Origin: Acidobacteriota bacterium
GTDB taxonomy: Bacteria; Acidobacteriota; Thermoanaerobaculia; Gp7-AA8
Length of the DNA: 64,000 nt
Assembly (NCBI GenBank): GCA_016184115.1
Contig: JACPDH010000120.1
Location: 1 to 64,000 of the forward strand
Reading direction: 5' to 3'
Below, piece after piece: positions 1 to 64,000 of this stretch. Every line of letters begins with the position of its first letter. Positions within the stretch are counted from its first letter, which is position 1. Made by a program: the position numbers and the translations under genes. Below the pieces are notes generated by a model. The model did no database searches. It worked only from the letters and a program-made list of their open reading frames with translations, and was not told the origin of the DNA.

Positions 1-1
1 G

Positions 2-652
2 AGGAGACTCGCCGCCCGATTGGCGTCGCGTGCGGTTAGGCGGTCGCGGCGCCGATTTCACGCGCGGGTCGGGTTCTGGCGCGAAACGGCGCCTCGGCGT
101 GTCGGAGCCGTGTCGGGCGCGGTGATCGCGATCGATCGCGATGCGTGGCTTCGAGTGGGAAAGTTCGACGAGCGCTACCGGCTCTATTACGAGGAGATCG
201 ACTTCATGCGTGGCCTCGCGCGCGAGGGGCTCGCCGTGTTGTACGTCCCCTCGGCACGCTGTCAGCACATCTACGATCAGAGCGCGGCCGGGGGCGCGGA
301 GCATCGTGAAAAGTTTGCGGAGTCCGAGGCGCTCTATCAGCAGAAATGGTTCGGCCCACTCCTCCCGCTGCTGAGGCTCGTCGGAGAGGGGCCGGGAATC
401 GCGGCACCGCCGGCGCCTCCGCTCCGGGCAGACGACCAGATCAGCGTACCGCTTCCACCGCTTGCGCACGTCGTCGAGGTATCGCCTCTCGAATCGTTCG
501 AGACGGCCGCGGGGCATTTTCCGATCTCGAGTGAGGCGCGATTCCCGGCCGAGGTCCGCGAGTCGTTTCACGGGGAGTCGCTCTTCGTGCGTGTGGTCGA
601 GGAGGCGACGGGACGCGAGGTATCGCGCGGCCTGTTGCACGACTCCGCGTAG
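2..652 (+). CDS. Family 2 glycosyltransferase, C-terminal part (5' end outside window)
   Basis: The frame is open from the first bases, so the gene begins upstream; a TTG at 20 is only an internal codon. The visible part has the C-terminal half of a GT-A family 2 transferase: GAVIAIDRDAWLRVGKFDE followed by YYEEIDF, the usual acceptor-side motif in which the Glu-Asp pair lies near the catalytic base. About 70 further residues after the fold are Pro/Ala-rich and not recognised. It likely adds a sugar to an envelope glycan or lipid-linked carrier. It ends 12 bases before the next plus-strand transferase, so the two are probably co-transcribed. Family is firm, substrate unknown. Confidence 0.8.
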   Translation, partial: RRLAARLASRAVRRSRRRFHARVGFWRETAPRRVGAVSGAVIAIDRDAWLRVGKFDERYRLYYEEIDFMRGLAREGLAVLYVPSARCQHIYDQSAAGGAEHREKFAESEALYQQKWFGPLLPLLRLVGEGPGIAAPPAPPLRADDQISVPLPPLAHVVEVSPLESFETAAGHFPISSEARFPAEVRESFHGESLFVRVVEEATGREVSRGLLHDSA

Positions 653-664
653 AATCAGAGGGCG

Positions 665-2293
665 ATGGACAGACCGTCGGTCTCGATTGTCGTTCCCGCC
701 TACAACGAGGCGTCGCGCATCGCGACAACGGTTGCGCGCATCAGCGGGTATTTCGCGCCGAGCGGCCTCACATGGGAGATCGTCGTCGTCGACGACGGCT
801 CGACTGACGGCACCGCGGCGATTGTCGAGACGCTCGCGGCCCGCGATCCGTCGCTCCGCCTGCTCGTGAGCGAAGCGAACGCCGGCAAGGGGAGCGCGAC
901 CCGGCGCGGCGTACTCGAAGCACGCGGCGCGACGATCGCCTTCGTCGATGCCGATTTTCCGTACGAGACGCAGAGCCTGGGCGATGCCGTGGCGCTCGTA
1001 CAGTCGGGCGTTGCGGAGATCGCGATCGGCTCGCGGACTGCGCGATCGGAGCCCGGCGACCCTTCGTACTCGCTCTCGCGCAGTGTGATCGGCAGGCTCA
1101 TGTCTCTCGCGGTTCGCTCGTTTTTCGTCAGGCGCGGAATCTACGACGTGCAGTGCGGGCTGAAGGCGTTCGACGCCTCTGCTGCGGCAGTCCTGTTTGG
1201 CGATTCGCGCCTCTCGGGATTCGCGTTCGACGTCGAGATTCTCTACCTCGCCGACAAGTACGGCTACCGGATCGCGCGCGTGCCGGTGATGCCTCGGTCG
1301 CACGGCCGACGCCTGAATGTGACACGCGAGTCTCTCCGGATGGCGCGTGACCTGCTGTCGGTCTGGAAGAACGACCGACGCGGGCTTTACCGCTCTCCAC
1401 GTCGCTGTCCCGTCTGCTTCTCGGCCGAAGTCTGGACCATTGCGCAGCTGGGCGAACGGGTGATCCGCGTCTGCCGACGCTGCCGGTGCCGATTCCTCAG
1501 TTCGTTTGCGTCGCGTTACGACGATGAAGCGGCGAGACCGCCGCTTCCCGCGTCGCCTCCCGCGAGAGCCGCATGGAAACTCGAAGACCTGACCCCTTCG
1601 GAACGAAGGATGCTGCCGCGGCGAGTCGGGCTGCTCCGCCGGCACGTCGCCCCGGGCGGGCGGGTGCTCGAGATCGGCGCTGGCTCCGGGAGGCTCGGAA
1701 CGATGCTCGCAAAGGAGTTCGACTACGTCGGGATCGAGCTCTCGGACGAATCGTGCCGCGAGGCGCGGGCGCGCGGAGTCGAGGTCTACCGTGCCCGCCT
1801 TTCTTCGTTCGTCAATCTGGGTGCGCCGTTCGACGCGGTGACGATGTTCCGGGTCTTCGAGAATCTCGAGGACCCCCATGATGCTCTGGGAAAGGTGAGT
1901 GAGCTGCTCCGTCCGGGTGGGGTCCTCGCGATCGTGACTCCCGACACGGAGAGCTTCCTTGCGCTTCTCTCTCGCGACCGATGGTTCGCGTACGACGAAC
2001 CCGACTCGGTGATCTTCTACTCGCGCGGTGGGCTCGTCGAACTGCTCGAGAGGTCTGGCTACGAGATTCTGTCGGTGGCGACCGATGTCGAACATGCGAC
2101 GCGCGACGAGATCCTCCACCGCGTCGCGAGAATCGGTCACGCGTGGGGCCTCGTGTCGAGGCTTCTCGTTAGGGCGCTTCCGAGCCCGTTCCCGGTGACG
2201 ATCGGCGGAATCCGCGTCATCGCCCGGCGTCGCGGATCGACGCCGTTCGAGACGAGGCCGCTGCGCGCAGCCACGTCGAGCCACGCGCGCTGA
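665..2293 (+). CDS. Glycosyltransferase family 2 fused to a zinc-ribbon SAM methyltransferase
   Basis: The 542-aa protein has two enzymes in one chain. Residues 5-240 are a family 2 transferase like dolichyl-phosphate glucosyltransferases: VVDDGSTDG (about 41-49) and DADFPY (95-100) for nucleotide-sugar and metal binding, then a conserved GLKAF segment. Residues 248-275 carry CPVC...CRRCRC, a likely zinc ribbon. Residues 330-530 are a class I methyltransferase with VLEIGAGSG (334-342) as SAM motif I and LRPGGVLAIVTP as the later strand. A zinc ribbon before a methyltransferase is typical of sugar C-methyltransferase-like enzymes. The fusion suggests transfer to a polyprenyl carrier and methylation of the same glycan. 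ATG at 665 follows GGCG; substrate is unknown. Confidence 0.82.
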   Translation: MDRPSVSIVVPAYNEASRIATTVARISGYFAPSGLTWEIVVVDDGSTDGTAAIVETLAARDPSLRLLVSEANAGKGSATRRGVLEARGATIAFVDADFPYETQSLGDAVALVQSGVAEIAIGSRTARSEPGDPSYSLSRSVIGRLMSLAVRSFFVRRGIYDVQCGLKAFDASAAAVLFGDSRLSGFAFDVEILYLADKYGYRIARVPVMPRSHGRRLNVTRESLRMARDLLSVWKNDRRGLYRSPRRCPVCFSAEVWTIAQLGERVIRVCRRCRCRFLSSFASRYDDEAARPPLPASPPARAAWKLEDLTPSERRMLPRRVGLLRRHVAPGGRVLEIGAGSGRLGTMLAKEFDYVGIELSDESCREARARGVEVYRARLSSFVNLGAPFDAVTMFRVFENLEDPHDALGKVSELLRPGGVLAIVTPDTESFLALLSRDRWFAYDEPDSVIFYSRGGLVELLERSGYEILSVATDVEHATRDEILHRVARIGHAWGLVSRLLVRALPSPFPVTIGGIRVIARRRGSTPFETRPLRAATSSHAR

Positions 2294-2303
2294 GCGAAAA
2301 GCC

Positions 2304-3716
2304 TCAGTAGAGGTCGCTGTCCGAGGCGGTGTAATAAAAATCGCGCGCGAGGCGGGCCGCCGCGTCCTCTGCGAGGAAGGGTGTGCACATCAGCGCCAGG
2401 TCGTTCGGCTCGCGGCTGATCACGAGGCCGAGCCCGTCGACGACGTGGGCGAAGAACGAGGGTCGCGTCGGAAACCAGCATTCGACGAAGTTCGCCCCCG
2501 CGCCGATCGGCGATTCGAGCGCGTGCTGGAGCAGTAGTGAAGCCGCGGCCGCGTGGCGACGTGCGAAGAGAGCATCGCACCAAACGAGCGTGTCATCGCG
2601 ACGGCGGAAGACCGACCAGCCGACGAGCTTCCTCCGGCTGCGCAGCGCGACGATCTCGTACTCGAGCTCGGGGTGCTCGAGGTAGCGCCATCGCAGATGG
2701 CGCGCGTCGCGCCGGACGAGGAGCGTGTACGCGGGGGCGACAGCGTCGAGAAAGCGGTCCCACTCGTCGTCGACGGAAGTCGCATTCGACAGCGTGTAGC
2801 CGCGGCGCAGCCTGGTCAGCGCACGCGCCGCGCGGCCCGGAATGCGAAGTGCGGCCAATTCCGCACGACGGAATGGCACCGGCTCGATCTGCGCGCTTTC
2901 GTTGTAGGACACTGAGATCGTCCGGATGTTCGCGGTGTTGAAGCCATAGTTGAAGGCAATCTTCCCGGCGCAGTGTGTGGCGAAGAAGTGCTTCGTGGTT
3001 CTTACGAGCACGCTCGTCGGGCCGCGCCCCACACCGCGCACTCTGACCGCGGTCATCGTGTCACCGACCTGGTGTGCCGTAAGGCCGAGAATCGCCGGAT
3101 CGCTGCTCCAGAGCGATACGGGATACGCGGCGTACTGAGCCGCGAGGCCGTCGCGATCGAACGCGAGGCTGATCGCACCCGGGCCGTGCGGATTGCCGGC
3201 ATACTCCCAACGCCACCACGCGATCGATCGACGGGCCCGGAAGCTGATTTCAAAGAGCTCGAGGATCGACGTCTCGTCGCCCGGTTGCCACGATCGGATC
3301 GTCCGATCGTCGGGGCGCGCGACGACGAGAAGAGGCGATCGTTCGGCGCGCTCCAGCCAACGACCTGGAGAGGCAATCGACCAACCCGATTCCGAGAGCA
3401 TGGTGACGGTTTCGGCGATGCCGGGAGCGTCGAGCACGCGGCGGGAGAGGTCGAGCTCACAGGCGACCAGCAGCAATGCGCCGCTCTCGGCGCCCCGTTG
3501 TCTCGCCGCCGCGAGCAGCTCTGAGGTGAGCGCGCCGCTCGACACGAGAAGCACATCGAACGCTCCGCTTTCGTCGTCGACGAATGCTTTCGTCGTATCG
3601 AATGCGCGCACCGGTCCAACGACCGATCCGGCGAACATGGCGTTGGGATCGATGCCGACCGACGCGATGCGCGCGCCAGGTCTCACGTACTTCGCGACTT
3701 CGCGAGGAATCTCCAT
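2304..3716 (-). CDS. GNAT-like acyltransferase protein (470 aa)
   Basis: The open frame runs upstream through Arg/Ser-rich sequence that is the shadow of the neighbouring methyltransferase; the protein-like part begins at ATG 3716 (MEIPREVAKY). Residues 1-135 look like a small alpha/beta domain (VGIDPNAMF, FDVLLVSSGAL). Residues 137-460 contain a GNAT-type start (IRSWQPGDETSILELFEISF) and the RSIAWWRWEYAGNPHGPG segment seen in GNAT proteins of polysaccharide clusters; a second GNAT-like half follows, as in FemAB-type double folds. It probably acylates an amino sugar. It is divergent from the methyltransferase at 3764 with 47 bases between starts, which must hold both promoters. Exact substrate unknown. 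Confidence 0.7.
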   Translation of the reverse strand: MEIPREVAKYVRPGARIASVGIDPNAMFAGSVVGPVRAFDTTKAFVDDESGAFDVLLVSSGALTSELLAAARQRGAESGALLLVACELDLSRRVLDAPGIAETVTMLSESGWSIASPGRWLERAERSPLLVVARPDDRTIRSWQPGDETSILELFEISFRARRSIAWWRWEYAGNPHGPGAISLAFDRDGLAAQYAAYPVSLWSSDPAILGLTAHQVGDTMTAVRVRGVGRGPTSVLVRTTKHFFATHCAGKIAFNYGFNTANIRTISVSYNESAQIEPVPFRRAELAALRIPGRAARALTRLRRGYTLSNATSVDDEWDRFLDAVAPAYTLLVRRDARHLRWRYLEHPELEYEIVALRSRRKLVGWSVFRRRDDTLVWCDALFARRHAAAASLLLQHALESPIGAGANFVECWFPTRPSFFAHVVDGLGLVISREPNDLALMCTPFLAEDAAARLARDFYYTASDSDLY

Positions 3717-3763
3717 CGATTTCGAGCGCGCGATCGGGTACAACGTCGATGCCGTGCGCAGCA

Positions 3764-4456
3764 GTGGATAGGATACCTTTGGAAAACCGTACCGGCCATC
3801 GAGACGAACCGATCGACGCGCGGATCGCGCGCGCGATCGCGCTCCGCTATCGATCGCGGTTCCTGCAGGGATATGTAAGGTCCAAGATCGCGAGCGATCC
3901 GATCTACCGAGCAGTGCTTCCGCGGCTTCGCGGCATCGCCGGACCCGTGCTCGACATCGGCTGCGGGATCGGCCTTCTCGGCCAGCTCGTTCGCGAAGCG
4001 GGTCTCGCGATCGACGTCGTCGGTATCGACTTCGACGAGCGAAAAATCGACGCAGCGCGACAGGCAACGGCAGGCATCGGCGGGCTCCGGTTCGAGCTCG
4101 GCGACGCACGCAAGCCGGTCGACTTCGCCGGAAGCGCCGTTCTGCTCGACCTGCTCCATTACTTTGGCGACGACGATCAGCGGGCGATTCTGGAGTGCGC
4201 CGCATCGTACGCGCGACCGGGCGACGTCGTGATCGTCCGCGACTGCATCGACGACGGCAGCTGGCGTTACCGCGCGACATGGCTCGAAGAGACCATCGCG
4301 ACATCGTTAGGCTGGCTTCGCGGGGAGCGACTCAATTTCCCCACGAAGGAATCGATCTCCGCGGTCTTCCGCGAACGCGGTTACGACGAGGAGGTCGTCC
4401 CGCTCTGGGGCCGGACTCCGTTCAACAATCACCTGCTCTCGTACTGGAAGCGCTAA
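3764..4456 (+). CDS. Class I SAM-dependent methyltransferase
   Basis: A 230-aa protein beginning at GTG 3764, the first start after the divergent GNAT gene. SAM motif I is VLDIGCGIG (residues 62-70), an acidic strand-2 end follows (VVGIDFDERKI), and DLLHYFGDDDQ plus YARPGDVVIVRDC match the later strands. The C-terminal FNNHLLSYWKR is typical of small methyltransferases in envelope and fatty-acid loci. It ends 6 bases before the stop of the convergent deacetylase gene, so the two transcripts meet here. The methyl acceptor cannot be told from sequence. Confidence 0.75.
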   Translation: MDRIPLENRTGHRDEPIDARIARAIALRYRSRFLQGYVRSKIASDPIYRAVLPRLRGIAGPVLDIGCGIGLLGQLVREAGLAIDVVGIDFDERKIDAARQATAGIGGLRFELGDARKPVDFAGSAVLLDLLHYFGDDDQRAILECAASYARPGDVVIVRDCIDDGSWRYRATWLEETIATSLGWLRGERLNFPTKESISAVFRERGYDEEVVPLWGRTPFNNHLLSYWKR

Positions 4457-4462
4457 CGCTCC

Positions 4463-5233
4463 TTAGCTGAGCGAAGCGTCGGGAGGGATGACGCAGCGAA
4501 GCCCGCGCGCGTCGAGTCCTTCGAGGATGCGCTCGATGCATCGAGCGCTCGCGAGACTTCCGTCCTTTCCACGCACCCCCTGGTGCAGCAGGACAATCGC
4601 TCCTGGTCGCGCATCACGCAGTACGCGAGACGTGGTCGCGTCGACGTCGAAGCCGTCGACGCCGTCGAAGCCGCGTGCGCTCCATGCGACGAGTGTCATT
4701 CCGCGAGCTGCGAGGTGAGGATGCACGAAGAGATTCTTCATTCCGACCGGAGCGCGAAAACGCGAAGGCGGCGCACCGAGGATGTCGGCGATCGCATCGT
4801 TGCATCGATCGATCTCGCGGCGGATCGCACCGGGCGGCAGACACCAGAAGGTCGCGCTTGGATGATCGTGGGAGTGGTTCGCAATCTCGTGCCCCTCGTC
4901 TGCGATCATGCGCACGAGCTCCGGACGAGCCGCCGCGAGCGCGCCCTTGACGAAGAAGGTCGCCTTCGCCCCGTGTCTCCGCAGGATCGCGAGGATCTCC
5001 TCCGTGTCGCCCAGGTCGGGGCCGTCATCGATCGTCAGCCAGAGCTCGGGCTGCGACGTCGCGAAGTTCGTTACGACGGGGCCGAGCCAGCGTGAGCGCG
5101 CGCGGAGCGTCGGGTAGAGCACGAGCATGTGTGATACGAACACGACGCCGATCGCAAGGGGGATCGAGATCTTCCAGAGCGCAATCGCAACGAGTGGCGC
5201 TGCGGCTGCGAATCCAAGAATCGCGCGTCTCAT
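4463..5233 (-). CDS. Polysaccharide deacetylase (NodB homology domain), membrane anchored
   Basis: A 256-aa protein with an N-terminal hydrophobic stretch (residues 3-45, two short membrane segments) and a NodB domain. Motif 1 is LTIDDGPD (Asp 69 and 70; catalytic base and metal ligand), motif 2 is HSHDHP (His 120 and 124; zinc), and RFRAPVG is motif 3. Such carbohydrate esterase family 4 enzymes remove N- or O-acetyl groups from envelope sugars. The ATG at 5233 overlaps the stop of the upstream gene as ATGA, so it is translationally coupled and last in a six-gene operon with PIG-L, glycosyltransferase and acyltransferase genes. The frame extends further upstream but without family similarity. 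Confidence 0.85.
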   Translation of the reverse strand: MRRAILGFAAAAPLVAIALWKISIPLAIGVVFVSHMLVLYPTLRARSRWLGPVVTNFATSQPELWLTIDDGPDLGDTEEILAILRRHGAKATFFVKGALAAARPELVRMIADEGHEIANHSHDHPSATFWCLPPGAIRREIDRCNDAIADILGAPPSRFRAPVGMKNLFVHPHLAARGMTLVAWSARGFDGVDGFDVDATTSRVLRDARPGAIVLLHQGVRGKDGSLASARCIERILEGLDARGLRCVIPPDASLS

Positions 5234-5790
5234 GGTTCCTGCAGAACCCCGCGGGCAAAGCCCGCGACCCGTTCGCGCCTCGCGGCGAGCCCGAGAGCGC
5301 AAAGCGCGTTGAGCGCCACGAGCGCGAGCCACATCCATCCCAGCCACGCCGTGCGCCAGCGAAACGCAACCGCCGAGATCGAGAGCGCGACCATCAGTCC
5401 GTGAATCACCGGCGTCTGCATCGACAGCGCGTCAACCTTCCTGCCGGAAGCCTTACCGAGGATCAGGGCCACGATCGCCACGGAAAACACCACGATGTCC
5501 CAGGCGATTACCGCAGCGAACGGGAGCGCGACGACGACGAGTGGGATCGTGAGCCATTGAAGCGACAGCCGCGGCACCGCCGCCCCCAGCACGTGAATCG
5601 ACGGAACGGCGATCAGGGCGCACGAGAGCGAGTAAGCCTCGAGCGGGTGATGCGCGCGATCGTGATGGAGGATCGTCGCCGGCGACGGCCTGCGCCCAAG
5701 GATCGTTGCCACGAGCAGTCCCAGCGCACGAAACATCGCGAGGTTGAACCTCGACGGCAGCCACTCCTCGGCGAGGAGGCGCTCATGCAT
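5230..5790 (-). CDS. Integral membrane protein of unknown function (186 aa)
   Basis: Not recognised. The protein is mostly hydrophobic, with about five predicted membrane segments, a His-rich stretch near residues 42-48 (HHDRAHH) and a basic C-terminus. Its start overlaps the acyltransferase stop by 8 bases and its stop overlaps the deacetylase start by 4, so it is certainly translated with them. Its place between a lipid A-type acyltransferase and a NodB deacetylase suggests a role in making, flipping or holding a glycolipid precursor, but that is inference from position only. Confidence 0.65.
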   Translation of the reverse strand: MHERLLAEEWLPSRFNLAMFRALGLLVATILGRRPSPATILHHDRAHHPLEAYSLSCALIAVPSIHVLGAAVPRLSLQWLTIPLVVVALPFAAVIAWDIVVFSVAIVALILGKASGRKVDALSMQTPVIHGLMVALSISAVAFRWRTAWLGWMWLALVALNALCALGLAARRERVAGFARGVLQEP

Positions 5791-6700
5791 GCTCCGGCCT
5801 CACTTTCATCGCCTCGAAAGTGAACCACTGGTCCCAGTTCTCGCGGATCGTCGTTTCCAGCACGGCAGCCCAGGCCGACATCGCCGCCGCGAGAGCGATC
5901 TCCTTCGAGCCCTGGGTTCTTTGGCACTGGATTGGCTCCGCGGCGATGACTCGGTAGCGCCTGCGGCCGGCACGCATGATGAAAAGCGGGAAAATCTCCG
6001 CCCGCGTCGCCATGGCAAGCGCGAATGGCCCCGCGGGAAGCTCGACCGACGCGCCGAATAGCGGGGCGGGACGGGCCGTGACTCCAGGAAGTGCGCGGTC
6101 ACCCTGGATCGCGACGACCTCGCCGCGTCCGATCGCCTCGACCAGATCGAATGCGAGCGTCTCCGGCGTCACGTTGTAGTGCACCTTGAGCCGCTCGCCA
6201 TACTTCTTCTGTTGCTCCAGCGCGAACGCGTGCGTCTCCGGATCGTGCTCGGGCGCCCGCACCGTTGACATCGTACGTGCCACGCGGTTCGTGAAGATCA
6301 GCGAGCCAATGTCGTAATTGCCCATGTGCGCCGTCAGCACGATGGCGTGGCGCTCTGGATCGCTCAGCGCGTCGAGGTTCTCCCCGCCGCGGATCTCCCA
6401 GTCGAAGCCGATGCCGCTCGCGTGGAAACGTGCGGAGTCGGCGATCGTCCAGGCGAAGTTGAGAAAGACGCGGTACGCGCGGAGCACGTTTGCAATCCGA
6501 CTCGAGCCGGGGAGGATGTAGGCGAGGTTGCGCGCCACCCCACGCCGTCCCGCGCCCCAGAGCGCGAAGAAGAAGAACGACCAGAGCCACATCGTCGCCA
6601 CCTCGAGCGGCGCGGGGACGTTGTTCACCGCCCACGCGAGGAAGTGGCGCCAGAAGACGCCGTGGGGATGGAAGCGGCGGAGCCGGTCGCGGAGGGTCAC
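5783..6700 (-). CDS. Lysophospholipid / lipid A-type acyltransferase (LpxL/HtrB-like)
   Basis: A 305-aa protein with an N-terminal hydrophobic segment (about 20-50) and the acyltransferase HX4D motif as HMGNYD (His 125, Asp 130), followed by QGDRALPG, the second family block. Members move an acyl chain to lipid A or other glycolipids at the inner membrane. Length fits the family. The ATG overlaps the upstream glycosyltransferase stop (ATGA). Being in an operon with two glycosyltransferases and two deacetylases suggests acylation of a glycolipid rather than of canonical lipid A; no other lipid A genes are in the window. Confidence 0.85.
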   Translation of the reverse strand: MTLRDRLRRFHPHGVFWRHFLAWAVNNVPAPLEVATMWLWSFFFFALWGAGRRGVARNLAYILPGSSRIANVLRAYRVFLNFAWTIADSARFHASGIGFDWEIRGGENLDALSDPERHAIVLTAHMGNYDIGSLIFTNRVARTMSTVRAPEHDPETHAFALEQQKKYGERLKVHYNVTPETLAFDLVEAIGRGEVVAIQGDRALPGVTARPAPLFGASVELPAGPFALAMATRAEIFPLFIMRAGRRRYRVIAAEPIQCQRTQGSKEIALAAAMSAWAAVLETTIRENWDQWFTFEAMKVRPEHA

Positions 6701-7914
6701 CGGTTCATCAACTCCTCGAGCGTCGCCTTGCGGAGATCGAGCCCGTTGGTCAGCATGGCGAAGAGCTCCGACCCGAAGAGGTCGGTGTCGCCGTGGTAAG
6801 TCGGAACGAGCAAAGGTCCGAACTTCGCGAGGATCTCGTCATCGCCGCGCGTCCGCATCGCCTGGACCGCGGCGCGTTTCCTTGCGAGCGAATCGCGGTT
6901 TGCGAAGAACCAGTGAAGAGCGCGGAACTGCATCGTCGTGAGCGGGTCGGTAATGACCGGCCCCTTGTGGTATCCGAACTTCGCGAGGAGCCTCGCGATG
7001 ATCGACAGCGAGGTTCCAGCACGGTGGTTCGACTCGCCGAACGGGGCGCGGCGCAGCGCGTCGCTTCCAGGATTCCTGTCGGTCGTGTATCGCAACGTAC
7101 GATGCAGCAACGTGAGCAGGATCGGTCCAGCCATCGTCCTGAGATGCTCGTCGTCGTAGTTCTTGAACACCGTCTGAAGAGCGTTGCGCTCGAAGAGTAC
7201 GCCGCGCTCGAAGCTGCCGAGCCGGTCGCTCGTCGCCGAGGAGCGGTGGCGCACCGTTGCACCCGGTTCCCAGAGGACCCTCCGCCCGGTGAGCCAGACG
7301 CGCCATCCAAAGTCGACGTCTTCGAGATAGGCGAAAAAGTCGTCGTCGAATCCGCCTAACGCATGCCAGGCGTCGCGCCGCACGACCATGTTTCCGCCGC
7401 AGGCGAACAGCATCTCCGCCCCGGGCGGTCGTTCGCTGATCGTGCCGAGCGGCTTGCGGAAGCCGGGTTGGAAGGCGTGCCCGTCGAACGTCATCGCGCC
7501 ATCGACGAAATCGGCGCGCTGCCCCTCGTAGTCGATGATCCTGCCCGCGACGGCGGCGACGTCGGCCGGCGCCGAAGCCATTGCGCCGACGAGCGATTCG
7601 AGCCAGCCGCTCTCGGGAAGAGCGTCGTTGTTGAGGAAGACGAAGTGCTCCGCGTCCGACGCTTCCGTCGCCGCGGCGACGCCGCCGGTAAAGCCGCGAT
7701 TCTCCGCCAGGCAGATTAGCCTAACGCGTTCTCCACGCCGCACGACCTCGTCGCGAGTACCGTCGGTCGACCCGTTGTCGACCACGGTCACGCGAACGTC
7801 CGGCACCTGTCCCCGGCCATTGCCGGTCTGGGCGAGTGTTGCGTCGAGTGCGCGAAGCGTGTCATCGCGACCATTCCAGGTGACGATCACGACTTCCGCG
7901 ACCGGCCTGCTCAT
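6697..7914 (-). CDS. Family 2 glycosyltransferase (rhamnosyltransferase-like)
   Basis: The true start is ATG 7914 (MSRPVAEVVIVTWNG), coupled by ATGA to the preceding gene; upstream residues in the open frame are a shadow. The 405-aa protein carries VVDNGSTDG for UDP/dTDP binding, RGFTGGVAAA, FVFLNNDA as the DXD equivalent, and GGFDDDFFAYLEDVDFGWRVW, the acceptor motif with catalytic Asp. This architecture is typical of WbbL-like rhamnosyltransferases. About 130 extra C-terminal residues follow the GT-A fold and are helical. It probably extends an envelope glycan; donor and acceptor are not readable. Confidence 0.85.
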   Translation of the reverse strand: MSRPVAEVVIVTWNGRDDTLRALDATLAQTGNGRGQVPDVRVTVVDNGSTDGTRDEVVRRGERVRLICLAENRGFTGGVAAATEASDAEHFVFLNNDALPESGWLESLVGAMASAPADVAAVAGRIIDYEGQRADFVDGAMTFDGHAFQPGFRKPLGTISERPPGAEMLFACGGNMVVRRDAWHALGGFDDDFFAYLEDVDFGWRVWLTGRRVLWEPGATVRHRSSATSDRLGSFERGVLFERNALQTVFKNYDDEHLRTMAGPILLTLLHRTLRYTTDRNPGSDALRRAPFGESNHRAGTSLSIIARLLAKFGYHKGPVITDPLTTMQFRALHWFFANRDSLARKRAAVQAMRTRGDDEILAKFGPLLVPTYHGDTDLFGSELFAMLTNGLDLRKATLEELMNR

Positions 7915-9146
7915 GACTTCCCTCCGAGACGCCGGCGAAGTCTCTCGACGAGTCCCTCGGGAGAGGTTGCCTGCGCCGCCGACGGGCCGAGAGTCGAGAA
8001 CGCGCTCTTTGCCGGGTCGACGCGCGGGTTCCTGCAGAAGTCGAGCAGCGGTGCGGCGACGCGCGACCATTGGTTGTCGCGCGCGAACGCCGAGGCGCCC
8101 GCGACCATCGATGCGAGTCGATCGACATCGGTCAGAAGTCCTTCGATTGCCTCGGCGAATGCCGCCGGGTCGTCCGAGTCGACAACGACTCCTGCGCCGT
8201 GCTGCCGGATGATCTCGTCGGTGCCTCGGCCCGGGCTCGTGATGACCGGGAGGCCGGCCCAGAGGTAATCAAGGATCCGCGTCCGCATCGCGAGATCGGT
8301 CTCGATCGTGCGGGGGAAGGTGAGGATCGCCGCGGCAAAGCGGTCGAAGAACGAGGCGCGCGCGTCGTAGGGCGTCCAGCCTTCGAACCGCACGAAGGCG
8401 TCGTACCCCTTGTTCGCAACGTGACGCTCGGCTTCGCCTGCCTTGCTCTGGGGGGTGATCGACGCGTTCGGGTGGCGGCTGAAGGAGAGCGTTAGGCCCG
8501 GGACATGCGCTCGCGCTCGCGCGACCGCTTCGATCGCGACGATCGGTTCGTACCAGTCGTAGATGCCGCCGAAGAGGAGCGCAGGGGTTTCGAGGTTTCT
8601 CGGTGGCGCGGAGCGCTGCGGCGGTACGCCGAACGGGGCGATCGCGAGGATCCCTCTCGCCGACGGGTTCTCCGTATAGGTGAGCGGATTGAGCCGGCCG
8701 ACGGCCGCGAGCATCCCGAGATAAAAGAAACGCTGCGCTTCGGAGGCACAGAGAAAGTAGTCGCCGTGACGCAACGAGCGGAGGAGCGTCGCGTGATCGT
8801 GCAGAAAGACCTGACGGCCTCGTTGTTCGAAGTAGTGCAGGTTCTCGACGATCCATGGGTCGTAGAGGTCGACGACGAGCGGTATCTGTGTCCCGTGCGC
8901 GACGAACTCGTTGATGACGTGCCCCTGAATCACCGCGACGTCGCTTGTCGCGCTCGCATCATGGATCGCGTGCGGGAGGATCGGTGCGGCGCTACAGCCT
9001 TCGACCGCGCCGCCGTCGGCACTGAGGATCGTGACGGAATGGCCGTCGGCAAGAAGTGCTCGCGCGAATTCGATGAAACGAATCCCGACCCCGGCGGGCT
9101 GGCCGTGGGCAAGGGGCTCGGGGCAGAGAAGGAGGACCCGGCTCAT
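7911..9146 (-). CDS. Family 4 glycosyltransferase (GT-B fold)
   Basis: A 411-aa GT-B protein. The N-terminal half begins MSRVLLLCPEPLAHGQPAGVGIRFIEFARAL, as in family 4 enzymes that take the acceptor. In the C-terminal half, TRILDYLWAGLPVITSPG followed by DEIIRQHGAGVVVDSDDP is the donor-binding region. There is no signal peptide, so it acts in the cytoplasm. Both ends overlap neighbours by 4 bases (9143-9146 and 7911-7914). The first gene of this operon is a sugar N-deacetylase, so an amino sugar may be involved. Confidence 0.82.
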   Translation of the reverse strand: MSRVLLLCPEPLAHGQPAGVGIRFIEFARALLADGHSVTILSADGGAVEGCSAAPILPHAIHDASATSDVAVIQGHVINEFVAHGTQIPLVVDLYDPWIVENLHYFEQRGRQVFLHDHATLLRSLRHGDYFLCASEAQRFFYLGMLAAVGRLNPLTYTENPSARGILAIAPFGVPPQRSAPPRNLETPALLFGGIYDWYEPIVAIEAVARARAHVPGLTLSFSRHPNASITPQSKAGEAERHVANKGYDAFVRFEGWTPYDARASFFDRFAAAILTFPRTIETDLAMRTRILDYLWAGLPVITSPGRGTDEIIRQHGAGVVVDSDDPAAFAEAIEGLLTDVDRLASMVAGASAFARDNQWSRVAAPLLDFCRNPRVDPAKSAFSTLGPSAAQATSPEGLVERLRRRLGGKS

Positions 9147-10108
9147 CCGCGACCCGTCAGCCTCCCGATCGCTTCATGCAATTTCCAGCGCTTCGAGTTG
9201 CGCATCTCGTTAACCAGCGCATTGAGCCGGTCGATCTCTCGAAAGAGGTCGTTGATCGTTTCGGTCTGTCGTGTCACCGCCTCGCGGTGCTCCTCGAGCA
9301 GCGTTCCGAGTGCGCGCGCTTCTTCGGCGTGCCGCCCTGATTCGTCTCCGTCCACGTCCTGCCACGCCGGAGACATCGCATCCCGCAGTGCGGATCGCGT
9401 CATGGCGCGAAGCTCGCTCACGGTGGCGATCCAGTAGCCCTCGGCGGCGGTTACCTCGCGTGGGAGTGACATCGCGCGATAGTCGTTCAATCCGCGTGCA
9501 AAGCGTCCGTACTCGCGCACATCGAGTTGTGAGGCGTGCTTCGCTGCCGCGCGCTGTTTGAGCTCCGCGACTCCCGAGATGTCGACGAGCGCATTCGGGC
9601 GAAATGGCTGGCTGACCTCATAGAACGCGACGCGTGTAGCCGGCTCGAGGCACGTCGGAACATCTGCCTCGCGGATTGACCGAAGAAGCGTGATCGCGAG
9701 GGCGACGTGATCGGGATGGATCTCGAGTGGGCTCGGCACGGCCACGAGGTCGGGGCGAGTCGTTTCAATCGCGGCGTGGAGTCCCGCCGCAAGTCGCTCC
9801 GACTCGTGCTCGAGCCGGCGGTCGGGGAGGCGGAGGAACGTCGATTCGGAGGTGCCCAGCACGGCGAGCCCGTCGATCGTCTCCCGTTCGCGACGCGCAC
9901 GGTATGCGTCGAGATCGGGGCCGGCGTTATCGGCTCCTGCGCCGTCGGTTGCGACGACGACCGTAATCTTCCGTCGTGCCGCCGCGTGCAGAGCGATGAG
10001 CCCGCCACAGCCGAGAATCTCGTCGTCGGGATGCGGTGCGAGGACGAGCAGCCGCTCTCCGAGCAGAAGAGTCGGCTCGAATGGCACAAGCTCGTTTTCC
10101 TGCAGCAT
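9143..10108 (-). CDS. PIG-L/LmbE family N-deacetylase with C-terminal coiled coil
   Basis: The zinc motif APHPDDE is at residues 24-30 and EIHPDHVA supplies the second histidine, as in PIG-L, MshB and BshB, which deacetylate GlcNAc-type groups. I chose ATG 10108 because GGAG lies 10 bases upstream; the frame extends to a TTG at 10198 that could also be used. The C-terminal 60 residues (EEHREAVTRQTETINDLFREIDRLNALVNEMR) look like a coiled coil ending in a short basic tail, often seen in glycan-cluster proteins. First gene of the six-gene minus operon; the divergent diguanylate cyclase shares its upstream region. Confidence 0.8.
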   Translation of the reverse strand: MLQENELVPFEPTLLLGERLLVLAPHPDDEILGCGGLIALHAAARRKITVVVATDGAGADNAGPDLDAYRARRERETIDGLAVLGTSESTFLRLPDRRLEHESERLAAGLHAAIETTRPDLVAVPSPLEIHPDHVALAITLLRSIREADVPTCLEPATRVAFYEVSQPFRPNALVDISGVAELKQRAAAKHASQLDVREYGRFARGLNDYRAMSLPREVTAAEGYWIATVSELRAMTRSALRDAMSPAWQDVDGDESGRHAEEARALGTLLEEHREAVTRQTETINDLFREIDRLNALVNEMRNSKRWKLHEAIGRLTGRG

Positions 10109-10208
10109 CTTCGAGGAGCTCCCGAGGCGGTGTTCCGTCTTCGAACGGGCCTTCACGGCGGCGCGATGCGCGCCGTTCGCGATGCGAATCGCCTTCAACC
10201 TTATAGCC

Positions 10209-10214
10209 TATAAT
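10209..10214 (+). promoter_or_regulatory. Perfect -10 box (TATAAT) 8 bases before a GTG start
   Basis: TATAAT ends 8 bases before the GTG of the diguanylate cyclase at 10223, leaving no room for a ribosome site if transcription starts about 7 bases downstream. The message would be leaderless. The surrounding TTATAGCCTATAA is almost palindromic, so a weaker box faces the PIG-L operon. No clear -35 is visible. Confidence 0.5.
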
Positions 10215-10222
10215 TCGCCCCC

Positions 10223-11491
10223 GTGAGTGTCGAATTGCTCGCCGGTTTGCTCGTCAGCGACGCGCACATCCGCCTCGTTCGCTTTCTCGTCGCGTCCCCC
10301 GGAGGGGTGGCTGAAGCGCAGCTCACACCGGACGAATCGGAGGCGGCGGCGCAGCTCGTGGCGCGGGGTGTGTCGGTCATCGACGATGGCGTCGTGCGGC
10401 TTGCACCGGAAATCGTGTCCGACGCCGGACTCGCGACGTTCCTACGCGATGCGGCAGCGCGCGCGACCGCCGAAGCGGGGCGGCTCCGTGCCGACTACGA
10501 GGAGATTTCCGGTCTGCTGAGTTTCCTGCAGGAGCTCTACAACGCACTCAATGGTTGCCGCACAATCGCCGAGCTCTTCCGGTCGGCGTTCCGGCGGCTC
10601 GCGAGCACGGTCTCATTCGACATCGGCTGCGCGGTGATGCTCGAGCAGAACCTCGATCTTTACGTCTCGAAATTGCCGAAGCATGAGGAGCTCGTCGGCG
10701 ACCGGCTCGTCGAGGCAGTTCGAAAGACGCTCGGCGCGCAACTCTCCGCGTCGTTCGCTTCGACCGATGTCGTCGTGAGGGGAGACTTCTCCGACCTTCC
10801 CGGACATGATCTCGAAGGAGACCCGATCGCGCGTCAGGCGCAGACGCTCCTCATGCTCGAGAATCGCGCCGCGGGCGCGTTGATCCTCTATCGCGCGGGG
10901 GAACCATTCTCGTCACAGGAGCAACGGATCCTCGAGCTGCTGGCGAATCAGATCGCGATCCTGCTCGGGAACATCCGAGCGAACGAGCAGATCCAGAACC
11001 TCGCCGACACCGACGACCTGACCGGAATCTGGAACAAGCGTGCGTTCCGGCGGCAGCTCCAGTCGGAGGTCGAGCGCTCGCGGACCTACACGATTCCACT
11101 CTCGTTGATCCTCTTTGACATCGACGACTTCAAGTTGGTCAACGACAGCTACGGACATGTGATGGGTGACGTGTTGCTCTCGGAGCTCTGCGGTGCCGTG
11201 CGAGAGACTCTCCGCCCGCCCGACCTCTTCGCGCGGTTCGGTGGCGACGAGTTCGCAGTGATCCTCCCGCATACCGACCTCCCCGGCGCCCGCTCGGTCG
11301 CCGAGAGGATGATCAAGAACGTCAGAGAGCTTCGCATCGGAGGCGCCGATGACGGAGCGATTCGCTGCACGATCTCAATCGGGATGGCGACCCTCGACGC
11401 GACCGACAAAGGGGCGCCTGAGCTCGTCTCCCGTGCCGATCAGATGCTCTACGAAGCGAAGCGCCTTGGAAAGGACAGGTTCTCCTGGTGA
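10223..11491 (+). CDS. GAF-GGDEF diguanylate cyclase
   Basis: A 422-aa soluble protein. Residues 80-105 form a helix, 105-250 look like a GAF sensor domain, and 260-422 are a GGDEF domain. The active-site motif is intact (FGGDEF, residues 339-344) and RPPD at 331-334 is spaced five residues before it, matching the inhibitory I-site RxxD. It should make cyclic di-GMP and be feedback inhibited. No membrane segment is seen, so the GAF domain would sense a cytoplasmic ligand. The GTG start follows a perfect TATAAT with no ribosome site. The stop overlaps the tpiA start (TGATG), coupling a second-messenger enzyme to a glycolytic one. Confidence 0.9.
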   Translation: MSVELLAGLLVSDAHIRLVRFLVASPGGVAEAQLTPDESEAAAQLVARGVSVIDDGVVRLAPEIVSDAGLATFLRDAAARATAEAGRLRADYEEISGLLSFLQELYNALNGCRTIAELFRSAFRRLASTVSFDIGCAVMLEQNLDLYVSKLPKHEELVGDRLVEAVRKTLGAQLSASFASTDVVVRGDFSDLPGHDLEGDPIARQAQTLLMLENRAAGALILYRAGEPFSSQEQRILELLANQIAILLGNIRANEQIQNLADTDDLTGIWNKRAFRRQLQSEVERSRTYTIPLSLILFDIDDFKLVNDSYGHVMGDVLLSELCGAVRETLRPPDLFARFGGDEFAVILPHTDLPGARSVAERMIKNVRELRIGGADDGAIRCTISIGMATLDATDKGAPELVSRADQMLYEAKRLGKDRFSW

Positions 11492-12243
11492 TGAAACGAG
11501 AAAAGCTGCTTGCGGCGAACTGGAAGCTCAATCTGCCGGCTGAAGGCATCGCTGCCTATTGCGCGGCAATGCGAGGGCGCGGCGCCGCCGATCCCGAGCT
11601 CGTGGTGTCGCCCCCGGCGCCGTTCGTCGATGCGTTGGTCAATGAATCGAAGGGCGCGGGGACGGGATTCGGAGTCGCCTCACAGAACACGTCGCAGCAC
11701 GACCAGGGCGCGTTCACGGGTGAGGTCTCAGCGCGGATGATCGCCGGGCTCGGCGCTCGTTACGCGATCCTTGGCCACTCCGAGCGTCGCACACTCTTCG
11801 GCGAGAGCGACGAGATGATTGGACAAAAACTGGCGAAGGCGTTCGACGCCGGGCTCGTCCCGATCTTCTGCATTGGCGAAAGCCAGGAGACGCGTGACGC
11901 GGGGAAGACACTCGCGTGGCTCGACGCGCAGGTGAAGACGGCGATGACGACTGCTGCGCGAAGCTTCTCGCGACTCGTCGTGGCGTACGAGCCGATCTGG
12001 GCAATCGGAACCGGACGCAACGCGAAGAATCCCGAAATCCAGGAAGCACACCAGGCGATCGCCGGAATGCTCGAGGGTCTCGTTCCGGACGACTGCACCC
12101 TTTCGATTCTCTACGGCGGTTCGGTGAAGGCGGACAACGCCGCGGAGATCGCCTCGCTGAGCGAGGTCGACGGCTTTCTGGTCGGTGGAGCGAGCCTCGT
12201 GTCGGCGTCGTTTCTCTCGATCTGGGGTGCGATGCGCCGGTAG
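11491..12243 (+). CDS. tpiA: Triosephosphate isomerase
   Basis: Interconverts dihydroxyacetone phosphate and glyceraldehyde 3-phosphate in glycolysis and gluconeogenesis. The 250-aa length is normal. Catalytic residues are present: Lys 12 in AANWKLN, His 96 in ILGHSERR and Glu 167 in VAYEPIWAIGTG; LYGGSVK is the phosphate loop. GTG 11488 directly precedes ATG 11491 and could add one residue; the ATG overlaps the stop of the cyclase gene. gap and pgk, often adjacent, are not in the window; secG follows after 92 bases under its own promoter. Confidence 0.97.
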   Translation: MKREKLLAANWKLNLPAEGIAAYCAAMRGRGAADPELVVSPPAPFVDALVNESKGAGTGFGVASQNTSQHDQGAFTGEVSARMIAGLGARYAILGHSERRTLFGESDEMIGQKLAKAFDAGLVPIFCIGESQETRDAGKTLAWLDAQVKTAMTTAARSFSRLVVAYEPIWAIGTGRNAKNPEIQEAHQAIAGMLEGLVPDDCTLSILYGGSVKADNAAEIASLSEVDGFLVGGASLVSASFLSIWGAMRR

Positions 12244-12254
12244 CCGGAACGCGG

Positions 12255-12283
12255 TTGACATCCTGGCCTTTCTGGGGAAGAAT
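12255..12283 (+). promoter_or_regulatory. Sigma-70-type promoter for secG
   Basis: TTGACA at 12255-12260 and AAGAAT at 12278-12283 are separated by exactly 17 bases, the best consensus promoter seen in the window. The start of transcription would be near 12290, giving secG a leader of about 46 bases. The tRNA downstream may share the transcript. Confidence 0.6.
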
Positions 12284-12335
12284 TCGCGTCCCCGTCCGGT
12301 TCTGCCGGGCTGCGAGATTCAGTGTCGGATAAACC

Positions 12336-12641
12336 ATGATCATTCTCTTCGTCACGATTCATGTCATCGTCAGCCTCCTGCTGATGCTCGTCGTCCTCAT
12401 TCAGCAGGGCAAGGGGGCCGATCTGGCCGGCGCCTTCGGAGGTGGCGGCTCGCAGATGGCGTTCGGCGCGCGCACCGCGACGACGTTCCTGCAGAAGGCG
12501 ACGGCGATTCTCTTTGCAGTCTTCGTCATTACCAGCCTCGCTCTTGCGATCATGCAGGCGAAGCCGGGCGGTTCGGTCATGGGCGACGCCAAGGGATCGG
12601 CTCCTGCCGCCCCGGCGCCGGCCAGCACTCCGTCCAAATAG
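12336..12641 (+). CDS. secG: Preprotein translocase subunit SecG
   Basis: A 101-aa inner-membrane subunit of the SecYEG channel. Two membrane segments (residues 3-22 and 55-76) flank the conserved loop with QQGKGADLAGAFGGG. The Ala/Pro-rich tail is variable in the family. It lies after tpiA and just before tRNA-Leu(GAG), the same secG-leuU neighbourhood as in Escherichia coli. The start ATG has no strong ribosome site. Confidence 0.93.
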   Translation: MIILFVTIHVIVSLLLMLVVLIQQGKGADLAGAFGGGGSQMAFGARTATTFLQKATAILFAVFVITSLALAIMQAKPGGSVMGDAKGSAPAAPAPASTPSK

Positions 12642-12675
12642 ATCTTTTCATCGCGTAGTTCTTGCACGGTCGCCT

Positions 12676-12760
<85 letters not shown>

Positions 12761-12776
12761 TGCATCTGAAGCAACT

Positions 12777-12809
12777 GACGGGATCGAAAGGTCCCGTCTT
12801 TTCTTTTTG
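12777..12809 (+). terminator. Rho-independent terminator after tRNA-Leu
   Basis: The 7-bp stem GACGGGA / TCCCGTC encloses an 8-base loop and is followed by TTTTCTTTTT. It would end the secG-tRNA transcript. From here to 12965 I see nothing except a strong ribosome site at 12953-12958. Confidence 0.85.
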
Positions 12810-12965
12810 CCACGTAGCCCCGGATGGCCAGATGAGCAGGCCGCACAACTCGCCGCGATCGGCGCCGTCGCTATGTTGCGTATTGCTGCGAGAACAGGTA
12901 CATAGCGTCTGCTTGGATTGCCGGCGTCGCGAACGCGTAGGACCGGCCCTGCAGGAGGCGTCCCG

Positions 12966-13316
12966 ATGGCGACTGCTGATGAACAGAGCGCTTCACCCGT
13001 GTCGGCACCGAAGCCGCTCTCGGCCGAGCTCGAGGCTCTGAAAGGCGTGGTCGACGCGCTTCTCGACGAGCTGCGACGCGGCTCCGGCGACCGCGAGAAG
13101 CGTCGCCAGGTCGAGGAGTGGATGAAGGCGCTCGCCGACAAGTATCCCGAGTTCGGGATTGACGCAGGCCTTCGCGCCTACTATCTCGCCGAGGCGGAGC
13201 GATTGCGCGAAGAATTCGGGCGCGTGACCGACCTTGGCGATAAGTTGACGATCGGACGAACCGTCGAGGCGTATCTCGACAAGGCTGGCGAGCTCAGCCG
13301 GCGCGAACGCGGATGA
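12966..13316 (+). CDS. Conserved-looking soluble protein of unknown function (116 aa)
   Basis: Not recognised. The start is well supported: AGGAGG at 12953-12958 lies 7 bases before ATG. The protein is mostly helical, charged and without membrane segments (ELEALKGVVDALLDELRR, EWMKALADKYPEFG, YYLAEAERLREEFGRV). It lies 19 bases before the biotin carboxylase gene and probably heads that operon, so a regulatory or accessory role for the carboxylase is possible but unproven. Confidence 0.7.
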   Translation: MATADEQSASPVSAPKPLSAELEALKGVVDALLDELRRGSGDREKRRQVEEWMKALADKYPEFGIDAGLRAYYLAEAERLREEFGRVTDLGDKLTIGRTVEAYLDKAGELSRRERG

Positions 13317-13335
13317 GCGAACGGGGAGCGATCGC

Positions 13336-14835
13336 TTGAAAGTTCTCGTCGCCAACCGTGGAGAGATTGCGGTTCGTGTGATTCGAGCCTGTCGCGAGCT
13401 CGGGTATCCGACTGTCGCCGTTTACTCGGAGGCAGACCGCGTCGCGCTGCACGTGCTCTACGCCGACGAGGCGGTCGAAGTCGGGCCCCCCCCATCGCGC
13501 GAGAGCTATCTCCGAGCCGACAGGATCATCGCGGCAGCCAGGCAAACCGGCGCCACCGCAATTCACCCAGGCTATGGATTCCTCGCGGAGAATGCAGACT
13601 TCGCGCAGGCCTGTACCGACGCCGGACTTACGTTCATCGGGCCGTCGCCGGCTTCGATTCGCGCGATGGGCTCGAAGACCGAGAGCCGGCAGCGCATGGC
13701 GGCCGCGGGCGTCCCGACCGTTCCCGGCTTGATGGACGCTGCGAAGAATTACGAAGAGATCGAAGCATTCGCGTTGCAGGCCGGCTTCCCGGTCATGGTC
13801 AAGGCTAGTGCCGGTGGCGGCGGCAAGGGGATGCGCCTCGTCGAGCGCCTCGAAGAGCTGCGCGGCGCGTTCGAGCGGGTGCAGAGCGAAGCGGGATCGT
13901 TCTTCGGCGACCCTGCGGTCTACGCCGAGAAATTCATCGCCTCACCGCGGCACATCGAGGTGCAGATCCTCGGCGACATGCACGGTAACGTCATCCACCT
14001 CGGCGAGCGCGAGTGCACGCTTCAACGCCGCCACCAGAAAGTCGTCGAGGAGTGCCCGTCACCCGTCGTCGGCCCCGAGCTTCGCGCGCGTCTCGGCGAC
14101 GCTGCGGTTAGGGCAGCGAAGGCGGTCGACTACTACTCTGCCGGCACCATCGAGTTTCTGATGGGGGCCGACAGCGAGTTCTACTTCCTCGAGATGAACA
14201 CGAGGCTGCAGGTCGAGCATCCGGTGACCGAAGAAGTCACGGGGCTCGATCTCGTCAAACAGCAACTTCGCATCGCGCAGGGAGAAGCTCTGGGGATTGC
14301 GCAGGATCAGGTCGTGTTGCGCGGTCACGCGATCGAGTGCCGCATCTACGCGGAAGATCCGTTCCACGGCTTCGCACCGTCGCCTGGACTGATTCGCCAG
14401 CTGATCGTGCCGCAGGGGCCTGGAGTGCGGAACGACAACGGCGTCTACAACGGCTTCACCGTGCCGATCTTCTACGACCCGATGCTGTCGAAGCTCGTTG
14501 CGCGCGGCGCCGAGCGCGCCGAGGCGATCGCACGGATGAAGCGCGCTCTGCAGGAGTACCGGGTGGAGGGGATCGACACGACGATTCCCTTCTTTACGAT
14601 GCTGATGGATAACGACGACTTCCGTGCGGGCCGGTTTGATACAGGTTTCCTCGATCGCTACCTGAAGTCGGTAGAACTGGGTCGCTCGGCGGGCGAAGAG
14701 CAGGAGGAGGCGGCGATCGTCGCCGCGGCGATTCTCGCGTTCGAAGAGTCGCAGCTCGTCAAGCTTCCCGAAGAGAGCGACTCGTCATGGAAACGCCTCG
14801 GTCGCGCAGAGGCGACGGGAAGGTGGCGCCCGTGA
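13336..14835 (+). CDS. accC: Biotin carboxylase subunit of an acyl-CoA carboxylase
   Basis: ATP-dependent carboxylation of biotin on its carrier protein. The 499-aa chain has the biotin carboxylase N-domain (KVLVANRGEIAVRVIRACRE), ATP-grasp glycine loop (KASAGGGGKGMR), EVQILGD and FLEMNTRLQVEHPVTE. It starts at TTG 13336 with GGGGAG 8-13 bases upstream. Some 50 residues follow the usual AccC end, as in acyl-CoA carboxylase alpha chains, and the separate biotinyl protein follows with a GTGA overlap. The carboxyltransferase is not in the window, so acetyl-, propionyl- or methylcrotonyl-CoA are all possible substrates. The symbol is given for the family. Confidence 0.88.
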   Translation: MKVLVANRGEIAVRVIRACRELGYPTVAVYSEADRVALHVLYADEAVEVGPPPSRESYLRADRIIAAARQTGATAIHPGYGFLAENADFAQACTDAGLTFIGPSPASIRAMGSKTESRQRMAAAGVPTVPGLMDAAKNYEEIEAFALQAGFPVMVKASAGGGGKGMRLVERLEELRGAFERVQSEAGSFFGDPAVYAEKFIASPRHIEVQILGDMHGNVIHLGERECTLQRRHQKVVEECPSPVVGPELRARLGDAAVRAAKAVDYYSAGTIEFLMGADSEFYFLEMNTRLQVEHPVTEEVTGLDLVKQQLRIAQGEALGIAQDQVVLRGHAIECRIYAEDPFHGFAPSPGLIRQLIVPQGPGVRNDNGVYNGFTVPIFYDPMLSKLVARGAERAEAIARMKRALQEYRVEGIDTTIPFFTMLMDNDDFRAGRFDTGFLDRYLKSVELGRSAGEEQEEAAIVAAAILAFEESQLVKLPEESDSSWKRLGRAEATGRWRP

Positions 14836-15332
14836 AGCTGATTTGCCGCATGGGTGAGGAAACGCGCGAGATCGAAGTGTCGCGCGAGGGGAGCGACTAC
14901 TCGGTGTCGATCGATGGTCGTGCTCAGGTCGTCGACCTGGCGACCTCGAGCGGCGTGCTCCACTCGATCAAGCTTCAGAATGGGCGCCAGTACATGTTCG
15001 GCTTCCATCGCGAAGGGACGAAACACGAGGTGTCGTTCGCGGACCGCACCGTCATCGTCGACCTGTTCGATCCGCTCTCGATGAAGCGGCGGAGGAGCGG
15101 CGACGATGGCGACGACGGTTCGTCGCACGTTCGCGCGATCATGCCTGGGCGCGTCTCGCGCGTCCATGTTGCGACGGGCGACGCGGTGAGGAAGGGGCAG
15201 GGATTGCTGATCCTCGAAGCGATGAAGATGGAGAACGAGATCGTCGCGCCGCGCGACGGCGTCGTTGCCGAACTGCTCGTTCACGCCGGGGAGGCGGTCG
15301 AGAGCGGCGACGAGCTCGTGAGGCTGGAGTAG
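14832..15332 (+). CDS. Biotinyl (carboxyl carrier) subunit of acyl-CoA carboxylase
   Basis: The 166-aa protein carries the biotinylation motif EAMKMEN with Lys 132, inside a lipoyl/biotinyl fold from about residue 98 (VRAIMPGRVSRVHV) to the end. Residues 1-85 form a beta-rich domain resembling the linker that joins carboxylase and carrier in fused propionyl-CoA carboxylase alpha chains, so this looks like a split of that polypeptide. GTG 14832 overlaps the accC stop as GTGA; an in-frame ATG at 14787 inside accC is less likely. Confidence 0.88.
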   Translation: MKLICRMGEETREIEVSREGSDYSVSIDGRAQVVDLATSSGVLHSIKLQNGRQYMFGFHREGTKHEVSFADRTVIVDLFDPLSMKRRRSGDDGDDGSSHVRAIMPGRVSRVHVATGDAVRKGQGLLILEAMKMENEIVAPRDGVVAELLVHAGEAVESGDELVRLE

Positions 15333-15336
15333 GCCG

Positions 15337-16245
15337 GTGAGCGAAGACACCGCGCATGGCGGCGTGCCACTTCGCTACGCGTGGCTCTCGATTGCGGCGG
15401 CCATCGTCACGATCACGATCAAATCGATCGCCTACGTGATGACGGGATCGGTCGGGCTGCTGTCCGATGCGCTCGAGTCGCTCGTGAATCTCGCCGGCGC
15501 AGTGATGGCTCTCGCAATGCTCACCGTGGCGGGGCGTCCCGAAGATGAGGACCATGCACACGGTCACGGCAAGGCGGAGTACTTCTCGAGCGGGTTCGAA
15601 GGCGGGCTCATTGTCATCGCTGCGCTCGGCATTGCGGCGGCCGCGGTCGATCGCCTGATCACCCCGCGCGAGCTGCACGAGTTAGGCGCCGGGATCGCGG
15701 TATCGTTCAGCGCCGCGCTCATCAACCTGGCAGTCGCCCTCGTATTGCTCCGCGCCGCGAAGAAGCACAATTCCGTGACGCTCGAGGCGAGCGGACACCA
15801 CCTGATGACCGACGTCTGGACGTCGCTTGGTGTGCTCGTCGGCGTCGGCCTCGTCATCGTGAGTGGCAGCAGCTGGCTCGATCCGGTCGTCGCACTCGTC
15901 TTCGCGGCGAACATCTTCAGAACCGGATGGCGGATCGTGAGCGCGTCGGTCTCGGGACTGATGGACGCGTCGCTACCGGCTGAAGAGCTCGAGACGATCC
16001 GAGCCGCATTGAAGAACTTCGAGAACGACCGAGTGCGATACCACGCGCTTCGTACTCGCCGCGCGGGCACCAAGCGATTTGCGACGATGCATCTCCTCGT
16101 GCCTGGCGCATGGTCGGTACAAAAGGGGCATGACCTCGTCGAGGAGATCGAACGGACATTGCGCAACGCTCTCCCAGGCTTCTCCGTCGTGATCCATCTC
16201 GAGCCGATCGAAGATCCGGCGGCGTGGGAGGACCAGACGCTGTAG
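15337..16245 (+). CDS. Cation diffusion facilitator (zinc/iron efflux) transporter
   Basis: A 302-aa inner-membrane protein with about six membrane segments and a cytoplasmic C-terminal domain. Segment 5 has the metal pair in GHHLMTD (His and Asp four apart). Segment 2 reads SDALESLVNL, so the two usual Asp ligands are Glu and Asn, a variant seen in part of the family. A His-rich loop (EDEDHAHGHG) follows segment 2. The C-terminal metal-binding fold includes GTKRFATMHLLVPG and HLEPIED. It starts 4 bases after the biotinyl gene, so it shares that operon although no functional link is obvious. Confidence 0.88.
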   Translation: MSEDTAHGGVPLRYAWLSIAAAIVTITIKSIAYVMTGSVGLLSDALESLVNLAGAVMALAMLTVAGRPEDEDHAHGHGKAEYFSSGFEGGLIVIAALGIAAAAVDRLITPRELHELGAGIAVSFSAALINLAVALVLLRAAKKHNSVTLEASGHHLMTDVWTSLGVLVGVGLVIVSGSSWLDPVVALVFAANIFRTGWRIVSASVSGLMDASLPAEELETIRAALKNFENDRVRYHALRTRRAGTKRFATMHLLVPGAWSVQKGHDLVEEIERTLRNALPGFSVVIHLEPIEDPAAWEDQTL

Positions 16246-16247
16246 TG

Positions 16248-16406
16248 AGTCCTCAGTCCTAAGTCCTTAGTCCTAAGTCCTGAGCATTTTGCCTTGGGCC
16301 GCTGTCCGATTCCCGACAAGCACAAAAGCTCGATCGCTCGATATCTGCGTCGGCCTAAGCACAAAGGACTCAGCACTCACGACTGAGGACTAAGGACTAA
16401 GGATTT
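16248..16406. repeat. Inverted pair of 7-nt tandem arrays between convergent genes
   Basis: This fills the gap between the cation transporter and the ABC-F gene. The left array (16248-16282) has five heptamers of the form AGTCCTN. The right array (16365-16406) has the complementary form AGGACTN, six units with some decay. Together they can fold as a long imperfect hairpin with an 80-base interior. The array starts 3 bases after one stop codon and ends at the other, so it could serve as a two-way transcription end. No T-run follows either arm. Confidence 0.85.
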
Positions 16407-18349
16407 CAAGCCCCATCCCGCTCCGCCGACACCCGGTCCCACTTCGTGTAGAGAGCATCGAGCTGTCTCCGGATCTCGCCAAGCTCGGCCTGGACCGCGC
16501 GCGTCTTCTCGCCATCTCGATAGATCTCTTCGCTGCAGAGGGCGAGGTCGTGCATTTCTTTTTCCGATTCGAGCTTTGCGATGAGAGATTCGACCTGCGC
16601 GATCTCGTCGTCGAGCTTGCGCAGCCGGCGGTCGCGCGCGCGCTGCTCCTGCCGGTCGAGCTGCGCCTTCGGCTGCTGCTGCGATGGAGCAGGCTTCGCG
16701 GCCTTCGCCGCCTGGCCGGGCGCGGGGGCTGGTGCCGCCGTGGCCGCTTCCTGCGCGGCGATCCGCGCGCGGACCTCACTGTAATTGCCGGGGAAGATCT
16801 CCGCTTCGCCGTCCTCGACGGCAATGATCTGCTGCGCGACGCGGTCAACGAAGTAGCGGTCGTGCGAGACGACGACGAGTGTGCCGGAGAACTGCTCGAT
16901 CGCCTCTTCGAGCGCCTCGCGCGTGTAAACGTCGAGATGGTTCGTGGGCTCGTCGAGCAGTAGAACGTTGCCTCCGGCGTGCATGATCTTTGCGAGTGCG
17001 AGGCGGCCCTTCTCGCCACCCGAGAGCGCTGCGACCTTTTTGTAGACGTCGTCGCCGAAAAACGAGAAGCGCGCGAGGTAGCTTCGAACCTCTTCCTCCG
17101 TCTGCCCGTGATCGAGATCCCAGACTTCGTCGATCACCTGCTTCGACGGCGTGAGGTCGCCGAGCGACTGGTCGTAGTAACCGATTTGAACATTCGCACC
17201 GAGGCGTACGTCACCCGAGAGCGGCGCGAGCCGGCCGGCCAGGGTTTTGAGGAGCGTCGATTTCCCCGATCCGTTAGGCCCCATGATGGCGTAGCGCTCG
17301 CTGCGCCGCATGACCGCGCTGAAGCCGTGGACGATCGCCCGGCCGGGGTAGCCCGCGTCGAGCTTCTCGGCGGTGAGTGCGATCGCCGTCGAGCGCGGCC
17401 CGGCGTCGAGGCGGAACTTCGCGAGCGTTTCGTCGTGCTCCGGCCTCTCGACTTCGTCGAGCTTGTCGAGCATCTTGCGCCGCGACTGCGCCTGCTTCGT
17501 CTTCTGCCCGGCAATGTTTCGCCGGATGAAGTCCTCGGTGCGTTCGATCATCTCCTGTTGCCGCTCGTACTCCACGCGCATCCGTTCCATTCGTTCGGCG
17601 CGCTGTGCGACGAACTTGTCGTAGTTGCCGTGGTAGACGACGAGCTCGCCGTGTGCTAGCTCGACGATCCGGTCGACCGTCCGGTTGAGGAATGTCCGAT
17701 CGTGCGAAATGAGGAGAAAGCTCCCTTTGAACGAGGAGAGAAACTCTTCGAGGAACTCGATTCCGGCGAGGTCGAGATGGTTCGTGGGCTCGTCGAGTAG
17801 AAGGACGTCAGCGTTTGAGAGAAGAAGGCGCGCGAGCATCGCGCGATTCTGTTGGCCGCCGCTCATCTCGCCGATCGGGCGCGGCCAATCGGCTTTCGCG
17901 AATCCGATACCCATGAGTACGCGCTCGACTTCGGCGTGGACTGTGTAGCCGTTCTCGTGCTCGTACTCGTGCTGCAGTTCGGCGTACTTCGCCAGGAGAC
18001 GGTCGTGCTCGTTGCCGGCCGTGTCTGCGAGCCGGTGCTCGATCTCGCGCATCCGCGCCTCGAGCCGCAACACCTTTTCGAAGGCAGAGAGGACGAAGTC
18101 GAAGAGTGGAGTCGCAGGATCGGACGACATGTGCTGGCCGAGATGCCCGAACGTGACTCCATTCGCCTTCGTGATCGAGCCTCGGTCGGCCTCTTCGAGG
18201 CCGAGCAGCAGGCGGAAAAGGGTCGTCTTGCCGGCACCATTGCGGCCGACGAGGCCGACGCGCTCGCCCGGGTTGTGCTGCCAGGTCGCGCCGGCAAGTA
18301 CGTCGTGCGGACCGTACGATTTGTGAATGTCGTCGAGTCTGTAGAGCAT
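16406..18349 (-). CDS. ABC-F family ATPase (Uup/EttA type)
   Basis: A 647-aa soluble protein with two ABC domains and no membrane part. Domain 1 has GRNGAGKTT, SGGQQNRA and VLLLDEPTNHLD; domain 2 has GPNGSGKST, LSGGEKGR and a second DEPTNHLD. The linker (about 240-320) is charged and helical, and the C-terminal 110 residues form a coiled coil (RRLRKLDDEIAQVESLIAKLESE) as in Uup. Such proteins act on the ribosome. ATG 18349 (MLYRLDDIHKSYG) is the family-like start; the frame upstream is a shadow. It lies 61 bases after the histidine kinase gene on the same strand. Confidence 0.9.
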   Translation of the reverse strand: MLYRLDDIHKSYGPHDVLAGATWQHNPGERVGLVGRNGAGKTTLFRLLLGLEEADRGSITKANGVTFGHLGQHMSSDPATPLFDFVLSAFEKVLRLEARMREIEHRLADTAGNEHDRLLAKYAELQHEYEHENGYTVHAEVERVLMGIGFAKADWPRPIGEMSGGQQNRAMLARLLLSNADVLLLDEPTNHLDLAGIEFLEEFLSSFKGSFLLISHDRTFLNRTVDRIVELAHGELVVYHGNYDKFVAQRAERMERMRVEYERQQEMIERTEDFIRRNIAGQKTKQAQSRRKMLDKLDEVERPEHDETLAKFRLDAGPRSTAIALTAEKLDAGYPGRAIVHGFSAVMRRSERYAIMGPNGSGKSTLLKTLAGRLAPLSGDVRLGANVQIGYYDQSLGDLTPSKQVIDEVWDLDHGQTEEEVRSYLARFSFFGDDVYKKVAALSGGEKGRLALAKIMHAGGNVLLLDEPTNHLDVYTREALEEAIEQFSGTLVVVSHDRYFVDRVAQQIIAVEDGEAEIFPGNYSEVRARIAAQEAATAAPAPAPGQAAKAAKPAPSQQQPKAQLDRQEQRARDRRLRKLDDEIAQVESLIAKLESEKEMHDLALCSEEIYRDGEKTRAVQAELGEIRRQLDALYTKWDRVSAERDGA

Positions 18350-18410
18350 CCGGCGGGGAGAAACGCGGAGCGGCGCGGGAACAATCCAGCACGCGCACTC
18401 GAGTGGTGAA

Positions 18411-21400
18411 TCAGGGAGCGGTCTGGTCGTGCGGCGCTGCGAGAGGAACGTGCCTGCAGGGAAGGACGACGATGAACGTACTCCCTTCACCGACGGCGCT
18501 CTCCACCCGAATCGTGCCGCGATGCATCTCGACGAACCGCTTCACGAGGGCGAGCCCCAGGCCGGTGCCCTGCGGCCGCTGGCGCTTCCCGTAGACTTGC
18601 CGGAACTCCTGGAAGATCGCCTCGTGGTCCTTCGGATCGATGCCGACGCCGCGGTCGATCACCCGGACCTCGATCGAATCCTCGCCGCCGTGGCTGTCGG
18701 CAGGGGCAACTCGTCGTGCGGCGATCGTGACCGTGGCTCCCTCGGAAGAGAACTTCACCGCGTTCGAGGCAAGGTTGTAGACGATCTGTTTGAAGATCGT
18801 CGGATCCGCCTCGATCGTTGGCATGTCGTCCGGCACCTGCACGTCGATCGTGACGCGACTCTGCGTGGTGACTCCCTTCATCACCATGCATATCCCGATG
18901 ATCGTGTCACGAAGCGGGATCGTCTCGGGCAGGAGCTCCATCTTTCCCGCCTCGATCTTCGAGAGGTCGAGGATGTTGTTGATGATGCCGAGAAGGTAGA
19001 CGCCCGACGAGTGAATGTTGTCGAGGAATTTGACGAATCGAGGCTCGAGCTTGTTGCGCGTCTGCGCGAGCACGATGTCGGAGAACCCGATGATCGCGTT
19101 GAGCGGAGTTCGGAGCTCGTGGCTCGTCGTCGCAAGGAACGTGCTCTTGGCGCGGTTGGCGTCCTCAGCCTCCGCGAGCGCGACCTCGGTCATCTTCTCG
19201 TGTCGCTCTGCTTCGCGTTTCGCTTCCTCCGCGGCCTGGAGTGCTCGCTCGGTGCGAGCCTTTTCTTCGCTGATCTGTCGCGTGCGGTCGTCGACGAGCT
19301 TCTCGAGAAGGATCGCACGGGATCGCGTCAAGTGGAGTCTGACGACGTGACTCGACACGAGAAGCCCGATAACGGCGACCGCGCAGAGTGCGATGAACCA
19401 GGGCGACTCCCAGACGCTCGGCCGGAGGACGAGTGGCAGCTCCGTCGTCTGCCACGAACGGCCGTCGGTCGACGACGCGAGGACGAATCGATACGATCCC
19501 GCGGGCAGGTTCGTGTACGAGACTGCGCGTCCATCTCCCGGAATCCAGTCGCGATCGTATCCGTCGAGAAGGTACCGGAACCGGAGGCGCTCGGGTGCCG
19601 CAAACGCGAGGCCGCTGAACTCGAACTCGATGCGCTCGGTGCCTGGCGGGAGGGCCATGAGGTCACGGCGCTCGACAGGCGAGCCGTTCACCGCGACCGA
19701 CTCGATCACAGGAGGACGCTGCGGCGGTGGGGCCGCGGGAAGAGAGGACAGCGCCGACACGCCATTCGCTGTCGCGAACCAGACGCGCCCGTCGCGTGAT
19801 CGGAACGCAGTCGGGTCGCCATTTCCGTTGCACTGCCGGCTGCCGAGACCGTCGCTTTCGTCGAAGCCGGCCGCGCTGAGCTGCGCGAGCGTTCCATTCG
19901 CAACGGCCTCGAGCTCGCTGCGCTCGAGACGGAACGCGCCCCGAGACGTGCCGATCCAGAGCCCTCCTTTCAGGTCCGCAGTGATCGACTGGATCTTGTC
20001 GTTCGGGAGGCCGTCGCGACGCGTGAAGACATGCGCCTGATCGCGACGAAAGCGGATGAGCCCGTCGCCGTCCGTGGCGATCCAGAGCGTTCCGTCGTCG
20101 TCTGCGTGGAGCGCAAAGAGATGATTCGACGGGAACTGTCTCGGTGCCGAATGAAGCTTGAACGCGGTACCGTCAAACTCGCCGAGACCTGCGCCAGTCG
20201 CGACCCAGATCGTTCCGTCGGGCGTCTCCGCGATTGCGATCGCATAGTCGGGGCCTAACCCACCTCGTCCCGCATAGCTCTCGATCGAGCCGTCGGGAAA
20301 GATCCTGTTGACGCCGTAGTCGGTCGCGACCCAGAGGGCGCCGCGCCGGTCGGCGTGAATCGCGCGCACGCCGTTGCTCGACAGGCCGTCGGCCGCGGTG
20401 AGGAGTGTCGTCCGGCCTCGATCGACGTGGTAGAGGCCCCGAGGAGTGCCGAACCACATGCTCCCGTCGGGGTGCTGTTCGATCGCGAGCACGTACTCCT
20501 TTGCAAGACGGGAATCGGATGACGCTACCCACGCCGTGCCGTTCCAGCGGCTCAGCCCGCTCGCGGTACCCGCCCAGAGCGTCCCGTCACGGTCTTCGAA
20601 CAGGGCCCGGGCGAAGTCGTTGCCAAGACCCTCGCGCTCGGTCCAGTTGACGAACGCGCCGGCGTGGAGCATTTCGAGACCGCGGTTCGAGCCGATCCAG
20701 AGGTTTCCCGCCTCGTCTTCGAAGATCGCGCGAACGGTCGGGTTTAGAAGCCCGTCATAGATCCCGTAGGCGGATACGCGCTCGCCGCTCATTCGAAACA
20801 GGCCGCTGCTGTAGGTGCCGACCCAGATGTTTCCGTCGCGGTCACGCCGAAGCGCGGTGATTTGATCGTCGGGGATGCCTTCGACGCGCCGGATTCGCCC
20901 GTTCTCGATTCGTTGAAGTCCGGCGGTCGTCCCGATGAATGCGGCGCCATTCCCATCTTCGAGCAGGGTGACGACGGTGTCACTCGCCAAACCGTCAGCG
21001 GTCGTGAAGACCGTGACGTGACCGTCGTGGTACCGGACAAGGCCCGCTTTTGCGGTGGCGATCCAGAGGCTCCCGTCGCGGTCGGCAGCGAGCGCGTTGA
21101 GCAGGTCGTTAGGCAGCGCGAGCTTCATTCGCTCCGCGTGTCCGTCGACGACGCGCGTGAGCCCTCCCCAGGAGGCGATCCAGATCGTGCCGTCGGCGGT
21201 CTGTTCGATCGCGTTCACGAGCTCGTCGGCGACTCCAGCCTCGGGGAGCTTGTGGAATACACCATCCCGGTAGGTCACGACTCCCGTCGAGGTGCCGAGC
21301 CAGAGTGTGTTGTCGCTCGTCCTATGAAGGCAAAGTACGCTGCTGCTCGCGAGCTCGGCGGCGTGCTCGCGGTCGAACACGCGAAAGCGCTCGCCGTTGA

Positions 21401-21665
21401 ACCGCACGAGCCCTTCGTAGGTTGCAAGCCAAAGGTAGCCGTCGGCGGTTTGCGCGACTCCTCGGACGGTTCCGTGCGGTAGGCCGTCGCGCACCGTCCA
21501 GCTCTTCCGCACGTATTGCGAGATCGCGCGGTCTGACGGAAGCGCGAGCGCGGTCGACGCAGAGAGCAGGAGAGATACCGCGAGGGCGAAGGGAACACAC
21601 GATCCCGTTCGCGTGCGTTCTGCGCGCGAGACGAGGCTCGGAGGAAAGGATTTCGGCTGTCCCAA
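18411..21665 (-). CDS. Beta-propeller sensor histidine kinase (Reg_prop, Y_Y_Y, HisKA, HATPase)
   Basis: A 1084-aa membrane sensor. After a signal peptide (FALAVSLLLSASTALA) come about 14 propeller blades of the two-component-propeller type (DGTLWLGT, GNLWIGS, GAFVNW), a Y_Y_Y domain (RFRYLLDGYDRDW...YTNLPAGSYRF), one membrane segment (WFIALCAVAVIGLLVSS), a coiled coil, HisKA (SHELRTPLNAIIGFSD) and an ATPase with N box NLASNAVKFS and GTGLGLALVKRF. There is no receiver domain, so the partner regulator lies elsewhere. I chose TTG 21665 (AGGGA just upstream); an in-frame ATG at 21740 would put 25 extra residues before the signal peptide and lies upstream of a likely promoter. Family members often sense polysaccharides, which is not proven here. 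Confidence 0.9.
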   Translation of the reverse strand: MGQPKSFPPSLVSRAERTRTGSCVPFALAVSLLLSASTALALPSDRAISQYVRKSWTVRDGLPHGTVRGVAQTADGYLWLATYEGLVRFNGERFRVFDREHAAELASSSVLCLHRTSDNTLWLGTSTGVVTYRDGVFHKLPEAGVADELVNAIEQTADGTIWIASWGGLTRVVDGHAERMKLALPNDLLNALAADRDGSLWIATAKAGLVRYHDGHVTVFTTADGLASDTVVTLLEDGNGAAFIGTTAGLQRIENGRIRRVEGIPDDQITALRRDRDGNIWVGTYSSGLFRMSGERVSAYGIYDGLLNPTVRAIFEDEAGNLWIGSNRGLEMLHAGAFVNWTEREGLGNDFARALFEDRDGTLWAGTASGLSRWNGTAWVASSDSRLAKEYVLAIEQHPDGSMWFGTPRGLYHVDRGRTTLLTAADGLSSNGVRAIHADRRGALWVATDYGVNRIFPDGSIESYAGRGGLGPDYAIAIAETPDGTIWVATGAGLGEFDGTAFKLHSAPRQFPSNHLFALHADDDGTLWIATDGDGLIRFRRDQAHVFTRRDGLPNDKIQSITADLKGGLWIGTSRGAFRLERSELEAVANGTLAQLSAAGFDESDGLGSRQCNGNGDPTAFRSRDGRVWFATANGVSALSSLPAAPPPQRPPVIESVAVNGSPVERRDLMALPPGTERIEFEFSGLAFAAPERLRFRYLLDGYDRDWIPGDGRAVSYTNLPAGSYRFVLASSTDGRSWQTTELPLVLRPSVWESPWFIALCAVAVIGLLVSSHVVRLHLTRSRAILLEKLVDDRTRQISEEKARTERALQAAEEAKREAERHEKMTEVALAEAEDANRAKSTFLATTSHELRTPLNAIIGFSDIVLAQTRNKLEPRFVKFLDNIHSSGVYLLGIINNILDLSKIEAGKMELLPETIPLRDTIIGICMVMKGVTTQSRVTIDVQVPDDMPTIEADPTIFKQIVYNLASNAVKFSSEGATVTIAARRVAPADSHGGEDSIEVRVIDRGVGIDPKDHEAIFQEFRQVYGKRQRPQGTGLGLALVKRFVEMHRGTIRVESAVGEGSTFIVVLPCRHVPLAAPHDQTAP

Positions 21666-21681
21666 CGCGTCCCTTCGACTG

Positions 21682-21710
21682 ACAGTAAGGCCATCGAATC
21701 GCGAGGTCAA
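21682..21710 (-). promoter_or_regulatory. Possible promoter of the propeller histidine kinase
   Basis: On the minus strand TTGACC (21710-21705) and TACTGT (21687-21682) are 17 bases apart. Transcription would start near 21675, upstream of TTG 21665 and downstream of ATG 21740, which supports the shorter protein. The -10 box matches consensus at only three positions. Confidence 0.35.
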
Positions 21711-21754
21711 CGGTGTCACCGGTTTCCCGCCGCGCGGCATGCTAACCTTTCGCC

Positions 21755-22477
21755 ATGCGTCTCGCCGTCAACATCGACCACGTCGCCACTGTTCGCCAGG
21801 CCCGCAAGGCCGAAGAGCCCGATCCCGTGACTGCCGCCGCGCTCGCCGAGCTCGCCGGTGCGCAGGGCATCACGATTCACCTACGAGGCGATCGTCGCCA
21901 CATCCAGGACCGCGATGTGGAGTTGCTCCGCCGAACGATCGCCACCCGATTGAACGTCGAAATGGCGGGTACGCGCGAGATGGTCCGCATCGCGCAGTCG
22001 TTCAAGCCTGACCAGGTGACGCTCGTTCCCGAGCGCCGCGACGAGCTCACGACCGAAGGCGGGCTCGATGTCATGCTGCACGCCGGTTCGCTCGAAGTCG
22101 TCGTCAAGGAGCTGAAGGACGCGGCGATCGACGTCTCTGTCTTCGTCGACCCAGATCTCGAGCAGATCCGCGCGTGTCACAAGCTCGGTGTGCCGGTCAT
22201 CGAGATCAACACCGGAAAATACGCCGACAACTGGAAGTCGCCGCGGGCGGCCGCGGAGCTCGAGAAGATCACGAATGCGGCAAGGGGTGCGAAGAAGCTC
22301 GGGCTCCGCGTACTTGCGGGGCACGGACTGACGTACCGCAACGTCGACGCGATCGCGCGCATCCCGGAGATCGAAGAGCTCAACATCGGCCACTCGATCA
22401 TTGCCCGTGCGGTTCTCGTGGGCCTCGAGCGCGCAGTGCGCGAAATGGCGGAGCTGCTGCAAAGGCCGAGAAGCTGA
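21755..22477 (+). CDS. pdxJ: Pyridoxine 5'-phosphate synthase
   Basis: Condenses 3-amino-2-oxopropyl phosphate with deoxyxylulose 5-phosphate to form pyridoxine phosphate. The 240-aa TIM barrel shows the family blocks [66 protein letters not shown] and [11 protein letters not shown], including the catalytic Glu and His. It diverges from the sensor kinase. The partner enzyme PdxA is also in this window at 31374, and Dxr, which uses the same deoxyxylulose phosphate, at 47706. Confidence 0.97.
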
Positions 22478-22493
22478 CGAGGCAGGTCTGACC

Positions 22494-24452
22494 TCAAACC
22501 TGCTTCAACGCCATCCTTGCTTCCCGCTGCTCGTCCCGGCTGAGTGGTCGCGACGAGAAACGATCGCGCTCGTAGAGCTCGAGGATGCGCTCCACGACTC
22601 GTGCCGACGGGGCGAGATTGCGGCGGACGAGCGTGACGACTTCCGCGCTCGTCGTCGAGGGTGCGACGACGATGCCTGCCTTTGCGAGTCTCCTTGCGAG
22701 CAGGTCGAATAGCGTTAGGCGGAGGCGGCGTCGGAGCGCTAGGGCTACGATGAGCGCGCCCGCGACGACCGCAGCGACGATCAGGATAGGGCGGAGTTGC
22801 GATGCGATTCCGAAGCCACCGCGAATCGCGGCGATCGCATCGCGCGCGGCGTAAAACGCCGAGGCAATGAGGTTGACCTGGTCGGAGAGGCCGAATGTGA
22901 GGATGTAGCGGTCCCAGAAGAAGTTGATCGACTCTGCGACCGCGGACACGTATGCCAGTACGACGTTAGGCTGATCCGCGCCTGGGCGCAGGTCGGAGGG
23001 CGTCGGGTCCCAGGTCGTCCAGCGCTCGCCGTCCCACATCTCGACCCACGCGTGCGCATCGCGTTGTCGAATGACGAAGTAGCCGCCGAATGGATTGTAT
23101 TCGCCCCCATAGAAACCGCCAGCGATGCGCGCCGGTACGCCGCGCGCCGCGAGGAGCAGCACCATGCCCGCCGCGAAGTGTTCACAGTGGCCTCGGCGCT
23201 CGCGCAACAGGAAGTCCTCGACTCCGACGGGCTCGCCGAGATTGACCGGGCTCGGAACGTAGGCGAAGTTCGCTGACAGGTGTGATTCGATCACGGCGGC
23301 GTTCTCGCGCGGTGTGGTCGCGTTGCGTGCGATGCTGTCCGCGAGCGCTCGGATTCCGTCGGGTACTTCGTATGTCGGAAGGCGTCGCGGAGGAGCGATC
23401 GGGTCGATCGTTCCGCTCGCAGAGGCGGAGAAATCGATGAGGGCCTCTCCCGCTCCCGGGATCGTGTACGAACCCTGGTTAGGCCCCTCGATGAGAGCCC
23501 CGATGCCTCGAACCTGCCAGGTTCCGGTCGGGAGGAAGATCCGCTGGTTCTGTGCGACTGTGCGCATCTGCCTCACGACGATCGTGTGGCTGGCAGTGAC
23601 CGGGCGGGCGATGTCGAAGGCGCCCGACCCTGCGATCACTTGCGGCGATCGAACGGGTCGCGAGGTCCACCTGTCGCTGTTCCATCGATCGTAATGGCCG
23701 CCGCGAAGGCGGACTGGCAGAAACTCCGGCCCTGCCCCCGACGGCACCGTCACGCGTGCGACCACGCGCGGATCCGGTGTGATGACCTGCCCCTGGGAGA
23801 GGTCGATCGCGTCGGAAAATCCGGTCGACGCCCCTTGCGAAGCGAACCCGGTGCCGCGCACGAACGGGTTCCGTACGCGCGGCAGGAGAGGAAAGAACGC
23901 CGCGGCGGCGACGAACAGGATCACAACGTAGGCCGCGACGCTGCGGTTCATCGGGAGGTCGCGGGCGGTTGCGCCGACCAGTCGTGCCGACTCCTCGCGA
24001 CTGAGCACGACCAGTTGCCGGAGCAGCAGGTACGCCAGTCCTGCCACGAAGAGAATGATCGAGATGTGGGTCGAGGTAGCGATCGAGGCGAGCGCGATGA
24101 GGAAGATCACGAGGAGCCGCTGCAGCTGATTCTTCTCCGCGTCGCGGTCGACGGACTGGTATACCGCGATGAAGAAGAGCAGGTGTCCCGTCGCCCTGAT
24201 CAGGTTGTGCGAGATCGCGACGGCGTCGACGAAGTAGAAGAGGAGGTAGGCGACGCCGAGCAACCATAGCACCGCGTGAGGAAGTGACCCGGTCGGTCGG
24301 CTGACCTTCCACGCGAGGATGGCTCCAAGCACGAGGTGATAGAGGAGTACCGCGGGGATCGAAAGCGCGGCATTGAAATAGAGAGGTAGCGCCGCGACCA
24401 TCGCGAGCACGATCAGCTCAGCCTTACGCGGTGCGCGCGTCACGGTTTCCAC
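22494..24452 (-). CDS. TgpA-like membrane transglutaminase-domain protein
   Basis: A 652-aa protein with about six N-terminal membrane segments (residues 12-195), a periplasmic transglutaminase-like domain and another membrane segment near 540-560, then a cytoplasmic DUF4129-type tail. The catalytic triad is visible: Cys 423 in RRGHCEHFA, His 467 in RDAHAWVEMW and Asp 482 in WDPTPSD. It forms the common trio with DUF58 and MoxR proteins and overlaps the DUF58 gene by 29 bases (GTG start at 24452; GTG 24443 also possible). Substrate unknown; such systems are linked to envelope protein maturation. Confidence 0.88.
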   Translation of the reverse strand: METVTRAPRKAELIVLAMVAALPLYFNAALSIPAVLLYHLVLGAILAWKVSRPTGSLPHAVLWLLGVAYLLFYFVDAVAISHNLIRATGHLLFFIAVYQSVDRDAEKNQLQRLLVIFLIALASIATSTHISIILFVAGLAYLLLRQLVVLSREESARLVGATARDLPMNRSVAAYVVILFVAAAAFFPLLPRVRNPFVRGTGFASQGASTGFSDAIDLSQGQVITPDPRVVARVTVPSGAGPEFLPVRLRGGHYDRWNSDRWTSRPVRSPQVIAGSGAFDIARPVTASHTIVVRQMRTVAQNQRIFLPTGTWQVRGIGALIEGPNQGSYTIPGAGEALIDFSASASGTIDPIAPPRRLPTYEVPDGIRALADSIARNATTPRENAAVIESHLSANFAYVPSPVNLGEPVGVEDFLLRERRGHCEHFAAGMVLLLAARGVPARIAGGFYGGEYNPFGGYFVIRQRDAHAWVEMWDGERWTTWDPTPSDLRPGADQPNVVLAYVSAVAESINFFWDRYILTFGLSDQVNLIASAFYAARDAIAAIRGGFGIASQLRPILIVAAVVAGALIVALALRRRLRLTLFDLLARRLAKAGIVVAPSTTSAEVVTLVRRNLAPSARVVERILELYERDRFSSRPLSRDEQREARMALKQV

Positions 24453-25422
24453 TCCTCAATGAATAGAGAATGACACCGGTTCCGGAGAAGGGCGTCGGCG
24501 TCTCCGACTGCGGTTCGACGAGCGCCAGCGCCTCGTACGCCGAGATTCCTCGGTCCGTCTGTCCGACGAGCGACGCCTGGCGGCCGAGATGAAAGTGGAC
24601 GTCGTAGCCGCGATCGAGCGCATTGCGAACTGCCGTCGCCGCCTCGCTCACGATCTGTTCGAATCGTTCGCGAGCGTCGGTTGACGGCATGAACGGGTCG
24701 AACGTGATCGCGACGATCGGATTCGCGTCTTGCTGCGACTGCTTCATCACCCACCGCCCGATGCTCGCTGACTTCTTCCAGTGGACGTGACGGAGCGAAT
24801 CGCCGCGCACGTACTCTCGGAACGCGAAGATCTCGGTGCCGGGTCCTGCGGCGTTTCGAGGGCTGCGCTCGCCGAGGGTCGGCGCAAAGTCGTCGCGAAG
24901 CGTCTCGTCGGGGAGCAGACGCGGAAAAACGACGGCGCTTCCCGACAGTTTCGCCCGGCGCTTCTTGGTGAAGAGACCGAACGGGAATCGCGTGTAGAGG
25001 TCGACGCGCGTAAGGCTCACGCGGCCGCGCCTCTCGAAGAGAAACGTCGCGGTGATCTCCACCGTACCGCGCCGCTCTACGATCGGTACGAATACCGGCT
25101 CTGCGAGGTGTGGACCCGTGACGAGCAGGTCGCGTACGGTCCAGAGCCGGCTCCGGTTGCGCAGGCGCAGCGAACCGGTCGCGGGCTTTCCTGCCCAGGC
25201 TTCGCCCAGGTGCGAGACTTCGACGTCGATCGAGCGAAGCCCGTCTTTCGACGCCATGCCGGAGACGATGAGCAGCCCGAGCATCGTCGACAGGGCGATG
25301 TAGAGAGAGTTGTTCCCGGTGTTGAGCGCGGCAAAGCCGATGACGAAGGTGAAGAGCAGGTAACTTCCGCCGACCTTCGTCAGTCTGACCACGCCCTCAA
25401 ACTCGAACGGGCGCCGCTGCAT
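24424..25422 (-). CDS. DUF58 domain protein
   Basis: A 332-aa protein with two N-terminal membrane segments (about 18-60) and a DUF58 core: FAFREYVRGDSLRHVHWKKSA is the signature, followed by a VWA-like fold (IVAITFDPFMPSTD). It usually partners a MoxR ATPase, which ends 3 bases upstream, and the transglutaminase downstream. The MoxR protein may act as a chaperone that activates or assembles it, a role known for some MoxR/VWA pairs and inferred here. Confidence 0.87.
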   Translation of the reverse strand: MQRRPFEFEGVVRLTKVGGSYLLFTFVIGFAALNTGNNSLYIALSTMLGLLIVSGMASKDGLRSIDVEVSHLGEAWAGKPATGSLRLRNRSRLWTVRDLLVTGPHLAEPVFVPIVERRGTVEITATFLFERRGRVSLTRVDLYTRFPFGLFTKKRRAKLSGSAVVFPRLLPDETLRDDFAPTLGERSPRNAAGPGTEIFAFREYVRGDSLRHVHWKKSASIGRWVMKQSQQDANPIVAITFDPFMPSTDARERFEQIVSEAATAVRNALDRGYDVHFHLGRQASLVGQTDRGISAYEALALVEPQSETPTPFSGTGVILYSLRSGNRDARTA

Positions 25423-25425
25423 CGA

Positions 25426-26406
25426 TCACCTCGGGACCGGGGTCTGCGAGACCAGCCTCTCGATCACTCTCGCCTCGGGCGTTAGGTCGCCGTGGCGTAC
25501 GTGACGCTCGTGGAGCACGACGCGGTGGGCGAGCACGGGGACCGCGAGACGCTTCACGTCGTCGGGCGTGACGAAGTCGCGCCCGTAGACCATCGCGAGG
25601 GCTTGCGAAGCGCGATAAAAGGTGAGCGAGCCGCGCGTCGAGACTCCGAGCGCGATCTCGGAGTCGTTGCGCGTCGCTTCGACGAGCGACATCAGGTAGT
25701 CGAGTAGCGCGTCACTGACGTGGATGTCCGATACGCGGTTCTGCAGCGCGAGAAGCTCCGCGGCGCTCAGCACCGGCTGTAGGTTCGCCAGCGCGTCCTC
25801 CGCACCCCCCGCCTTCAGCAACTCGCGCTCGTCGGTCTTGTTCGGATAGCCGATCGTCAACTTCATCAGGAAGCGGTCGAGCTGCGACTCGGGGAGAGGA
25901 TAGGTGCCGACGTGCTCGACCGGGTTCTGCGTCGCGACGACGACGAAGGGATCGGGGAGCGGGAGATGCTGCTTCTCGACCGTGACCGTTCCTTCGTTCA
26001 TCGCCTCGAGGAGCGCCGATTGCGTCTTCGGTGTCGCGCGGTTGATCTCGTCGGCGAGAAGAACGTTCGTGAACACGGGGCCGGAGAGGAATTCGAATTG
26101 TTGACGGTCCTGGTTGAACACCATCACGCCGACGATGTCGGATGGAAGCAGGTCGCTCGTGAACTGAATGCGCTGAAACTCGACCGATACCGAGCGGGCG
26201 AGCGCGTGAGCGAGCGTCGTCTTGCCGACGCCGGGAACGTCCTCGAGGAGGATATGGCCGCGCGCGAGCATCGATGCGATCGCGTAGCGGACGACCTCCG
26301 ACTTGCCGCGGATGACCCGCTCGATGTTTTCTTGCAGCGCCGCGACCTTCGCCGTTGCGTCGCTCGTCGTGATCGGTTTCGTCGTCATCGCGTGTATGGC
26401 GCTCAT
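25426..26406 (-). CDS. MoxR family AAA+ ATPase
   Basis: A 326-aa AAA+ ATPase. Walker A is VPGVGKTTL (about 57-65), Walker B is VLLADEINRATPKTQ, and sensor 1 is VVATQNPVEHVGTYPLPESQLDRF. It has the C-terminal lid with GVSTRGSLTFYRASQALA. The ATG at 26406 has GAGGAG 6 bases upstream. It begins the MoxR-DUF58-transglutaminase operon, separated from the ETF-QO gene by 366 bases holding repeats. Confidence 0.93.
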   Translation of the reverse strand: MSAIHAMTTKPITTSDATAKVAALQENIERVIRGKSEVVRYAIASMLARGHILLEDVPGVGKTTLAHALARSVSVEFQRIQFTSDLLPSDIVGVMVFNQDRQQFEFLSGPVFTNVLLADEINRATPKTQSALLEAMNEGTVTVEKQHLPLPDPFVVVATQNPVEHVGTYPLPESQLDRFLMKLTIGYPNKTDERELLKAGGAEDALANLQPVLSAAELLALQNRVSDIHVSDALLDYLMSLVEATRNDSEIALGVSTRGSLTFYRASQALAMVYGRDFVTPDDVKRLAVPVLAHRVVLHERHVRHGDLTPEARVIERLVSQTPVPR

Positions 26407-26772
26407 TCGGCTCCTCGTGGTTCGAACGGAGAGGGCGAGATGGCCTCCCCATTATCTCTCTACGAACGAGAAGGAGTTTTGTCTCTTTCCCGGTGGCGTG
26501 ACGAATGCGAAACAGAGGGCGATCAACGAATCCCCCCATCCTTACGGGTGGGGCCTGGCGCGGCCGTGGAGCATGACGAGGGTTGCGTCCGCACGAAGGT
26601 CAGAGGCCGGGCGCGGGCGCGGGCGCGTTCACGGGAGGGTATCCGCGGATGAGCGTTGATCGAGGAGGCTCTGCTCGTGAACGTGAACGCGCCCGAGCCC
26701 GGCTTTTCGCTCCGGCCAAAGTAATCTGGCTTTTGGCCCGCCTTACGCCTGTTCTCGCCCTTCGCCTTTCGC
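26407..26772. other. Intergenic region with GC inverted repeats and a small hairpin
   Basis: No gene is visible in these 366 bases. They hold the MoxR ribosome site, an 8-bp hairpin at 26534-26553 whose minus-strand loop is GTAA, and the GC-rich inverted repeat at 26593-26703. The hairpin lacks a T-run, so I do not call it a terminator. Confidence 0.8.
26593..26703. repeat. GC-rich 6-nt-periodic inverted repeat
   Basis: The left arm (26605-26633) is built of GCGCGG-like hexamers ending in GTTCACG. The right arm (26676-26703) is its inverse, starting CGTGAACGTGAACGCGCCCG. Arms are about 28 bases with a 42-base interior. The 5' flank ACGAAGGTCA at 26593 recurs at 34043 before the same arm, so the two places hold copies of one element. 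Confidence 0.8.
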
Positions 26773-28476
26773 CTACAGCTTCTTGTAATTCGGCCCGCCG
26801 CCACCTTCCGGAGGAACCCAGGTGATCACCTGGTAGGGATCGAGAATGTCGCAGGTCTTGCAGTGGAAGCAATTCGTGAAGTTGAGGAAGGGCACCTTGC
26901 CGCGGCCGTCGTCGGTGGGGCGGGGCTCGTAGACGTTCGCAGGGCAGAAGTGAAGGCACGGGTTGCCATACTCTTCCGTGCACTTCGTGATGCAGACCTC
27001 GGTGTCGCGGATCAGCAGGTGCGCCGGTTGGTTCTCTTCATGAACGACACCGCCGTAGTAGACGTCGGTCACCTTGTCGAACGTCAGCTTGCCATCGAAC
27101 TTGATCTTCTCCGGAGGATGCGGATCGTCGCTCGCGAAGTAGCGTTTGATCCGCTCCATTCGCTCGTGCCCCGCCGTTGCTTCGAGGCGATTCGCGACGC
27201 CGAAGCCGCGGCCGCCGGTGATCATGCCGAGGCCCGCGTTGATCATTCCGGCGTAAAGCCCGTGCTCGAAGCCCTGGTGGAAGTTGCGGTCTTTCCAGAG
27301 CTCCGTCTTTGCCCACGACGCCTCGAACTTCCTTTCGTACGCGCCGAGCTTCGCGTCGGAGTAGTCGCCTGCGACGAGTGCCTCGAGCGCCGCCTCGGCC
27401 GCGAGCATCCCCGACTTCATCGCGAGGTGGACTCCCTTGAGTCGCGCTCCATTGAGGTAGCTTGCGGAGTCGCCGACGATCATGAAGCCGTCGCCCCACA
27501 TCTTCGGCATCGAGAAGTAGCCCCCTTCGGGGATCGCCTTTGCTCCTGCGGCAACCAGCTTGCCTCCCTCGAGGATCGCGCGAATCGCCGGATGCGTCTT
27601 CAGTCGCTGCAATTCGTGGTGGGAGTCGGTGGTCGGGTTGCGCGCGTCGAGTCCGACGACCATGCCAATGTCGACCAGGTTGTCCTTCATCCCATAGATG
27701 AACGCTCCGCCAAACGTTTCCTTGTCGAGCGGGAATCCCATCGTGTGGATGACCTGGCCCGGCTTGAATCGTCCTGCGGGGACTTCCCAGATCTCCTTGA
27801 CGCCTAACGCAAAGACCTGCGGGTTCTTCCCTTTTCCGAGGTCGAACTGTTCGTAGAGCTGCTTGGTGAGCGTGCCGCGGGGCCCCTCGGCGAGGATCAC
27901 GATCTTCGCGCGGATGTCGATTCCCGGCTCGAAGTTACCTTTTGCTTCGCCGTTCTTGTCGATTCCCTTGTCGGCGGTGCGTACGCCCACGACCTTGCCA
28001 GCTTCAATGAGCACGCGTGCCGCGGGGAACTCGGGGAAGATGTTCATCTCGGGAGCTTCCGCGACGAACGGCTCCATCCAGCGGAGCAGTTCCGCGAGCG
28101 AGACGACGTAATTGCCGTGGTTCTGGAGCGGAGGCGGCATGATCGGAGCTTTGATCTTTCCCGACTCCGTGAGGTACCACATCTCATCCGTGCCGACGGC
28201 GACGGCAGGGCAGTCCTTCTTCCGCCAATCGGGAATCAGTTCGTCGAGCGCGCGAGGGTCCATGACAGCGCCCGAGATGCCGTGCGAGCCGATCTCTTTT
28301 CCCTTCTCGAGCAGTGCAATCGAGAGCCCTTCGAGCTTCTCCCCCTTGCCCGAGTCGTTGTGTTGTTTGATGAGGCGCGCGAGATGCATCGCCGTGGCGA
28401 GGCCTCCCGGGCCTCCACCGACGATGACGACGTCCATCTCGAGAGTTTCGCGTTCGATTCCGGGCAGCTCGGCCAT
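26773..28476 (-). CDS. Electron transfer flavoprotein-ubiquinone oxidoreductase
   Basis: Passes electrons from reduced ETF to the membrane quinone pool. The 567-aa chain has the FAD motif VVIVGGGPGGLATA (residues 16-29), the second FAD block IVGDSASYLNGARLKGVHLAMKSG, and a C-terminal 4Fe-4S domain with Cys in NPCLHFCPANVYE and FTNCFHCKTCDI. Length matches the family. It lies on the same strand as etfB and etfA, with a gene remnant and repeats between, so the three form a functional unit for acyl-CoA dehydrogenase-linked oxidation. Confidence 0.95.
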   Translation of the reverse strand: MAELPGIERETLEMDVVIVGGGPGGLATAMHLARLIKQHNDSGKGEKLEGLSIALLEKGKEIGSHGISGAVMDPRALDELIPDWRKKDCPAVAVGTDEMWYLTESGKIKAPIMPPPLQNHGNYVVSLAELLRWMEPFVAEAPEMNIFPEFPAARVLIEAGKVVGVRTADKGIDKNGEAKGNFEPGIDIRAKIVILAEGPRGTLTKQLYEQFDLGKGKNPQVFALGVKEIWEVPAGRFKPGQVIHTMGFPLDKETFGGAFIYGMKDNLVDIGMVVGLDARNPTTDSHHELQRLKTHPAIRAILEGGKLVAAGAKAIPEGGYFSMPKMWGDGFMIVGDSASYLNGARLKGVHLAMKSGMLAAEAALEALVAGDYSDAKLGAYERKFEASWAKTELWKDRNFHQGFEHGLYAGMINAGLGMITGGRGFGVANRLEATAGHERMERIKRYFASDDPHPPEKIKFDGKLTFDKVTDVYYGGVVHEENQPAHLLIRDTEVCITKCTEEYGNPCLHFCPANVYEPRPTDDGRGKVPFLNFTNCFHCKTCDILDPYQVITWVPPEGGGGPNYKKL

Positions 28477-28544
28477 CGGGTCGCTCCTTTGATCGCGGGC
28501 GATTGTATCGAAATGCGACCGAAGGCGAGGAACGAGGCGGGACC

Positions 28545-28655
28545 CTCGTGGCGGCGGATTCCGATCCGCCGCGGTCCCCTCGTGCGATCAGCGTTCCCGA
28601 TCTCGCCACCGGCGCGTCGCGCCGTGCCGCGGATCGGAATCCGCGGCTACGAATC
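28545..28655. repeat. REPIN-like element: two inverted hairpins about 54 bases apart
   Basis: The left end has the palindrome GCGGCGGAT-TCCG-ATCCGCCGC at 28551-28572 and the right end CCGCGGAT-CGGA-ATCCGCGG at 28627-28646, in opposite orientation. With flanks they form imperfect terminal inverted repeats of about 27 bases starting TCGTGGC / TCGTAGC. The right two thirds recur at 29100-29181 and the left palindrome recurs exactly, inverted, at 59764-59785. No protein is encoded; it fills the gap upstream of the ETF-QO gene. Confidence 0.8.
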
Positions 28656-28657
28656 GG

Positions 28658-29020
28658 CTATTCCAGATACTTCCCGAAGAACGCGATCGTACGCTTCCAG
28701 GCGAGCGCCGCGGCCTCGGCGTCGTAGCGGTTCGGCGAGGTGTCGTTGTGGATCGCGTGGTTCTTCCCGTCGTAGATATTGCTGTCGTAACGGATTCCCG
28801 CGGCCTTGAGCGCGGCCTCGTATTCCGAGACGCCTCGGTTGATCCGCTCGTCGCTCTCCGCGATGCGCGCCGGCCTCTTGTAGTCGTTCTCCAGCTGCTG
28901 CAGCAGCGCGATCGCGGCCGGCATGCCGCCTGCAACCATTGAGAGTCGTTGTACGAACTCGCGTCGCGTCGACCCGCCGTGCGTGAACTCGTCGTAGAGG
29001 TCGATGATCTTCTGGTCCAT
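28658..29020 (-). pseudogene. Dienelactone hydrolase remnant with internal in-frame deletion
   Basis: The 120-aa frame starts like the acidobacterial dienelactone hydrolase family (MDQKIIDLYDEFTHGG, then a twin-arginine-like STRREFVQRLSMVAGG) and after residue 52 or so jumps to that family's C-terminus (ESDERINRGVSEYEAALKAAG, DGKNHAIHNDTS with the catalytic His, AAALAWKRTIAFFGKYL). Full members are near 290 aa; the middle 170 or so, including the nucleophile Cys and the catalytic Asp, is missing. The deletion kept the frame, so a short protein may be made but cannot be an active hydrolase. It lies between two similar repeats (28569-28650 and 29100-29181). Confidence 0.75.
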
Positions 29021-29099
29021 GGCGCAGGCCTTTCGCTCGGAATGGAGACCGAGTTGAGGGAGAAGAGAGAAGTTTACAACGCGAACCGTAACCGGAGCG

Positions 29100-29181
29100 C
29101 CGCGGTTCCGTCGTACGAGCAGCGTCCCTGATCTTGCCACTGGCGCTTCGCGCCGTGCCGCGGATCGGAATCCGCGGGCAC
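29100..29181. repeat. Second copy of the REPIN-like element (right part)
   Basis: About 82 bases aligned without gaps to 28569-28650, with about 11 differences by eye, including the hairpin CCGCGGAT-CGGA-ATCCGCGG at 29158-29177. The left palindrome is degraded. Together the two copies bracket the dienelactone hydrolase remnant as direct repeats. Confidence 0.8.
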
Positions 29182-29186
29182 AAATG

Positions 29187-29214
29187 CGAACGCCGCCCTT
29201 GCGGGCGGCGTTCG
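29187..29214 (-). terminator. Probable terminator of the etfBA transcript
   Basis: A perfect 12-bp stem (CGAACGCCGCCC) with a 4-base loop lies 27 bases after the etfA stop. Read on the minus strand the loop is GCAA and the stem is followed by CATTTGTG, a poor T-run, so ending may be inefficient. Confidence 0.5.
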
Positions 29215-29241
29215 GAAACGAGCAGCGTTTGGGTGTGGCGC

Positions 29242-30216
29242 CTAATGCGCCTTCGCCTTCTTGATCTCCTCGATGAGTGGCGGGAGGATCTGGAAGAGGT
29301 CTCCAACGACACCGAGGTCGGCGACGCGGAAAATCGGTGCCTCACCGTCCTTGTTGATCGCGACGATGTGCTTCGACGACGACATGCCGGCGAGATGTTG
29401 AATCGCGCCGGAGATGCCGATGGCGATATAGAGGTTAGGGCTGACCACGCGCCCCGTCTGACCGACCTGGTGGTGATGGTCGACCCAGCCATCGTCGACG
29501 ATGGCGCGTGACGCGCCAGTTGCCCCACCCAGGGCGTGAGCGAGGTCGTGAATCATCGCGTAGTTCGCCGTTTCCTTCAGCCCGCGCCCGCCGGAGACGA
29601 CGACGTCGGCGTCGGCGAGCGAAACCTCCGTTGTTTCTGGGACGTTGACCGCGACGAGTTTCGCCTTCGTGTCGCCAGCGCTCCAGGCGAGGTTCGAGAC
29701 TTCACACGCGCCGGCGCCTGTCGCTTCCGCGGGGAACGCGTTGGCGCGACACGTCGCAATCGCCGGATTCGAGCCGATCTCGACCGTTGCGAACGCCTTG
29801 CCCGAGTAGACGGGGCGGCGCGCACGGAGTTTGCCATCAGCCCACTCGAGGGCGACGACGTCCGAGGCGACGCCGGCACCTAGGCGCGCGCCGAGGCGCG
29901 GTGCGAGGTCGCGGCCGGCGCTCGTCGCTGACATCACGACGATGGCGGCACTCGACGCTTCGACCGCGAACTTCGCGGCCGAGGTCCAGTGCTCGCTCGC
30001 GTAGGCGTCGAGTGCAGCGTCTCCGGCGACGTGCAGCGTCGCAACGCCGAAGCTTCCGGCCTCCGCCGCTGCTGCCGCTGCCGACGAACCGCATGCAAAC
30101 GCGTTAAGCGAGCCGCCGGCGGCCGCGGCAAGCTGCCGACCGATCGTCAGCGCTTCGCGCGAAGACTTCTTGAGTTTCCCATCCTTCACTTCGCAAATAA
30201 CGAGTACGTCAGCCAT
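29242..30216 (-). CDS. etfA: Electron transfer flavoprotein alpha subunit
   Basis: Carries the FAD of ETF, which collects electrons from acyl-CoA dehydrogenases. The 324-aa chain has the C-terminal FAD-binding signature: VVSGGRGLKE, VGQTGRVVSPNLYIAIGISG, QHLAGMSSSKHIVAINKD and VADLGVVGDLFQILP. The N-terminal domain pairs with EtfB. etfB lies 30 bases upstream and a strong hairpin follows the stop. Confidence 0.97.
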   Translation of the reverse strand: MADVLVICEVKDGKLKKSSREALTIGRQLAAAAGGSLNAFACGSSAAAAAAEAGSFGVATLHVAGDAALDAYASEHWTSAAKFAVEASSAAIVVMSATSAGRDLAPRLGARLGAGVASDVVALEWADGKLRARRPVYSGKAFATVEIGSNPAIATCRANAFPAEATGAGACEVSNLAWSAGDTKAKLVAVNVPETTEVSLADADVVVSGGRGLKETANYAMIHDLAHALGGATGASRAIVDDGWVDHHHQVGQTGRVVSPNLYIAIGISGAIQHLAGMSSSKHIVAINKDGEAPIFRVADLGVVGDLFQILPPLIEEIKKAKAH

Positions 30217-30246
30217 GTCTGCTCCTCGGCTCTCGATGTCGCGGCG

Positions 30247-31029
30247 TTAGAACGCCTTGACCTCTTCGTGCAGGTAACGAACGATTTCTTTCGCCGCGGC
30301 GACGGGATCGCTGCCGTCGATCTTACGACCCGCTGGCTTTTCACGCGGAAGCTCCATCGCGACGACTTTGACGCGCGTCTCGTAGACGTCGCCCTCTGCG
30401 AGTCCGAGGTCGGCGAGCGTCTTCGATTCGATGGCAATCTTCTTTGCAGCCATGATGCCCTTGATCGACGCGAAGCGTGGGTTGTTGAGCCCCTTCTGCG
30501 CGGCGACGAGCGCTGGCAGCGAGCACTCGATCACTTCTTCGGCGATTTCGGTTTCGCGGTACGCAGTAACTTTGCCGTCTCCGACCTCGAGCTTCGTCAC
30601 GACGGTGACGTGCGCGATTCCGAGAAGCTCGGCCAGCATCGGGCCGACGAGGGAGTTGTCGGTACCGACCCCCTGCTTGCCGACGAAGACGAGGTCGTGA
30701 GGCTGCGAACGGATCACTGCCGCTAGAACTTTTGCGATGCCGAGCGAGTCGGCGCGCAAGCTATCGCCGATGACATGGATCGCCTTCGTCGCGCCGCGCG
30801 CGAGACAGTCGCGGATCGCCGACTGCGCGCGCTCCGGTCCAAAGCAGACGACGGTGACGTCGCCGGCGCCTTTCGCTTCACGGATCTTGACCGCCTCCTC
30901 GAGCGCGTACTCGTCGTACGGGGAGACGACGAACTTCACCCCGGTCTCGTCGATCGAGCGGCCGTCGCCGCCGATCTTGATCCGGGTCTCGGTGTCGGGT
31001 ACCTGAGTGATGCAAACGATTGAATTCAT
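30247..31029 (-). CDS. etfB: Electron transfer flavoprotein beta subunit
   Basis: Forms the ETF heterodimer with EtfA and binds AMP. The 260-aa chain has the beta signature around VFVGKQGVGTDNSLVGPMLAELLG and the recognition-loop region ETEIAEEVIECSLPALVAAQKGLNNPRFASIKGIMAAKK. GGAGG lies just before ATG 31029. It starts the operon; the upstream gap holds repeats and separates it from the divergent pdxA. Confidence 0.97.
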   Translation of the reverse strand: MNSIVCITQVPDTETRIKIGGDGRSIDETGVKFVVSPYDEYALEEAVKIREAKGAGDVTVVCFGPERAQSAIRDCLARGATKAIHVIGDSLRADSLGIAKVLAAVIRSQPHDLVFVGKQGVGTDNSLVGPMLAELLGIAHVTVVTKLEVGDGKVTAYRETEIAEEVIECSLPALVAAQKGLNNPRFASIKGIMAAKKIAIESKTLADLGLAEGDVYETRVKVVAMELPREKPAGRKIDGSDPVAAAKEIVRYLHEEVKAF

Positions 31030-31102
31030 GGGGAAACCTCCTCGGGCGGGGTGAATCGAGGGCGAATTCTATGGAAAGCAGGGGGGAGGCGGCAAGCCGG
31101 AC

Positions 31103-31151
31103 GATCGGAATGCGGATTTCGGAACGCGGGATGCGGAACGCGGGGATCCGC
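31103..31151 (+). repeat. Seven tandem heptamers (NNNCGGA/NNNCGGG type)
   Basis: Read in sevens from 31103 the units are GATCGGA, ATGCGGA, TTTCGGA, ACGCGGG, ATGCGGA, ACGCGGG and GATCCGC. The period is exact although unit sequences vary. Confidence 0.75.
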
Positions 31152-31188
31152 TCTGGCGCGCGCTCGCCGCCTGTCGTCTGATTTTCTT

Positions 31189-31286
31189 GAAGTTAGAACG
31201 TGGAACGCTGAATATTGAATCCAGAAAGGGATCTTCGGTGGTTCCCCTTTCTGGATTCAACATTCAGCGTTCCACGTTTTAACTTC
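31189..31286. repeat. Long hairpin: 42-bp arms, 14-base loop, heptamer-built
   Basis: Arms 31189-31230 and 31245-31286 pair at about 40 of 42 positions. The left arm from 31196 is five heptamers that all begin GAA (GAACGTG, GAACGCT, GAATATT, GAATCCA, GAAAGGG) and the right arm is their inverse. It is between divergent promoters, so it would lie in a 5' leader or act on DNA. Confidence 0.9.
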
Positions 31287-31373
31287 GGCCTTTGTGGAGG
31301 CCTCCTGCCTCCGCCCCACAGCCGGAGCCCATTGCCACTAACCCGCTGCCCCTTGTGATACAACTTCCCCTTC

Positions 31374-32381
31374 ATGCCCGACACGCTCCAGAAGCCGCTT
31401 GCGCTCTCCCTCGGCGACCCGGCGGGAATCGGGTCCGAGGTGACGTTCAAGGCGCTCCGCGACCTAGGACCAGAGCCGCCGGTCTGGCTTTTCGGCGACC
31501 GGGGCTACGCCGAAAAAGGGGCCGAGCTCGCCTACGTGCCGTTCGACCTCCCGGTTTTTTCTTCGGCGAGGAGTGCGGCTGCGGCCGGTGCGACGCGGGC
31601 GATGATCGGGATCTCCGCTGAGGCGACGCCTCTCGAGTTTGGCGTGGTCAGGGCCGACTATGGACGTGTGTCGCTCGCATCGATCGACGCTGCGATCGAT
31701 GCGGTGTCGGCTGGCCACTGCTCGGCACTCGTGACGGCGCCGATCCACAAGCGGGCGGTTAAGCTCGCCGGTAGCGAACATCCCGGGCACACGGAGATCC
31801 TCGCAACGAAGGCGGGACTCAAGACCTATGGACTCGACTACGCGATGATGTTCGACTCGCCGACGCTCTGTGTCGCGCTGCTCAGCGTTCACCTTTCGCT
31901 GACGAACGCGATCAAGGCGATTACGGCGGAGAAAGTCGCCGACCTTGCGGGGCTCGCGTCGAAGCATTACAGACGACTTCACGGCTCGGTGCCGCGGGTG
32001 GCGATCGCCGGGGTGAACCCGCACGCCGGCGAGGATCGTGCATTCGGCGATGACGAGATCGAGATCGAGCGGGGAGTAGCCCTTGCGCGCGAGCGGGGAG
32101 TCGACGCGATCGGTCCCTTCGCTCCTGACACGGTTTTCGTTTCGGCGAGCCGAGGACGGTACGACCTCGTCGTCGCGATGTACCACGACCAGGGGCTGAT
32201 CCCGGTCAAGGCGCTGCACTTCGAGGACTCGGTGAACGTGACGATCGGCCTGCCGTATCTGCGATGCTCGGTCGACCACGGCACGGCATTCGACATCGCC
32301 GGCAGGGGAGTCGCGGATGCGCGGCCCATGCGATACGCGATTGAATGGGCCGCGAAGCATGCGCTAAAGTTCAAGAGTTGA
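31374..32381 (+). CDS. pdxA: 4-hydroxythreonine-4-phosphate dehydrogenase
   Basis: NAD-dependent step of pyridoxal phosphate synthesis, giving the amine that PdxJ condenses. The 335-aa chain shows LSLGDPAGIGSEV, TAPIHKRA, SEHPGHTEILA, the metal and substrate block GVNPHAGEDRAFGDDE, YHDQGLIPVKAL and SVDHGTAFDIAG, all family hallmarks. It starts the plus-strand run pdxA-small protein-surE-pcm. Confidence 0.96.
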   Translation: MPDTLQKPLALSLGDPAGIGSEVTFKALRDLGPEPPVWLFGDRGYAEKGAELAYVPFDLPVFSSARSAAAAGATRAMIGISAEATPLEFGVVRADYGRVSLASIDAAIDAVSAGHCSALVTAPIHKRAVKLAGSEHPGHTEILATKAGLKTYGLDYAMMFDSPTLCVALLSVHLSLTNAIKAITAEKVADLAGLASKHYRRLHGSVPRVAIAGVNPHAGEDRAFGDDEIEIERGVALARERGVDAIGPFAPDTVFVSASRGRYDLVVAMYHDQGLIPVKALHFEDSVNVTIGLPYLRCSVDHGTAFDIAGRGVADARPMRYAIEWAAKHALKFKS

Positions 32382-32569
32382 ACGAACGCACGATCTGGAT
32401 TGTCCGCATCATCGGCATCGCGGTGATTCTCATTCTGCTTTTTCTCCTCATGAGCCTTCATTCGAGGTTGGTGCGCCTCAACCAGGAGCAGCAACGTCCG
32501 AGAGCGGGGAGTGGCGCGGCACTGATCCCCGGATGTGGCGCGACGGGAGGAGAGTGGCCGCATGCCTAG
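32378..32569 (+). CDS. Small single-span membrane protein (63 aa)
   Basis: Not recognised. TTG 32378 overlaps the pdxA stop (TTGA) and the end overlaps the surE start by 8 bases, which argues that the frame is real. Residues 5-26 (IWIVRIIGIAVILILLFLLMSL) form one membrane span, followed by a short basic tail. Alternative: a non-coding spacer between pdxA and surE. Confidence 0.5.
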   Translation: MNERTIWIVRIIGIAVILILLFLLMSLHSRLVRLNQEQQRPRAGSGAALIPGCGATGGEWPHA

Positions 32570-33326
32570 GATTCTCGTAACGAACGACGACGGGATCTAC
32601 AGCGAAGGGCTCGCGAAGCTCGTCGAGGCTGTCGCACCGCTCGGCGAGGTCGTCGTCGTCGCGCCCGACCGCGAACAAAGCGCGGCGAGCCACGCGCTCA
32701 CGCTGAATCGGCCGCTTCGCCTGCAGCAGATTGGCGACGAGCGGTGGATCGTCGACGGGACGCCGACCGATTGCGTGAATCTCGCGCTGCTTCACCTCTG
32801 TAAGGACAAACGTCCCGACCTCGTCGTCTCGGGCATCAACTTCGGCCCGAACATGGGTGACGACGTGACCTACTCGGGAACGATCTCGGCCGCGTTCGAG
32901 GGGTCGCTGCTCAACGTGCCGTCGATCGCCTTTTCGGCCTTCGTCGGCGAGCACTTCGACTTCGGTCCGTGCGCTGCGTTTGCGGCAAAGCTCGTGGCCG
33001 AAGCGCTCGAGACGCATCGCGACCCGCGAATCGTGCTCAATGTGAACTTTCCCGACCCGCCGTTTGCGGGTGTGCGCCTAACGCGGCAGGGACGACGCGA
33101 GTACGTCGTTGGCGTGATCGAGCGGCTCGACCCGCGAGGGCGAAAGTACTACTGGATTGGCGGCGAACCGCCGGTCTGGCATCCGGGCGAAGGAACCGAC
33201 GTCGAGGCGGTGACGAGCGGCCACGTCTCGATCACGCCGCTGCATCTCGATATGACCCACCATCCGTCGATCGCTCCGCTGCGGCGATTGGAAGAGAGGC
33301 TGGGCGATGCCGCTCGCAAAGCCTGA
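32562..33326 (+). CDS. surE: 5'/3'-nucleotidase SurE
   Basis: Metal-dependent phosphatase acting on nucleoside monophosphates and short polyphosphate. The 254-aa chain has the metal site ILVTNDDGIYSEGL, APDREQSAASHALT, GTPTDCVNLAL and VVSGINFGPNMGDDVTYSGT. ATG 32562 gives the standard N-terminus and is preceded by GGAGGAGAG. It overlaps pcm by 20 bases, the classic surE-pcm pair in stationary-phase repair. Confidence 0.95.
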   Translation: MPRILVTNDDGIYSEGLAKLVEAVAPLGEVVVVAPDREQSAASHALTLNRPLRLQQIGDERWIVDGTPTDCVNLALLHLCKDKRPDLVVSGINFGPNMGDDVTYSGTISAAFEGSLLNVPSIAFSAFVGEHFDFGPCAAFAAKLVAEALETHRDPRIVLNVNFPDPPFAGVRLTRQGRREYVVGVIERLDPRGRKYYWIGGEPPVWHPGEGTDVEAVTSGHVSITPLHLDMTHHPSIAPLRRLEERLGDAARKA

Positions 33327-34005
33327 CGCCACGTCCTCAGCGGAGAATCGCGAGCTCTCGCAGCTGCGCGCACTCATGGTGGAGCGCTACGTCGCGGGGC
33401 GCGGAGTGAAGGATCCTCGCGTGCTCGAAGCGATGCGCCAGATTCCCAGGCACCGATTCGTTCCTCAAGTCGTGCGTGCGAAGGCGTACGGTGAAGGCGC
33501 GCTGCCGATCGGCTCCGGGCAGACGATCTCGCAGCCATGGATCGTCGGACGAATGATCGAGCTCCTCGAGCTCACTGGGAAGGAAAAGGTCCTCGAGGTC
33601 GGAACCGGGACCGGCTATCAGGCGTGCGTTCTTTCGAAGGTCGCGGCGAAAGTCTTTTCGATCGAGCGGATCAACGAGCTCGCGCTGCGGGCGGTCGAGC
33701 TCGTGCGCGAGCTGAAGCTCCACAACGTCAGTGTCAAGGTTTTCGACGGGACGTACGGATGGAGCGACCAGGCGCCGTTCGACCGGATCATCGTCGCCGC
33801 AACCGCACCGGAGCTTCCTGAGCCACTCGTGCAACAGCTCGGACGCGGGGGCACGCTCGTCATCCCTCTCGGGCGCGGAGAGAATCAGCGACTTGCGAGG
33901 GTGCGCCGTATCGGCACAGGCGTCCAGATCGAAGACTGCGGTCCCGCCTCATTCGTTCCTCTGATCGGGAGATTCGGGTGGAAGGACGAGGAGAAGGGGA
34001 AGTGA
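33307..34005 (+). CDS. pcm: Protein-L-isoaspartate O-methyltransferase
   Basis: Repairs isoaspartyl residues in ageing proteins using SAM. The 232-aa chain has RHRFVP, GSGQTISQPWIVGRMIELL, SAM motif I VLEVGTGTGYQACVLS and FDRIIVAATAPELPEPLVQQL. It starts inside surE (ATG 33307), so the two are coupled. The lysine-rich end is followed by a repeat region. Confidence 0.95.
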   Translation: MPLAKPDATSSAENRELSQLRALMVERYVAGRGVKDPRVLEAMRQIPRHRFVPQVVRAKAYGEGALPIGSGQTISQPWIVGRMIELLELTGKEKVLEVGTGTGYQACVLSKVAAKVFSIERINELALRAVELVRELKLHNVSVKVFDGTYGWSDQAPFDRIIVAATAPELPEPLVQQLGRGGTLVIPLGRGENQRLARVRRIGTGVQIEDCGPASFVPLIGRFGWKDEEKGK

Positions 34006-34381
34006 CGTGTGGGCGGCACGAAATTCGTGCTCACCAGGCTGGACGAAGGTCAACGGCCGGGCGCGGGCGCGTTCACGGATTTGCTGAAGTTTGGCTGTTC
34101 GGTGGGAACGTCAAAAGCCGGGCTCGGGCCCGGGAGCATTCACGTTCACGGGTGTACTTCCCGGATCCCGCGTTCATGTGGCTCCTCCGTGGGTCGCTCG
34201 AGAGTATTGGCCACTTTCGCGAAGCCGTGAACGCGCCCGGGCCCGCGCCCGCGCGGGGCTTCTCCGATTATCCTTGCCCGAGCCGACGCAACCCGAGCGT
34301 TCTCCAACGCATCCTCGCGGCATCCGCCTTTCAATCCCTGCACGCGAAGCCTTATCATGGCCACGTCACGGACGACGACGA
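34006..34381. other. Intergenic region holding GC inverted repeats
   Basis: These 376 bases between pcm and acyP show no credible gene. They are mostly the three-copy repeat at 34043-34260. I see no clear promoter for acyP. Confidence 0.75.
34043..34260. repeat. Three-copy GC repeat (two direct, one inverted)
   Basis: Copy 1 (34043-34078) has ACGAAGGTCA followed by GGCCGGGCGCGG... ending TTCACGG. Copy 2 (34107-34151) has GAACGTCA, AGCCGGGCTCGGGC and TTCACGTTCACGG. Copy 3 (34225-34260) is inverted, starting CCGTGAACGCGCCCGGGCCC. Copies 1 and 3 can pair across about 145 bases. The unit is the same as at 26593-26703. Confidence 0.8.
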
Positions 34382-34657
34382 ATGAAGGAAATCCGCCACA
34401 TCAGGATTCATGGCAAGGTGCAGGGCGTCGGCTATCGCTTTTACGCGACACGAATCGCGCGCCGTCTCGGCCTCAAGGGGTGGATTCAGAACCTGCGCGA
34501 CGGTTCGGTCGAGGCGATGGTCGAGGGCGAGGCACCCAAGATCGACGAGTGGATTACCGAGATCAAGGAAGGCCCCCGCTATGCGGAGGTCGTGCGTATC
34601 GATCAGGAGCGCCGCGACAACGCGGGCCCGCTCGCCGACTTCGACGTGAAATTCTGA
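34382..34657 (+). CDS. acyP: Acylphosphatase
   Basis: Hydrolyses acyl phosphates. The 91-aa chain has the signature IHGKVQGVGYRFYA with the catalytic Arg in GYR and the Asn in GWIQNLRDGSVEAMVEG. ATG 34382 gives the normal family length; the longer frame upstream is repeat sequence. apt starts 1 base after its stop. Confidence 0.93.
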   Translation: MKEIRHIRIHGKVQGVGYRFYATRIARRLGLKGWIQNLRDGSVEAMVEGEAPKIDEWITEIKEGPRYAEVVRIDQERRDNAGPLADFDVKF

Positions 34658-34658
34658 C

Positions 34659-35192
34659 ATGGCCCAGCCAACGCCTCACATCGACCTTCGCGACTACATT
34701 CGCGACATTCCCGACTTCCCGAAGCCGGGAATCATGTTCAAGGACATCACCCCGCTGCTGAAGCACCCCGATGCGTTCAACGCGACGGTGGAGAGGCTTG
34801 CGGCTCCCTTCGAGGGTGAGCGAGCGCTCAAGGTCGCCGCGATCGAATCGCGCGGATTCATCTTCGGTGCGGCCGTCGCACAGCGGCTCGGCGCAGGCTT
34901 CGTGCCGATCCGCAAGCCAGGCAAGCTTCCCTGGAAGACACACCGGAGCGAGTATGCGCTCGAGTACGGAACCGATGCGCTCGAGATCCACGACGACGCA
35001 GTCGGCCCGGGTGAGCGGGTCGTCGTGATCGACGACGTCCTCGCCACCGGCGGCACTGCATGCGCGGCCGGCGAGCTCGTCCGGCGCCTCGGCGCGGACA
35101 TCCTCGCCTACTCGATCGTGATCGAGCTCACGTTCCTCAATGGACGCGAGAAACTCGGCGGCACTCCCGTCAACGTCGCCGTCCACTACTGA
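34659..35192 (+). CDS. apt: Adenine phosphoribosyltransferase
   Basis: Salvages adenine to AMP with PRPP. The 177-aa chain begins with the flexible N-terminal block IRDIPDFPKPGIMFKDITPLL, has AAIESRGFIFGAAVA and RKPGKLP, and the PRPP loop VVVIDDVLATGGTA. It is coupled to acyP and 60 bases before sthA. Confidence 0.95.
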   Translation: MAQPTPHIDLRDYIRDIPDFPKPGIMFKDITPLLKHPDAFNATVERLAAPFEGERALKVAAIESRGFIFGAAVAQRLGAGFVPIRKPGKLPWKTHRSEYALEYGTDALEIHDDAVGPGERVVVIDDVLATGGTACAAGELVRRLGADILAYSIVIELTFLNGREKLGGTPVNVAVHY

Positions 35193-35252
35193 CGTGGGTC
35201 CCCTTGTTGGGAAGGTGAGCGCTCCGCACAGCTCGCCGGAGGAGGACGGTGC

Positions 35253-36671
35253 ATGCGCGATTTCGACTTGATCGTCATCGGAGCCGGGCCGGCGGGTGAG
35301 AAAGGCGCGGCACAGGCCGCCTACTTCGGCAAGCGCGTTGCGATCGTCGAGAAGGAGCGCGTCGTCGGCGGCGCCTGCGTGAACACCGGCACCGTCCCGT
35401 CGAAGACGCTTCGCGAGACCGCGCTCCATCTTTCCGGGTTCCGGCGGCGGGAAGTCTACGGCGTCGACTACTCGCTGAACGAGAACGTCAACATGGGCGA
35501 TCTCATGCATCGCAAGCGCACGGTGATCGAGCGCGAGCATGCGACGATCGAGGAGAACATCCGACGCCACAACATCCGCCGTTTCTGTGGCTCCGCTCGT
35601 CTCGCCGGCACACACGAGGTCGTCGTGGAGAGTGCGACGGGTGCGAGCACGCTGTCGGGCGACGTGATTCTCATTGCATCGGGCTCGTCTCCCCTCCGTC
35701 CCGAGCACGTTCCGTTCGATCACGACAGAATCTGCGATAGCGATTCGATTCTCGAGATTGGATCGATTCCGAAAAGCCTTGCAGTCGTAGGCGCCGGCGT
35801 GATCGGCTGCGAGTACGCATCGATCTTCGCGTCGCTCGGCGTCCCGGTGACGCTGATCGACGGACGGACGGCGCTACTCGGCCACATCGATCGGGAAGTG
35901 GCGGCCGTCCTTCTCGACAGCTTTCGAACGCGGCTCGGAATCAAGCTTCACCTCGGTGTTCCGGTTGCGGCAATCGAACTGCTCGACGAGGGCGTCGTGC
36001 TTACGCTCGACAGTGGTCTCGACGTGCGTGTCGAAAAAGTCCTTTACGCCGCCGGCCGGCAGAGCAATACGGGAGACCTCGGGCTCGAGGCTGTCGGCGT
36101 GAAGACGGGCCGGAACGGCGTCGTGATCGTGAACGAGCAGTACCAGACGAGCGTCCCTAACATCTACGCGGCGGGGGACGTCGTCGGTTTTCCCGCGCTC
36201 GCGTCGACGTCGATGGAGCAGGCACGCGTGGCGATGGTTCACGCGTTCGATCTGAAGTACAAGACGAGGGTGGCGAGTCTCCTGCCATACGCGATCTACA
36301 CGATTCCGGAGTTGTCGAGCGCGGGCCTGACGGAGGAACAGTGCGTGGAGAAGGGGATCGACTGCGAGACGGGCCGTGCGTACTACGCGGCGAACGCACG
36401 CGGTCAGATCATCGGCGACGACTCGGGTCTGCTGAAGCTCGTGTTCGGCGCGGATTCGCTCGAGCTTCTTGGCGTGCACGCGATCGGCGAAAGCGCATCG
36501 GAGATCGTTCACACCGGACTCATGGTCATGCAGTTCCGAGGAACGATCAACGCATTCATCGATTCGGTCTTCAACTTCCCATCGCTCAGCGAGGTCTACA
36601 AGTACGCGGCGTATGACGGGCTCGGCAGAGTCGCACGAAGAAGCACGGAGCGCGGAACGCTGAACGCCTGA
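35253..36671 (+). CDS. sthA: Soluble pyridine nucleotide transhydrogenase
   Basis: A 472-aa flavoprotein that exchanges hydride between NADPH and NAD. FAD motif IGAGPAGEKGA (9-19), NAD motif VVGAGVIGCEYASIFASLG, and IYAAGDVVGFPALAS. At the usual redox disulfide the sequence is GGACVNTGTVPSKT: Cys 42 is present but the second Cys is Thr 47, as in SthA and unlike lipoamide or glutathione reductases, which supports the name. The last 12 or so residues (RRSTERGTLNA) are encoded by a heptamer repeat array that has replaced or extended the native end. Confidence 0.88.
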   Translation: MRDFDLIVIGAGPAGEKGAAQAAYFGKRVAIVEKERVVGGACVNTGTVPSKTLRETALHLSGFRRREVYGVDYSLNENVNMGDLMHRKRTVIEREHATIEENIRRHNIRRFCGSARLAGTHEVVVESATGASTLSGDVILIASGSSPLRPEHVPFDHDRICDSDSILEIGSIPKSLAVVGAGVIGCEYASIFASLGVPVTLIDGRTALLGHIDREVAAVLLDSFRTRLGIKLHLGVPVAAIELLDEGVVLTLDSGLDVRVEKVLYAAGRQSNTGDLGLEAVGVKTGRNGVVIVNEQYQTSVPNIYAAGDVVGFPALASTSMEQARVAMVHAFDLKYKTRVASLLPYAIYTIPELSSAGLTEEQCVEKGIDCETGRAYYAANARGQIIGDDSGLLKLVFGADSLELLGVHAIGESASEIVHTGLMVMQFRGTINAFIDSVFNFPSLSEVYKYAAYDGLGRVARRSTERGTLNA

Positions 36672-36806
36672 AGATGGGAGCTACGGATGCCTCGGTGATG
36701 CGCGCCGAAAAGCGATCCGCTCAATCTGAGAAGCGTGGCGATCCGCGCTTCACGTTCACGCTCCACGTCTTCGGCCCACGTCTCGCGTTTCGCGATCCGC
36801 GTTTCC
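36642..36806. repeat. Inverted heptamer arrays between convergent genes
   Basis: The left array (36642-36669) reads AGCACGG, AGCGCGG, AACGCTG, AACGCCT and contains the sthA stop. The right array (36751-36806) reads in sevens CACGTTC, ACGCTCC, ACGTCTT, CGGCCCA, CGTCTCG, CGTTTCG, CGATCCG, CGTTTCC, the inverse style, and ends at the stop codon of the minus-strand gene. Layout matches the locus at 16248-16406. Confidence 0.65.
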
Positions 36807-37051
36807 TACGCGCCGGGTCGCAGTTGCAGCCTGAGCGTTGGCGATCCCGCGGTCGCGTGCATGCCCGGTTTCAACTCGAAGCCGTCTTCGGGCTCCGACG
36901 TGTCGGCGCCGAGCAGAAGCAATAGCCGTGCAAGTTCACGCATCGCGAGCCGGTCTCCCTCGAGGATCACCTCGCTACCCGAGATGCGCAGTCCGATGGG
37001 TGACTTCGCCAGCCCTTCGAGAACCATCATCGCCAGCTCGACGTTGACCAT
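36806..37051 (-). CDS. Small protein of unknown function (81 aa)
   Basis: Not firmly recognised. ATG 37051 has GGGGAG 6 bases upstream and overlaps nothing; the gene starts 3 bases after the queD stop, so it is probably co-transcribed. The core reads LRISGSEVILEGDRLAMRELARLLLLLGA, a pattern (acidic turn, Leu-rich helix) that recalls small Imm32-like proteins, but the match is too weak to name. The stop codon is at the edge of a heptamer array. Confidence 0.6.
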   Translation of the reverse strand: MVNVELAMMVLEGLAKSPIGLRISGSEVILEGDRLAMRELARLLLLLGADTSEPEDGFELKPGMHATAGSPTLRLQLRPGA

Positions 37052-37054
37052 CAC

Positions 37055-37459
37055 TTACTCCCCTTCGTAGGTCGCCGAGTTCCGCTCGGTCTCGTGAAGG
37101 ACGACACGGCAGAGGCGTCCTTCGCTGATCGCCGGAGCGAGCTGGTCCCAGAACGCCTTTGCAAGGTTCTCTGCCGTCGGGATGATGCCACGAAGAAACT
37201 CGACGTCGACGTTGAGGTTCGTGTGATCGACTCGGTTCACCACGCGCTCGCGCATGATGTCCTTGAGGCGCTTGAGGTCGATGACCATGCCGGTCTCCGG
37301 GTCGATCGATCCACGCACGCTTACCTCGAGGACGTAGTTGTGTCCGTGGCCGGAAGGGTTGTCGCACTTGCCGTACACGCGACGGTTCCACTCGGCATCC
37401 TTCGCGGGATTGTTCAGCCGGTGCGCGGCGGAGAAGTCGAGTTTTGCGGTAACGATCAT
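37055..37459 (-). CDS. queD: 6-carboxytetrahydropterin synthase / 6-pyruvoyl tetrahydropterin synthase family
   Basis: Converts dihydroneopterin triphosphate to carboxytetrahydropterin in queuosine synthesis. The 134-aa chain has zinc ligands His 13 (SAAHRL), His 38 and His 40 (SGHGHNY), the catalytic Cys 32 (YGKCDNPSG) and the Asp-His pair in VDHTNLN. Other queuosine genes are not in the window, so a pterin role cannot be excluded. Confidence 0.88.
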   Translation of the reverse strand: MIVTAKLDFSAAHRLNNPAKDAEWNRRVYGKCDNPSGHGHNYVLEVSVRGSIDPETGMVIDLKRLKDIMRERVVNRVDHTNLNVDVEFLRGIIPTAENLAKAFWDQLAPAISEGRLCRVVLHETERNSATYEGE

Positions 37460-37551
37460 CGAGTCGGTCTCCTGGCGTTACGGATCGCGCAACGCCCCTC
37501 AGAAGCGTGCCGGTCGCGCGCTTCTTCCCCGCTGCTTCCCGGTCGCGCCGC

Positions 37552-40500
37552 TCAGAGCGACATGCTCTGCAGCGCGGCGGAGAGTCCCGCCGACTTCTCG
37601 CGGATCACCCTCTTGAGCTTCGTGAAGCGCGGGTCAGTTCCGAGATAGCCGAAAAGGGGACTGGAGACGATGTAGGTGAGCGACGGCTCGGAGTGCGCGA
37701 CCGCAGTCTCGAGTGCCGCGAGCACCTGCTTCTGCCGGTTGAGGAGCACGTTGACCTCGGCGACCAGGGTGTAGTGGTCGTCAGCGCGAGTGACCGCCGA
37801 CTCAGCCTTGGCGATCTCGGCATCGGCAGTCGCCGCATCGCCTTTGCCGGCGGCGATGAACGCGCTCAACATCGGAAGCGTGTAGGGATCGTTCAAACGC
37901 TGCTGGCGCGCCTGTTCGAGCTCGATGATCGAGTCGGACCGGCGGATTACCGCGAGCCTCCCGATCTTCAGCGAGAGCCAGGGGTTGTCCTGCTGTGTCT
38001 CCTGGGTCTTGTAGTACGCCTTGACTGATGCGTCGACCCTCCCGCGCGCAAGTGTGATGTCGGGCTCGTGAAGGCGAGGGTTCGACGCGCGAACTGACGC
38101 GAGGCGTGCCACGACGGTTTGGAACTTTCCTTCGTCGGCAACCGCGAGGGCATAGTCTCCGACGAGCGTCAGCACTTCGGGGTCGTCACCCTTCGCGCTG
38201 AGCAGCGCCGCGAGGTACGAGATCGCCTTCGGCGCGTTGCCGCGCTCCGCCTCCCACCGTGCGAGTTCTTTGCGGATCTCGAGGTTTGCGGGGTCGAGCG
38301 AGGCGATCGTCGCCGCACTCTTGAAGGCGTCGTCGCGGTTTCCGCTCCGCAAGTATGCGGCATAGAGGAGCTCGTGGGCGCGGAGGTACTTCGCGTCGGC
38401 GGCCACGGCCTTCTTCGCGGAAGCGGTTGCTTTCTTGTCATCGCCGGCGCGCTGCTGCGCGACCGCGTCGATGTACGCCTTCGTCGCGCCCGCGTTCGTC
38501 GAAACGACCGTTGCCAGGTCTTTGCCGAGAGTCGATGCCATCCAGTGCGCGAGCGCCAAGGCTGGCTCGTAATAATCCTTCACCTTTGCGGGGAGCGCGA
38601 TCGGATCGCCTTCGGTCAGCGTCGAGCCTTCGACGAGGGTAGGAACGAGAACGAGACCGTCGTCGCCCTTTCTCACGACCGCGCCAAGGACTCGGCTCGT
38701 CGGTGCTGCCGCGTCGACGAATGTCAACGACGAGTCGAGACGAACGATCGATGCAGTCATTGCGCCGATCCCGTTCGCGAGCGCGACGAGCTTCGGATCG
38801 GGTGGTGGCGCAGTCGTAGTCGCCGTCGTGTCGGTAGTCGTCGGGGGAGCCGAGGTCTCGACGACGACGCCGCCAAGAAACACCTCCGACGGATTGATCG
38901 TCGGTGCGGTGTCTGTGGGCGGCGGCGGTTCCGCGGTTGCGGGTTCGGGGGCCTGAGTTGCAACCGCGACGGCGACGGGCACGGGAGGCGCGGCGTCGCC
39001 CTTACGCATCATGAAGAACGCGGCGGCTGCTCCACCAAGGACGACGACGGCGCCGATGCCGGCGACGAGCGCCATGCTCGATGATTTTTTCTTCGTGGGC
39101 GACGGCGCGATTGCTTCATCGTCCATCGAAGCGTCGTCGATCTCCTCATGAGCTGCCCCCTTCGTGGCATGAGCTGTGGGTGCCGGACGTGAGGCGGGAA
39201 CCGGGGCTGGCGCGGCGTCGTGCGATGCTGCGGGGGGCGCTAGGTTCGTTGGCACTGCCTGCGCGCGGGGAAGTAGCGTCGGAGCGGCGTAGAAGTTCAC
39301 TCCTCGGAACGCGCCGGCGGGCGAGGGGATCGATGTGAGGCCGAGCGCACGGATGACCGGCTCCGAAACGAGCGTCTGCATCGGTTCCATCGCGTCGAGA
39401 ACGGCATCGGCAATCTCGAGGCCGACGCCGCCTGGCTTCCCGGTCGTCGCGACGAGCTCGCCGAAGTGAACGACGGTGCGCGGCTCGACCGGCTCGGCGG
39501 CGTTCGACATGTTGTGCTCGACGATGTCGGCGAGCCCTTTCTGCGCGGCGCGAAGCGCGCTCGAGGCGTCGGGGAGCTCAGCCACCATACGCGGGCCGAA
39601 CGAGTCGAGCACTTTCCCGTCGAAGAGGTAGACCGCTTCGCCGAGATACTGCTGCATTCGCGTTTCGAGGCGAGACGCCTGCTCCGGATCTTTTTTGCGG
39701 AGAAGCTCGTGATACGGCAGCTCGCATACGACGATCCACGCCGGAGCGGCGGCGGCCTGCGGCGGGGGCGCCACAGCGACGGGCGTCACCGTCTTCCGTG
39801 CCGCGAGGCGGTCGATGTTCGGCTCGAGTTTCCGCAGGTCGGCGAGGATCTCGTCAGCCTTCTGATAGCGCTTGTCGGGGATTTTCTGAAGGCAGCGCCC
39901 GATGAGAGAGAGGATCGAGCGATCGGCGGTAGGGGCCGCCGGTGCCGCAGGCGCGCTCTGCGCGATCGCCTGCGTGATCTCCGCGGGAGTCGCGCCGCGG
40001 AACGGCGTTTTCCCTTCGAGCATCTCGTAGAAGACGGTGCCGAGTGCAAAGACGTCGCTCCTCGAATCGACCGGCTTGCCGATCACCTGCTCGGGCGAGA
40101 GGAATAGCGGTGTTAGGGCGTCGTTCGGCCGGAGCGAGCCGAGGAACGTCGGGCCCGACTCGTGCTTGCGGCGAATCGACGCATAGCCCATTCCAACCAG
40201 GTGGACGTCCCCCTGCGGCGTCACCACGAACGACTCGCTATTGAGCTCGCCGTGTGCGATTCCCTTCGAATGAAGATGGGCGACGGCATCGGCGATCTGG
40301 AATGCGAGGCGCAAAAACTCGCCTCGCGCCGGCGGTGACACGCGCGTCCGCTGCCGGAGGCTGTCGCCTTCGATCAGCTCGAGCACCATGAACAACATGT
40401 CGCGATCGATGTCGATCTCGAGAATCTGGGCCACTCCCGGGTGGCGAGTCGCCGCGCCGACGCGTGCCTCTTTGAGCATCGCATCGCGCTGGGCCTTGTC

Positions 40501-40656
40501 CTTCGGAACCAGGCGTGTGAGGATCTTGATTGCAACTGGTTTGCCGCTTCGCGAGTCGCTCGCCTTCCAGGCGTTGATCGATCCCGGAAAGCGCTCGTTA
40601 AGCACGTAGTGAAGCAGCTGGAACCCGGGGGCGAGGCTCTCCGGAATGCTCGACAT
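37552..40656 (-). CDS. Receptor-like pseudokinase with degenerate cyclase-like domain, membrane span and long extracytoplasmic part
   Basis: A 1034-aa protein starting at ATG 40656 (MSSIPESLAPGF); the frame upstream is the antisense of cinA. Residues 12-275 have a Ser/Thr kinase fold: Lys 44 (VAIKIL) and SPEQ are kept, but the HRD loop is HGE (135-137), the Lys and Asn after it are changed (HGELNSES), and the DFG is VGMG (154-157). It should not transfer phosphate. Residues 305-460 resemble a class III nucleotide cyclase (VLDSFGPRMVAEL, VVHFGELVATTG, LVSEPVIRAL) without the metal Asp residues. One membrane span is at 528-550, then a Thr/Pro-rich linker and helical repeats, TPR-like. Its TATAAT box lies 7 bases before the ATG. 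Confidence 0.85.
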   Translation of the reverse strand: MSSIPESLAPGFQLLHYVLNERFPGSINAWKASDSRSGKPVAIKILTRLVPKDKAQRDAMLKEARVGAATRHPGVAQILEIDIDRDMLFMVLELIEGDSLRQRTRVSPPARGEFLRLAFQIADAVAHLHSKGIAHGELNSESFVVTPQGDVHLVGMGYASIRRKHESGPTFLGSLRPNDALTPLFLSPEQVIGKPVDSRSDVFALGTVFYEMLEGKTPFRGATPAEITQAIAQSAPAAPAAPTADRSILSLIGRCLQKIPDKRYQKADEILADLRKLEPNIDRLAARKTVTPVAVAPPPQAAAAPAWIVVCELPYHELLRKKDPEQASRLETRMQQYLGEAVYLFDGKVLDSFGPRMVAELPDASSALRAAQKGLADIVEHNMSNAAEPVEPRTVVHFGELVATTGKPGGVGLEIADAVLDAMEPMQTLVSEPVIRALGLTSIPSPAGAFRGVNFYAAPTLLPRAQAVPTNLAPPAASHDAAPAPVPASRPAPTAHATKGAAHEEIDDASMDDEAIAPSPTKKKSSSMALVAGIGAVVVLGGAAAAFFMMRKGDAAPPVPVAVAVATQAPEPATAEPPPPTDTAPTINPSEVFLGGVVVETSAPPTTTDTTATTTAPPPDPKLVALANGIGAMTASIVRLDSSLTFVDAAAPTSRVLGAVVRKGDDGLVLVPTLVEGSTLTEGDPIALPAKVKDYYEPALALAHWMASTLGKDLATVVSTNAGATKAYIDAVAQQRAGDDKKATASAKKAVAADAKYLRAHELLYAAYLRSGNRDDAFKSAATIASLDPANLEIRKELARWEAERGNAPKAISYLAALLSAKGDDPEVLTLVGDYALAVADEGKFQTVVARLASVRASNPRLHEPDITLARGRVDASVKAYYKTQETQQDNPWLSLKIGRLAVIRRSDSIIELEQARQQRLNDPYTLPMLSAFIAAGKGDAATADAEIAKAESAVTRADDHYTLVAEVNVLLNRQKQVLAALETAVAHSEPSLTYIVSSPLFGYLGTDPRFTKLKRVIREKSAGLSAALQSMSL

Positions 40657-40663
40657 GTTCCGA

Positions 40664-40669
40664 ATTATA
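40664..40669 (-). promoter_or_regulatory. Perfect -10 box (TATAAT) 7 bases before the pseudokinase ATG
   Basis: On the minus strand GGATATAATTCGGAACATG places TATAAT 7 bases before the start codon, without a ribosome site, as at 10209. On the plus strand the same bases give TTATAT 5' of the cinA ribosome site (AAAGGGAG, 40673-40680), so this 33-bp gap may serve both genes. Confidence 0.5.
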
Positions 40670-40689
40670 TCCAAAGGGAGAGTGCCTCG

Positions 40690-41937
40690 ATGCGAGCAGC
40701 CATCATCGCCGTCGGAAGCGAAATGCTCGGAATCTCGAGAGTGGACACGAACTCGCTCGACGTGACGCGTCACCTCGAAGAATGGGGAGTCGAGTTGGTT
40801 CGCAAATCGGTCGTCGGCGACCATGCTGCCGACCTCGCGCACGAGCTCCGCGCGGCGCTCGCGGAATGCGACATCGTCGCGGTCATGGGCGGACTCGGCC
40901 CGACCGAAGACGACGTGACGAAGGAAGTCGTCTCGGAGGTCCTCGGAATCCCTCTGCGCGAAGAAGAGGAGATTCTGGAGCGGATGGCCGCACTGTTCGC
41001 GAACCGGGGCTACGAGATGCCGGAGTCGAATCGCAAGCAGGCCTTCGTGTTCGAGGGACATGGGTTCCTGCGTAATCCACGGGGGACGGCGCCTGGGTTC
41101 CACCTCGATTTCGACTGGGAGGGCCGCCCGCGGCATCTCTGGATTTTTCCAGGCGTGCCTAACGAGCTGCACGGCATGCTCGAGGCCGACTTCGGCCCGT
41201 GGCTCCGGACGCTTGGCCTGGCTCGGCGATTCTGGAGAACGCTTCGGATCGCCGGGATGCCGGAGTCGCTCGCCGACGAGAAGCTCAAGCCGTTCTACGA
41301 TCGGTACCGGGAGACGCCGGTCACGATCCTCGCGTCGCGTGGCGAGCTCTCGCTCCACTTCTACGCGAACGGGCCGGAGGATTCAGCCTACGCAAGGCTG
41401 CTCGCGATGGAGGCCGAAGTCCGGGAGGCGCTGGGAGAGCGGGTGTACGGAACCGCGGACGACACGCTCGAGCTGGTCGTCGGGCGGATGCTCCTTGCGC
41501 GGGGTGAGAGCGTCGCGACGGCCGAATCGTGCACGGGAGGGTTGCTCTCGGGCCGGATCACCGACGTCCCGGGGAGCTCGCAGTGGTTCGCCGGCGGCGT
41601 CGTTGCCTACTCTGCTGACGTCAAGATGGCGATGCTCGGCGTCGATCCAGAACACATTCAGAAGCATGGCGAAGTGTCGGAGGAGGTAGCGCGCGACCTG
41701 GCGCAAGGTGCCCGCCGCCGTTTTGGAACGAGGTGGGGGATCGGTGTGACCGGAATCGCCGGGCCCGACGGCGGGAGCGATGCGAAGCCGGTCGGCACGG
41801 TCCATCTCGCGGTCGCCTCGCGCGATCACGTGGAGCATCGACGAGTCTACTTTGCCGGGGGACGCGAGAACGTGCGGCGCTTCGCGACGAATGCGGCGTT
41901 GGATCTGTTGAGGAAGGTACTGAGTGCTGGGTGCTGA
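40690..41937 (+). CDS. cinA: CinA family protein (competence/damage-inducible; nicotinamide nucleotide amidase domain)
   Basis: A 415-aa protein with an N-terminal molybdopterin-binding-like domain (AVGSEMLGIS, VMGGLGPTEDDVTKEVV) linked to ADP-ribose pyrophosphatase activity in the family and a C-terminal PncC deamidase domain (VATAESCTGGLLSGRITDVPGSSQWFAGGVVAYS, GVTGIAGPDGGSDAKPVGTVHLA). Together they recycle pyridine nucleotides. ATG 40690 follows AAAGGGAG. The last residues (KVLSAGC) are encoded by the first units of a heptamer array, so the native end has been overwritten. Confidence 0.93.
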   Translation: MRAAIIAVGSEMLGISRVDTNSLDVTRHLEEWGVELVRKSVVGDHAADLAHELRAALAECDIVAVMGGLGPTEDDVTKEVVSEVLGIPLREEEEILERMAALFANRGYEMPESNRKQAFVFEGHGFLRNPRGTAPGFHLDFDWEGRPRHLWIFPGVPNELHGMLEADFGPWLRTLGLARRFWRTLRIAGMPESLADEKLKPFYDRYRETPVTILASRGELSLHFYANGPEDSAYARLLAMEAEVREALGERVYGTADDTLELVVGRMLLARGESVATAESCTGGLLSGRITDVPGSSQWFAGGVVAYSADVKMAMLGVDPEHIQKHGEVSEEVARDLAQGARRRFGTRWGIGVTGIAGPDGGSDAKPVGTVHLAVASRDHVEHRRVYFAGGRENVRRFATNAALDLLRKVLSAGC

Positions 41938-41954
41938 GTGCTGAGTGCTGAGTA
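41920..41954 (+). repeat. Left heptamer array (CTGAGTG), entering cinA
   Basis: Five units: CTGAGTG, CTGGGTG, CTGAGTG, CTGAGTG, CTGAGTA. The cinA stop lies in the third unit. It is the inverse of the array at 42242-42332, with a palindromic element between. Confidence 0.9.
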
Positions 41955-41988
41955 TGTTGGTTCGCACCGAACGCGCCTGGTCAGTGAT

Positions 41989-42234
41989 GTCGGCCGCGGA
42001 AGCGGCCGCTTTTAATTAGCCCCGCCCGTAAGGGCGGGGAACCGCGATCGAGAAGGTCATCCGGCGCCGCGTCAGCCGCGCCATTCTGAATTGAGTGTTG
42101 TGCACGACGAACCCCGCGCTCACGCGCCGGGGGATCAGACCTCGCCGCTGGCGCGGCGCGGAAAGCTCGGGCGAACGTACAAACCCCGCCCTCACGGGCG
42201 GGGCTAATTAAAAACGGCCGCTTCCGCGGCCGAC
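41989..42234. repeat. 246-bp palindromic element with 39-bp terminal inverted repeats (MITE-like)
   Basis: The ends 41989-42027 and 42196-42234 match as inverted repeats at 38 of 39 positions. Each end holds a smaller hairpin, CGGCCGC-GGAA-GCGGCCG, then TTTAATTA, then a CCCCGCCC / GGGCGGGG stem (42020-42039, loop GTAA; 42184-42203, loop GTGA on the minus strand). The interior has two more stems at 42112-42132 and 42143-42158. No open frame or transposase is present, so movement would need an enzyme from elsewhere. I cannot make out target-site duplications because the flanks are arrays. Confidence 0.88.
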
Positions 42235-42241
42235 TCGCTAG

Positions 42242-42332
42242 ACTCAGCACTCAGCACTCAGCACTCAGCACTCAGCACTCAGCACTCAGCACTCAGCACT
42301 CAGTAGTCAGTAGTCAGTAGTCAGTAGTCAGC
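42242..42332 (-). repeat. Right heptamer array, 13 units
   Basis: Eight units of ACTCAGC, one ACTCAGT, three AGTCAGT and one AGTCAGC, all in exact 7-base register. It is the inverse of the left array and ends 27 bases before the HD-domain start codon. The count of identical units makes length change between strains likely. Confidence 0.95.
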
Positions 42333-42359
42333 ACTTCGAACGCTAGCGATTGATGAACG

Positions 42360-42920
42360 ATGACCAAAACTCGCACCGACGCCCTCGACCTGCTTTACCG
42401 CTACACGAAGTCCGACTCGCTACGGAAACACGCGCTGGCCGTCGAGCAGGCGATGCGGGCTTGCGCGAAGAAATACCATGGCGATGAAGATCGCTGGGCG
42501 ATGTGCGGCCTTCTCCACGACTTCGACTACGAGGCGTACCCGACCGCTGAAGAGCATCCGTTCGTCGGGTCGAAGATCCTCGAGGCGGAGGGGTGGGATG
42601 AAGAGTTCCGCCGCGCGATTCTGGGGCACGCCGAATACACCGGCGTGCCGCGCGACACGGTGATGGCGAAGGCGCTCTTTGCATGCGATGAGCTCTGCGG
42701 CTTTCTTACCGCGTGCGCGCTCGTGCAGCCCGGGAAGTCGCTCGCCGAGGTCAAGGTCTCGTCGGTGAGGAAGAAATTGAAGGATAAGGCGTTTGCGCGC
42801 AGCGTGAATCGCGACGATATCGTTCATGGCGCCTCGGAGCTCGGCGTCGAGCTCGATGCCCACATCGAGTTCGTGCTCATGGCCTTGCAGGAAAAGGCAT
42901 CGGAGCTCGGGCTGGGGTGA
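42360..42920 (+). CDS. HD-domain phosphohydrolase
   Basis: A 186-aa protein with metal ligands His 24 (LRKHALAVE), His 53-Asp 54 (LLHDFDYEAYP), His 66, His 90 (ILGHAEYTG) and Asp 110 (FACDELCGF), the pattern of small HD hydrolases acting on nucleotides or similar. The start is ATG 42360 with no clear ribosome site, 27 bases after a heptamer array. Substrate unknown. Confidence 0.88.
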   Translation: MTKTRTDALDLLYRYTKSDSLRKHALAVEQAMRACAKKYHGDEDRWAMCGLLHDFDYEAYPTAEEHPFVGSKILEAEGWDEEFRRAILGHAEYTGVPRDTVMAKALFACDELCGFLTACALVQPGKSLAEVKVSSVRKKLKDKAFARSVNRDDIVHGASELGVELDAHIEFVLMALQEKASELGLG

Positions 42921-43092
42921 TGATGGCGGTGGAGCAGGGCTTCCGTTAGGCGGTTTTCGGGTTGGATGCTCCATGGACGCGAAGCGACCGCGGCCGTTCG
43001 CCGTCCGCGACCGACTGTCGTAGCCGGCGCAACGGCGAGAATGGTGAGGCGTCGGGCGGCGACTTCCGCCGCCGTCCGACGTTCTTGAATAT

Positions 43093-45252
43093 TCAGCGGG
43101 TTCCCTGTGCGATCTTCCGCGACTGGAGCTCCTCGGCCTTTTTCGCGAGCTTGACGAACTGTGCGCGATCGCCCGTTGTGTCGAGCGATGAGGCAGACGA
43201 CGCGAGGTCGGCCACGCTCTTCCAACTCGCGGAGCCTTTGTACTGCGACTCGCGGAGCAGCAGCCCGAACTGTGCGACGGCCGACACGAAACGGAGATCA
43301 TCGCTCGCCGCGTAGATACTCGCATCGCTGTCGGCGACGAGAGTCTCGACGAGACCGCTGACATCCGCTTTCGGCTCCTTGAAGCGCAGCTTGACGTGCG
43401 CCAACACAACACCTTCGAACGTCGTCCGCTCGTCGGCGGGAACTTCCTCGCGCGCTTCACCGTTCGCTCCGGCCTCACGCTCGCCGCCCGGAGGCGCGAG
43501 CTCGTAGAGCGCGGTCACCGAGTGGCCGGCACCGAGCTCACCCGCGTCTTTGGTATCGTCGTCGAAGTCCTTGCGGTCAAGGATCCGGTTATCGTAGCCG
43601 ACGAGACGGTAGGCGCCCACACGCGCCGGGTTGAACTCGATCTGGATCTTCACATCCTTCGCGATCGTCAGGAGCGTGCCTGCCATCTCGCGCACGAAGA
43701 CCTTTTCGGCTTCGTCGAGACTATCGAGATACGAGTACTGCCCGTTCCCCTTGTCGGCGAGCAATTCCATCCCCGCGTCGTTGGTGTTTCCCGTGCCGAC
43801 GCCGAGCACGGAGAGAAACACTCCCTCCTTGCGCTTCGCTTCGATGAGTTGCTGGAGCGCATCGTTCGAGCTCGCGCCGACGTTGAAGTCGCCGTCGGTC
43901 GCGAGGATGACGCGATTGTTGCCGTCGCGGAGGTAGTTGTCCGCGGCGATCTTGTACGCGAGCATGATGCCGGCGCCGCCGGCGGTGGAGCCGCCCGCCT
44001 GAAGCGAGTCGATCGCGCGTTCGATTGCCCACTTGTCGCGTCCGCTCGTCGATGGAAGAGCGAGCCCTTCGGCACTTGCGTAGACGACGATCGCGACGCG
44101 GTCTTCATCACGCAGCTGCCGTACGAGCTTTTTGAGCGACGCCTGGACGAGTGGCAGCTTGTCGGCCGACTGCATCGAGCCTGAGACGTCGACGAGAAAG
44201 ACGAGATTTCCCGGCGGGATCGCCGATGGCGGCATTCGTCTGCCCTGCACGCCGATGCGCAGTAGCTTGTGGCTCGTGTTCCATGGACAGTCGGCGATCT
44301 CCGTCGTGATCGAGAATGGCCGCCCGTCCGTTGGGTCGGGGTAGCCGTAGTCAAAATAGTTGATCATCTCCTCGACGCGTACGGCGTCGACGGGCGGCAG
44401 CGCGCCGAACTCGAGATAGCGGCGTACGTTGGAGAACGACGCGCGATCCGTGTCAATCGAGAAAGTGGAGATTGGTTCCTCGGATGCGCGACGGAACGCA
44501 CCCTCCACGACGCTTGCATACTTCTCGCAACTACACGCATCGACAGCGGCCTGCGGAACTCCGGACGCGGCGAGGCTCGCGGCCGACTGCGCGGTTCGCC
44601 CGACGGGTAGCGCTCCGACGATCGCTGAGCTGTAGTTCGACTGCACCTCGGTCGTTTCGAGAACGGCTGGCGCAGCCGCGGTGACGGTGATCTTCTCTTT
44701 GTACGTTGCCGAACGCCTCACGGTCCCACCGTTGTTGCGTGACGGCAGATACGCGGTAATGGCGCTTCCTTCGATGACAGAGGGTGCCGCGGCGGTCACG
44801 GTGATCGCTTCAGCCACCGAGGAGAGACTCAATGTGGACGACACCCGCGCGACAGTTCCAGCGCCGACGCGCGACGTCTTCGTGACCGTCGCCATGCCCT
44901 CCATCTCGAGCTTGATTGTGTAGTCACCCGTTGGAAGTGCGCGAAACATCCAGTCGCCGTTCACGTTCGATACGGCGACGCGTGTCCCCTGAAGCGTAGG
45001 CGACGAGATCGTGATCGTGACGCCGGGGAGCGGAGAGCCCTCGTGCACGACTGTGCCGCTGATCGCGCCAAGACCCGCCGCGGGCCCAGCTGTCGCAATC
45101 ACGATGCTGCCGGATGAGGGTGAGGCCGCGGCGTCGGGAGCATTCGACGTCCTGCATGCGGCGAGTGGCGAGATTGAAATGGCGACGGCGAGCGCCACGG
45201 CGCACAGACGACGCCAGGCACACGAAGCTTTTCCGATTGAGTGATCCCACAT
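43093..45252 (-). CDS. VWA-domain lipoprotein (YfbK-like) with Oar-like N-terminal domain
   Basis: A 719-aa exported lipoprotein: signal peptide with lipobox LAAC (Cys 33). Residues 62-145 form a carboxypeptidase-regulatory domain (GAISGTVVHEGSPLPGVTITI) and 146-230 resemble the plug start of Oar-like TonB receptors (AEAITVTAAAPSV, repeated ITVTAAAPAVLETTEVQ, ALPVGR). From about 255 it follows YfbK: ISTFSIDTDRASFSNVRRYL, a VWA domain with intact MIDAS DVSGS at 355-359, and the C-terminal DUF3520-like region. ATG 45252 has AAGGAGGG 5 bases upstream. A mosaic protein, probably at the outer membrane or periplasm; the ligand is unknown. Confidence 0.88.
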   Translation of the reverse strand: MWDHSIGKASCAWRRLCAVALAVAISISPLAACRTSNAPDAAASPSSGSIVIATAGPAAGLGAISGTVVHEGSPLPGVTITISSPTLQGTRVAVSNVNGDWMFRALPTGDYTIKLEMEGMATVTKTSRVGAGTVARVSSTLSLSSVAEAITVTAAAPSVIEGSAITAYLPSRNNGGTVRRSATYKEKITVTAAAPAVLETTEVQSNYSSAIVGALPVGRTAQSAASLAASGVPQAAVDACSCEKYASVVEGAFRRASEEPISTFSIDTDRASFSNVRRYLEFGALPPVDAVRVEEMINYFDYGYPDPTDGRPFSITTEIADCPWNTSHKLLRIGVQGRRMPPSAIPPGNLVFLVDVSGSMQSADKLPLVQASLKKLVRQLRDEDRVAIVVYASAEGLALPSTSGRDKWAIERAIDSLQAGGSTAGGAGIMLAYKIAADNYLRDGNNRVILATDGDFNVGASSNDALQQLIEAKRKEGVFLSVLGVGTGNTNDAGMELLADKGNGQYSYLDSLDEAEKVFVREMAGTLLTIAKDVKIQIEFNPARVGAYRLVGYDNRILDRKDFDDDTKDAGELGAGHSVTALYELAPPGGEREAGANGEAREEVPADERTTFEGVVLAHVKLRFKEPKADVSGLVETLVADSDASIYAASDDLRFVSAVAQFGLLLRESQYKGSASWKSVADLASSASSLDTTGDRAQFVKLAKKAEELQSRKIAQGTR

Positions 45253-45738
45253 GTCTCCCTCCTTCGTTGCGGAAACGTAGTGGGTCGCGACCCGCTGTTA
45301 CCATTTGCACGTGGCTCGCCAGTCGCGAGGCGGGGTCAAGTCATTGAAAATACAAACCTCGTTCTCTCCGAGCTCAGCCGCCCGATTCGTCGCGCCGTAT
45401 TCGAGCGCGCTCTGTGCCGGATTCAAATCGGTTTCCCGTCGGACGTTGGCGTTCACGAGCCTCAGCCGGATGGCGAGGAATGTGTGGCTGGGTCTCTGAT
45501 CCGTGTCGTGCGAGTGACGGACTCGTCACGAGGTGCGTCCGACGCGTGACAACGTGGTGCAAGCCGAGGAGTGAGGCCGCGCTGGACGCGGCTCGCCTTG
45601 CGACGGCCCAAGACGATTCGGCTTTCCGAACCGCCTCGGCGACGCCCGCGCAGATGCGCAGTGTCGTGGTGCCGCCCGCAATGAAACGCGGCGAAGATCC
45701 GAAGACCTTCGCCGCGTGGGATTCGTGAAGCTCGACAG
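45253..45738. other. 486-bp intergenic region without a convincing gene
   Basis: Between the VWA lipoprotein and the RRM gene. Short open frames exist on both strands but none has a ribosome site or protein-like composition. Near the lipoprotein start there is a 12-bp palindrome GGGTCGCGACCC (45282-45293), a possible operator or leader hairpin. The RRM terminator occupies 45680-45716. Confidence 0.6.
45680..45716 (-). terminator. Rho-independent terminator of the RRM gene
   Basis: A perfect 10-bp stem (CGCGGCGAAG / CTTCGCCGCG, 45687-45716) with a 10-base loop, followed on the minus strand by TTTCATT. It lies 22 bases after the gene's stop. Confidence 0.7.
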
Positions 45739-46170
45739 TTAGAGGCTGCGTTTCTTGGCGCGGATGTTCCTGCGGCTTCCCTTGTTCTTGTTGCCGCCGA
45801 AACCGCCACGATCACCGAACCCACCGCCACCGAATCCGCCGTCACGGTCGCCAAAGCCACCGCCGTAACCACCGCCTTCGAAGCGGGGAGGCGGGCCGCC
45901 GAACGCGGGACGCGGTTTGCGCGGCCGGTCGTCGGAAACGTTCACGCGAATCGCGCGTCCGCCGAGCTGATGGCCGTTGAATTTTTCGATCGCCTTCGTG
46001 GCATCTTCATCGGTCTCGAACTCGACGAATGCAAAGCCGCGCGGACGGCGCGTCTCGCGGTCGAGCGGGAGAAATACGTCCTTGAGTGGCCCGACCTCGC
46101 GGAAGAGCGTTTCGAGCTCCTCCTTGGTGGTATCGAACGCGAGGTTGCCAACAAACAACTTTGATGCCAT
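45739..46170 (-). CDS. RRM RNA-binding protein with glycine-rich tail
   Basis: A 143-aa protein. Residues 3-80 are one RNA recognition motif with RNP2 KLFVGNL and RNP1 RGFAFVEF (44-51), as in bacterial and cyanobacterial glycine-rich RNA-binding proteins linked to cold response. Residues 88-128 are Gly/Phe/Asp-rich (GGGYGGGFGDRDGG), likely flexible and able to self-associate, and the end is basic (RRNIRAKKRSL). It has its own terminator and a 200-base upstream gap, so it is probably a single-gene unit. Confidence 0.92.
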   Translation of the reverse strand: MASKLFVGNLAFDTTKEELETLFREVGPLKDVFLPLDRETRRPRGFAFVEFETDEDATKAIEKFNGHQLGGRAIRVNVSDDRPRKPRPAFGGPPPRFEGGGYGGGFGDRDGGFGGGGFGDRGGFGGNKNKGSRRNIRAKKRSL

Positions 46171-46370
46171 GAATTACTCTCTCTCTTTCTGCGGCCACGC
46201 CGGTGCCCTGAGGCTTCCGACAGTCTGCCCGCGGGCGAAGTCTACAATGACACCGCCTCAAAAACCCGGTTTTTCTTTGGTTCGAGCGTTTGTTTACAGC
46301 TTTCGACGCACGTGCGACGTGCGCCGGAAGGGGGTCGATTCGGGGTTTGCGAAGCCATTCTGCGGCGGCG

Positions 46371-47681
46371 TCACTGTCTCATCAGCAGGAAATTCTTGAT
46401 GACGTCGTTGTAGAGAACGACGAGCATCAACGCCGCGAGCATCGCGAATCCGATCTGCTGGACCCGTTCCTTGACCGCGATCGACAGCTCACGCCGGGCT
46501 ACCCCTTCAACCGCGAGTATTGCGATGTGCCCGCCGTCGAGTACCGGAATCGGCAGCAGGTTCATGATGCCGAGCTGCAGAGAGATTCCTGCCATCAAGT
46601 AGACGACGGCCTTCCAGCCGGTTCGAAACATCTCTCCCGAGATCCGGGCGATGTCGATCGGTCCGCTGAACTCCTTCACGCTTCCCTGCATCTTGAAGAG
46701 CCGCGAGATCACGATCCAGGCGTATCGCACCATCTTGATGTTCTGGTCGATGCTGTCCCGCACGGCGGGAACGAATGCGAGCTTTCGAATCTCAGTCGGG
46801 GGAAAGATACCGCGCAGCGAATCGCTCGACCCGGCCGCGGGCAGCGTAAGCGCGATCTTCTGACCGGCGCGGTCGATACCGACGGTCACGTTCGTCTTCG
46901 CGAACTTCTCGAGCTGCTCCTGCATCTCCACGAGTTGCGAGACCTCGCGCCCTGCGACGCTGATGATCCGATCCCCCGCGCGCACACCGGCGAGTGCTGC
47001 CGGGCTCCCGTCGATGACCCTGCCGACTTCGGTCGAGAGGAACTTCTGCACGCCCGCGACTCCCGCGATCCCGTACTCGGTCATCTGCTTTTCCGGGATG
47101 ATCACGGTCGACAGCTCACTTGTTCCGCGACGGACGATGAGTCGCACCGGGGTGTTGGGGTTGAGGCTGATCGCGAGTTTCAAATCGTCCCACGTCTCGA
47201 GCTTCTGCCCGTTGGCTTCGACGATTCGGTCGCCCGTCTTCAGTCCCGCCTTCGCGGCGGGACGCCCCTCGACTACCGCGCCGAGAACCGGCTCGTTCTC
47301 CTTGAGCATCTCGAGCCCCGCCATGTTGAGCAGGGTGAGGAAGAGGACTGCGATGACGATGTTCATCGCGGGACCGGCGAAAAGAATGAGAAAGCGCTGC
47401 CACTTCGGCCGGCTGAGGAACTCGTCGGGCGCGTGCTCCTCCCCTTCTTCGGGGATGTCGCCTGCCATCCGGACGTACCCGCCGAGCGGAATCAGCGAAA
47501 CGCGGTAGTCGGTGCCGCCCCGTTCGAAGCCGAACAGACGCCGGCCGAATCCGAAGGAGAAGACGAGGACTCGAACGCCGAAGAGCTTCGCGACGAGAAA
47601 GTGCCCGGCCTCATGGACAAAGATGAGGAAGCCGAGGACGATGACGAAGGCGAAGAGGTTTGTGGCGATTGTGTAGAGCAT
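46371..47681 (-). CDS. rseP: Site-2 zinc metalloprotease RseP
   Basis: Intramembrane protease that cuts anti-sigma factors and signal peptides. The 436-aa chain has the zinc motif HEAGH (23-27) in the first membrane segment, two PDZ domains (about 125-200 and 205-290) and the second zinc-site motif PIPVLDGGHI near the C-terminus. It ends the truA-uppS-cdsA-dxr-rseP run, an order conserved in many bacteria. The 200-base gap downstream shows only an AT-rich mini-hairpin near 46258-46273. Confidence 0.94.
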   Translation of the reverse strand: MLYTIATNLFAFVIVLGFLIFVHEAGHFLVAKLFGVRVLVFSFGFGRRLFGFERGGTDYRVSLIPLGGYVRMAGDIPEEGEEHAPDEFLSRPKWQRFLILFAGPAMNIVIAVLFLTLLNMAGLEMLKENEPVLGAVVEGRPAAKAGLKTGDRIVEANGQKLETWDDLKLAISLNPNTPVRLIVRRGTSELSTVIIPEKQMTEYGIAGVAGVQKFLSTEVGRVIDGSPAALAGVRAGDRIISVAGREVSQLVEMQEQLEKFAKTNVTVGIDRAGQKIALTLPAAGSSDSLRGIFPPTEIRKLAFVPAVRDSIDQNIKMVRYAWIVISRLFKMQGSVKEFSGPIDIARISGEMFRTGWKAVVYLMAGISLQLGIMNLLPIPVLDGGHIAILAVEGVARRELSIAVKERVQQIGFAMLAALMLVVLYNDVIKNFLLMRQ

Positions 47682-47705
47682 CAGGTCGCTCAGGTGGCTC
47701 GGGAC

Positions 47706-48890
47706 TCATCCTCTGCCAGCGGTTGCGGACGATGCAACAACGGTCTCGCGCGCCGCATTGCGGGCCCAGGCATCCCAAAGGACAGCGTCCTCGACCGTTT
47801 TCACCGGCGTAACCTCCCGCGCATGCCTTTCCATGACCCGGCGCACCGTCTCGACGATCGCGACGAAGGGGATCTCCCCGGCGAGGAAGCGCGCCACGGC
47901 GATCTCGTTGGCGGCGTTGAGGACGGCAGGCATCGAGCCTCCGGTACGGCATGCCTCGTACGCGAGCGACACGGCAGGGAAGCGGTCGTGGTCGATCTCG
48001 AGGAAATCGAGGGTGCGGATCGCCGCGAGATCGAGGCGCGCGAACGGCGCTCGTGCCCGCTCCGGGTAGAGCACCGCGTACTGCACCGGGAACTTCATGT
48101 CGGTCGTCGAGAGTTGCGCCATGATCGAGCCGTCGATGTACTCGACCATCGAGTGCACGATCGATTGCGGATGGACGATGATGTCGATCTTCTCCGCGGG
48201 CATCGCGAATAAATGGTGGGCCTCGATGACCTCGAGCCCCTTGTTCATCATCGTCGCTGAGTCGATGCTGATCTTGTTCCCCATCTTCCACGTGGGGTGG
48301 GCGAGCGCGTCCGCGATCGTGATCGCGGCGAACGTCTCCGGGTCACGCCGCAGAAACGGGCCGCCCGATGCGGTGAGGATGATCCTCTCGACTTCGCCGT
48401 GATCGCCACAGCGGATCGCCTGATGCACAGCGCAGTGCTCCGAGTCGATCGGAAGGATCTCGCCGCCATGTGCGCGCGCGGCAGCGGTCATCACGTCGCC
48501 CGCGGCGACGAGCACTTCCTTGTTCGCGATCGAAACGCGCTTGCCCTTCAGCAGAGCCGCGTGCACGGGGGGCGTTCCCGCCGCACCGACGATTGCCGCG
48601 ACGACTGTCTCAGCGTCGTCGTGCTCGGCGACCGCGATGTTCCCCTCGTCACCCCAATGAATTTCGACTTTTTGGCCCGAGAGGAGAGCCGCGAGTGTCT
48701 TCGCGTCGTCGGCGGTCCTGACGGAGACGAGCTCCGGCTTGTAGCGCCTCACCTGCTCGGCGAATCGTTCGACGTTCGACCCGGCAGCCATGGCGACGAC
48801 GTCGAGGCGATCGCTGAACGCGTCGACCACTGCAAGCGTCGAGCCTCCGACCGAGCCCGTGCTTCCGAGAATCGAGATCCTGTGCGTCAT
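47706..48890 (-). CDS. dxr: 1-deoxy-D-xylulose 5-phosphate reductoisomerase
   Basis: Makes methylerythritol phosphate, committing deoxyxylulose phosphate to isoprenoids. The 394-aa chain has NADPH motif ILGSTGSVGGSTL, SIANKEVLVAAG, PIDSEHCAVHQ, ASGGPFLRR, the flexible-loop HPTWKMGNKISIDSATMMNKGLEVIEAHHLF and the metal ligands around it. ATG 48890 overlaps the cdsA stop as ATGA; the longer frame upstream is the antiparallel shadow of cdsA. Confidence 0.96.
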   Translation of the reverse strand: MTHRISILGSTGSVGGSTLAVVDAFSDRLDVVAMAAGSNVERFAEQVRRYKPELVSVRTADDAKTLAALLSGQKVEIHWGDEGNIAVAEHDDAETVVAAIVGAAGTPPVHAALLKGKRVSIANKEVLVAAGDVMTAAARAHGGEILPIDSEHCAVHQAIRCGDHGEVERIILTASGGPFLRRDPETFAAITIADALAHPTWKMGNKISIDSATMMNKGLEVIEAHHLFAMPAEKIDIIVHPQSIVHSMVEYIDGSIMAQLSTTDMKFPVQYAVLYPERARAPFARLDLAAIRTLDFLEIDHDRFPAVSLAYEACRTGGSMPAVLNAANEIAVARFLAGEIPFVAIVETVRRVMERHAREVTPVKTVEDAVLWDAWARNAARETVVASSATAGRG

Positions 48891-49735
48891 TTCATCCAGT
48901 CGAGCCCCTGCGTAAGCAGGGCCCAGTAAATGTACAGGATCGGCGCGGTGAAGAGCACCGAGTCGAGACGGTCGAGGAAGCCTCCGTGTCCGGGGATCGT
49001 TGCGCCGGAGTCCTTCACTCCCGCGGAGCGCTTCCAGACCGACTCTGCGAGGTCGCCGATCACGCCAGCGAACGCGAGCAGGAGTGCGCACAGCATCGCG
49101 TGAACGAGAGGAAATTCGGGAAAGAAGGTGAAGTGGACGACCGCCGCGGTGATCATCGCGACGACGAGTCCGCCGATCAGCCCTTCGACCGTCTTCTTCG
49201 GACTGACCCTCGGAGACATTTTCGTCTTTCCGAAGTTCTTGCCGACGTAATAGGCACCGGCATCGTTCAGCCAGACGACGAGAAGGAGGAAGAAGATCAG
49301 GTCGCCGCCATATGGCTCGAAATCGAGGCGGAGTCGCATCGACGCGCCGACCGTGAAGCCGATGTAGATGACGCCGAACACCGAGACGGCGCAGGCGGGA
49401 AGCGCCTCCGCAAGCTCGATCTGGCGGAGCGAATAGACCGCTGGAACGATGAGAATCGTCAGGAACACCGTGAGGAGAACTGCCTTCCCCGGCATGAAGA
49501 AAGACGCGAGAAGCAGGACGCCGAAGAACATCGACGTCCAGCGCACGACTGGGTAGCCCTTGGCGATTCCGAGGGCGAGAAACTCCCAGAGAGCGAGGAT
49601 GCCCGCGATTGCGATCGTCGCGACCATCGCGAGCGGAACCCAACCGATGAACCAGATCAGGATCGGAGCGCAGATCGCGCTGGTGATTTCGCGCGTAAAG
49701 CGTCGGGGAGGTGCTGTCAGCGTCATGTCGCTCAT
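48887..49735 (-). CDS. cdsA: Phosphatidate cytidylyltransferase
   Basis: Makes CDP-diacylglycerol for phospholipid synthesis. The 282-aa protein has about seven membrane segments and the C-terminal signature GDLAESVWKRSAGVKDSGAT...GHGGFLDRLDS. It lies between uppS and dxr in the standard order. Confidence 0.95.
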   Translation of the reverse strand: MSDMTLTAPPRRFTREITSAICAPILIWFIGWVPLAMVATIAIAGILALWEFLALGIAKGYPVVRWTSMFFGVLLLASFFMPGKAVLLTVFLTILIVPAVYSLRQIELAEALPACAVSVFGVIYIGFTVGASMRLRLDFEPYGGDLIFFLLLVVWLNDAGAYYVGKNFGKTKMSPRVSPKKTVEGLIGGLVVAMITAAVVHFTFFPEFPLVHAMLCALLLAFAGVIGDLAESVWKRSAGVKDSGATIPGHGGFLDRLDSVLFTAPILYIYWALLTQGLDWMK

Positions 49736-49749
49736 CGTGCCGGCAGATC

Positions 49750-50571
49750 CTACTCTTCGATTGGCATCTCGCCGGCTTCGACGAACATCTCGCGCTCGCT
49801 TTCGTCGATCCCGCCGTAGCGTCGCTCGCGACCCTGAAAGTCGAGGATTGCCTCGAAGAGGTGGCGGCGCCGGAAGTCGGGCCAGAGAGTCCTGGTCACG
49901 TGGATCTCGGCGTAAGCGACCTGCCAGAGGAGGAAGTTGGAGATTCGCAACTCGCCGCTGGTGCGGATGAGCAGGTCGGGATCGGGTGTATTCGCGGTGT
50001 AAAGATGGTTGGAAAAGAACTCTTCATCGACGCGGAAGTCGGTCAGTCCCTTCTCGCGGAGCAACGCGATGATCCGGTTCACGGTGTCGACGATCTCGGC
50101 ACGGCCGCCGTAGTTGAGCGCGATCTGAAAGCGTAGGCCGGAGTTTTGTGACGTCTCCTTGCGCGCCCATTCGAGCTCGCGCTGCACCGAGGGATCGAGC
50201 CCGTCGAGTCTCCCGATCGGAACGAAGCGGATGTTGTTCTCCTGCAGCGTGTTGATCTCCCGGCGGATGTACTCCTTGAGGAGCATCATCAAGGTGGCGA
50301 CCTCGTAACGGGGACGCTTCCAGTTCTCCACCGAGAAGGCGTAGAGGGTGGCCACCGGAACCTCGAGCCGCGCGCAGGTCTCGACGATCTCGCGCACGGA
50401 CGCGATGCCGGCACGATGTCCTTCGACGCGAGGAAGCTGTCGTGCCTTTGCCCAGCGTCCGTTGCCGTCCATGATCACGGCGATGTGGCGAGGAAGGCGC
50501 GCGAGGTCGATCCGCCGGAGGATCTCCTCCTCGGCCGATCCTGGTTCGGCGAGCTGGTTCAGGTCGATCAT
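49750..50571 (-). CDS. uppS: Undecaprenyl pyrophosphate synthase
   Basis: Builds the C55 lipid carrier for peptidoglycan and surface glycans. The 273-aa chain has the catalytic HIAVIMDGNGRWAK (Asp 35), TLYAFSVENWKRP, and the C-terminal LLIRTSGELRISNFLLWQVAYAEI. ATG 50571 gives a slightly long N-terminus (25 residues before the core); the upstream frame is shadow. Confidence 0.96.
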   Translation of the reverse strand: MIDLNQLAEPGSAEEEILRRIDLARLPRHIAVIMDGNGRWAKARQLPRVEGHRAGIASVREIVETCARLEVPVATLYAFSVENWKRPRYEVATLMMLLKEYIRREINTLQENNIRFVPIGRLDGLDPSVQRELEWARKETSQNSGLRFQIALNYGGRAEIVDTVNRIIALLREKGLTDFRVDEEFFSNHLYTANTPDPDLLIRTSGELRISNFLLWQVAYAEIHVTRTLWPDFRRRHLFEAILDFQGRERRYGGIDESEREMFVEAGEMPIEE

Positions 50572-50603
50572 CGGGCCGCGTCGAATCTTAGTACAGATTG
50601 GCC

Positions 50604-51338
50604 TCAGACGTACTCGACGCTCTCGAGCACGAGGCCGCGCGCATCGGCGGTCCAACGCGACTCCGCGAAGAGCGGCTCGAGTGCGTCCGCGACCGCCTTC
50701 ACCGGCTGGACACCGATGCCGACCTGGATCAGGATGCCCGCCATCCTGCGCACCTGATACCGGATGAAGCCGTCGGCCGTCACCCGGAACTGCACTCGTT
50801 GTGGCTTCGCCGTAACTTCCGCACGCTCGATCGTCCTGACCGTTGAGCTCACCTCAGGCTCGGGAATGCTGAACGAACGAAAATCATGTCGTCCAACCAG
50901 TGCCTGAGCGGCATCGCGCATCCGGTCAACGTCGAGTGATCGCGGCACGTGTGCGTGCGTCGGATCGAAGAACGGGTTGGCGACGGCGTCGTTCCAGATC
51001 TGATAGAGGTAGGTTTTCCGCTTCGCGGAGAATCGGGCATGAAAATCGTCCGCCACGCGCTCGACGGCGCGAATGCGCACGTCGTGCGGCAGGCGGGCGT
51101 TCATGCCGAGAATGAGCCCGCGATCGGGGATCTCGTACGGGATGTCGGCGTGCGCCCGCATCCCGAGAGCATGGACGCCGGAATCAGTGCGCCCCGAGGA
51201 GTGGATGACGACGTGTTCCTTGCAGATCGTCGCGAGCGCCTCTTCGACGACCTGTTGAACGGCGAGAGCATTTTCCTGCCGCTGCCATCCCGCGTACCGT
51301 GTTCCGAGAAACTCGATCGTCAGCAGTACGCGGGGCAT
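50604..51338 (-). CDS. truA: tRNA pseudouridine(38-40) synthase
   Basis: Modifies the anticodon arm of tRNAs. The 244-aa chain has the catalytic Asp 52 in SGRTDSGVHALG, KRKTYLYQIWN, and FLRYQ-like GFIRYQVRRMAGILIQVG. It lies 14 bases after the VWFA-related gene and 32 before uppS on the same strand. Confidence 0.95.
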   Translation of the reverse strand: MPRVLLTIEFLGTRYAGWQRQENALAVQQVVEEALATICKEHVVIHSSGRTDSGVHALGMRAHADIPYEIPDRGLILGMNARLPHDVRIRAVERVADDFHARFSAKRKTYLYQIWNDAVANPFFDPTHAHVPRSLDVDRMRDAAQALVGRHDFRSFSIPEPEVSSTVRTIERAEVTAKPQRVQFRVTADGFIRYQVRRMAGILIQVGIGVQPVKAVADALEPLFAESRWTADARGLVLESVEYV

Positions 51339-51352
51339 GGCGGCGGCAGGGA

Positions 51353-53050
51353 TCAGCGAAGGTCGGCCGCAAGCACTTCGCGCGTGCCGTAGCCGATCTG
51401 CTTACTCACGTCGTCTACCAGCGCCACGGAGATCCGATTGCGTCCCTTCCGCATCAGGAGGTCGACAGAGTACGTGTAGAACTTGCCCTTGATCTCGTTC
51501 AGCTCTTCTTCCTTCAACGTGAGCGGGTGATTCTGCTGCTGCACGTCTGACATGTCGCCTCGGTCGTCAGCGACGACGATGAAGACCGAGAAGCCGCCGC
51601 GCATCCCCGCGGCCGTAGGGAGGAACGCGAGGTTCTCCATCGGAACGCGGATCTCCATCGGGAGGGTGTAGCGGTCGTCGCCAGCGGCTCGCGCCTGCCC
51701 GGTCGTGACGACGATCCCCATCGGGTTCTCCTGCTCCTGGTAGTAGACGTTCGCGATGACCTTGTCGCTGATCTCGGTGTAGAGCGACTTCTCGACGAAC
51801 GACTTGCGCGACCGGACGACGTAGCTCTTATTCCTAGTCTTGACGTCGATCGCACGCTGCCGGTCGACGCGCTCGACCCCGGAGCGATAGCCGATCGAGT
51901 AGTACGAGCTGATGTCGCTCTTGATCCGGTCGAACGCTCCGCCGAAGTTGTTGGTGCCGGTCGTGGACACGCCGCCCGTCATGCCGGCGAGCATGCGGAG
52001 CGACTCCTGGCTGTTGGTGAGCGCGGCGTTGGCGACGATTGGCGGGGTCGCGGTCTGGTTCTCGGCCGACGAGGATGACGAGGCGCCGAGGCCACCCGCG
52101 TGAAGGGTGTAAAGCGTCACGCCGTTCGCATTGGCGCTTTGGGCGATCGATTGGATCAACGAGTGTGAGTCGAAGTGGGTCGCTTCCAGCATGACCGACG
52201 ACTTCGCGCGCCACTGTTTCGATGCCGCAATCTCGTCGATGAAGAAGAAGAGCTCGCGCCCAGGTTGGATCGGCAGACCCTCCGAGGTCACGACCATCAC
52301 CTTTTTCCCGTCGACGCCGGCGAGCGTGGTCATCAGGCTCTTCATCGCGTTTACGGCCTGGCGCAGGTCGTTCTCGACCGAGTAGGCGTACGATCGTGCC
52401 ACTCCCAGCGCCTCTTCGTAGGTCTTCGAGTCGCGGATCTGAGTTTCGGCGCTGCGCCGCTCGGAGAGGTTCTGAAGCCCGAACGCATTCTCCTCGGCAA
52501 TGATGTCGAGCGTCTGCTTGAGATACGTGTGGTCGTTCGTAAATGGGACGCGGATCTTCAGATCACGATTGAACGTCGCGATCATCGCACGATCGCCTTC
52601 GGCGAGATTCTCGTCGATGAACTTCTGCATCTCCTTGAAGATCGGCTTGCGGTTGAACGGGGCGAGCGAGAGGTTGTCGATGAAGAAGACGAAACGACGC
52701 TGTAGCGCGCGTTCGCTGAGTGGCGCCGTTTCCTGCGGTTCCGATTGCGGCTCTGCAGGCGCGGCGTCTGGCGGCGGCGTCGAGCGGTCGATCACCTGGC
52801 GCTCGACGACCTCGTAAAAGTTCGAGATCGGCTTCTGCTGCCCGTTGTCGAAGACGACGAAGTCCTCCGGTTTGAGTCCGGTGACAGGCTTCCCCTTTTT
52901 GTCGAGCACGACCACGTCGACGCTCACGACGCGAACGTCGACGCTGAGAACCAGCTTCGAGACGTCGTCGGGCTTCTGCTGCGGGGCGTCCGCGGCCGCG
53001 AGCGGCAAGGCCACCGCGAGAGTGAAGATGAAGGGCAGGTATCGTTTCAA
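51353..53050 (-). CDS. VWFA-related protein of the acidobacterial type
   Basis: A 565-aa exported protein. TTG 53050 has GGAGG 6 bases upstream and begins a signal peptide (KRYLPFIFTLAVALPLAAADA). The first domain (SVDVRVVSVDVVVLDKKGKPVTGLKPEDFVVFDNGQQKPISNF) is the characteristic N-terminus of this family, followed by a VWA-like fold (RFVFFIDNLSLAPFNRK, KKVMVVTSEGLPI) whose MIDAS is not canonical, and a C-terminal beta domain (NVYYQEQENPMGIVV). The family is abundant in Acidobacteriota; function unknown. First gene of the truA-uppS run. Confidence 0.87.
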   Translation of the reverse strand: MKRYLPFIFTLAVALPLAAADAPQQKPDDVSKLVLSVDVRVVSVDVVVLDKKGKPVTGLKPEDFVVFDNGQQKPISNFYEVVERQVIDRSTPPPDAAPAEPQSEPQETAPLSERALQRRFVFFIDNLSLAPFNRKPIFKEMQKFIDENLAEGDRAMIATFNRDLKIRVPFTNDHTYLKQTLDIIAEENAFGLQNLSERRSAETQIRDSKTYEEALGVARSYAYSVENDLRQAVNAMKSLMTTLAGVDGKKVMVVTSEGLPIQPGRELFFFIDEIAASKQWRAKSSVMLEATHFDSHSLIQSIAQSANANGVTLYTLHAGGLGASSSSSAENQTATPPIVANAALTNSQESLRMLAGMTGGVSTTGTNNFGGAFDRIKSDISSYYSIGYRSGVERVDRQRAIDVKTRNKSYVVRSRKSFVEKSLYTEISDKVIANVYYQEQENPMGIVVTTGQARAAGDDRYTLPMEIRVPMENLAFLPTAAGMRGGFSVFIVVADDRGDMSDVQQQNHPLTLKEEELNEIKGKFYTYSVDLLMRKGRNRISVALVDDVSKQIGYGTREVLAADLR

Positions 53051-53149
53051 GTCGTTCCTCCGGTATGGGGATGCCGCACTGCGTCCAGCCTCTAACCGAA
53101 CAGCGCGGTCCGTGGAACGATTTCGGGAATCGGCAGCGGAAGTGACAAA

Positions 53150-54100
53150 ATGTGCGCCCGGACCGACAGAGCCATGATCGTTCGCTCGCGACAAACCCCT
53201 GACAGCAGCCCCCGAAACGCGCCATTCGAATTCTCGAAGATGGCGGGAGGCGGGAACGACTTCGTCGTCATCGACAACCGCGCCCGTGGTCTCGTCGATG
53301 GCGCGGCGCTCGCACGGAGGATCTGTACGAGGCGGCTCTCGGTCGGCGCCGATGGGCTGATTCTCGTCGAAGGCTCGGCCAAGGCGACGGTAAGGATGGT
53401 CTATTTCAATTCGGACGGCTCGCGCGCCGACTTCTGCGCCAATGGGACGCGCTGTGCCGCGCGATTCGCCTTCCTGAACGTGATGGCGCCTCGCCGGATG
53501 ACCATCGAGACTGACGCAGGAGTGGTTGGTGCCGAGATTCAGGAATCGTCCGTGTCGCTGACGCTGCCGGCTCCGAAAGGGTTTCAGGCCGAAACGCCGC
53601 TCGAGACCCCGGGCGGAACCGTCGCGGGAAGCTACATCGTCGTCGGCGTGCCACATTACGTGACCTATGTGCTCGGCAATCTCTGGTCCCGCGACATCGA
53701 CTCTGTCGGACGGGCGCTTCGCCACCACGCGTCGCTCGCTCCCGACGGCGCGAACGTGAACTTCGTGTCGGTCGCATCGCCGAGCGAGATACGCGTCCGC
53801 ACCTACGAGAGGGGTGTCGAGGCCGAGACGCTCTCATGCGGTTCGGGAGTCGTCGCGTCATCATGCGTTTCTGCGCTCACCGGAAAGGTGGACCGGACGA
53901 TCTCAGTGCTCACGCGAAGCGGGATTCGCTACCTTGTCGAGATGGAGATCGACGAGATTGGCGGAGAGCGCCAGGTGAGACAGGTGAGGCTGACGGGCGA
54001 CGCGCGCCTCGTCTACAAGTCGCAGCTGACGGCGGAGACGATCGAAGGCTTCGACGCCGACTGGGTGCGCAACCCGACGTCGGACGGGCCGCGCCCGTAA
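53150..54100 (+). CDS. dapF: Diaminopimelate epimerase
   Basis: Makes meso-diaminopimelate for peptidoglycan and lysine. The two catalytic Cys are present in divergent contexts: Cys 96 in DFCANGTRCAARF and Cys 230 in ETLSCGSGVVASS. Other family blocks are KMAGGGNDFVVIDNR, VGADGLILVE, YFNSDGSRA and GVPHYV. ATG 53150 has GGAAG 7 bases upstream; ATG 53174 would give a shorter N-terminus. It diverges from the VWFA-related gene. Confidence 0.9.
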   Translation: MCARTDRAMIVRSRQTPDSSPRNAPFEFSKMAGGGNDFVVIDNRARGLVDGAALARRICTRRLSVGADGLILVEGSAKATVRMVYFNSDGSRADFCANGTRCAARFAFLNVMAPRRMTIETDAGVVGAEIQESSVSLTLPAPKGFQAETPLETPGGTVAGSYIVVGVPHYVTYVLGNLWSRDIDSVGRALRHHASLAPDGANVNFVSVASPSEIRVRTYERGVEAETLSCGSGVVASSCVSALTGKVDRTISVLTRSGIRYLVEMEIDEIGGERQVRQVRLTGDARLVYKSQLTAETIEGFDADWVRNPTSDGPRP

Positions 54101-54111
54101 CTACTACGACC

Positions 54112-55743
54112 TTGGATCCTACACACCGACCACTCGTGCGCCTCGTCGCGCCGCTTGCGACCTGCGTCGCCTCGGTGTGGCTCATCTCACTCCAGGCGCC
54201 GAGCGACAGTTTCATCGACCGTGCATTGCCGCTTTACGCGGTGGCGGTCGCGGTGGTTGCGCTGCTCGAAGCGCTTCGGTTCGGTGACGCGAAGCTCGCG
54301 TTCGCGCTGCCGCTGCTCGGCGTCATCCGGATCGCCGTATTCGACGAGAATCTCAGGATCCTCGTCTACGGTGTGATTCTCGCCGTCGCCGTGATTACGC
54401 TGACCGCTCGCGTCCTCGCACGATTCGGCCGACTTACGACGCGCGAGGGTGTCGCACTCGTCGTGGTCTGCGTTGCCGCGATGAAGCTCGTGCCATTCAG
54501 CGTGGAGCTAGCGTTGCCGCAGGCGATCGTTCTGTTCGGAGTCGCGCTGCTGGCGCTTTCGCTCGCGACGCGCGAAGGCCTCGGCGCGGGGGCGCTCATT
54601 GTGTGCCTTGCCGCGGGGATGGTTGCTCCCCTCGTTCCGACGAAAGGCTCGCTCTTTCCTCTACTGCTCGCGGCCGTTCTCTGCGCGCTGCGAGGGCCGA
54701 GCCCCTTCTCAATCGCCGCAGTCGCGGTGACCGCGGCGATCGCAGGTCGATGGGCGTGGCCGCTGGCGGGTCTCGTTGTATGCGCGATGTTGCTCGAAGA
54801 GGTGATCGGGAGTGTGCAGGCGCGACGCACCGTGCCGGCTGCGCTCGCGGTGGTTCCCTTCGGAGCGCTCCCGCTTGGAACGGGCGCGCTCGCCGCGGCG
54901 ACGTTTTCGCCGGAGAGCATCTTCGCGCTGCCACGCCTGGCCATGCGCAGGCGGCACGCCGCGGTCGCGGTCGCGCTCGCGGCACTCGTTCTTCGCCCTT
55001 CACTCGGGGCGCTCTACATGATCGCGGCGCTGGCAATTCTGATGACCGATGAAGAGAGTGCGAGCGACCCGCGGGTTGGAATGCGTCGCGGCGTGCCGCT
55101 CGTCGCCGCGACGTTCGTCTTCGCGATGCTGTCGCTGGCCGGGTTCTCCGGTGCGGTCGCGTCGAGGTTCCCACTGCCGCTTCCCTACGTCGCGGTCGCC
55201 CTCGTCGCGCTGCCGGCACTTCTCGCATGGCCAGCACGACGCCTGCCCGCCGTGACGGTGGTGCTCTCGGCGGTGGCGCTCGTCGCCGCGGTCGCATACT
55301 CTTCGGTGGTTAGGCAAGGAACGGCCATCGAGGTGAACGAAGTCCTCGCGCCGGGCGAGTCGTGGGAGCTCGCGATCGAGGCCTCGGACGAGATCCGTGT
55401 CGAGATCGCGGGAGGGAACCTGACATCGCAGCGTGCCGGAGCTCCTCTTGGCGTTGTCGAGGCGTTCGACGCGAACGGTCGCGCCATTCAGCGAAACATC
55501 GTCATCGGCGACGTCGCCGACTGGGGATTCGGCCGGCCCGGACACTACTTTGCGGCGCACAACGAGTGGCCATGGGTCAGCGACGCGAAGGTCGCGGAGT
55601 ACGGGAATGAGGCCTTCTTCGGCGGCTCGGGAAGCATCATCGTCACGCTTCCGTCGGCGACTCGCGTGCGGGTGACGGCGGCGACGTCGTTGCCGCGGGA
55701 TGGGCGCGTCAAGATCGACTCGATCACGGTGGCACACCGATGA
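54112..55743 (+). CDS. Polytopic membrane protein of unknown function
   Basis: Not recognised. Some 12 hydrophobic segments fill residues 10-400, and the last 140 residues (EVNEVLAPGESWELAIEASDEIRVEIAGGN onward) form a beta-rich domain without membrane segments. A long open frame precedes dapF's end; I start at TTG 54112, 11 bases after the dapF stop, with GTG 54136 as an alternative. Its stop overlaps the next gene as ATGA, and that neighbour is a GT-C glycosyltransferase, so a role in surface glycan assembly is likely but unproven. Confidence 0.65.
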   Translation: MDPTHRPLVRLVAPLATCVASVWLISLQAPSDSFIDRALPLYAVAVAVVALLEALRFGDAKLAFALPLLGVIRIAVFDENLRILVYGVILAVAVITLTARVLARFGRLTTREGVALVVVCVAAMKLVPFSVELALPQAIVLFGVALLALSLATREGLGAGALIVCLAAGMVAPLVPTKGSLFPLLLAAVLCALRGPSPFSIAAVAVTAAIAGRWAWPLAGLVVCAMLLEEVIGSVQARRTVPAALAVVPFGALPLGTGALAAATFSPESIFALPRLAMRRRHAAVAVALAALVLRPSLGALYMIAALAILMTDEESASDPRVGMRRGVPLVAATFVFAMLSLAGFSGAVASRFPLPLPYVAVALVALPALLAWPARRLPAVTVVLSAVALVAAVAYSSVVRQGTAIEVNEVLAPGESWELAIEASDEIRVEIAGGNLTSQRAGAPLGVVEAFDANGRAIQRNIVIGDVADWGFGRPGHYFAAHNEWPWVSDAKVAEYGNEAFFGGSGSIIVTLPSATRVRVTAATSLPRDGRVKIDSITVAHR

Positions 55744-57686
55744 CGCTGTTCGGATGCTTCGCACTCCTCGTTGCGGCGACGAGCGTTGCGCCTCTCCTGG
55801 TTTTCCGAGGGGCGCTTCGCGTTCGATTTGCGACGATCGATGCTCTCGTATCGGCGGCGTCGCTCGCGCTCTGGTTACTTCTCCCAAGGCTTGCGATCGG
55901 CGCCGACGCCGGCGTCGCGATTGCCGCGTTCGTCGTCGCGAAGCTCGTCACGATCTCGGCGCTTCTCGTGGCGAGTCACGACTCCGAGGATCTCGCCTGG
56001 TCGCCGCTGCGCGGGGCACTGCTCGCGGGCGCGGTTTACCTCGCGCTCGTGCCGTTTGTCGTGTCGCGAGGCCCGATCGACGGCGATGAGCCGTTCTACC
56101 TGCTCGTGACGGAGTCGCTCGTCCGTGATCGCGACCTCGACCTTCGGAATCAGTACGCGGAGCTTTCTCGGTCGGAGACGGGGCGCACTGACCTCGCTCC
56201 ACAACTCGGCGATCCGGTCGGCGCGGACGGGGAGCAGTACTCTCGTCACGAGCCGCTACTGCCGTTCGTCCTGATTCCCGGTTACCTCGCGGGAGGCCTT
56301 CACGGCGCGGTTGCCACGATCGCGCTGCTGGCGGCGTTAGGCGTCGCATCGACGCTCAGGCTTCTCGAGGAGGAAGGGCTTTCTCGCCGCGCGACGCTCG
56401 TGGTTTTTCCACTTCTGGCCTTCGGCCCGCCCCTTCTGGCGTACGCGACGCGAATCTGGCCCGAGGCGCCGGCGGCACTGCTTTTCGCGGAGGCGCTGCG
56501 TGCCGCGAGGCGCGGGAAGCGGTCACGCGCGGGACTCGCGCTCGTGCTGCTTGCGCTCCTCAAAATCCGGTTCGCACTGATTTCGGGGACGATCGCTGCG
56601 GGCTGGCTGCTGCTGCAGCGCGAGTCGCGGAAGAAGGCGCTCGTCGCACTCGCGTTCCTCGCAATCCCTGCAGCGGCGATCCTCGCGCTCTACCCGCAGG
56701 TGATCGCGGTGCGAATGTTCGATCCTGAGGATGTTTTCACGGTGCGCAACTACCTGCGTGGCTTCGGCGGGCTGCTCGTCGACGGGCAGGCGGGACTCCT
56801 CTTTCAGGCGCCGTTCTGGCTGCTGGGTCTGATAGCAGCGTTCCGCTGGCGCTCGCTCGGCGCGGCAACGAAGCTCGGAATCGTTGCGGCGATTCCGTAT
56901 CTCCTTCTCCTCTTCCCCCGATCGGAGTGGCACGGGGGCTGGTCGCCTCCGCTCCGCTACCTCGTCGTCTTCGTGCCATTGTTCGCGCTTCTCGCGGCGT
57001 CGGCGATCGATAGACATCTCTCTCGCGGAGCCATACTCGCTGCGGCGACGTGGTCCGCGGGGCTATCGCTCCATGCTCTCGCATTCCCTAACGCACTCTT
57101 CCAGATTGCGTCGGGGGAGAGTGTCTGGGGGAGGTGGGTGAGCGCGTTCTGGGGTGCGGACTTGTCGCGCCTCGTGCCGAGCGCGATACGGCCGAACGGA
57201 GCGGCAATGATCGTGCTCGTGATCGTTCTGTCCGGCGCGGCCTGGAGCTTCTTTCGGCCGGAGCGTTCCCGGTTGACGCGCCCTAACTCGGCCGTCGTCG
57301 CGTCGCTCATTGCGGTCATCGTTGCCTGCGGGTTCACGGTCGCCCGAATGCCGGGGCGGATCGTCGAGCTTGAAGACGCGCACGTCCGTCGTTACGGCGG
57401 AGAGCTCTTCCCCGACGTCTTCACGGTCGCGCGCTTCCGATTCCGCGGTGGTTGGCAGTTCCACGAGGCGACGAAGGCGAGCTTTCTCTTCGCCGGGGGG
57501 CCGTCGACGCTCCGCTACAGCGCAGTCGCGCCCGCGACGGTCGAGATTGGAGGTCGTCGCATCGAGCTCCCCTCGACGGGCGGAGCCTACGCGACTGCCT
57601 TGGTCGATCTTCCGCGCGTGCCGGGACGCTACACTCTGCTCTGCGTGAAGGGAGATCTCGTTGTCGATCGCATCGCGTCCGAGTGA
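55740..57686 (+). CDS. GT-C fold integral membrane glycosyltransferase
   Basis: A 648-aa protein with about 11 membrane segments and an extracytoplasmic tail. The first large loop has SRGPIDGDEPFYLLVTESLVRDRDLDL, where the Asp-Glu pair (about 116-117) matches the catalytic motif of GT-C enzymes such as ArnT and protein mannosyltransferases that use polyprenyl-phosphate sugars. It overlaps the upstream membrane protein by 4 bases and the downstream GT2 by 26. Acceptor unknown. Confidence 0.75.
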   Translation: MTLFGCFALLVAATSVAPLLVFRGALRVRFATIDALVSAASLALWLLLPRLAIGADAGVAIAAFVVAKLVTISALLVASHDSEDLAWSPLRGALLAGAVYLALVPFVVSRGPIDGDEPFYLLVTESLVRDRDLDLRNQYAELSRSETGRTDLAPQLGDPVGADGEQYSRHEPLLPFVLIPGYLAGGLHGAVATIALLAALGVASTLRLLEEEGLSRRATLVVFPLLAFGPPLLAYATRIWPEAPAALLFAEALRAARRGKRSRAGLALVLLALLKIRFALISGTIAAGWLLLQRESRKKALVALAFLAIPAAAILALYPQVIAVRMFDPEDVFTVRNYLRGFGGLLVDGQAGLLFQAPFWLLGLIAAFRWRSLGAATKLGIVAAIPYLLLLFPRSEWHGGWSPPLRYLVVFVPLFALLAASAIDRHLSRGAILAAATWSAGLSLHALAFPNALFQIASGESVWGRWVSAFWGADLSRLVPSAIRPNGAAMIVLVIVLSGAAWSFFRPERSRLTRPNSAVVASLIAVIVACGFTVARMPGRIVELEDAHVRRYGGELFPDVFTVARFRFRGGWQFHEATKASFLFAGGPSTLRYSAVAPATVEIGGRRIELPSTGGAYATALVDLPRVPGRYTLLCVKGDLVVDRIASE

Positions 57687-58548
57687 CGTCGAGCTCGTCG
57701 TTCTCGATCTCGATGGCGGCGAGCGTCTCGAGCGCTGTCTCGCGTCGATCGCCGCGCAGCAGGCTGCGGTGGCGCGCGTCGTCGTGTGGGATAACGGCTC
57801 GGAGTCGCCAGTCGCCGATCGTCTGCAGGGACGCAGCTTTCCATTCGAGCTCTCGATCGCGCGCTCGGCGGAGAACCTCGGCTTTACCGGCGGAGTCAAC
57901 GCGGCGATCGCGCTCTGCTCGGCGCCGTTCGTCGGTCTCGTGAACAACGATGTCGAGCTCGATCCGCGATGGATCGCCACACTACGGCCGATGTTCGACG
58001 GCGCACCCCGCCTCGCGGCGGTGCAGGGAATCATCGCAACACCCGAAGGCTTGATCGACGGCGCAGGTGTCGATGTCAGCGACGGAACGATCCGGCAGGC
58101 GTTGCACGGGAGTGAGGCTGAGCGAGCCGCGAGCGCGCTGGAGCCGTGGGGCGTTTCGGCCACAGCCGCGCTCTACCGTGCCGATGCGCTGCACGACGTG
58201 GCGGCGGAAGGCGATCTGCTGCGTGCCGAGCTCTTTGCCTGGTATGAGGATGTCGAGCTCTCTGCGCGCCTCCGGGCCCGAGGCTGGAGCGTCGCGCTCA
58301 ATCGCGCGATCCTCGCGACGCACGCAGGGTCGGCGACCGCGCATCGCCTGGGAGGGCACCGCCTCTACCTGCAGACGAGAAACCGCTACATCGTCGCGCG
58401 CGCATGGCCCGGGACCGGGAGGCTCGGCGCCCTGTTGGTCGAAGATCTGAAGAAACTCGCGCGCGCGATGGCGGCGCTCGATCTCGCCGCTTCCGTGGCG
58501 ATCATTCGCGCTGTCGTTGCGGGCCTTCTTCGCTCGTCAACTTCCTGA
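57661..58548 (+). CDS. Family 2 glycosyltransferase
   Basis: A 295-aa GT-A enzyme: VVLDLDGGERLERCLASI, VVVWDNGSE for the nucleotide, NLGFTGGVNAAI, VGLVNNDVELD as the DXD equivalent and ELFAWYEDVELSARLRARGW as the acceptor block. Start TTG 57661 lies 26 bases inside the previous gene. The usual first motif SVVI is VELVVLD here. It ends in a convergent overlap of 12 bases with the next minus-strand gene. Confidence 0.8.
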   Translation: MSIASRPSDVELVVLDLDGGERLERCLASIAAQQAAVARVVVWDNGSESPVADRLQGRSFPFELSIARSAENLGFTGGVNAAIALCSAPFVGLVNNDVELDPRWIATLRPMFDGAPRLAAVQGIIATPEGLIDGAGVDVSDGTIRQALHGSEAERAASALEPWGVSATAALYRADALHDVAAEGDLLRAELFAWYEDVELSARLRARGWSVALNRAILATHAGSATAHRLGGHRLYLQTRNRYIVARAWPGTGRLGALLVEDLKKLARAMAALDLAASVAIIRAVVAGLLRSSTS

Positions 58549-59565
58549 CACCGCTGCCCGACGCGTCGCGATGCGCCGCCATGGAGCTGGCAGGCCGTCG
58601 ATCGTCCACTCGAGTCCGGTCTTCGGCAGGTACTCGACGATCGCGCCGGGACGCGGGATGTCGTGGTCTTGGGCCGCGGACCTGACGATCGCAACCCATC
58701 CCTCGTGCGCATCGGCGTCGATGCGCCGCCGCATGTTGACGAGGCTCGCGAGCTCGACGTCTGCCCAGACGGCGATGACGATTGCGAGTATCGTCTGCAG
58801 TGCGGCGCCATCACCGCGGAGCACGTCCGCGGCGTTGGCAAGCGCGAGCAGGTTCACCGCGGCGATCAGCGTTCCGCGCAGCGTGCCGACATTCGGCGCG
58901 CTGCCGCGAAGCTCGGCCACTTCGCTATCCGAGAGGCCGCGCCGGTTGAAGTCGATCACGCCCGTCGGCGTCTCCACCGGCCTCGTCCATCGCGACGCGA
59001 TTGCTGCGTACTCAGGAGTCGAAGTGGTGATGCCGCGCGGCAGTTCGATCCAACGGTCGGCCTCCACGCCATTGATGCGCCAGAGGAGACCGGAGTCGTC
59101 AAAGACGTCGATCTCGATCTCCGCGCCGCGGAGAAGTCCCGAATCGACGATACGCTCCCACGTCTTCCGGTCGACGACGATGTCGGCGATCGCGCCGCGA
59201 CATCGATAGAGCGATCCGGCGCGCCTCGCGCGCACCGCTACGCGGTACTGTCGCCAAGCATCGCGTGCCACGAGGAGCGAGACGGGGACGACGGCGAAAA
59301 GGGTGAAGAGGACACCGACGACGAGCGCGGCGGAGAATGCCGCTTCCGCCGTGTCTCCAAGATCGCGCCTCAGGGCACGAGCGCTGACGGCGATCGCGAG
59401 CCCGAGAACCGCGACCGCGGTGGGACCGCCGAGGAACGCGGCGCCGACGAGCGTGCGACGCGATCGAACGAGCCGTCGCAGTCGCACCTCGTCGCGATTC
59501 GTCAGCTCGACGGGGCCAGTCACTTCGAGCCCTGCGAACCAGAGTCGGTTGCCGGAGTCGGACAT
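58537..59565 (-). CDS. Membrane protein of unknown function (342 aa)
   Basis: Not recognised. It has two hydrophobic segments near residues 38-62 and 76-100 and one or two near 230-270; between them is a soluble stretch with SLYRCRGAIADIVVDRKTW and EIDVFDDSGLLWRINGVEADRWIELPRG. Its 3' end overlaps the GT2 gene by 12 bases. No clear ribosome site. It could be a sensor or a structural envelope protein. Confidence 0.6.
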   Translation of the reverse strand: MSDSGNRLWFAGLEVTGPVELTNRDEVRLRRLVRSRRTLVGAAFLGGPTAVAVLGLAIAVSARALRRDLGDTAEAAFSAALVVGVLFTLFAVVPVSLLVARDAWRQYRVAVRARRAGSLYRCRGAIADIVVDRKTWERIVDSGLLRGAEIEIDVFDDSGLLWRINGVEADRWIELPRGITTSTPEYAAIASRWTRPVETPTGVIDFNRRGLSDSEVAELRGSAPNVGTLRGTLIAAVNLLALANAADVLRGDGAALQTILAIVIAVWADVELASLVNMRRRIDADAHEGWVAIVRSAAQDHDIPRPGAIVEYLPKTGLEWTIDGLPAPWRRIATRRAAVSGS

Positions 59566-59676
59566 GTGCGTAATGACGCAAGTTTACGCCTTGAAGCGAG
59601 GCCAGAGGCCGGGAGTCGCGGGACCAACGCCAGAGGCCACGGCAGGCGACAGGGGCGCGTCGTCGGCGAAGCGCTA

Positions 59677-59795
59677 ATCGTGGCGCGGAGGGTTGGAGTC
59701 CGCAGTAGCAACGCGCCGCGTGATTCCTTGTGACTCTCGAGAGTTGGCCCGTGCACGAGGAGTGCGGCGGATCGGAATCCGCCGCTACGAGCGTG
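59677..59795. repeat. Third REPIN-like element, one end intact
   Basis: The right end holds a 9-bp palindrome at 59764-59785 (GCGGCGGAT, loop CGGA), an exact inverse of 28551-28572, followed by CTACGAG as in the other copies. A degraded left end (TCGTGGCGCGGAGG) lies near 59678. It occupies the 257-base gap between the unknown membrane protein and the kinase gene, in which I see nothing else. Confidence 0.65.
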
Positions 59796-59822
59796 GCGGC
59801 AGATCGATGAGCGGCTGCTGGC

Positions 59823-62132
59823 CTATGGCCTCGGGCCTGCGTTGTCGTCCAGCCCGCACCTCTTCAGCAGATCCCTGAATCGTGGGTCATCCTTGTAGGG
59901 CTCGAGGCGTGGGTCGACGGCGATGAAGACCATCCACGCCGAGCGGTCGGTGAAGGCCGCCTCGAGCCAGTCGAAGACGAGCTTGGTATTCCCGAGACCC
60001 GCGTGGACGACCGCGATGTCATAGGGCGAGACGTAACGCCGGCCGGAGAGCGACATGAGCTCGTGCAGCGTCGCCTCCGCATCGGTTCGCCGCCCCGAGA
60101 CCGCAAGCGCGTGCGCCATCGCCGCACGGATGATCAGGACATCATTGATCGAGAGGATTCTCGTGAAGGTCTCGATCGCCTCGGAGTGCATGCCGAGATG
60201 CTCCTGGGTGATGCCGAGCCATCCGAGTCCCGGGATGAAGTTAGGCTCGATCTCGAGGACCTGGAGGAGCTGTTCGAGCGCCGCTTCCACCGCGCCGGAA
60301 AAGAGGATCGGCAATGCGAAATGTACCCCGACCGTGAGCGACAGCGGATCGAGCTCGTGCGCGCGCGAGAGCTCCTCCGCGGCCTCGTCGAACTGCCCCA
60401 TCTCGGCGAGCATGAGGCCTAGCGCGTCGCGTGCCTGCGCGAGACTCGGGTTGAGCTGCAGGGCCCGCCGGAACGACGTCTCCGCGTCGTTGCGGTTCCA
60501 TTCGTGCCACCAGAGCACCGACGCGAGCGATGCGTGCGCTTCGGCGAGCTCCGGATCGAGCTCCAGAGCCTTCTGCGCCATTGCCTTCGCCTTCGGCATC
60601 GTTTCGCGCGGAGGAAGCGGAATGTTCGTCGCGAGCGTGACGTAGGCATCGGCGATGCCGACCCAGGGAAGCGCGAATGATGGATCGCGCTCGATCGCCT
60701 GCTCGTAGTACTCGATTCCGCGGCGGATTCCCTCGACCGTTCGTTTGTTCCAGTTGAAACGGCCGCGGAGATAGAGCTGGTACGCCTCGCTGTCGGTCGT
60801 CGGCTGCCGTTTTGCTGGCTTCTTCGTGCGCGTGCCACCGACGCGTGCACGAATCTGTTCCTCGACGGCTTCGGCGATCTCGTCTTCGAGCGCGAGCAGA
60901 TTCGCGCTGTCTCCACGGAACTGCCTGCCCCAGATCCGCGTTCCGTCGGCGGTGCCGGCGATCTCGACGCTGACCGAAAGGTCATCGCCGCTCCAGAGAA
61001 CGCGGCCTGCGACAATCGTATGGACGGCGTGTCGCCTGCCGATCGTGACGGGGTCGAGCTGCTCGCGCTTGTAGCGGAAGACGGTGCTCGACGCCAAGAC
61101 GCGCAGCTTCGGAATCGTCGAAAGCGTGTTGATGAGCGTCTCGGTGATGCCGTCGCAGAGGTACTCAGCCTCCGGAACGCCCGCCACATTGGAGAACGGG
61201 AGGACGGCGAGTGAATCGATGCGCGCCGTGGCACGCTTGCGCCTCGTCGTTTTCGCGAGCGTGAGCGGCACGATGTGCTCTCCCGAGCGTGACGAGATGG
61301 CCCGGAACGTCATCGCGAGGTCGCGCGCCGACTGGTAGCGCTGCTCGCGCGTCTTCGAGAGGCAGTGCGAGACGATCGTCTCGACGTCGGGCGGAACGAG
61401 GCGCGAGAGATCATGGTAGTCGTCGGGGTACTCATGGAGGATCGCGGAGATCGTGTCGACCGGCGTATCGCGCCAGAATGCGCGACGCCCGGTCACGAGC
61501 TCGAAGAGGATGCAGCCGAGCGCGAAGATATCGGTCGCTTCGTCGACAGGCTCTCCGCGAAGCTGTTCCGGCGACATGTAACCGAGCGTGCCGATGATCC
61601 GGTTAGGCCCAGTGACGGCGAGCGGCGAGGTGTCGCCGTCAGGGTTGACCGTCGCCTCGCTCGCCTGTGCGAGTCCGAAGTCGAGGATCTTCACCCGCCC
61701 ATCGGTCGTGAGAAAGATGTTCTCCGGCTTCAAGTCGCGATGAACGATTCTCCGTCCGTGTGCGTGTGCGAGACCGTCGGCGATGTCGGCGCAGATCTCG
61801 ATCGCCGTCCTCCAGTCGAGCTTCGACTGCTGGAGGCGGGCGCGAAGGGTCACGCCCTCGAGCAGCTCCGTGACGGTGAAGTAGGTCCCTTCCTGGTTCC
61901 CGAAGTCGTGGATCGCGAGGATGTTCGGGTGCGAGATCGCTGCGATCGCGCGCGCCTCACGCTCGAAGCGGGCTCGCGCATCGACGTCGGCGGAGAGCTG
62001 CTCGGGGAGCACCTTGACCGCGATCTCGCGCCCGAGACGCGTATCGCGAGCCTTGTAGACCTCTCCCATCCCGCCAGCGCCGATCGGCGCGACGATCTCA
62101 TAGGGACCGAGCCGGGTGCCTTCCTGAAGCAA
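59823..62132 (-). CDS. Ser/Thr protein kinase with TolB-like and TPR domains
   Basis: A 769-aa cytoplasmic protein without a membrane span. Residues 11-275 are an intact Hanks-type kinase: GAGGMGEVYKARD, Lys 40, HRDLKPEN (131-138), DFG (151-153) and a GTLGYMSPEQ activation segment end. Residues 305-420 match the TolB-like domain (LAVLPFSNVAGVPEAEYLCDGITETLINTLS, GRVLWSGDDLSVSVEI). About eight TPR-like repeats follow. It starts at TTG 62132, 16 bases after the ABC permease gene, so it probably shares that operon. The protein is a clear contrast to the inactive kinase at 37552. Confidence 0.9.
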   Translation of the reverse strand: MLQEGTRLGPYEIVAPIGAGGMGEVYKARDTRLGREIAVKVLPEQLSADVDARARFEREARAIAAISHPNILAIHDFGNQEGTYFTVTELLEGVTLRARLQQSKLDWRTAIEICADIADGLAHAHGRRIVHRDLKPENIFLTTDGRVKILDFGLAQASEATVNPDGDTSPLAVTGPNRIIGTLGYMSPEQLRGEPVDEATDIFALGCILFELVTGRRAFWRDTPVDTISAILHEYPDDYHDLSRLVPPDVETIVSHCLSKTREQRYQSARDLAMTFRAISSRSGEHIVPLTLAKTTRRKRATARIDSLAVLPFSNVAGVPEAEYLCDGITETLINTLSTIPKLRVLASSTVFRYKREQLDPVTIGRRHAVHTIVAGRVLWSGDDLSVSVEIAGTADGTRIWGRQFRGDSANLLALEDEIAEAVEEQIRARVGGTRTKKPAKRQPTTDSEAYQLYLRGRFNWNKRTVEGIRRGIEYYEQAIERDPSFALPWVGIADAYVTLATNIPLPPRETMPKAKAMAQKALELDPELAEAHASLASVLWWHEWNRNDAETSFRRALQLNPSLAQARDALGLMLAEMGQFDEAAEELSRAHELDPLSLTVGVHFALPILFSGAVEAALEQLLQVLEIEPNFIPGLGWLGITQEHLGMHSEAIETFTRILSINDVLIIRAAMAHALAVSGRRTDAEATLHELMSLSGRRYVSPYDIAVVHAGLGNTKLVFDWLEAAFTDRSAWMVFIAVDPRLEPYKDDPRFRDLLKRCGLDDNAGPRP

Positions 62133-62148
62133 GCGGAGCCATTATCCC

Positions 62149-63378
62149 CTACTCGTACCGGAGCGCGTCGATCGGGTCGAGCATCGACGCCTTGCGTGCT
62201 GGGTAGAAGCCGAAGAAGATCCCGATCGCGGCAGAAAAGCCAAAGGCAAGAAGCACCGATCCCATGGAGACGTCGACCGGCCAGCCGGCGAATTTCGCGA
62301 TGAGCTTCGACACTCCCGCCCCGAGGAGCACGCCGATCAGACCTCCCGCAATCGAGAGGGCGATCGCCTCGAATAGGAACTGCAGCAGGACGTGTCGTCC
62401 CTTCGCGCCAATCGCCATGCGCACGCCGATCTCTCGCGTCCGCTCGGTCACCGAGACGAGCATGATGTTCATGATCCCAATGCCGCCGACGAGCAGCGAG
62501 ATTGCGGCGACCGAACCGAGGAGCGTCGACAGGGTCTTCGACATCTGCGAGGCGCTCGAAGCGATCTCTTCCTGTGAGCGCATCATGAAGTTCGCGTCTC
62601 CCCCCGGCGGGATGCGTTGGCGCTGCCGCAGGACCCCATCGATCTGCTCCATCGCCTCGCTCACCCGGTCGGGCGCGACAGCGGAAACATAGATGATGCC
62701 GATACGGGGCGTTCCCATGAGTCTCTTCATCGCCGTCGTGTAGGGGACGACGGCCGTATCGTCCTGGTCCTGCCCCATCTGGTTTCCTCCCTTTTGCTCG
62801 AGGACGCCGATGACGCGGAACGGGACGTTTTTGATCCGGACGATCTGTCCGACGGCTTCGCCGTTAGGGAAGAGGTTGTCGACGACGGTCTGGCCGAGCA
62901 CCACGGCTTTGGCGCCCGCCTTTACTTCGGCCTCGGTGAAGAACTCGCCCTGCGACAGGTTCCACTCGCGGATGAGCGGCCACTCGACGTCGGAGCCCAT
63001 GATCTGGGTTCCCCAGTTGAGCTCCGCGGCGACGATCTGGCCCCCGGTACGAACGCCGGCCGAGACATAGCGGACCGCGGGGCACTCGACCTTGAGCGCG
63101 CTCGCGTCATCGGCGGTGAGTGTCGACTGGCCGGTGAAGATGCGCGCGCCGCCGGTCGTCGAGGCGCCAGGGAAGATCATGATGAAGTTCGACCCGAGTG
63201 CGTTGATGTTCGCCTGGATTGCCTTCGACGCGCCGCTCCCCACGGCGACCATCGCGATGACGCACGCAACGCCGATCACGATGCCGAGCATCGTGAGGCT
63301 CGATCGCATCTTGTTCCGCGAGATCGCCTTCAACCCGACTTTCGTGATGTTCCAGAGACGAAGTGTGGAGGAGTTCAT
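62149..63378 (-). CDS. MacB-like ABC transporter permease
   Basis: A 409-aa protein with one N-terminal span ([22 protein letters not shown]), a large periplasmic domain (MacB_PCD type, about 50-270) and three C-terminal FtsX spans with [27 protein letters not shown]. It works with the ATPase encoded just upstream (4-base overlap) in exporting peptides, lipids or drugs, or in mechanotransmission. No membrane fusion protein is seen inside the window. Confidence 0.92.
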
Positions 63379-64000
63379 CGCGTACCTCTGACCCGCACCT
63401 GCTCGTGCCTCTCGTCGCTCAGAATCCTGCCGTCTTTCACATGGACGATCCTTTTTGCGTGTTGTGCGATGTCGTGCTCGTGCGTGATGAGGATGATCGT
63501 CTTGCCGTTGTCGTTGAGCTCCTGGAAGAGCGCCATGATCTCCTCGCTCGTCACGGAATCGAGGTTCCCGGTTGGCTCATCGGCGAGGATGATCGCCGGG
63601 TCGTTGATGAGCGACCTCGCGATTGCGACGCGCTGCTGCTGCCCGCCTGAGAGCTGTGAAGGATAGTGCCCCTCGCGGCCGTCGAGTCCTACGCGCGCGA
63701 TCGCGGCGCGAGCACGCTCATGGCGTTCACGCTGCTGCAACGTGCTCTCGCTGTAGAGCAGTGGCAGCTCGACATTCTCGAGCGTCGAGGTGCGCGCGAG
63801 GAGATTGAAGCTCTGGAACACGAAGCCGATCTTCGAGTTCCGGACGTCGGCACGCGCATTGCGATCGAGGCCGGAGACGTCGACGCCGTCGAGCAGGTAG
63901 GTTCCCGACGTCGGCCGGTCGAGGCATCCGAGGATGTTCATCAAAGTCGACTTGCCCGAGCCCGATGCGCCCATGATCGCGACGAGCTCGCCCTGGCCTA
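63375..64000 (-). CDS. MacB/LolD-type ABC transporter ATP-binding protein (5' end outside window)
   Basis: The frame runs off the right edge, so the start is missing. Visible motifs are Walker [11 protein letters not shown] loop FVFQSFNLL, signature [14 protein letters not shown], Walker [13 protein letters not shown] and H loop ITHEHD. These match the ATPases of MacB and LolCDE systems. The stop overlaps the permease start (ATGA-type, 63375-63378). Confidence 0.93.

Follow-up and report, generated by a model that had tools for sequence, protein, structure and literature searches.

To our knowledge, pseudokinases of bacteria have been little studied, and catalytically dead domains of class III nucleotide cyclases have rarely been described. 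Among the closest described systems, EssB/YukC of type VIIb secretion (T7SSb) is a bacterial membrane pseudokinase that acts as a dimeric interaction hub without binding ATP (PMC9600267), and in receptor guanylyl cyclases a pseudokinase relays the signal in a chain whose cyclase is live (PMC10400071). Seven families of bacterial Ser/Thr pseudokinases (ActPs1-3, GLW, CP1, DYD, and DLHK) have also been delineated, some of them with a C-terminal span and with losses in several motifs, and the 2025 review of these families makes no mention of cyclase, TPR, or Acidobacteriota (PMC12599244). In the literature that we searched, no bacterial chain with both a dead kinase and a dead cyclase was described, and searches on dead cyclases and on TOMM fusions returned nothing useful.

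The receptor reported here is encoded in a window (the whole stretch of DNA analysed, 64 kb) taken from a draft genome of 126 contigs. From N to C terminus, a kinase fold is followed by a class III cyclase fold and then by a single membrane span; beyond the span, the outer part comprises a small α/β unit and a TPR solenoid. It resembles EssB/YukC in its N-terminal, presumably cytoplasmic pseudokinase with all catalytic motifs lost, its one span, and its outer C-terminal domain, but EssB/YukC has neither a cyclase nor a TPR domain, stands in a secretion-gene context, and belongs to a different phylum. Indeed, the neighbours expected of T7SSb, EssC/YukB and WXG100, are absent here, and a PTPS-family gene, a gene for a small protein, and either accC/BCCP or cinA are found instead. 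With the receptor guanylyl cyclases GC-A and GC-C, it shares an outer sensor, one span, and the joining of a pseudokinase to a class III cyclase in one chain. However, their order is outer part, span, pseudokinase, and active cyclase, whereas here pseudokinase and cyclase precede the span and the cyclase is dead, which sets the protein apart from that group. We read this resemblance as one of logic only and do not claim common descent of the arrangement. The seven described pseudokinase families are likewise bacterial; compared by the description in the review, the GLW family has a bulky residue at the beta-3 Lys position, whereas the Acidobacteriota family studied here keeps the Lys.

Results

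The receptor gene (Table 1) opens with the residues MSSIPESLAP, a choice of start codon backed by the orthologs, which likewise open with MS[SAT]. Its nearest named relative is a Thermoanaerobaculia MAG, with 67-68% identity across the protein.

Table 1. Features of the receptor locus (positions in the window; residues numbered in the receptor).
Feature	Position	Strand	Remark
Whole gene: pseudokinase, pseudocyclase, membrane span, alpha/beta unit and TPR	37552..40656	-	1034 aa
Pseudokinase domain, residues about 25-280	39817..40584	-	Pkinase 1.5e-29; closest solved relative PknB
Lys44 of VAIK motif	40525..40527	-	Invariant in 18/18 family members
HGE (135-137) where HRD is expected	40246..40254	-	HGN, HLN, or HQN in relatives
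GMG (155-157) where DFG is expected	40186..40194	-	G155 invariant 18/18
Class III cyclase-fold domain, residues about 305-460	39277..39744	-	Catalytically dead
Glu312 at first metal-Asp position (CELPYH)	39721..39723	-	Asp 15/19, Glu 4/19
DSFGP (351-355)	39592..39606	-	Purine-Lys site D351, second metal site P355
Single membrane span, residues about 525-552, KKK just before	39001..39084	-	One strong hydrophobic segment
Outer alpha/beta unit, residues about 590-685	38602..38889	-	Predicted secondary structure
Outer TPR solenoid, residues about 696-1031	37564..38571	-	Predicted structure and TPR matches
PTPS-family gene directly downstream	37055..37459	-	Adjacency in 17/18 testable genomes
Small conserved 82-aa protein, abuts PTPS gene end	36806..37054	-	Follows in most genomes
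TATAAT	40664..40669	-	7 nt ahead of receptor ATG; candidate leaderless promoter

The N-terminal domain belongs to the protein kinase superfamily, the Pkinase profile matching residues 31-271 and thus both lobes with 103.7 bits. The kinase profile of the family finds PknB as its best solved relative (E = 6e-46). Motifs were read from a single alignment of the 18 family members with other kinases of the source genome. All 18 members, the window protein included, have lost the three residues that mark an active Ser/Thr kinase: the HRD Asp is replaced by E or N (E137 in the window protein), the catalytic Asn by S, A, or T (S142), and the DFG Asp by Gly (G155 of V-GMG). The Gly-rich loop is moreover degraded or shortened in each of them. 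Among the other kinases of the same genome in which the site was covered (n = 44), the HRD Asp is present in 44/44 and the DFG Asp in 42/44. With APE Glu, αF Asp, and αI Arg all retained in the pseudokinase, its kinase fold is expected to stand. The coordinates, Lys44, and the HGE and VGMG replacements listed in the first-pass annotation were all found in the sequence as described, and the comparison of orthologs that it had proposed showed the losses to be common to the family.

Further kinases of this genome deviate from the canonical motifs. A second degenerate kinase (L139:1-1962, minus strand; G000:C77:1012-1818) has Arg in place of the beta-3 Lys, HGD, Ser in place of the catalytic Asn, and no DFG Asp, and is followed by a span, an IAVMPF unit, and repeats. 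In another (L105, G000:C18:49962-50564), HFG replaces DFG and the remaining motifs are intact. The window itself encodes, at 59823-62132, a protein that has no cyclase domain and in which an active-looking Ser/Thr kinase (HRD, DFG) is fused to TPRs and a TolB-like unit (SLAVLPF).

The second domain had been assigned to the cyclases by motif pattern, and this assignment now has a firmer footing. A profile of the domain (A1) matched the solved class III cyclases 3mr7 (E = 1.6e-11), Rv1900c, and Ma1120. An AlphaFold2 model of residues 303-472 reached a pLDDT of 91.5 and a pTM of 0.85, and the best 50 listed Foldseek matches of this model in the PDB were all class III cyclases (best E 1.4e-9, TM 0.62-0.77). 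Fold and sequence profile thus agree on a class III nucleotidyl cyclase fold. By Pfam and NCBIfam, the domain went undetected in every member scanned, so that annotation relying on Pfam would recognise a kinase and overlook the cyclase fold entirely.

In 19 sequences, the 18 family members and one from the sister family, this domain was found to lack the residue set that a working class III cyclase needs, namely a pair of metal-binding Asp, the substrate Lys (and Asp/Thr), and the transition-state Asn and Arg. The purine-selecting Lys is replaced by Asp in 18 and by Glu in one. At the second metal site, where P355 falls on the Asp in the register of profile A1 against solved cyclases, P (11), K (3), A (2), S (1), R (1), and Q (1) occur, and never Asp. 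Asn is found at the transition-state position in one sequence, and the Arg in none. The annotation had read both metal sites as lost: this holds for the second (SFGPR), but not wholly for the first, which is acidic in all 19, with Glu in the window protein and three others. This Glu, a conservative change, occurs in the window genus and in two further lineages. The remaining losses are older, as they are already seen in the kinase-less homolog of the sister family. The stretch 335-375, within which the old catalytic loop lies, is the most conserved of the domain (mean column entropy 0.94 vs 1.39 bits for the whole domain); this, together with the exchange of Lys for an acid in all 19 sequences, suggests that the former active site has acquired a new role in binding. 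Dead sites were thus shared by the orthologs and a cyclase fold was predicted for residues 305-460, so neither of the two outcomes named at the outset as grounds for rejection, a different fold or intact motifs in orthologs, was observed. Elsewhere in the genome (L062 and L064, G000:C19:18903-19422), two directly adjoining reading frames, not in the same phase, each encode one half of a class III cyclase match, which reflects a frameshift or an assembly error.

The membrane span expected by the annotation was recovered, and what it had called a repeat-rich outer part was modelled (pLDDT 89) as an α/β unit that leads into a solenoid of helical repeats. Fold matches of the solenoid were TPR structures, among them the periplasmic adaptor NlpI. 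In related receptors, a TolB-like "IAVLPF" unit probably occupies the position equivalent to that of the α/β unit. Bacterial receptor kinases are generally laid out such that the kinase side would be cytoplasmic; in several orthologs the residues flanking the span show only a weak charge asymmetry, and the orientation is for this reason only an inference.

A search with residues 307-1034 returned a single ortholog from every one of the 17 further genomes of the same GTDB family, so that the receptor is present once in 18/18 genomes examined. In the sister family of the order, represented by one genome (G018), the homolog has no kinase domain, and outside the order the same search gave weak repeat matches only. 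Profile A1 was likewise found in single copy in 19/19 genomes of the order, and just three others among 149 genomes of the class matched, weakly. In a sample of 297 genomes of the phylum, the seven matches outside the order were all weak, those inspected being mostly ordinary active-looking cyclases; of the matches from a cyclase search in this sample that were open to checking, one alone had an in-frame kinase, so no ancestral active form was pinned down. No full-length relative was found on the plasmids searched. Against the gene of a sister species (L041), dN/dS was lowest in the cyclase domain (0.14), followed by the kinase (0.19), the linker with the span (0.24), and the outer part (0.27), values that are approximate as dS is near 1. 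Both dead domains are under purifying selection.

Gene neighbourhood was also well conserved. The downstream PTPS gene lies on the same strand, also in G018 of the sister family, with a gap of -4 to 28 bp in most genomes and of about 90-400 bp in a few; in one genome (G008) none was found near the receptor, and in another (G006) the contig ends there. The PTPS neighbour scores under the NCBIfam cut-offs for QueD, and the 82-aa protein matched nothing in Pfam or NCBIfam. On the other side of the receptor, 13 genomes from other genera whose upstream sequence is long enough carry a same-strand biotin carboxylase gene (accC) upstream. Where the locus was read in detail (L042, L044, L045, L048, L050, L054, and L059, the sister family included), a BCCP gene separates this gene from that of the receptor in all seven cases. 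The linkage to acyl-CoA carboxylase subunits is thus conserved outside the window genus, in which a divergent cinA-like gene takes their place. The source genome (G000) has three PTPS-family genes, on contigs C39, C120, and C44.

Other proteins show similar arrangements. A receptor from another Acidobacteriota family (G313, L137:2660-6211) has the same domain order, TPR outer part included, but its HRD, DFG, and cyclase D, K, GD, and N are intact, its Arg position is Leu, and no PTPS match is adjacent. Proteins with a cyclase, a span, a TolB-like unit, and TPRs (e.g., G020, L132) share the cyclase, the span, and the outer TPR part, which in one such protein aligns with that of the receptor (hhalign probability 96.5%). 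However, they have active cyclase residues, no kinase, and no PTPS link. The TIGR03903 TOMM system fusion, judged by its model name, also places a kinase before a cyclase, but the receptor does not belong to it, scoring 75.1 bits against a cut-off of 705.75 through its kinase part only.

Discussion

Both catalytic domains of this receptor are dead, as the first-pass annotation had proposed: the kinase losses are found in 18/18 sequences and the loss of metal Asp 2, Lys, and Arg of the cyclase in 19/19. We lean, if only somewhat, toward a membrane-anchored, non-enzymatic signal relay or scaffold. From a mechanistic point of view, the outer TPR solenoid, probably periplasmic, would bind a protein or an envelope ligand, and the resulting change would cross the single span to reach the cyclase-fold module and the N-terminal pseudokinase. 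The former may pair as cyclases do, its active relatives being obligate dimers, and the latter may offer a docking surface. The two cytoplasmic heads would then control their partners by conformation alone, with neither phosphate transfer nor cyclic nucleotide, the likeliest partners being one of the approximately 44 active-looking Ser/Thr kinases or the products of linked genes. EssB/YukC offers a tested precedent for a membrane pseudokinase of bacteria that serves as a hub. Our computations establish the four-part anatomy, both folds, the catalytic losses across the family, purifying selection, single-copy retention, and the gene linkages, whereas the topology of the receptor, its dimerisation, what it binds outside and inside the cell, and which way the signal runs are all putative parts of this scheme.

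The heads may alternatively have kept a ligand: in a nucleotide-sensing receptor, the pseudokinase or pseudocyclase would still bind ATP, GTP, or a cyclic or pterin-related nucleotide that sets the signalling state. This seems doubtful to us. The invariance of Lys44 in all 18 members means that a nucleotide could still be bound, the acidic first metal site is kept in all 19, and known members of the PTPS family linked to the receptor act on a GTP-derived pterin; yet all 18 members have a degraded or shortened Gly-rich loop and Gly for the DFG Asp, and the purine-selecting Lys is an acid in 19/19. Described pseudokinases indicate that such motifs are compatible with both outcomes, since GC-C, with a degraded loop and HGR, binds ATP and VRK3, with HGN and GFG, does not (PMC2639636, Table 1), so that sequence cannot decide on nucleotide binding. 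In the annotation's wording, "scaffold or nucleotide-sensing receptor", the scaffold or receptor part fits our data, but nucleotide sensing received no positive support. We consider it unlikely that the receptor, itself non-catalytic, is a regulatory partner of another enzyme in the cell, its dead cyclase domain pairing with and tuning a class III cyclase or a kinase that is active. Class III cyclases do act as dimers, and the genome encodes several active-looking ones in addition to the kinases. However, the conserved neighbours included no visible cyclase gene, and the domain, without metal Asp 2, Lys, Arg, and mostly Asn, is unable to complete a shared active site from either side; such a site with another cyclase is ruled out by the residues.

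A different chemistry run by one of the domains appears more improbable still. Kinase-fold proteins do offer precedents, the pseudokinases SelO and SidJ catalysing AMPylation and glutamylation, respectively, and both the invariant Lys44 and the strong conservation would suit such an activity. SelO and SidJ nevertheless retain their metal-binding residues, whereas in this family both kinase positions are gone (D155 to G, N142 to S/A/T) and the cyclase domain has one metal ligand at most. Least credible of all is a functionless, decaying remnant of an enzyme receptor, for which the enzymatic-looking counterpart of G313 might argue; presence in 18/18 genomes, dN/dS of 0.14-0.27, and a loss common to all genera of the family contradict it.

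The relay or scaffold reading can be extended, although we hold this extension as a conjecture with the odds against it: the double pseudoenzyme receptor would define a family in which an enzyme receptor abandoned both catalyses, its old cyclase loop became a new binding site, and the outer signal is passed by contact alone to the co-encoded PTPS and acyl-CoA carboxylase enzymes. The conserved metabolic neighbours may, however, reflect slow change of gene order and not a common function. Because another Acidobacteriota family has an enzymatic-looking counterpart with this domain order, we regard the protein as a lineage-specific double pseudoenzyme receptor and not as a system of a new kind. 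Since the phylum also offers active-looking relatives of identical or comparable architecture, this family is a natural test of kinase and cyclase folds as purely mechanical signalling parts.

The putative promoter also extends beyond this gene. TATAAT or a near-identical hexamer lies 6-12 nt ahead of the start in most receptor orthologs. The whole window has only two TATAAT sites (40664-40669 and 10209), both 5-8 nt before a start codon, and across 325 kb of loci (L041-L058) 17 of 18 such sites sit 6-12 nt ahead of an ATG, many of these being the receptor orthologs themselves. This pattern suggests that leaderless transcripts may be common in this bacterial family. In the same 325 kb, TACAAT shows a bias toward ATG-proximal positions like that of TATAAT.
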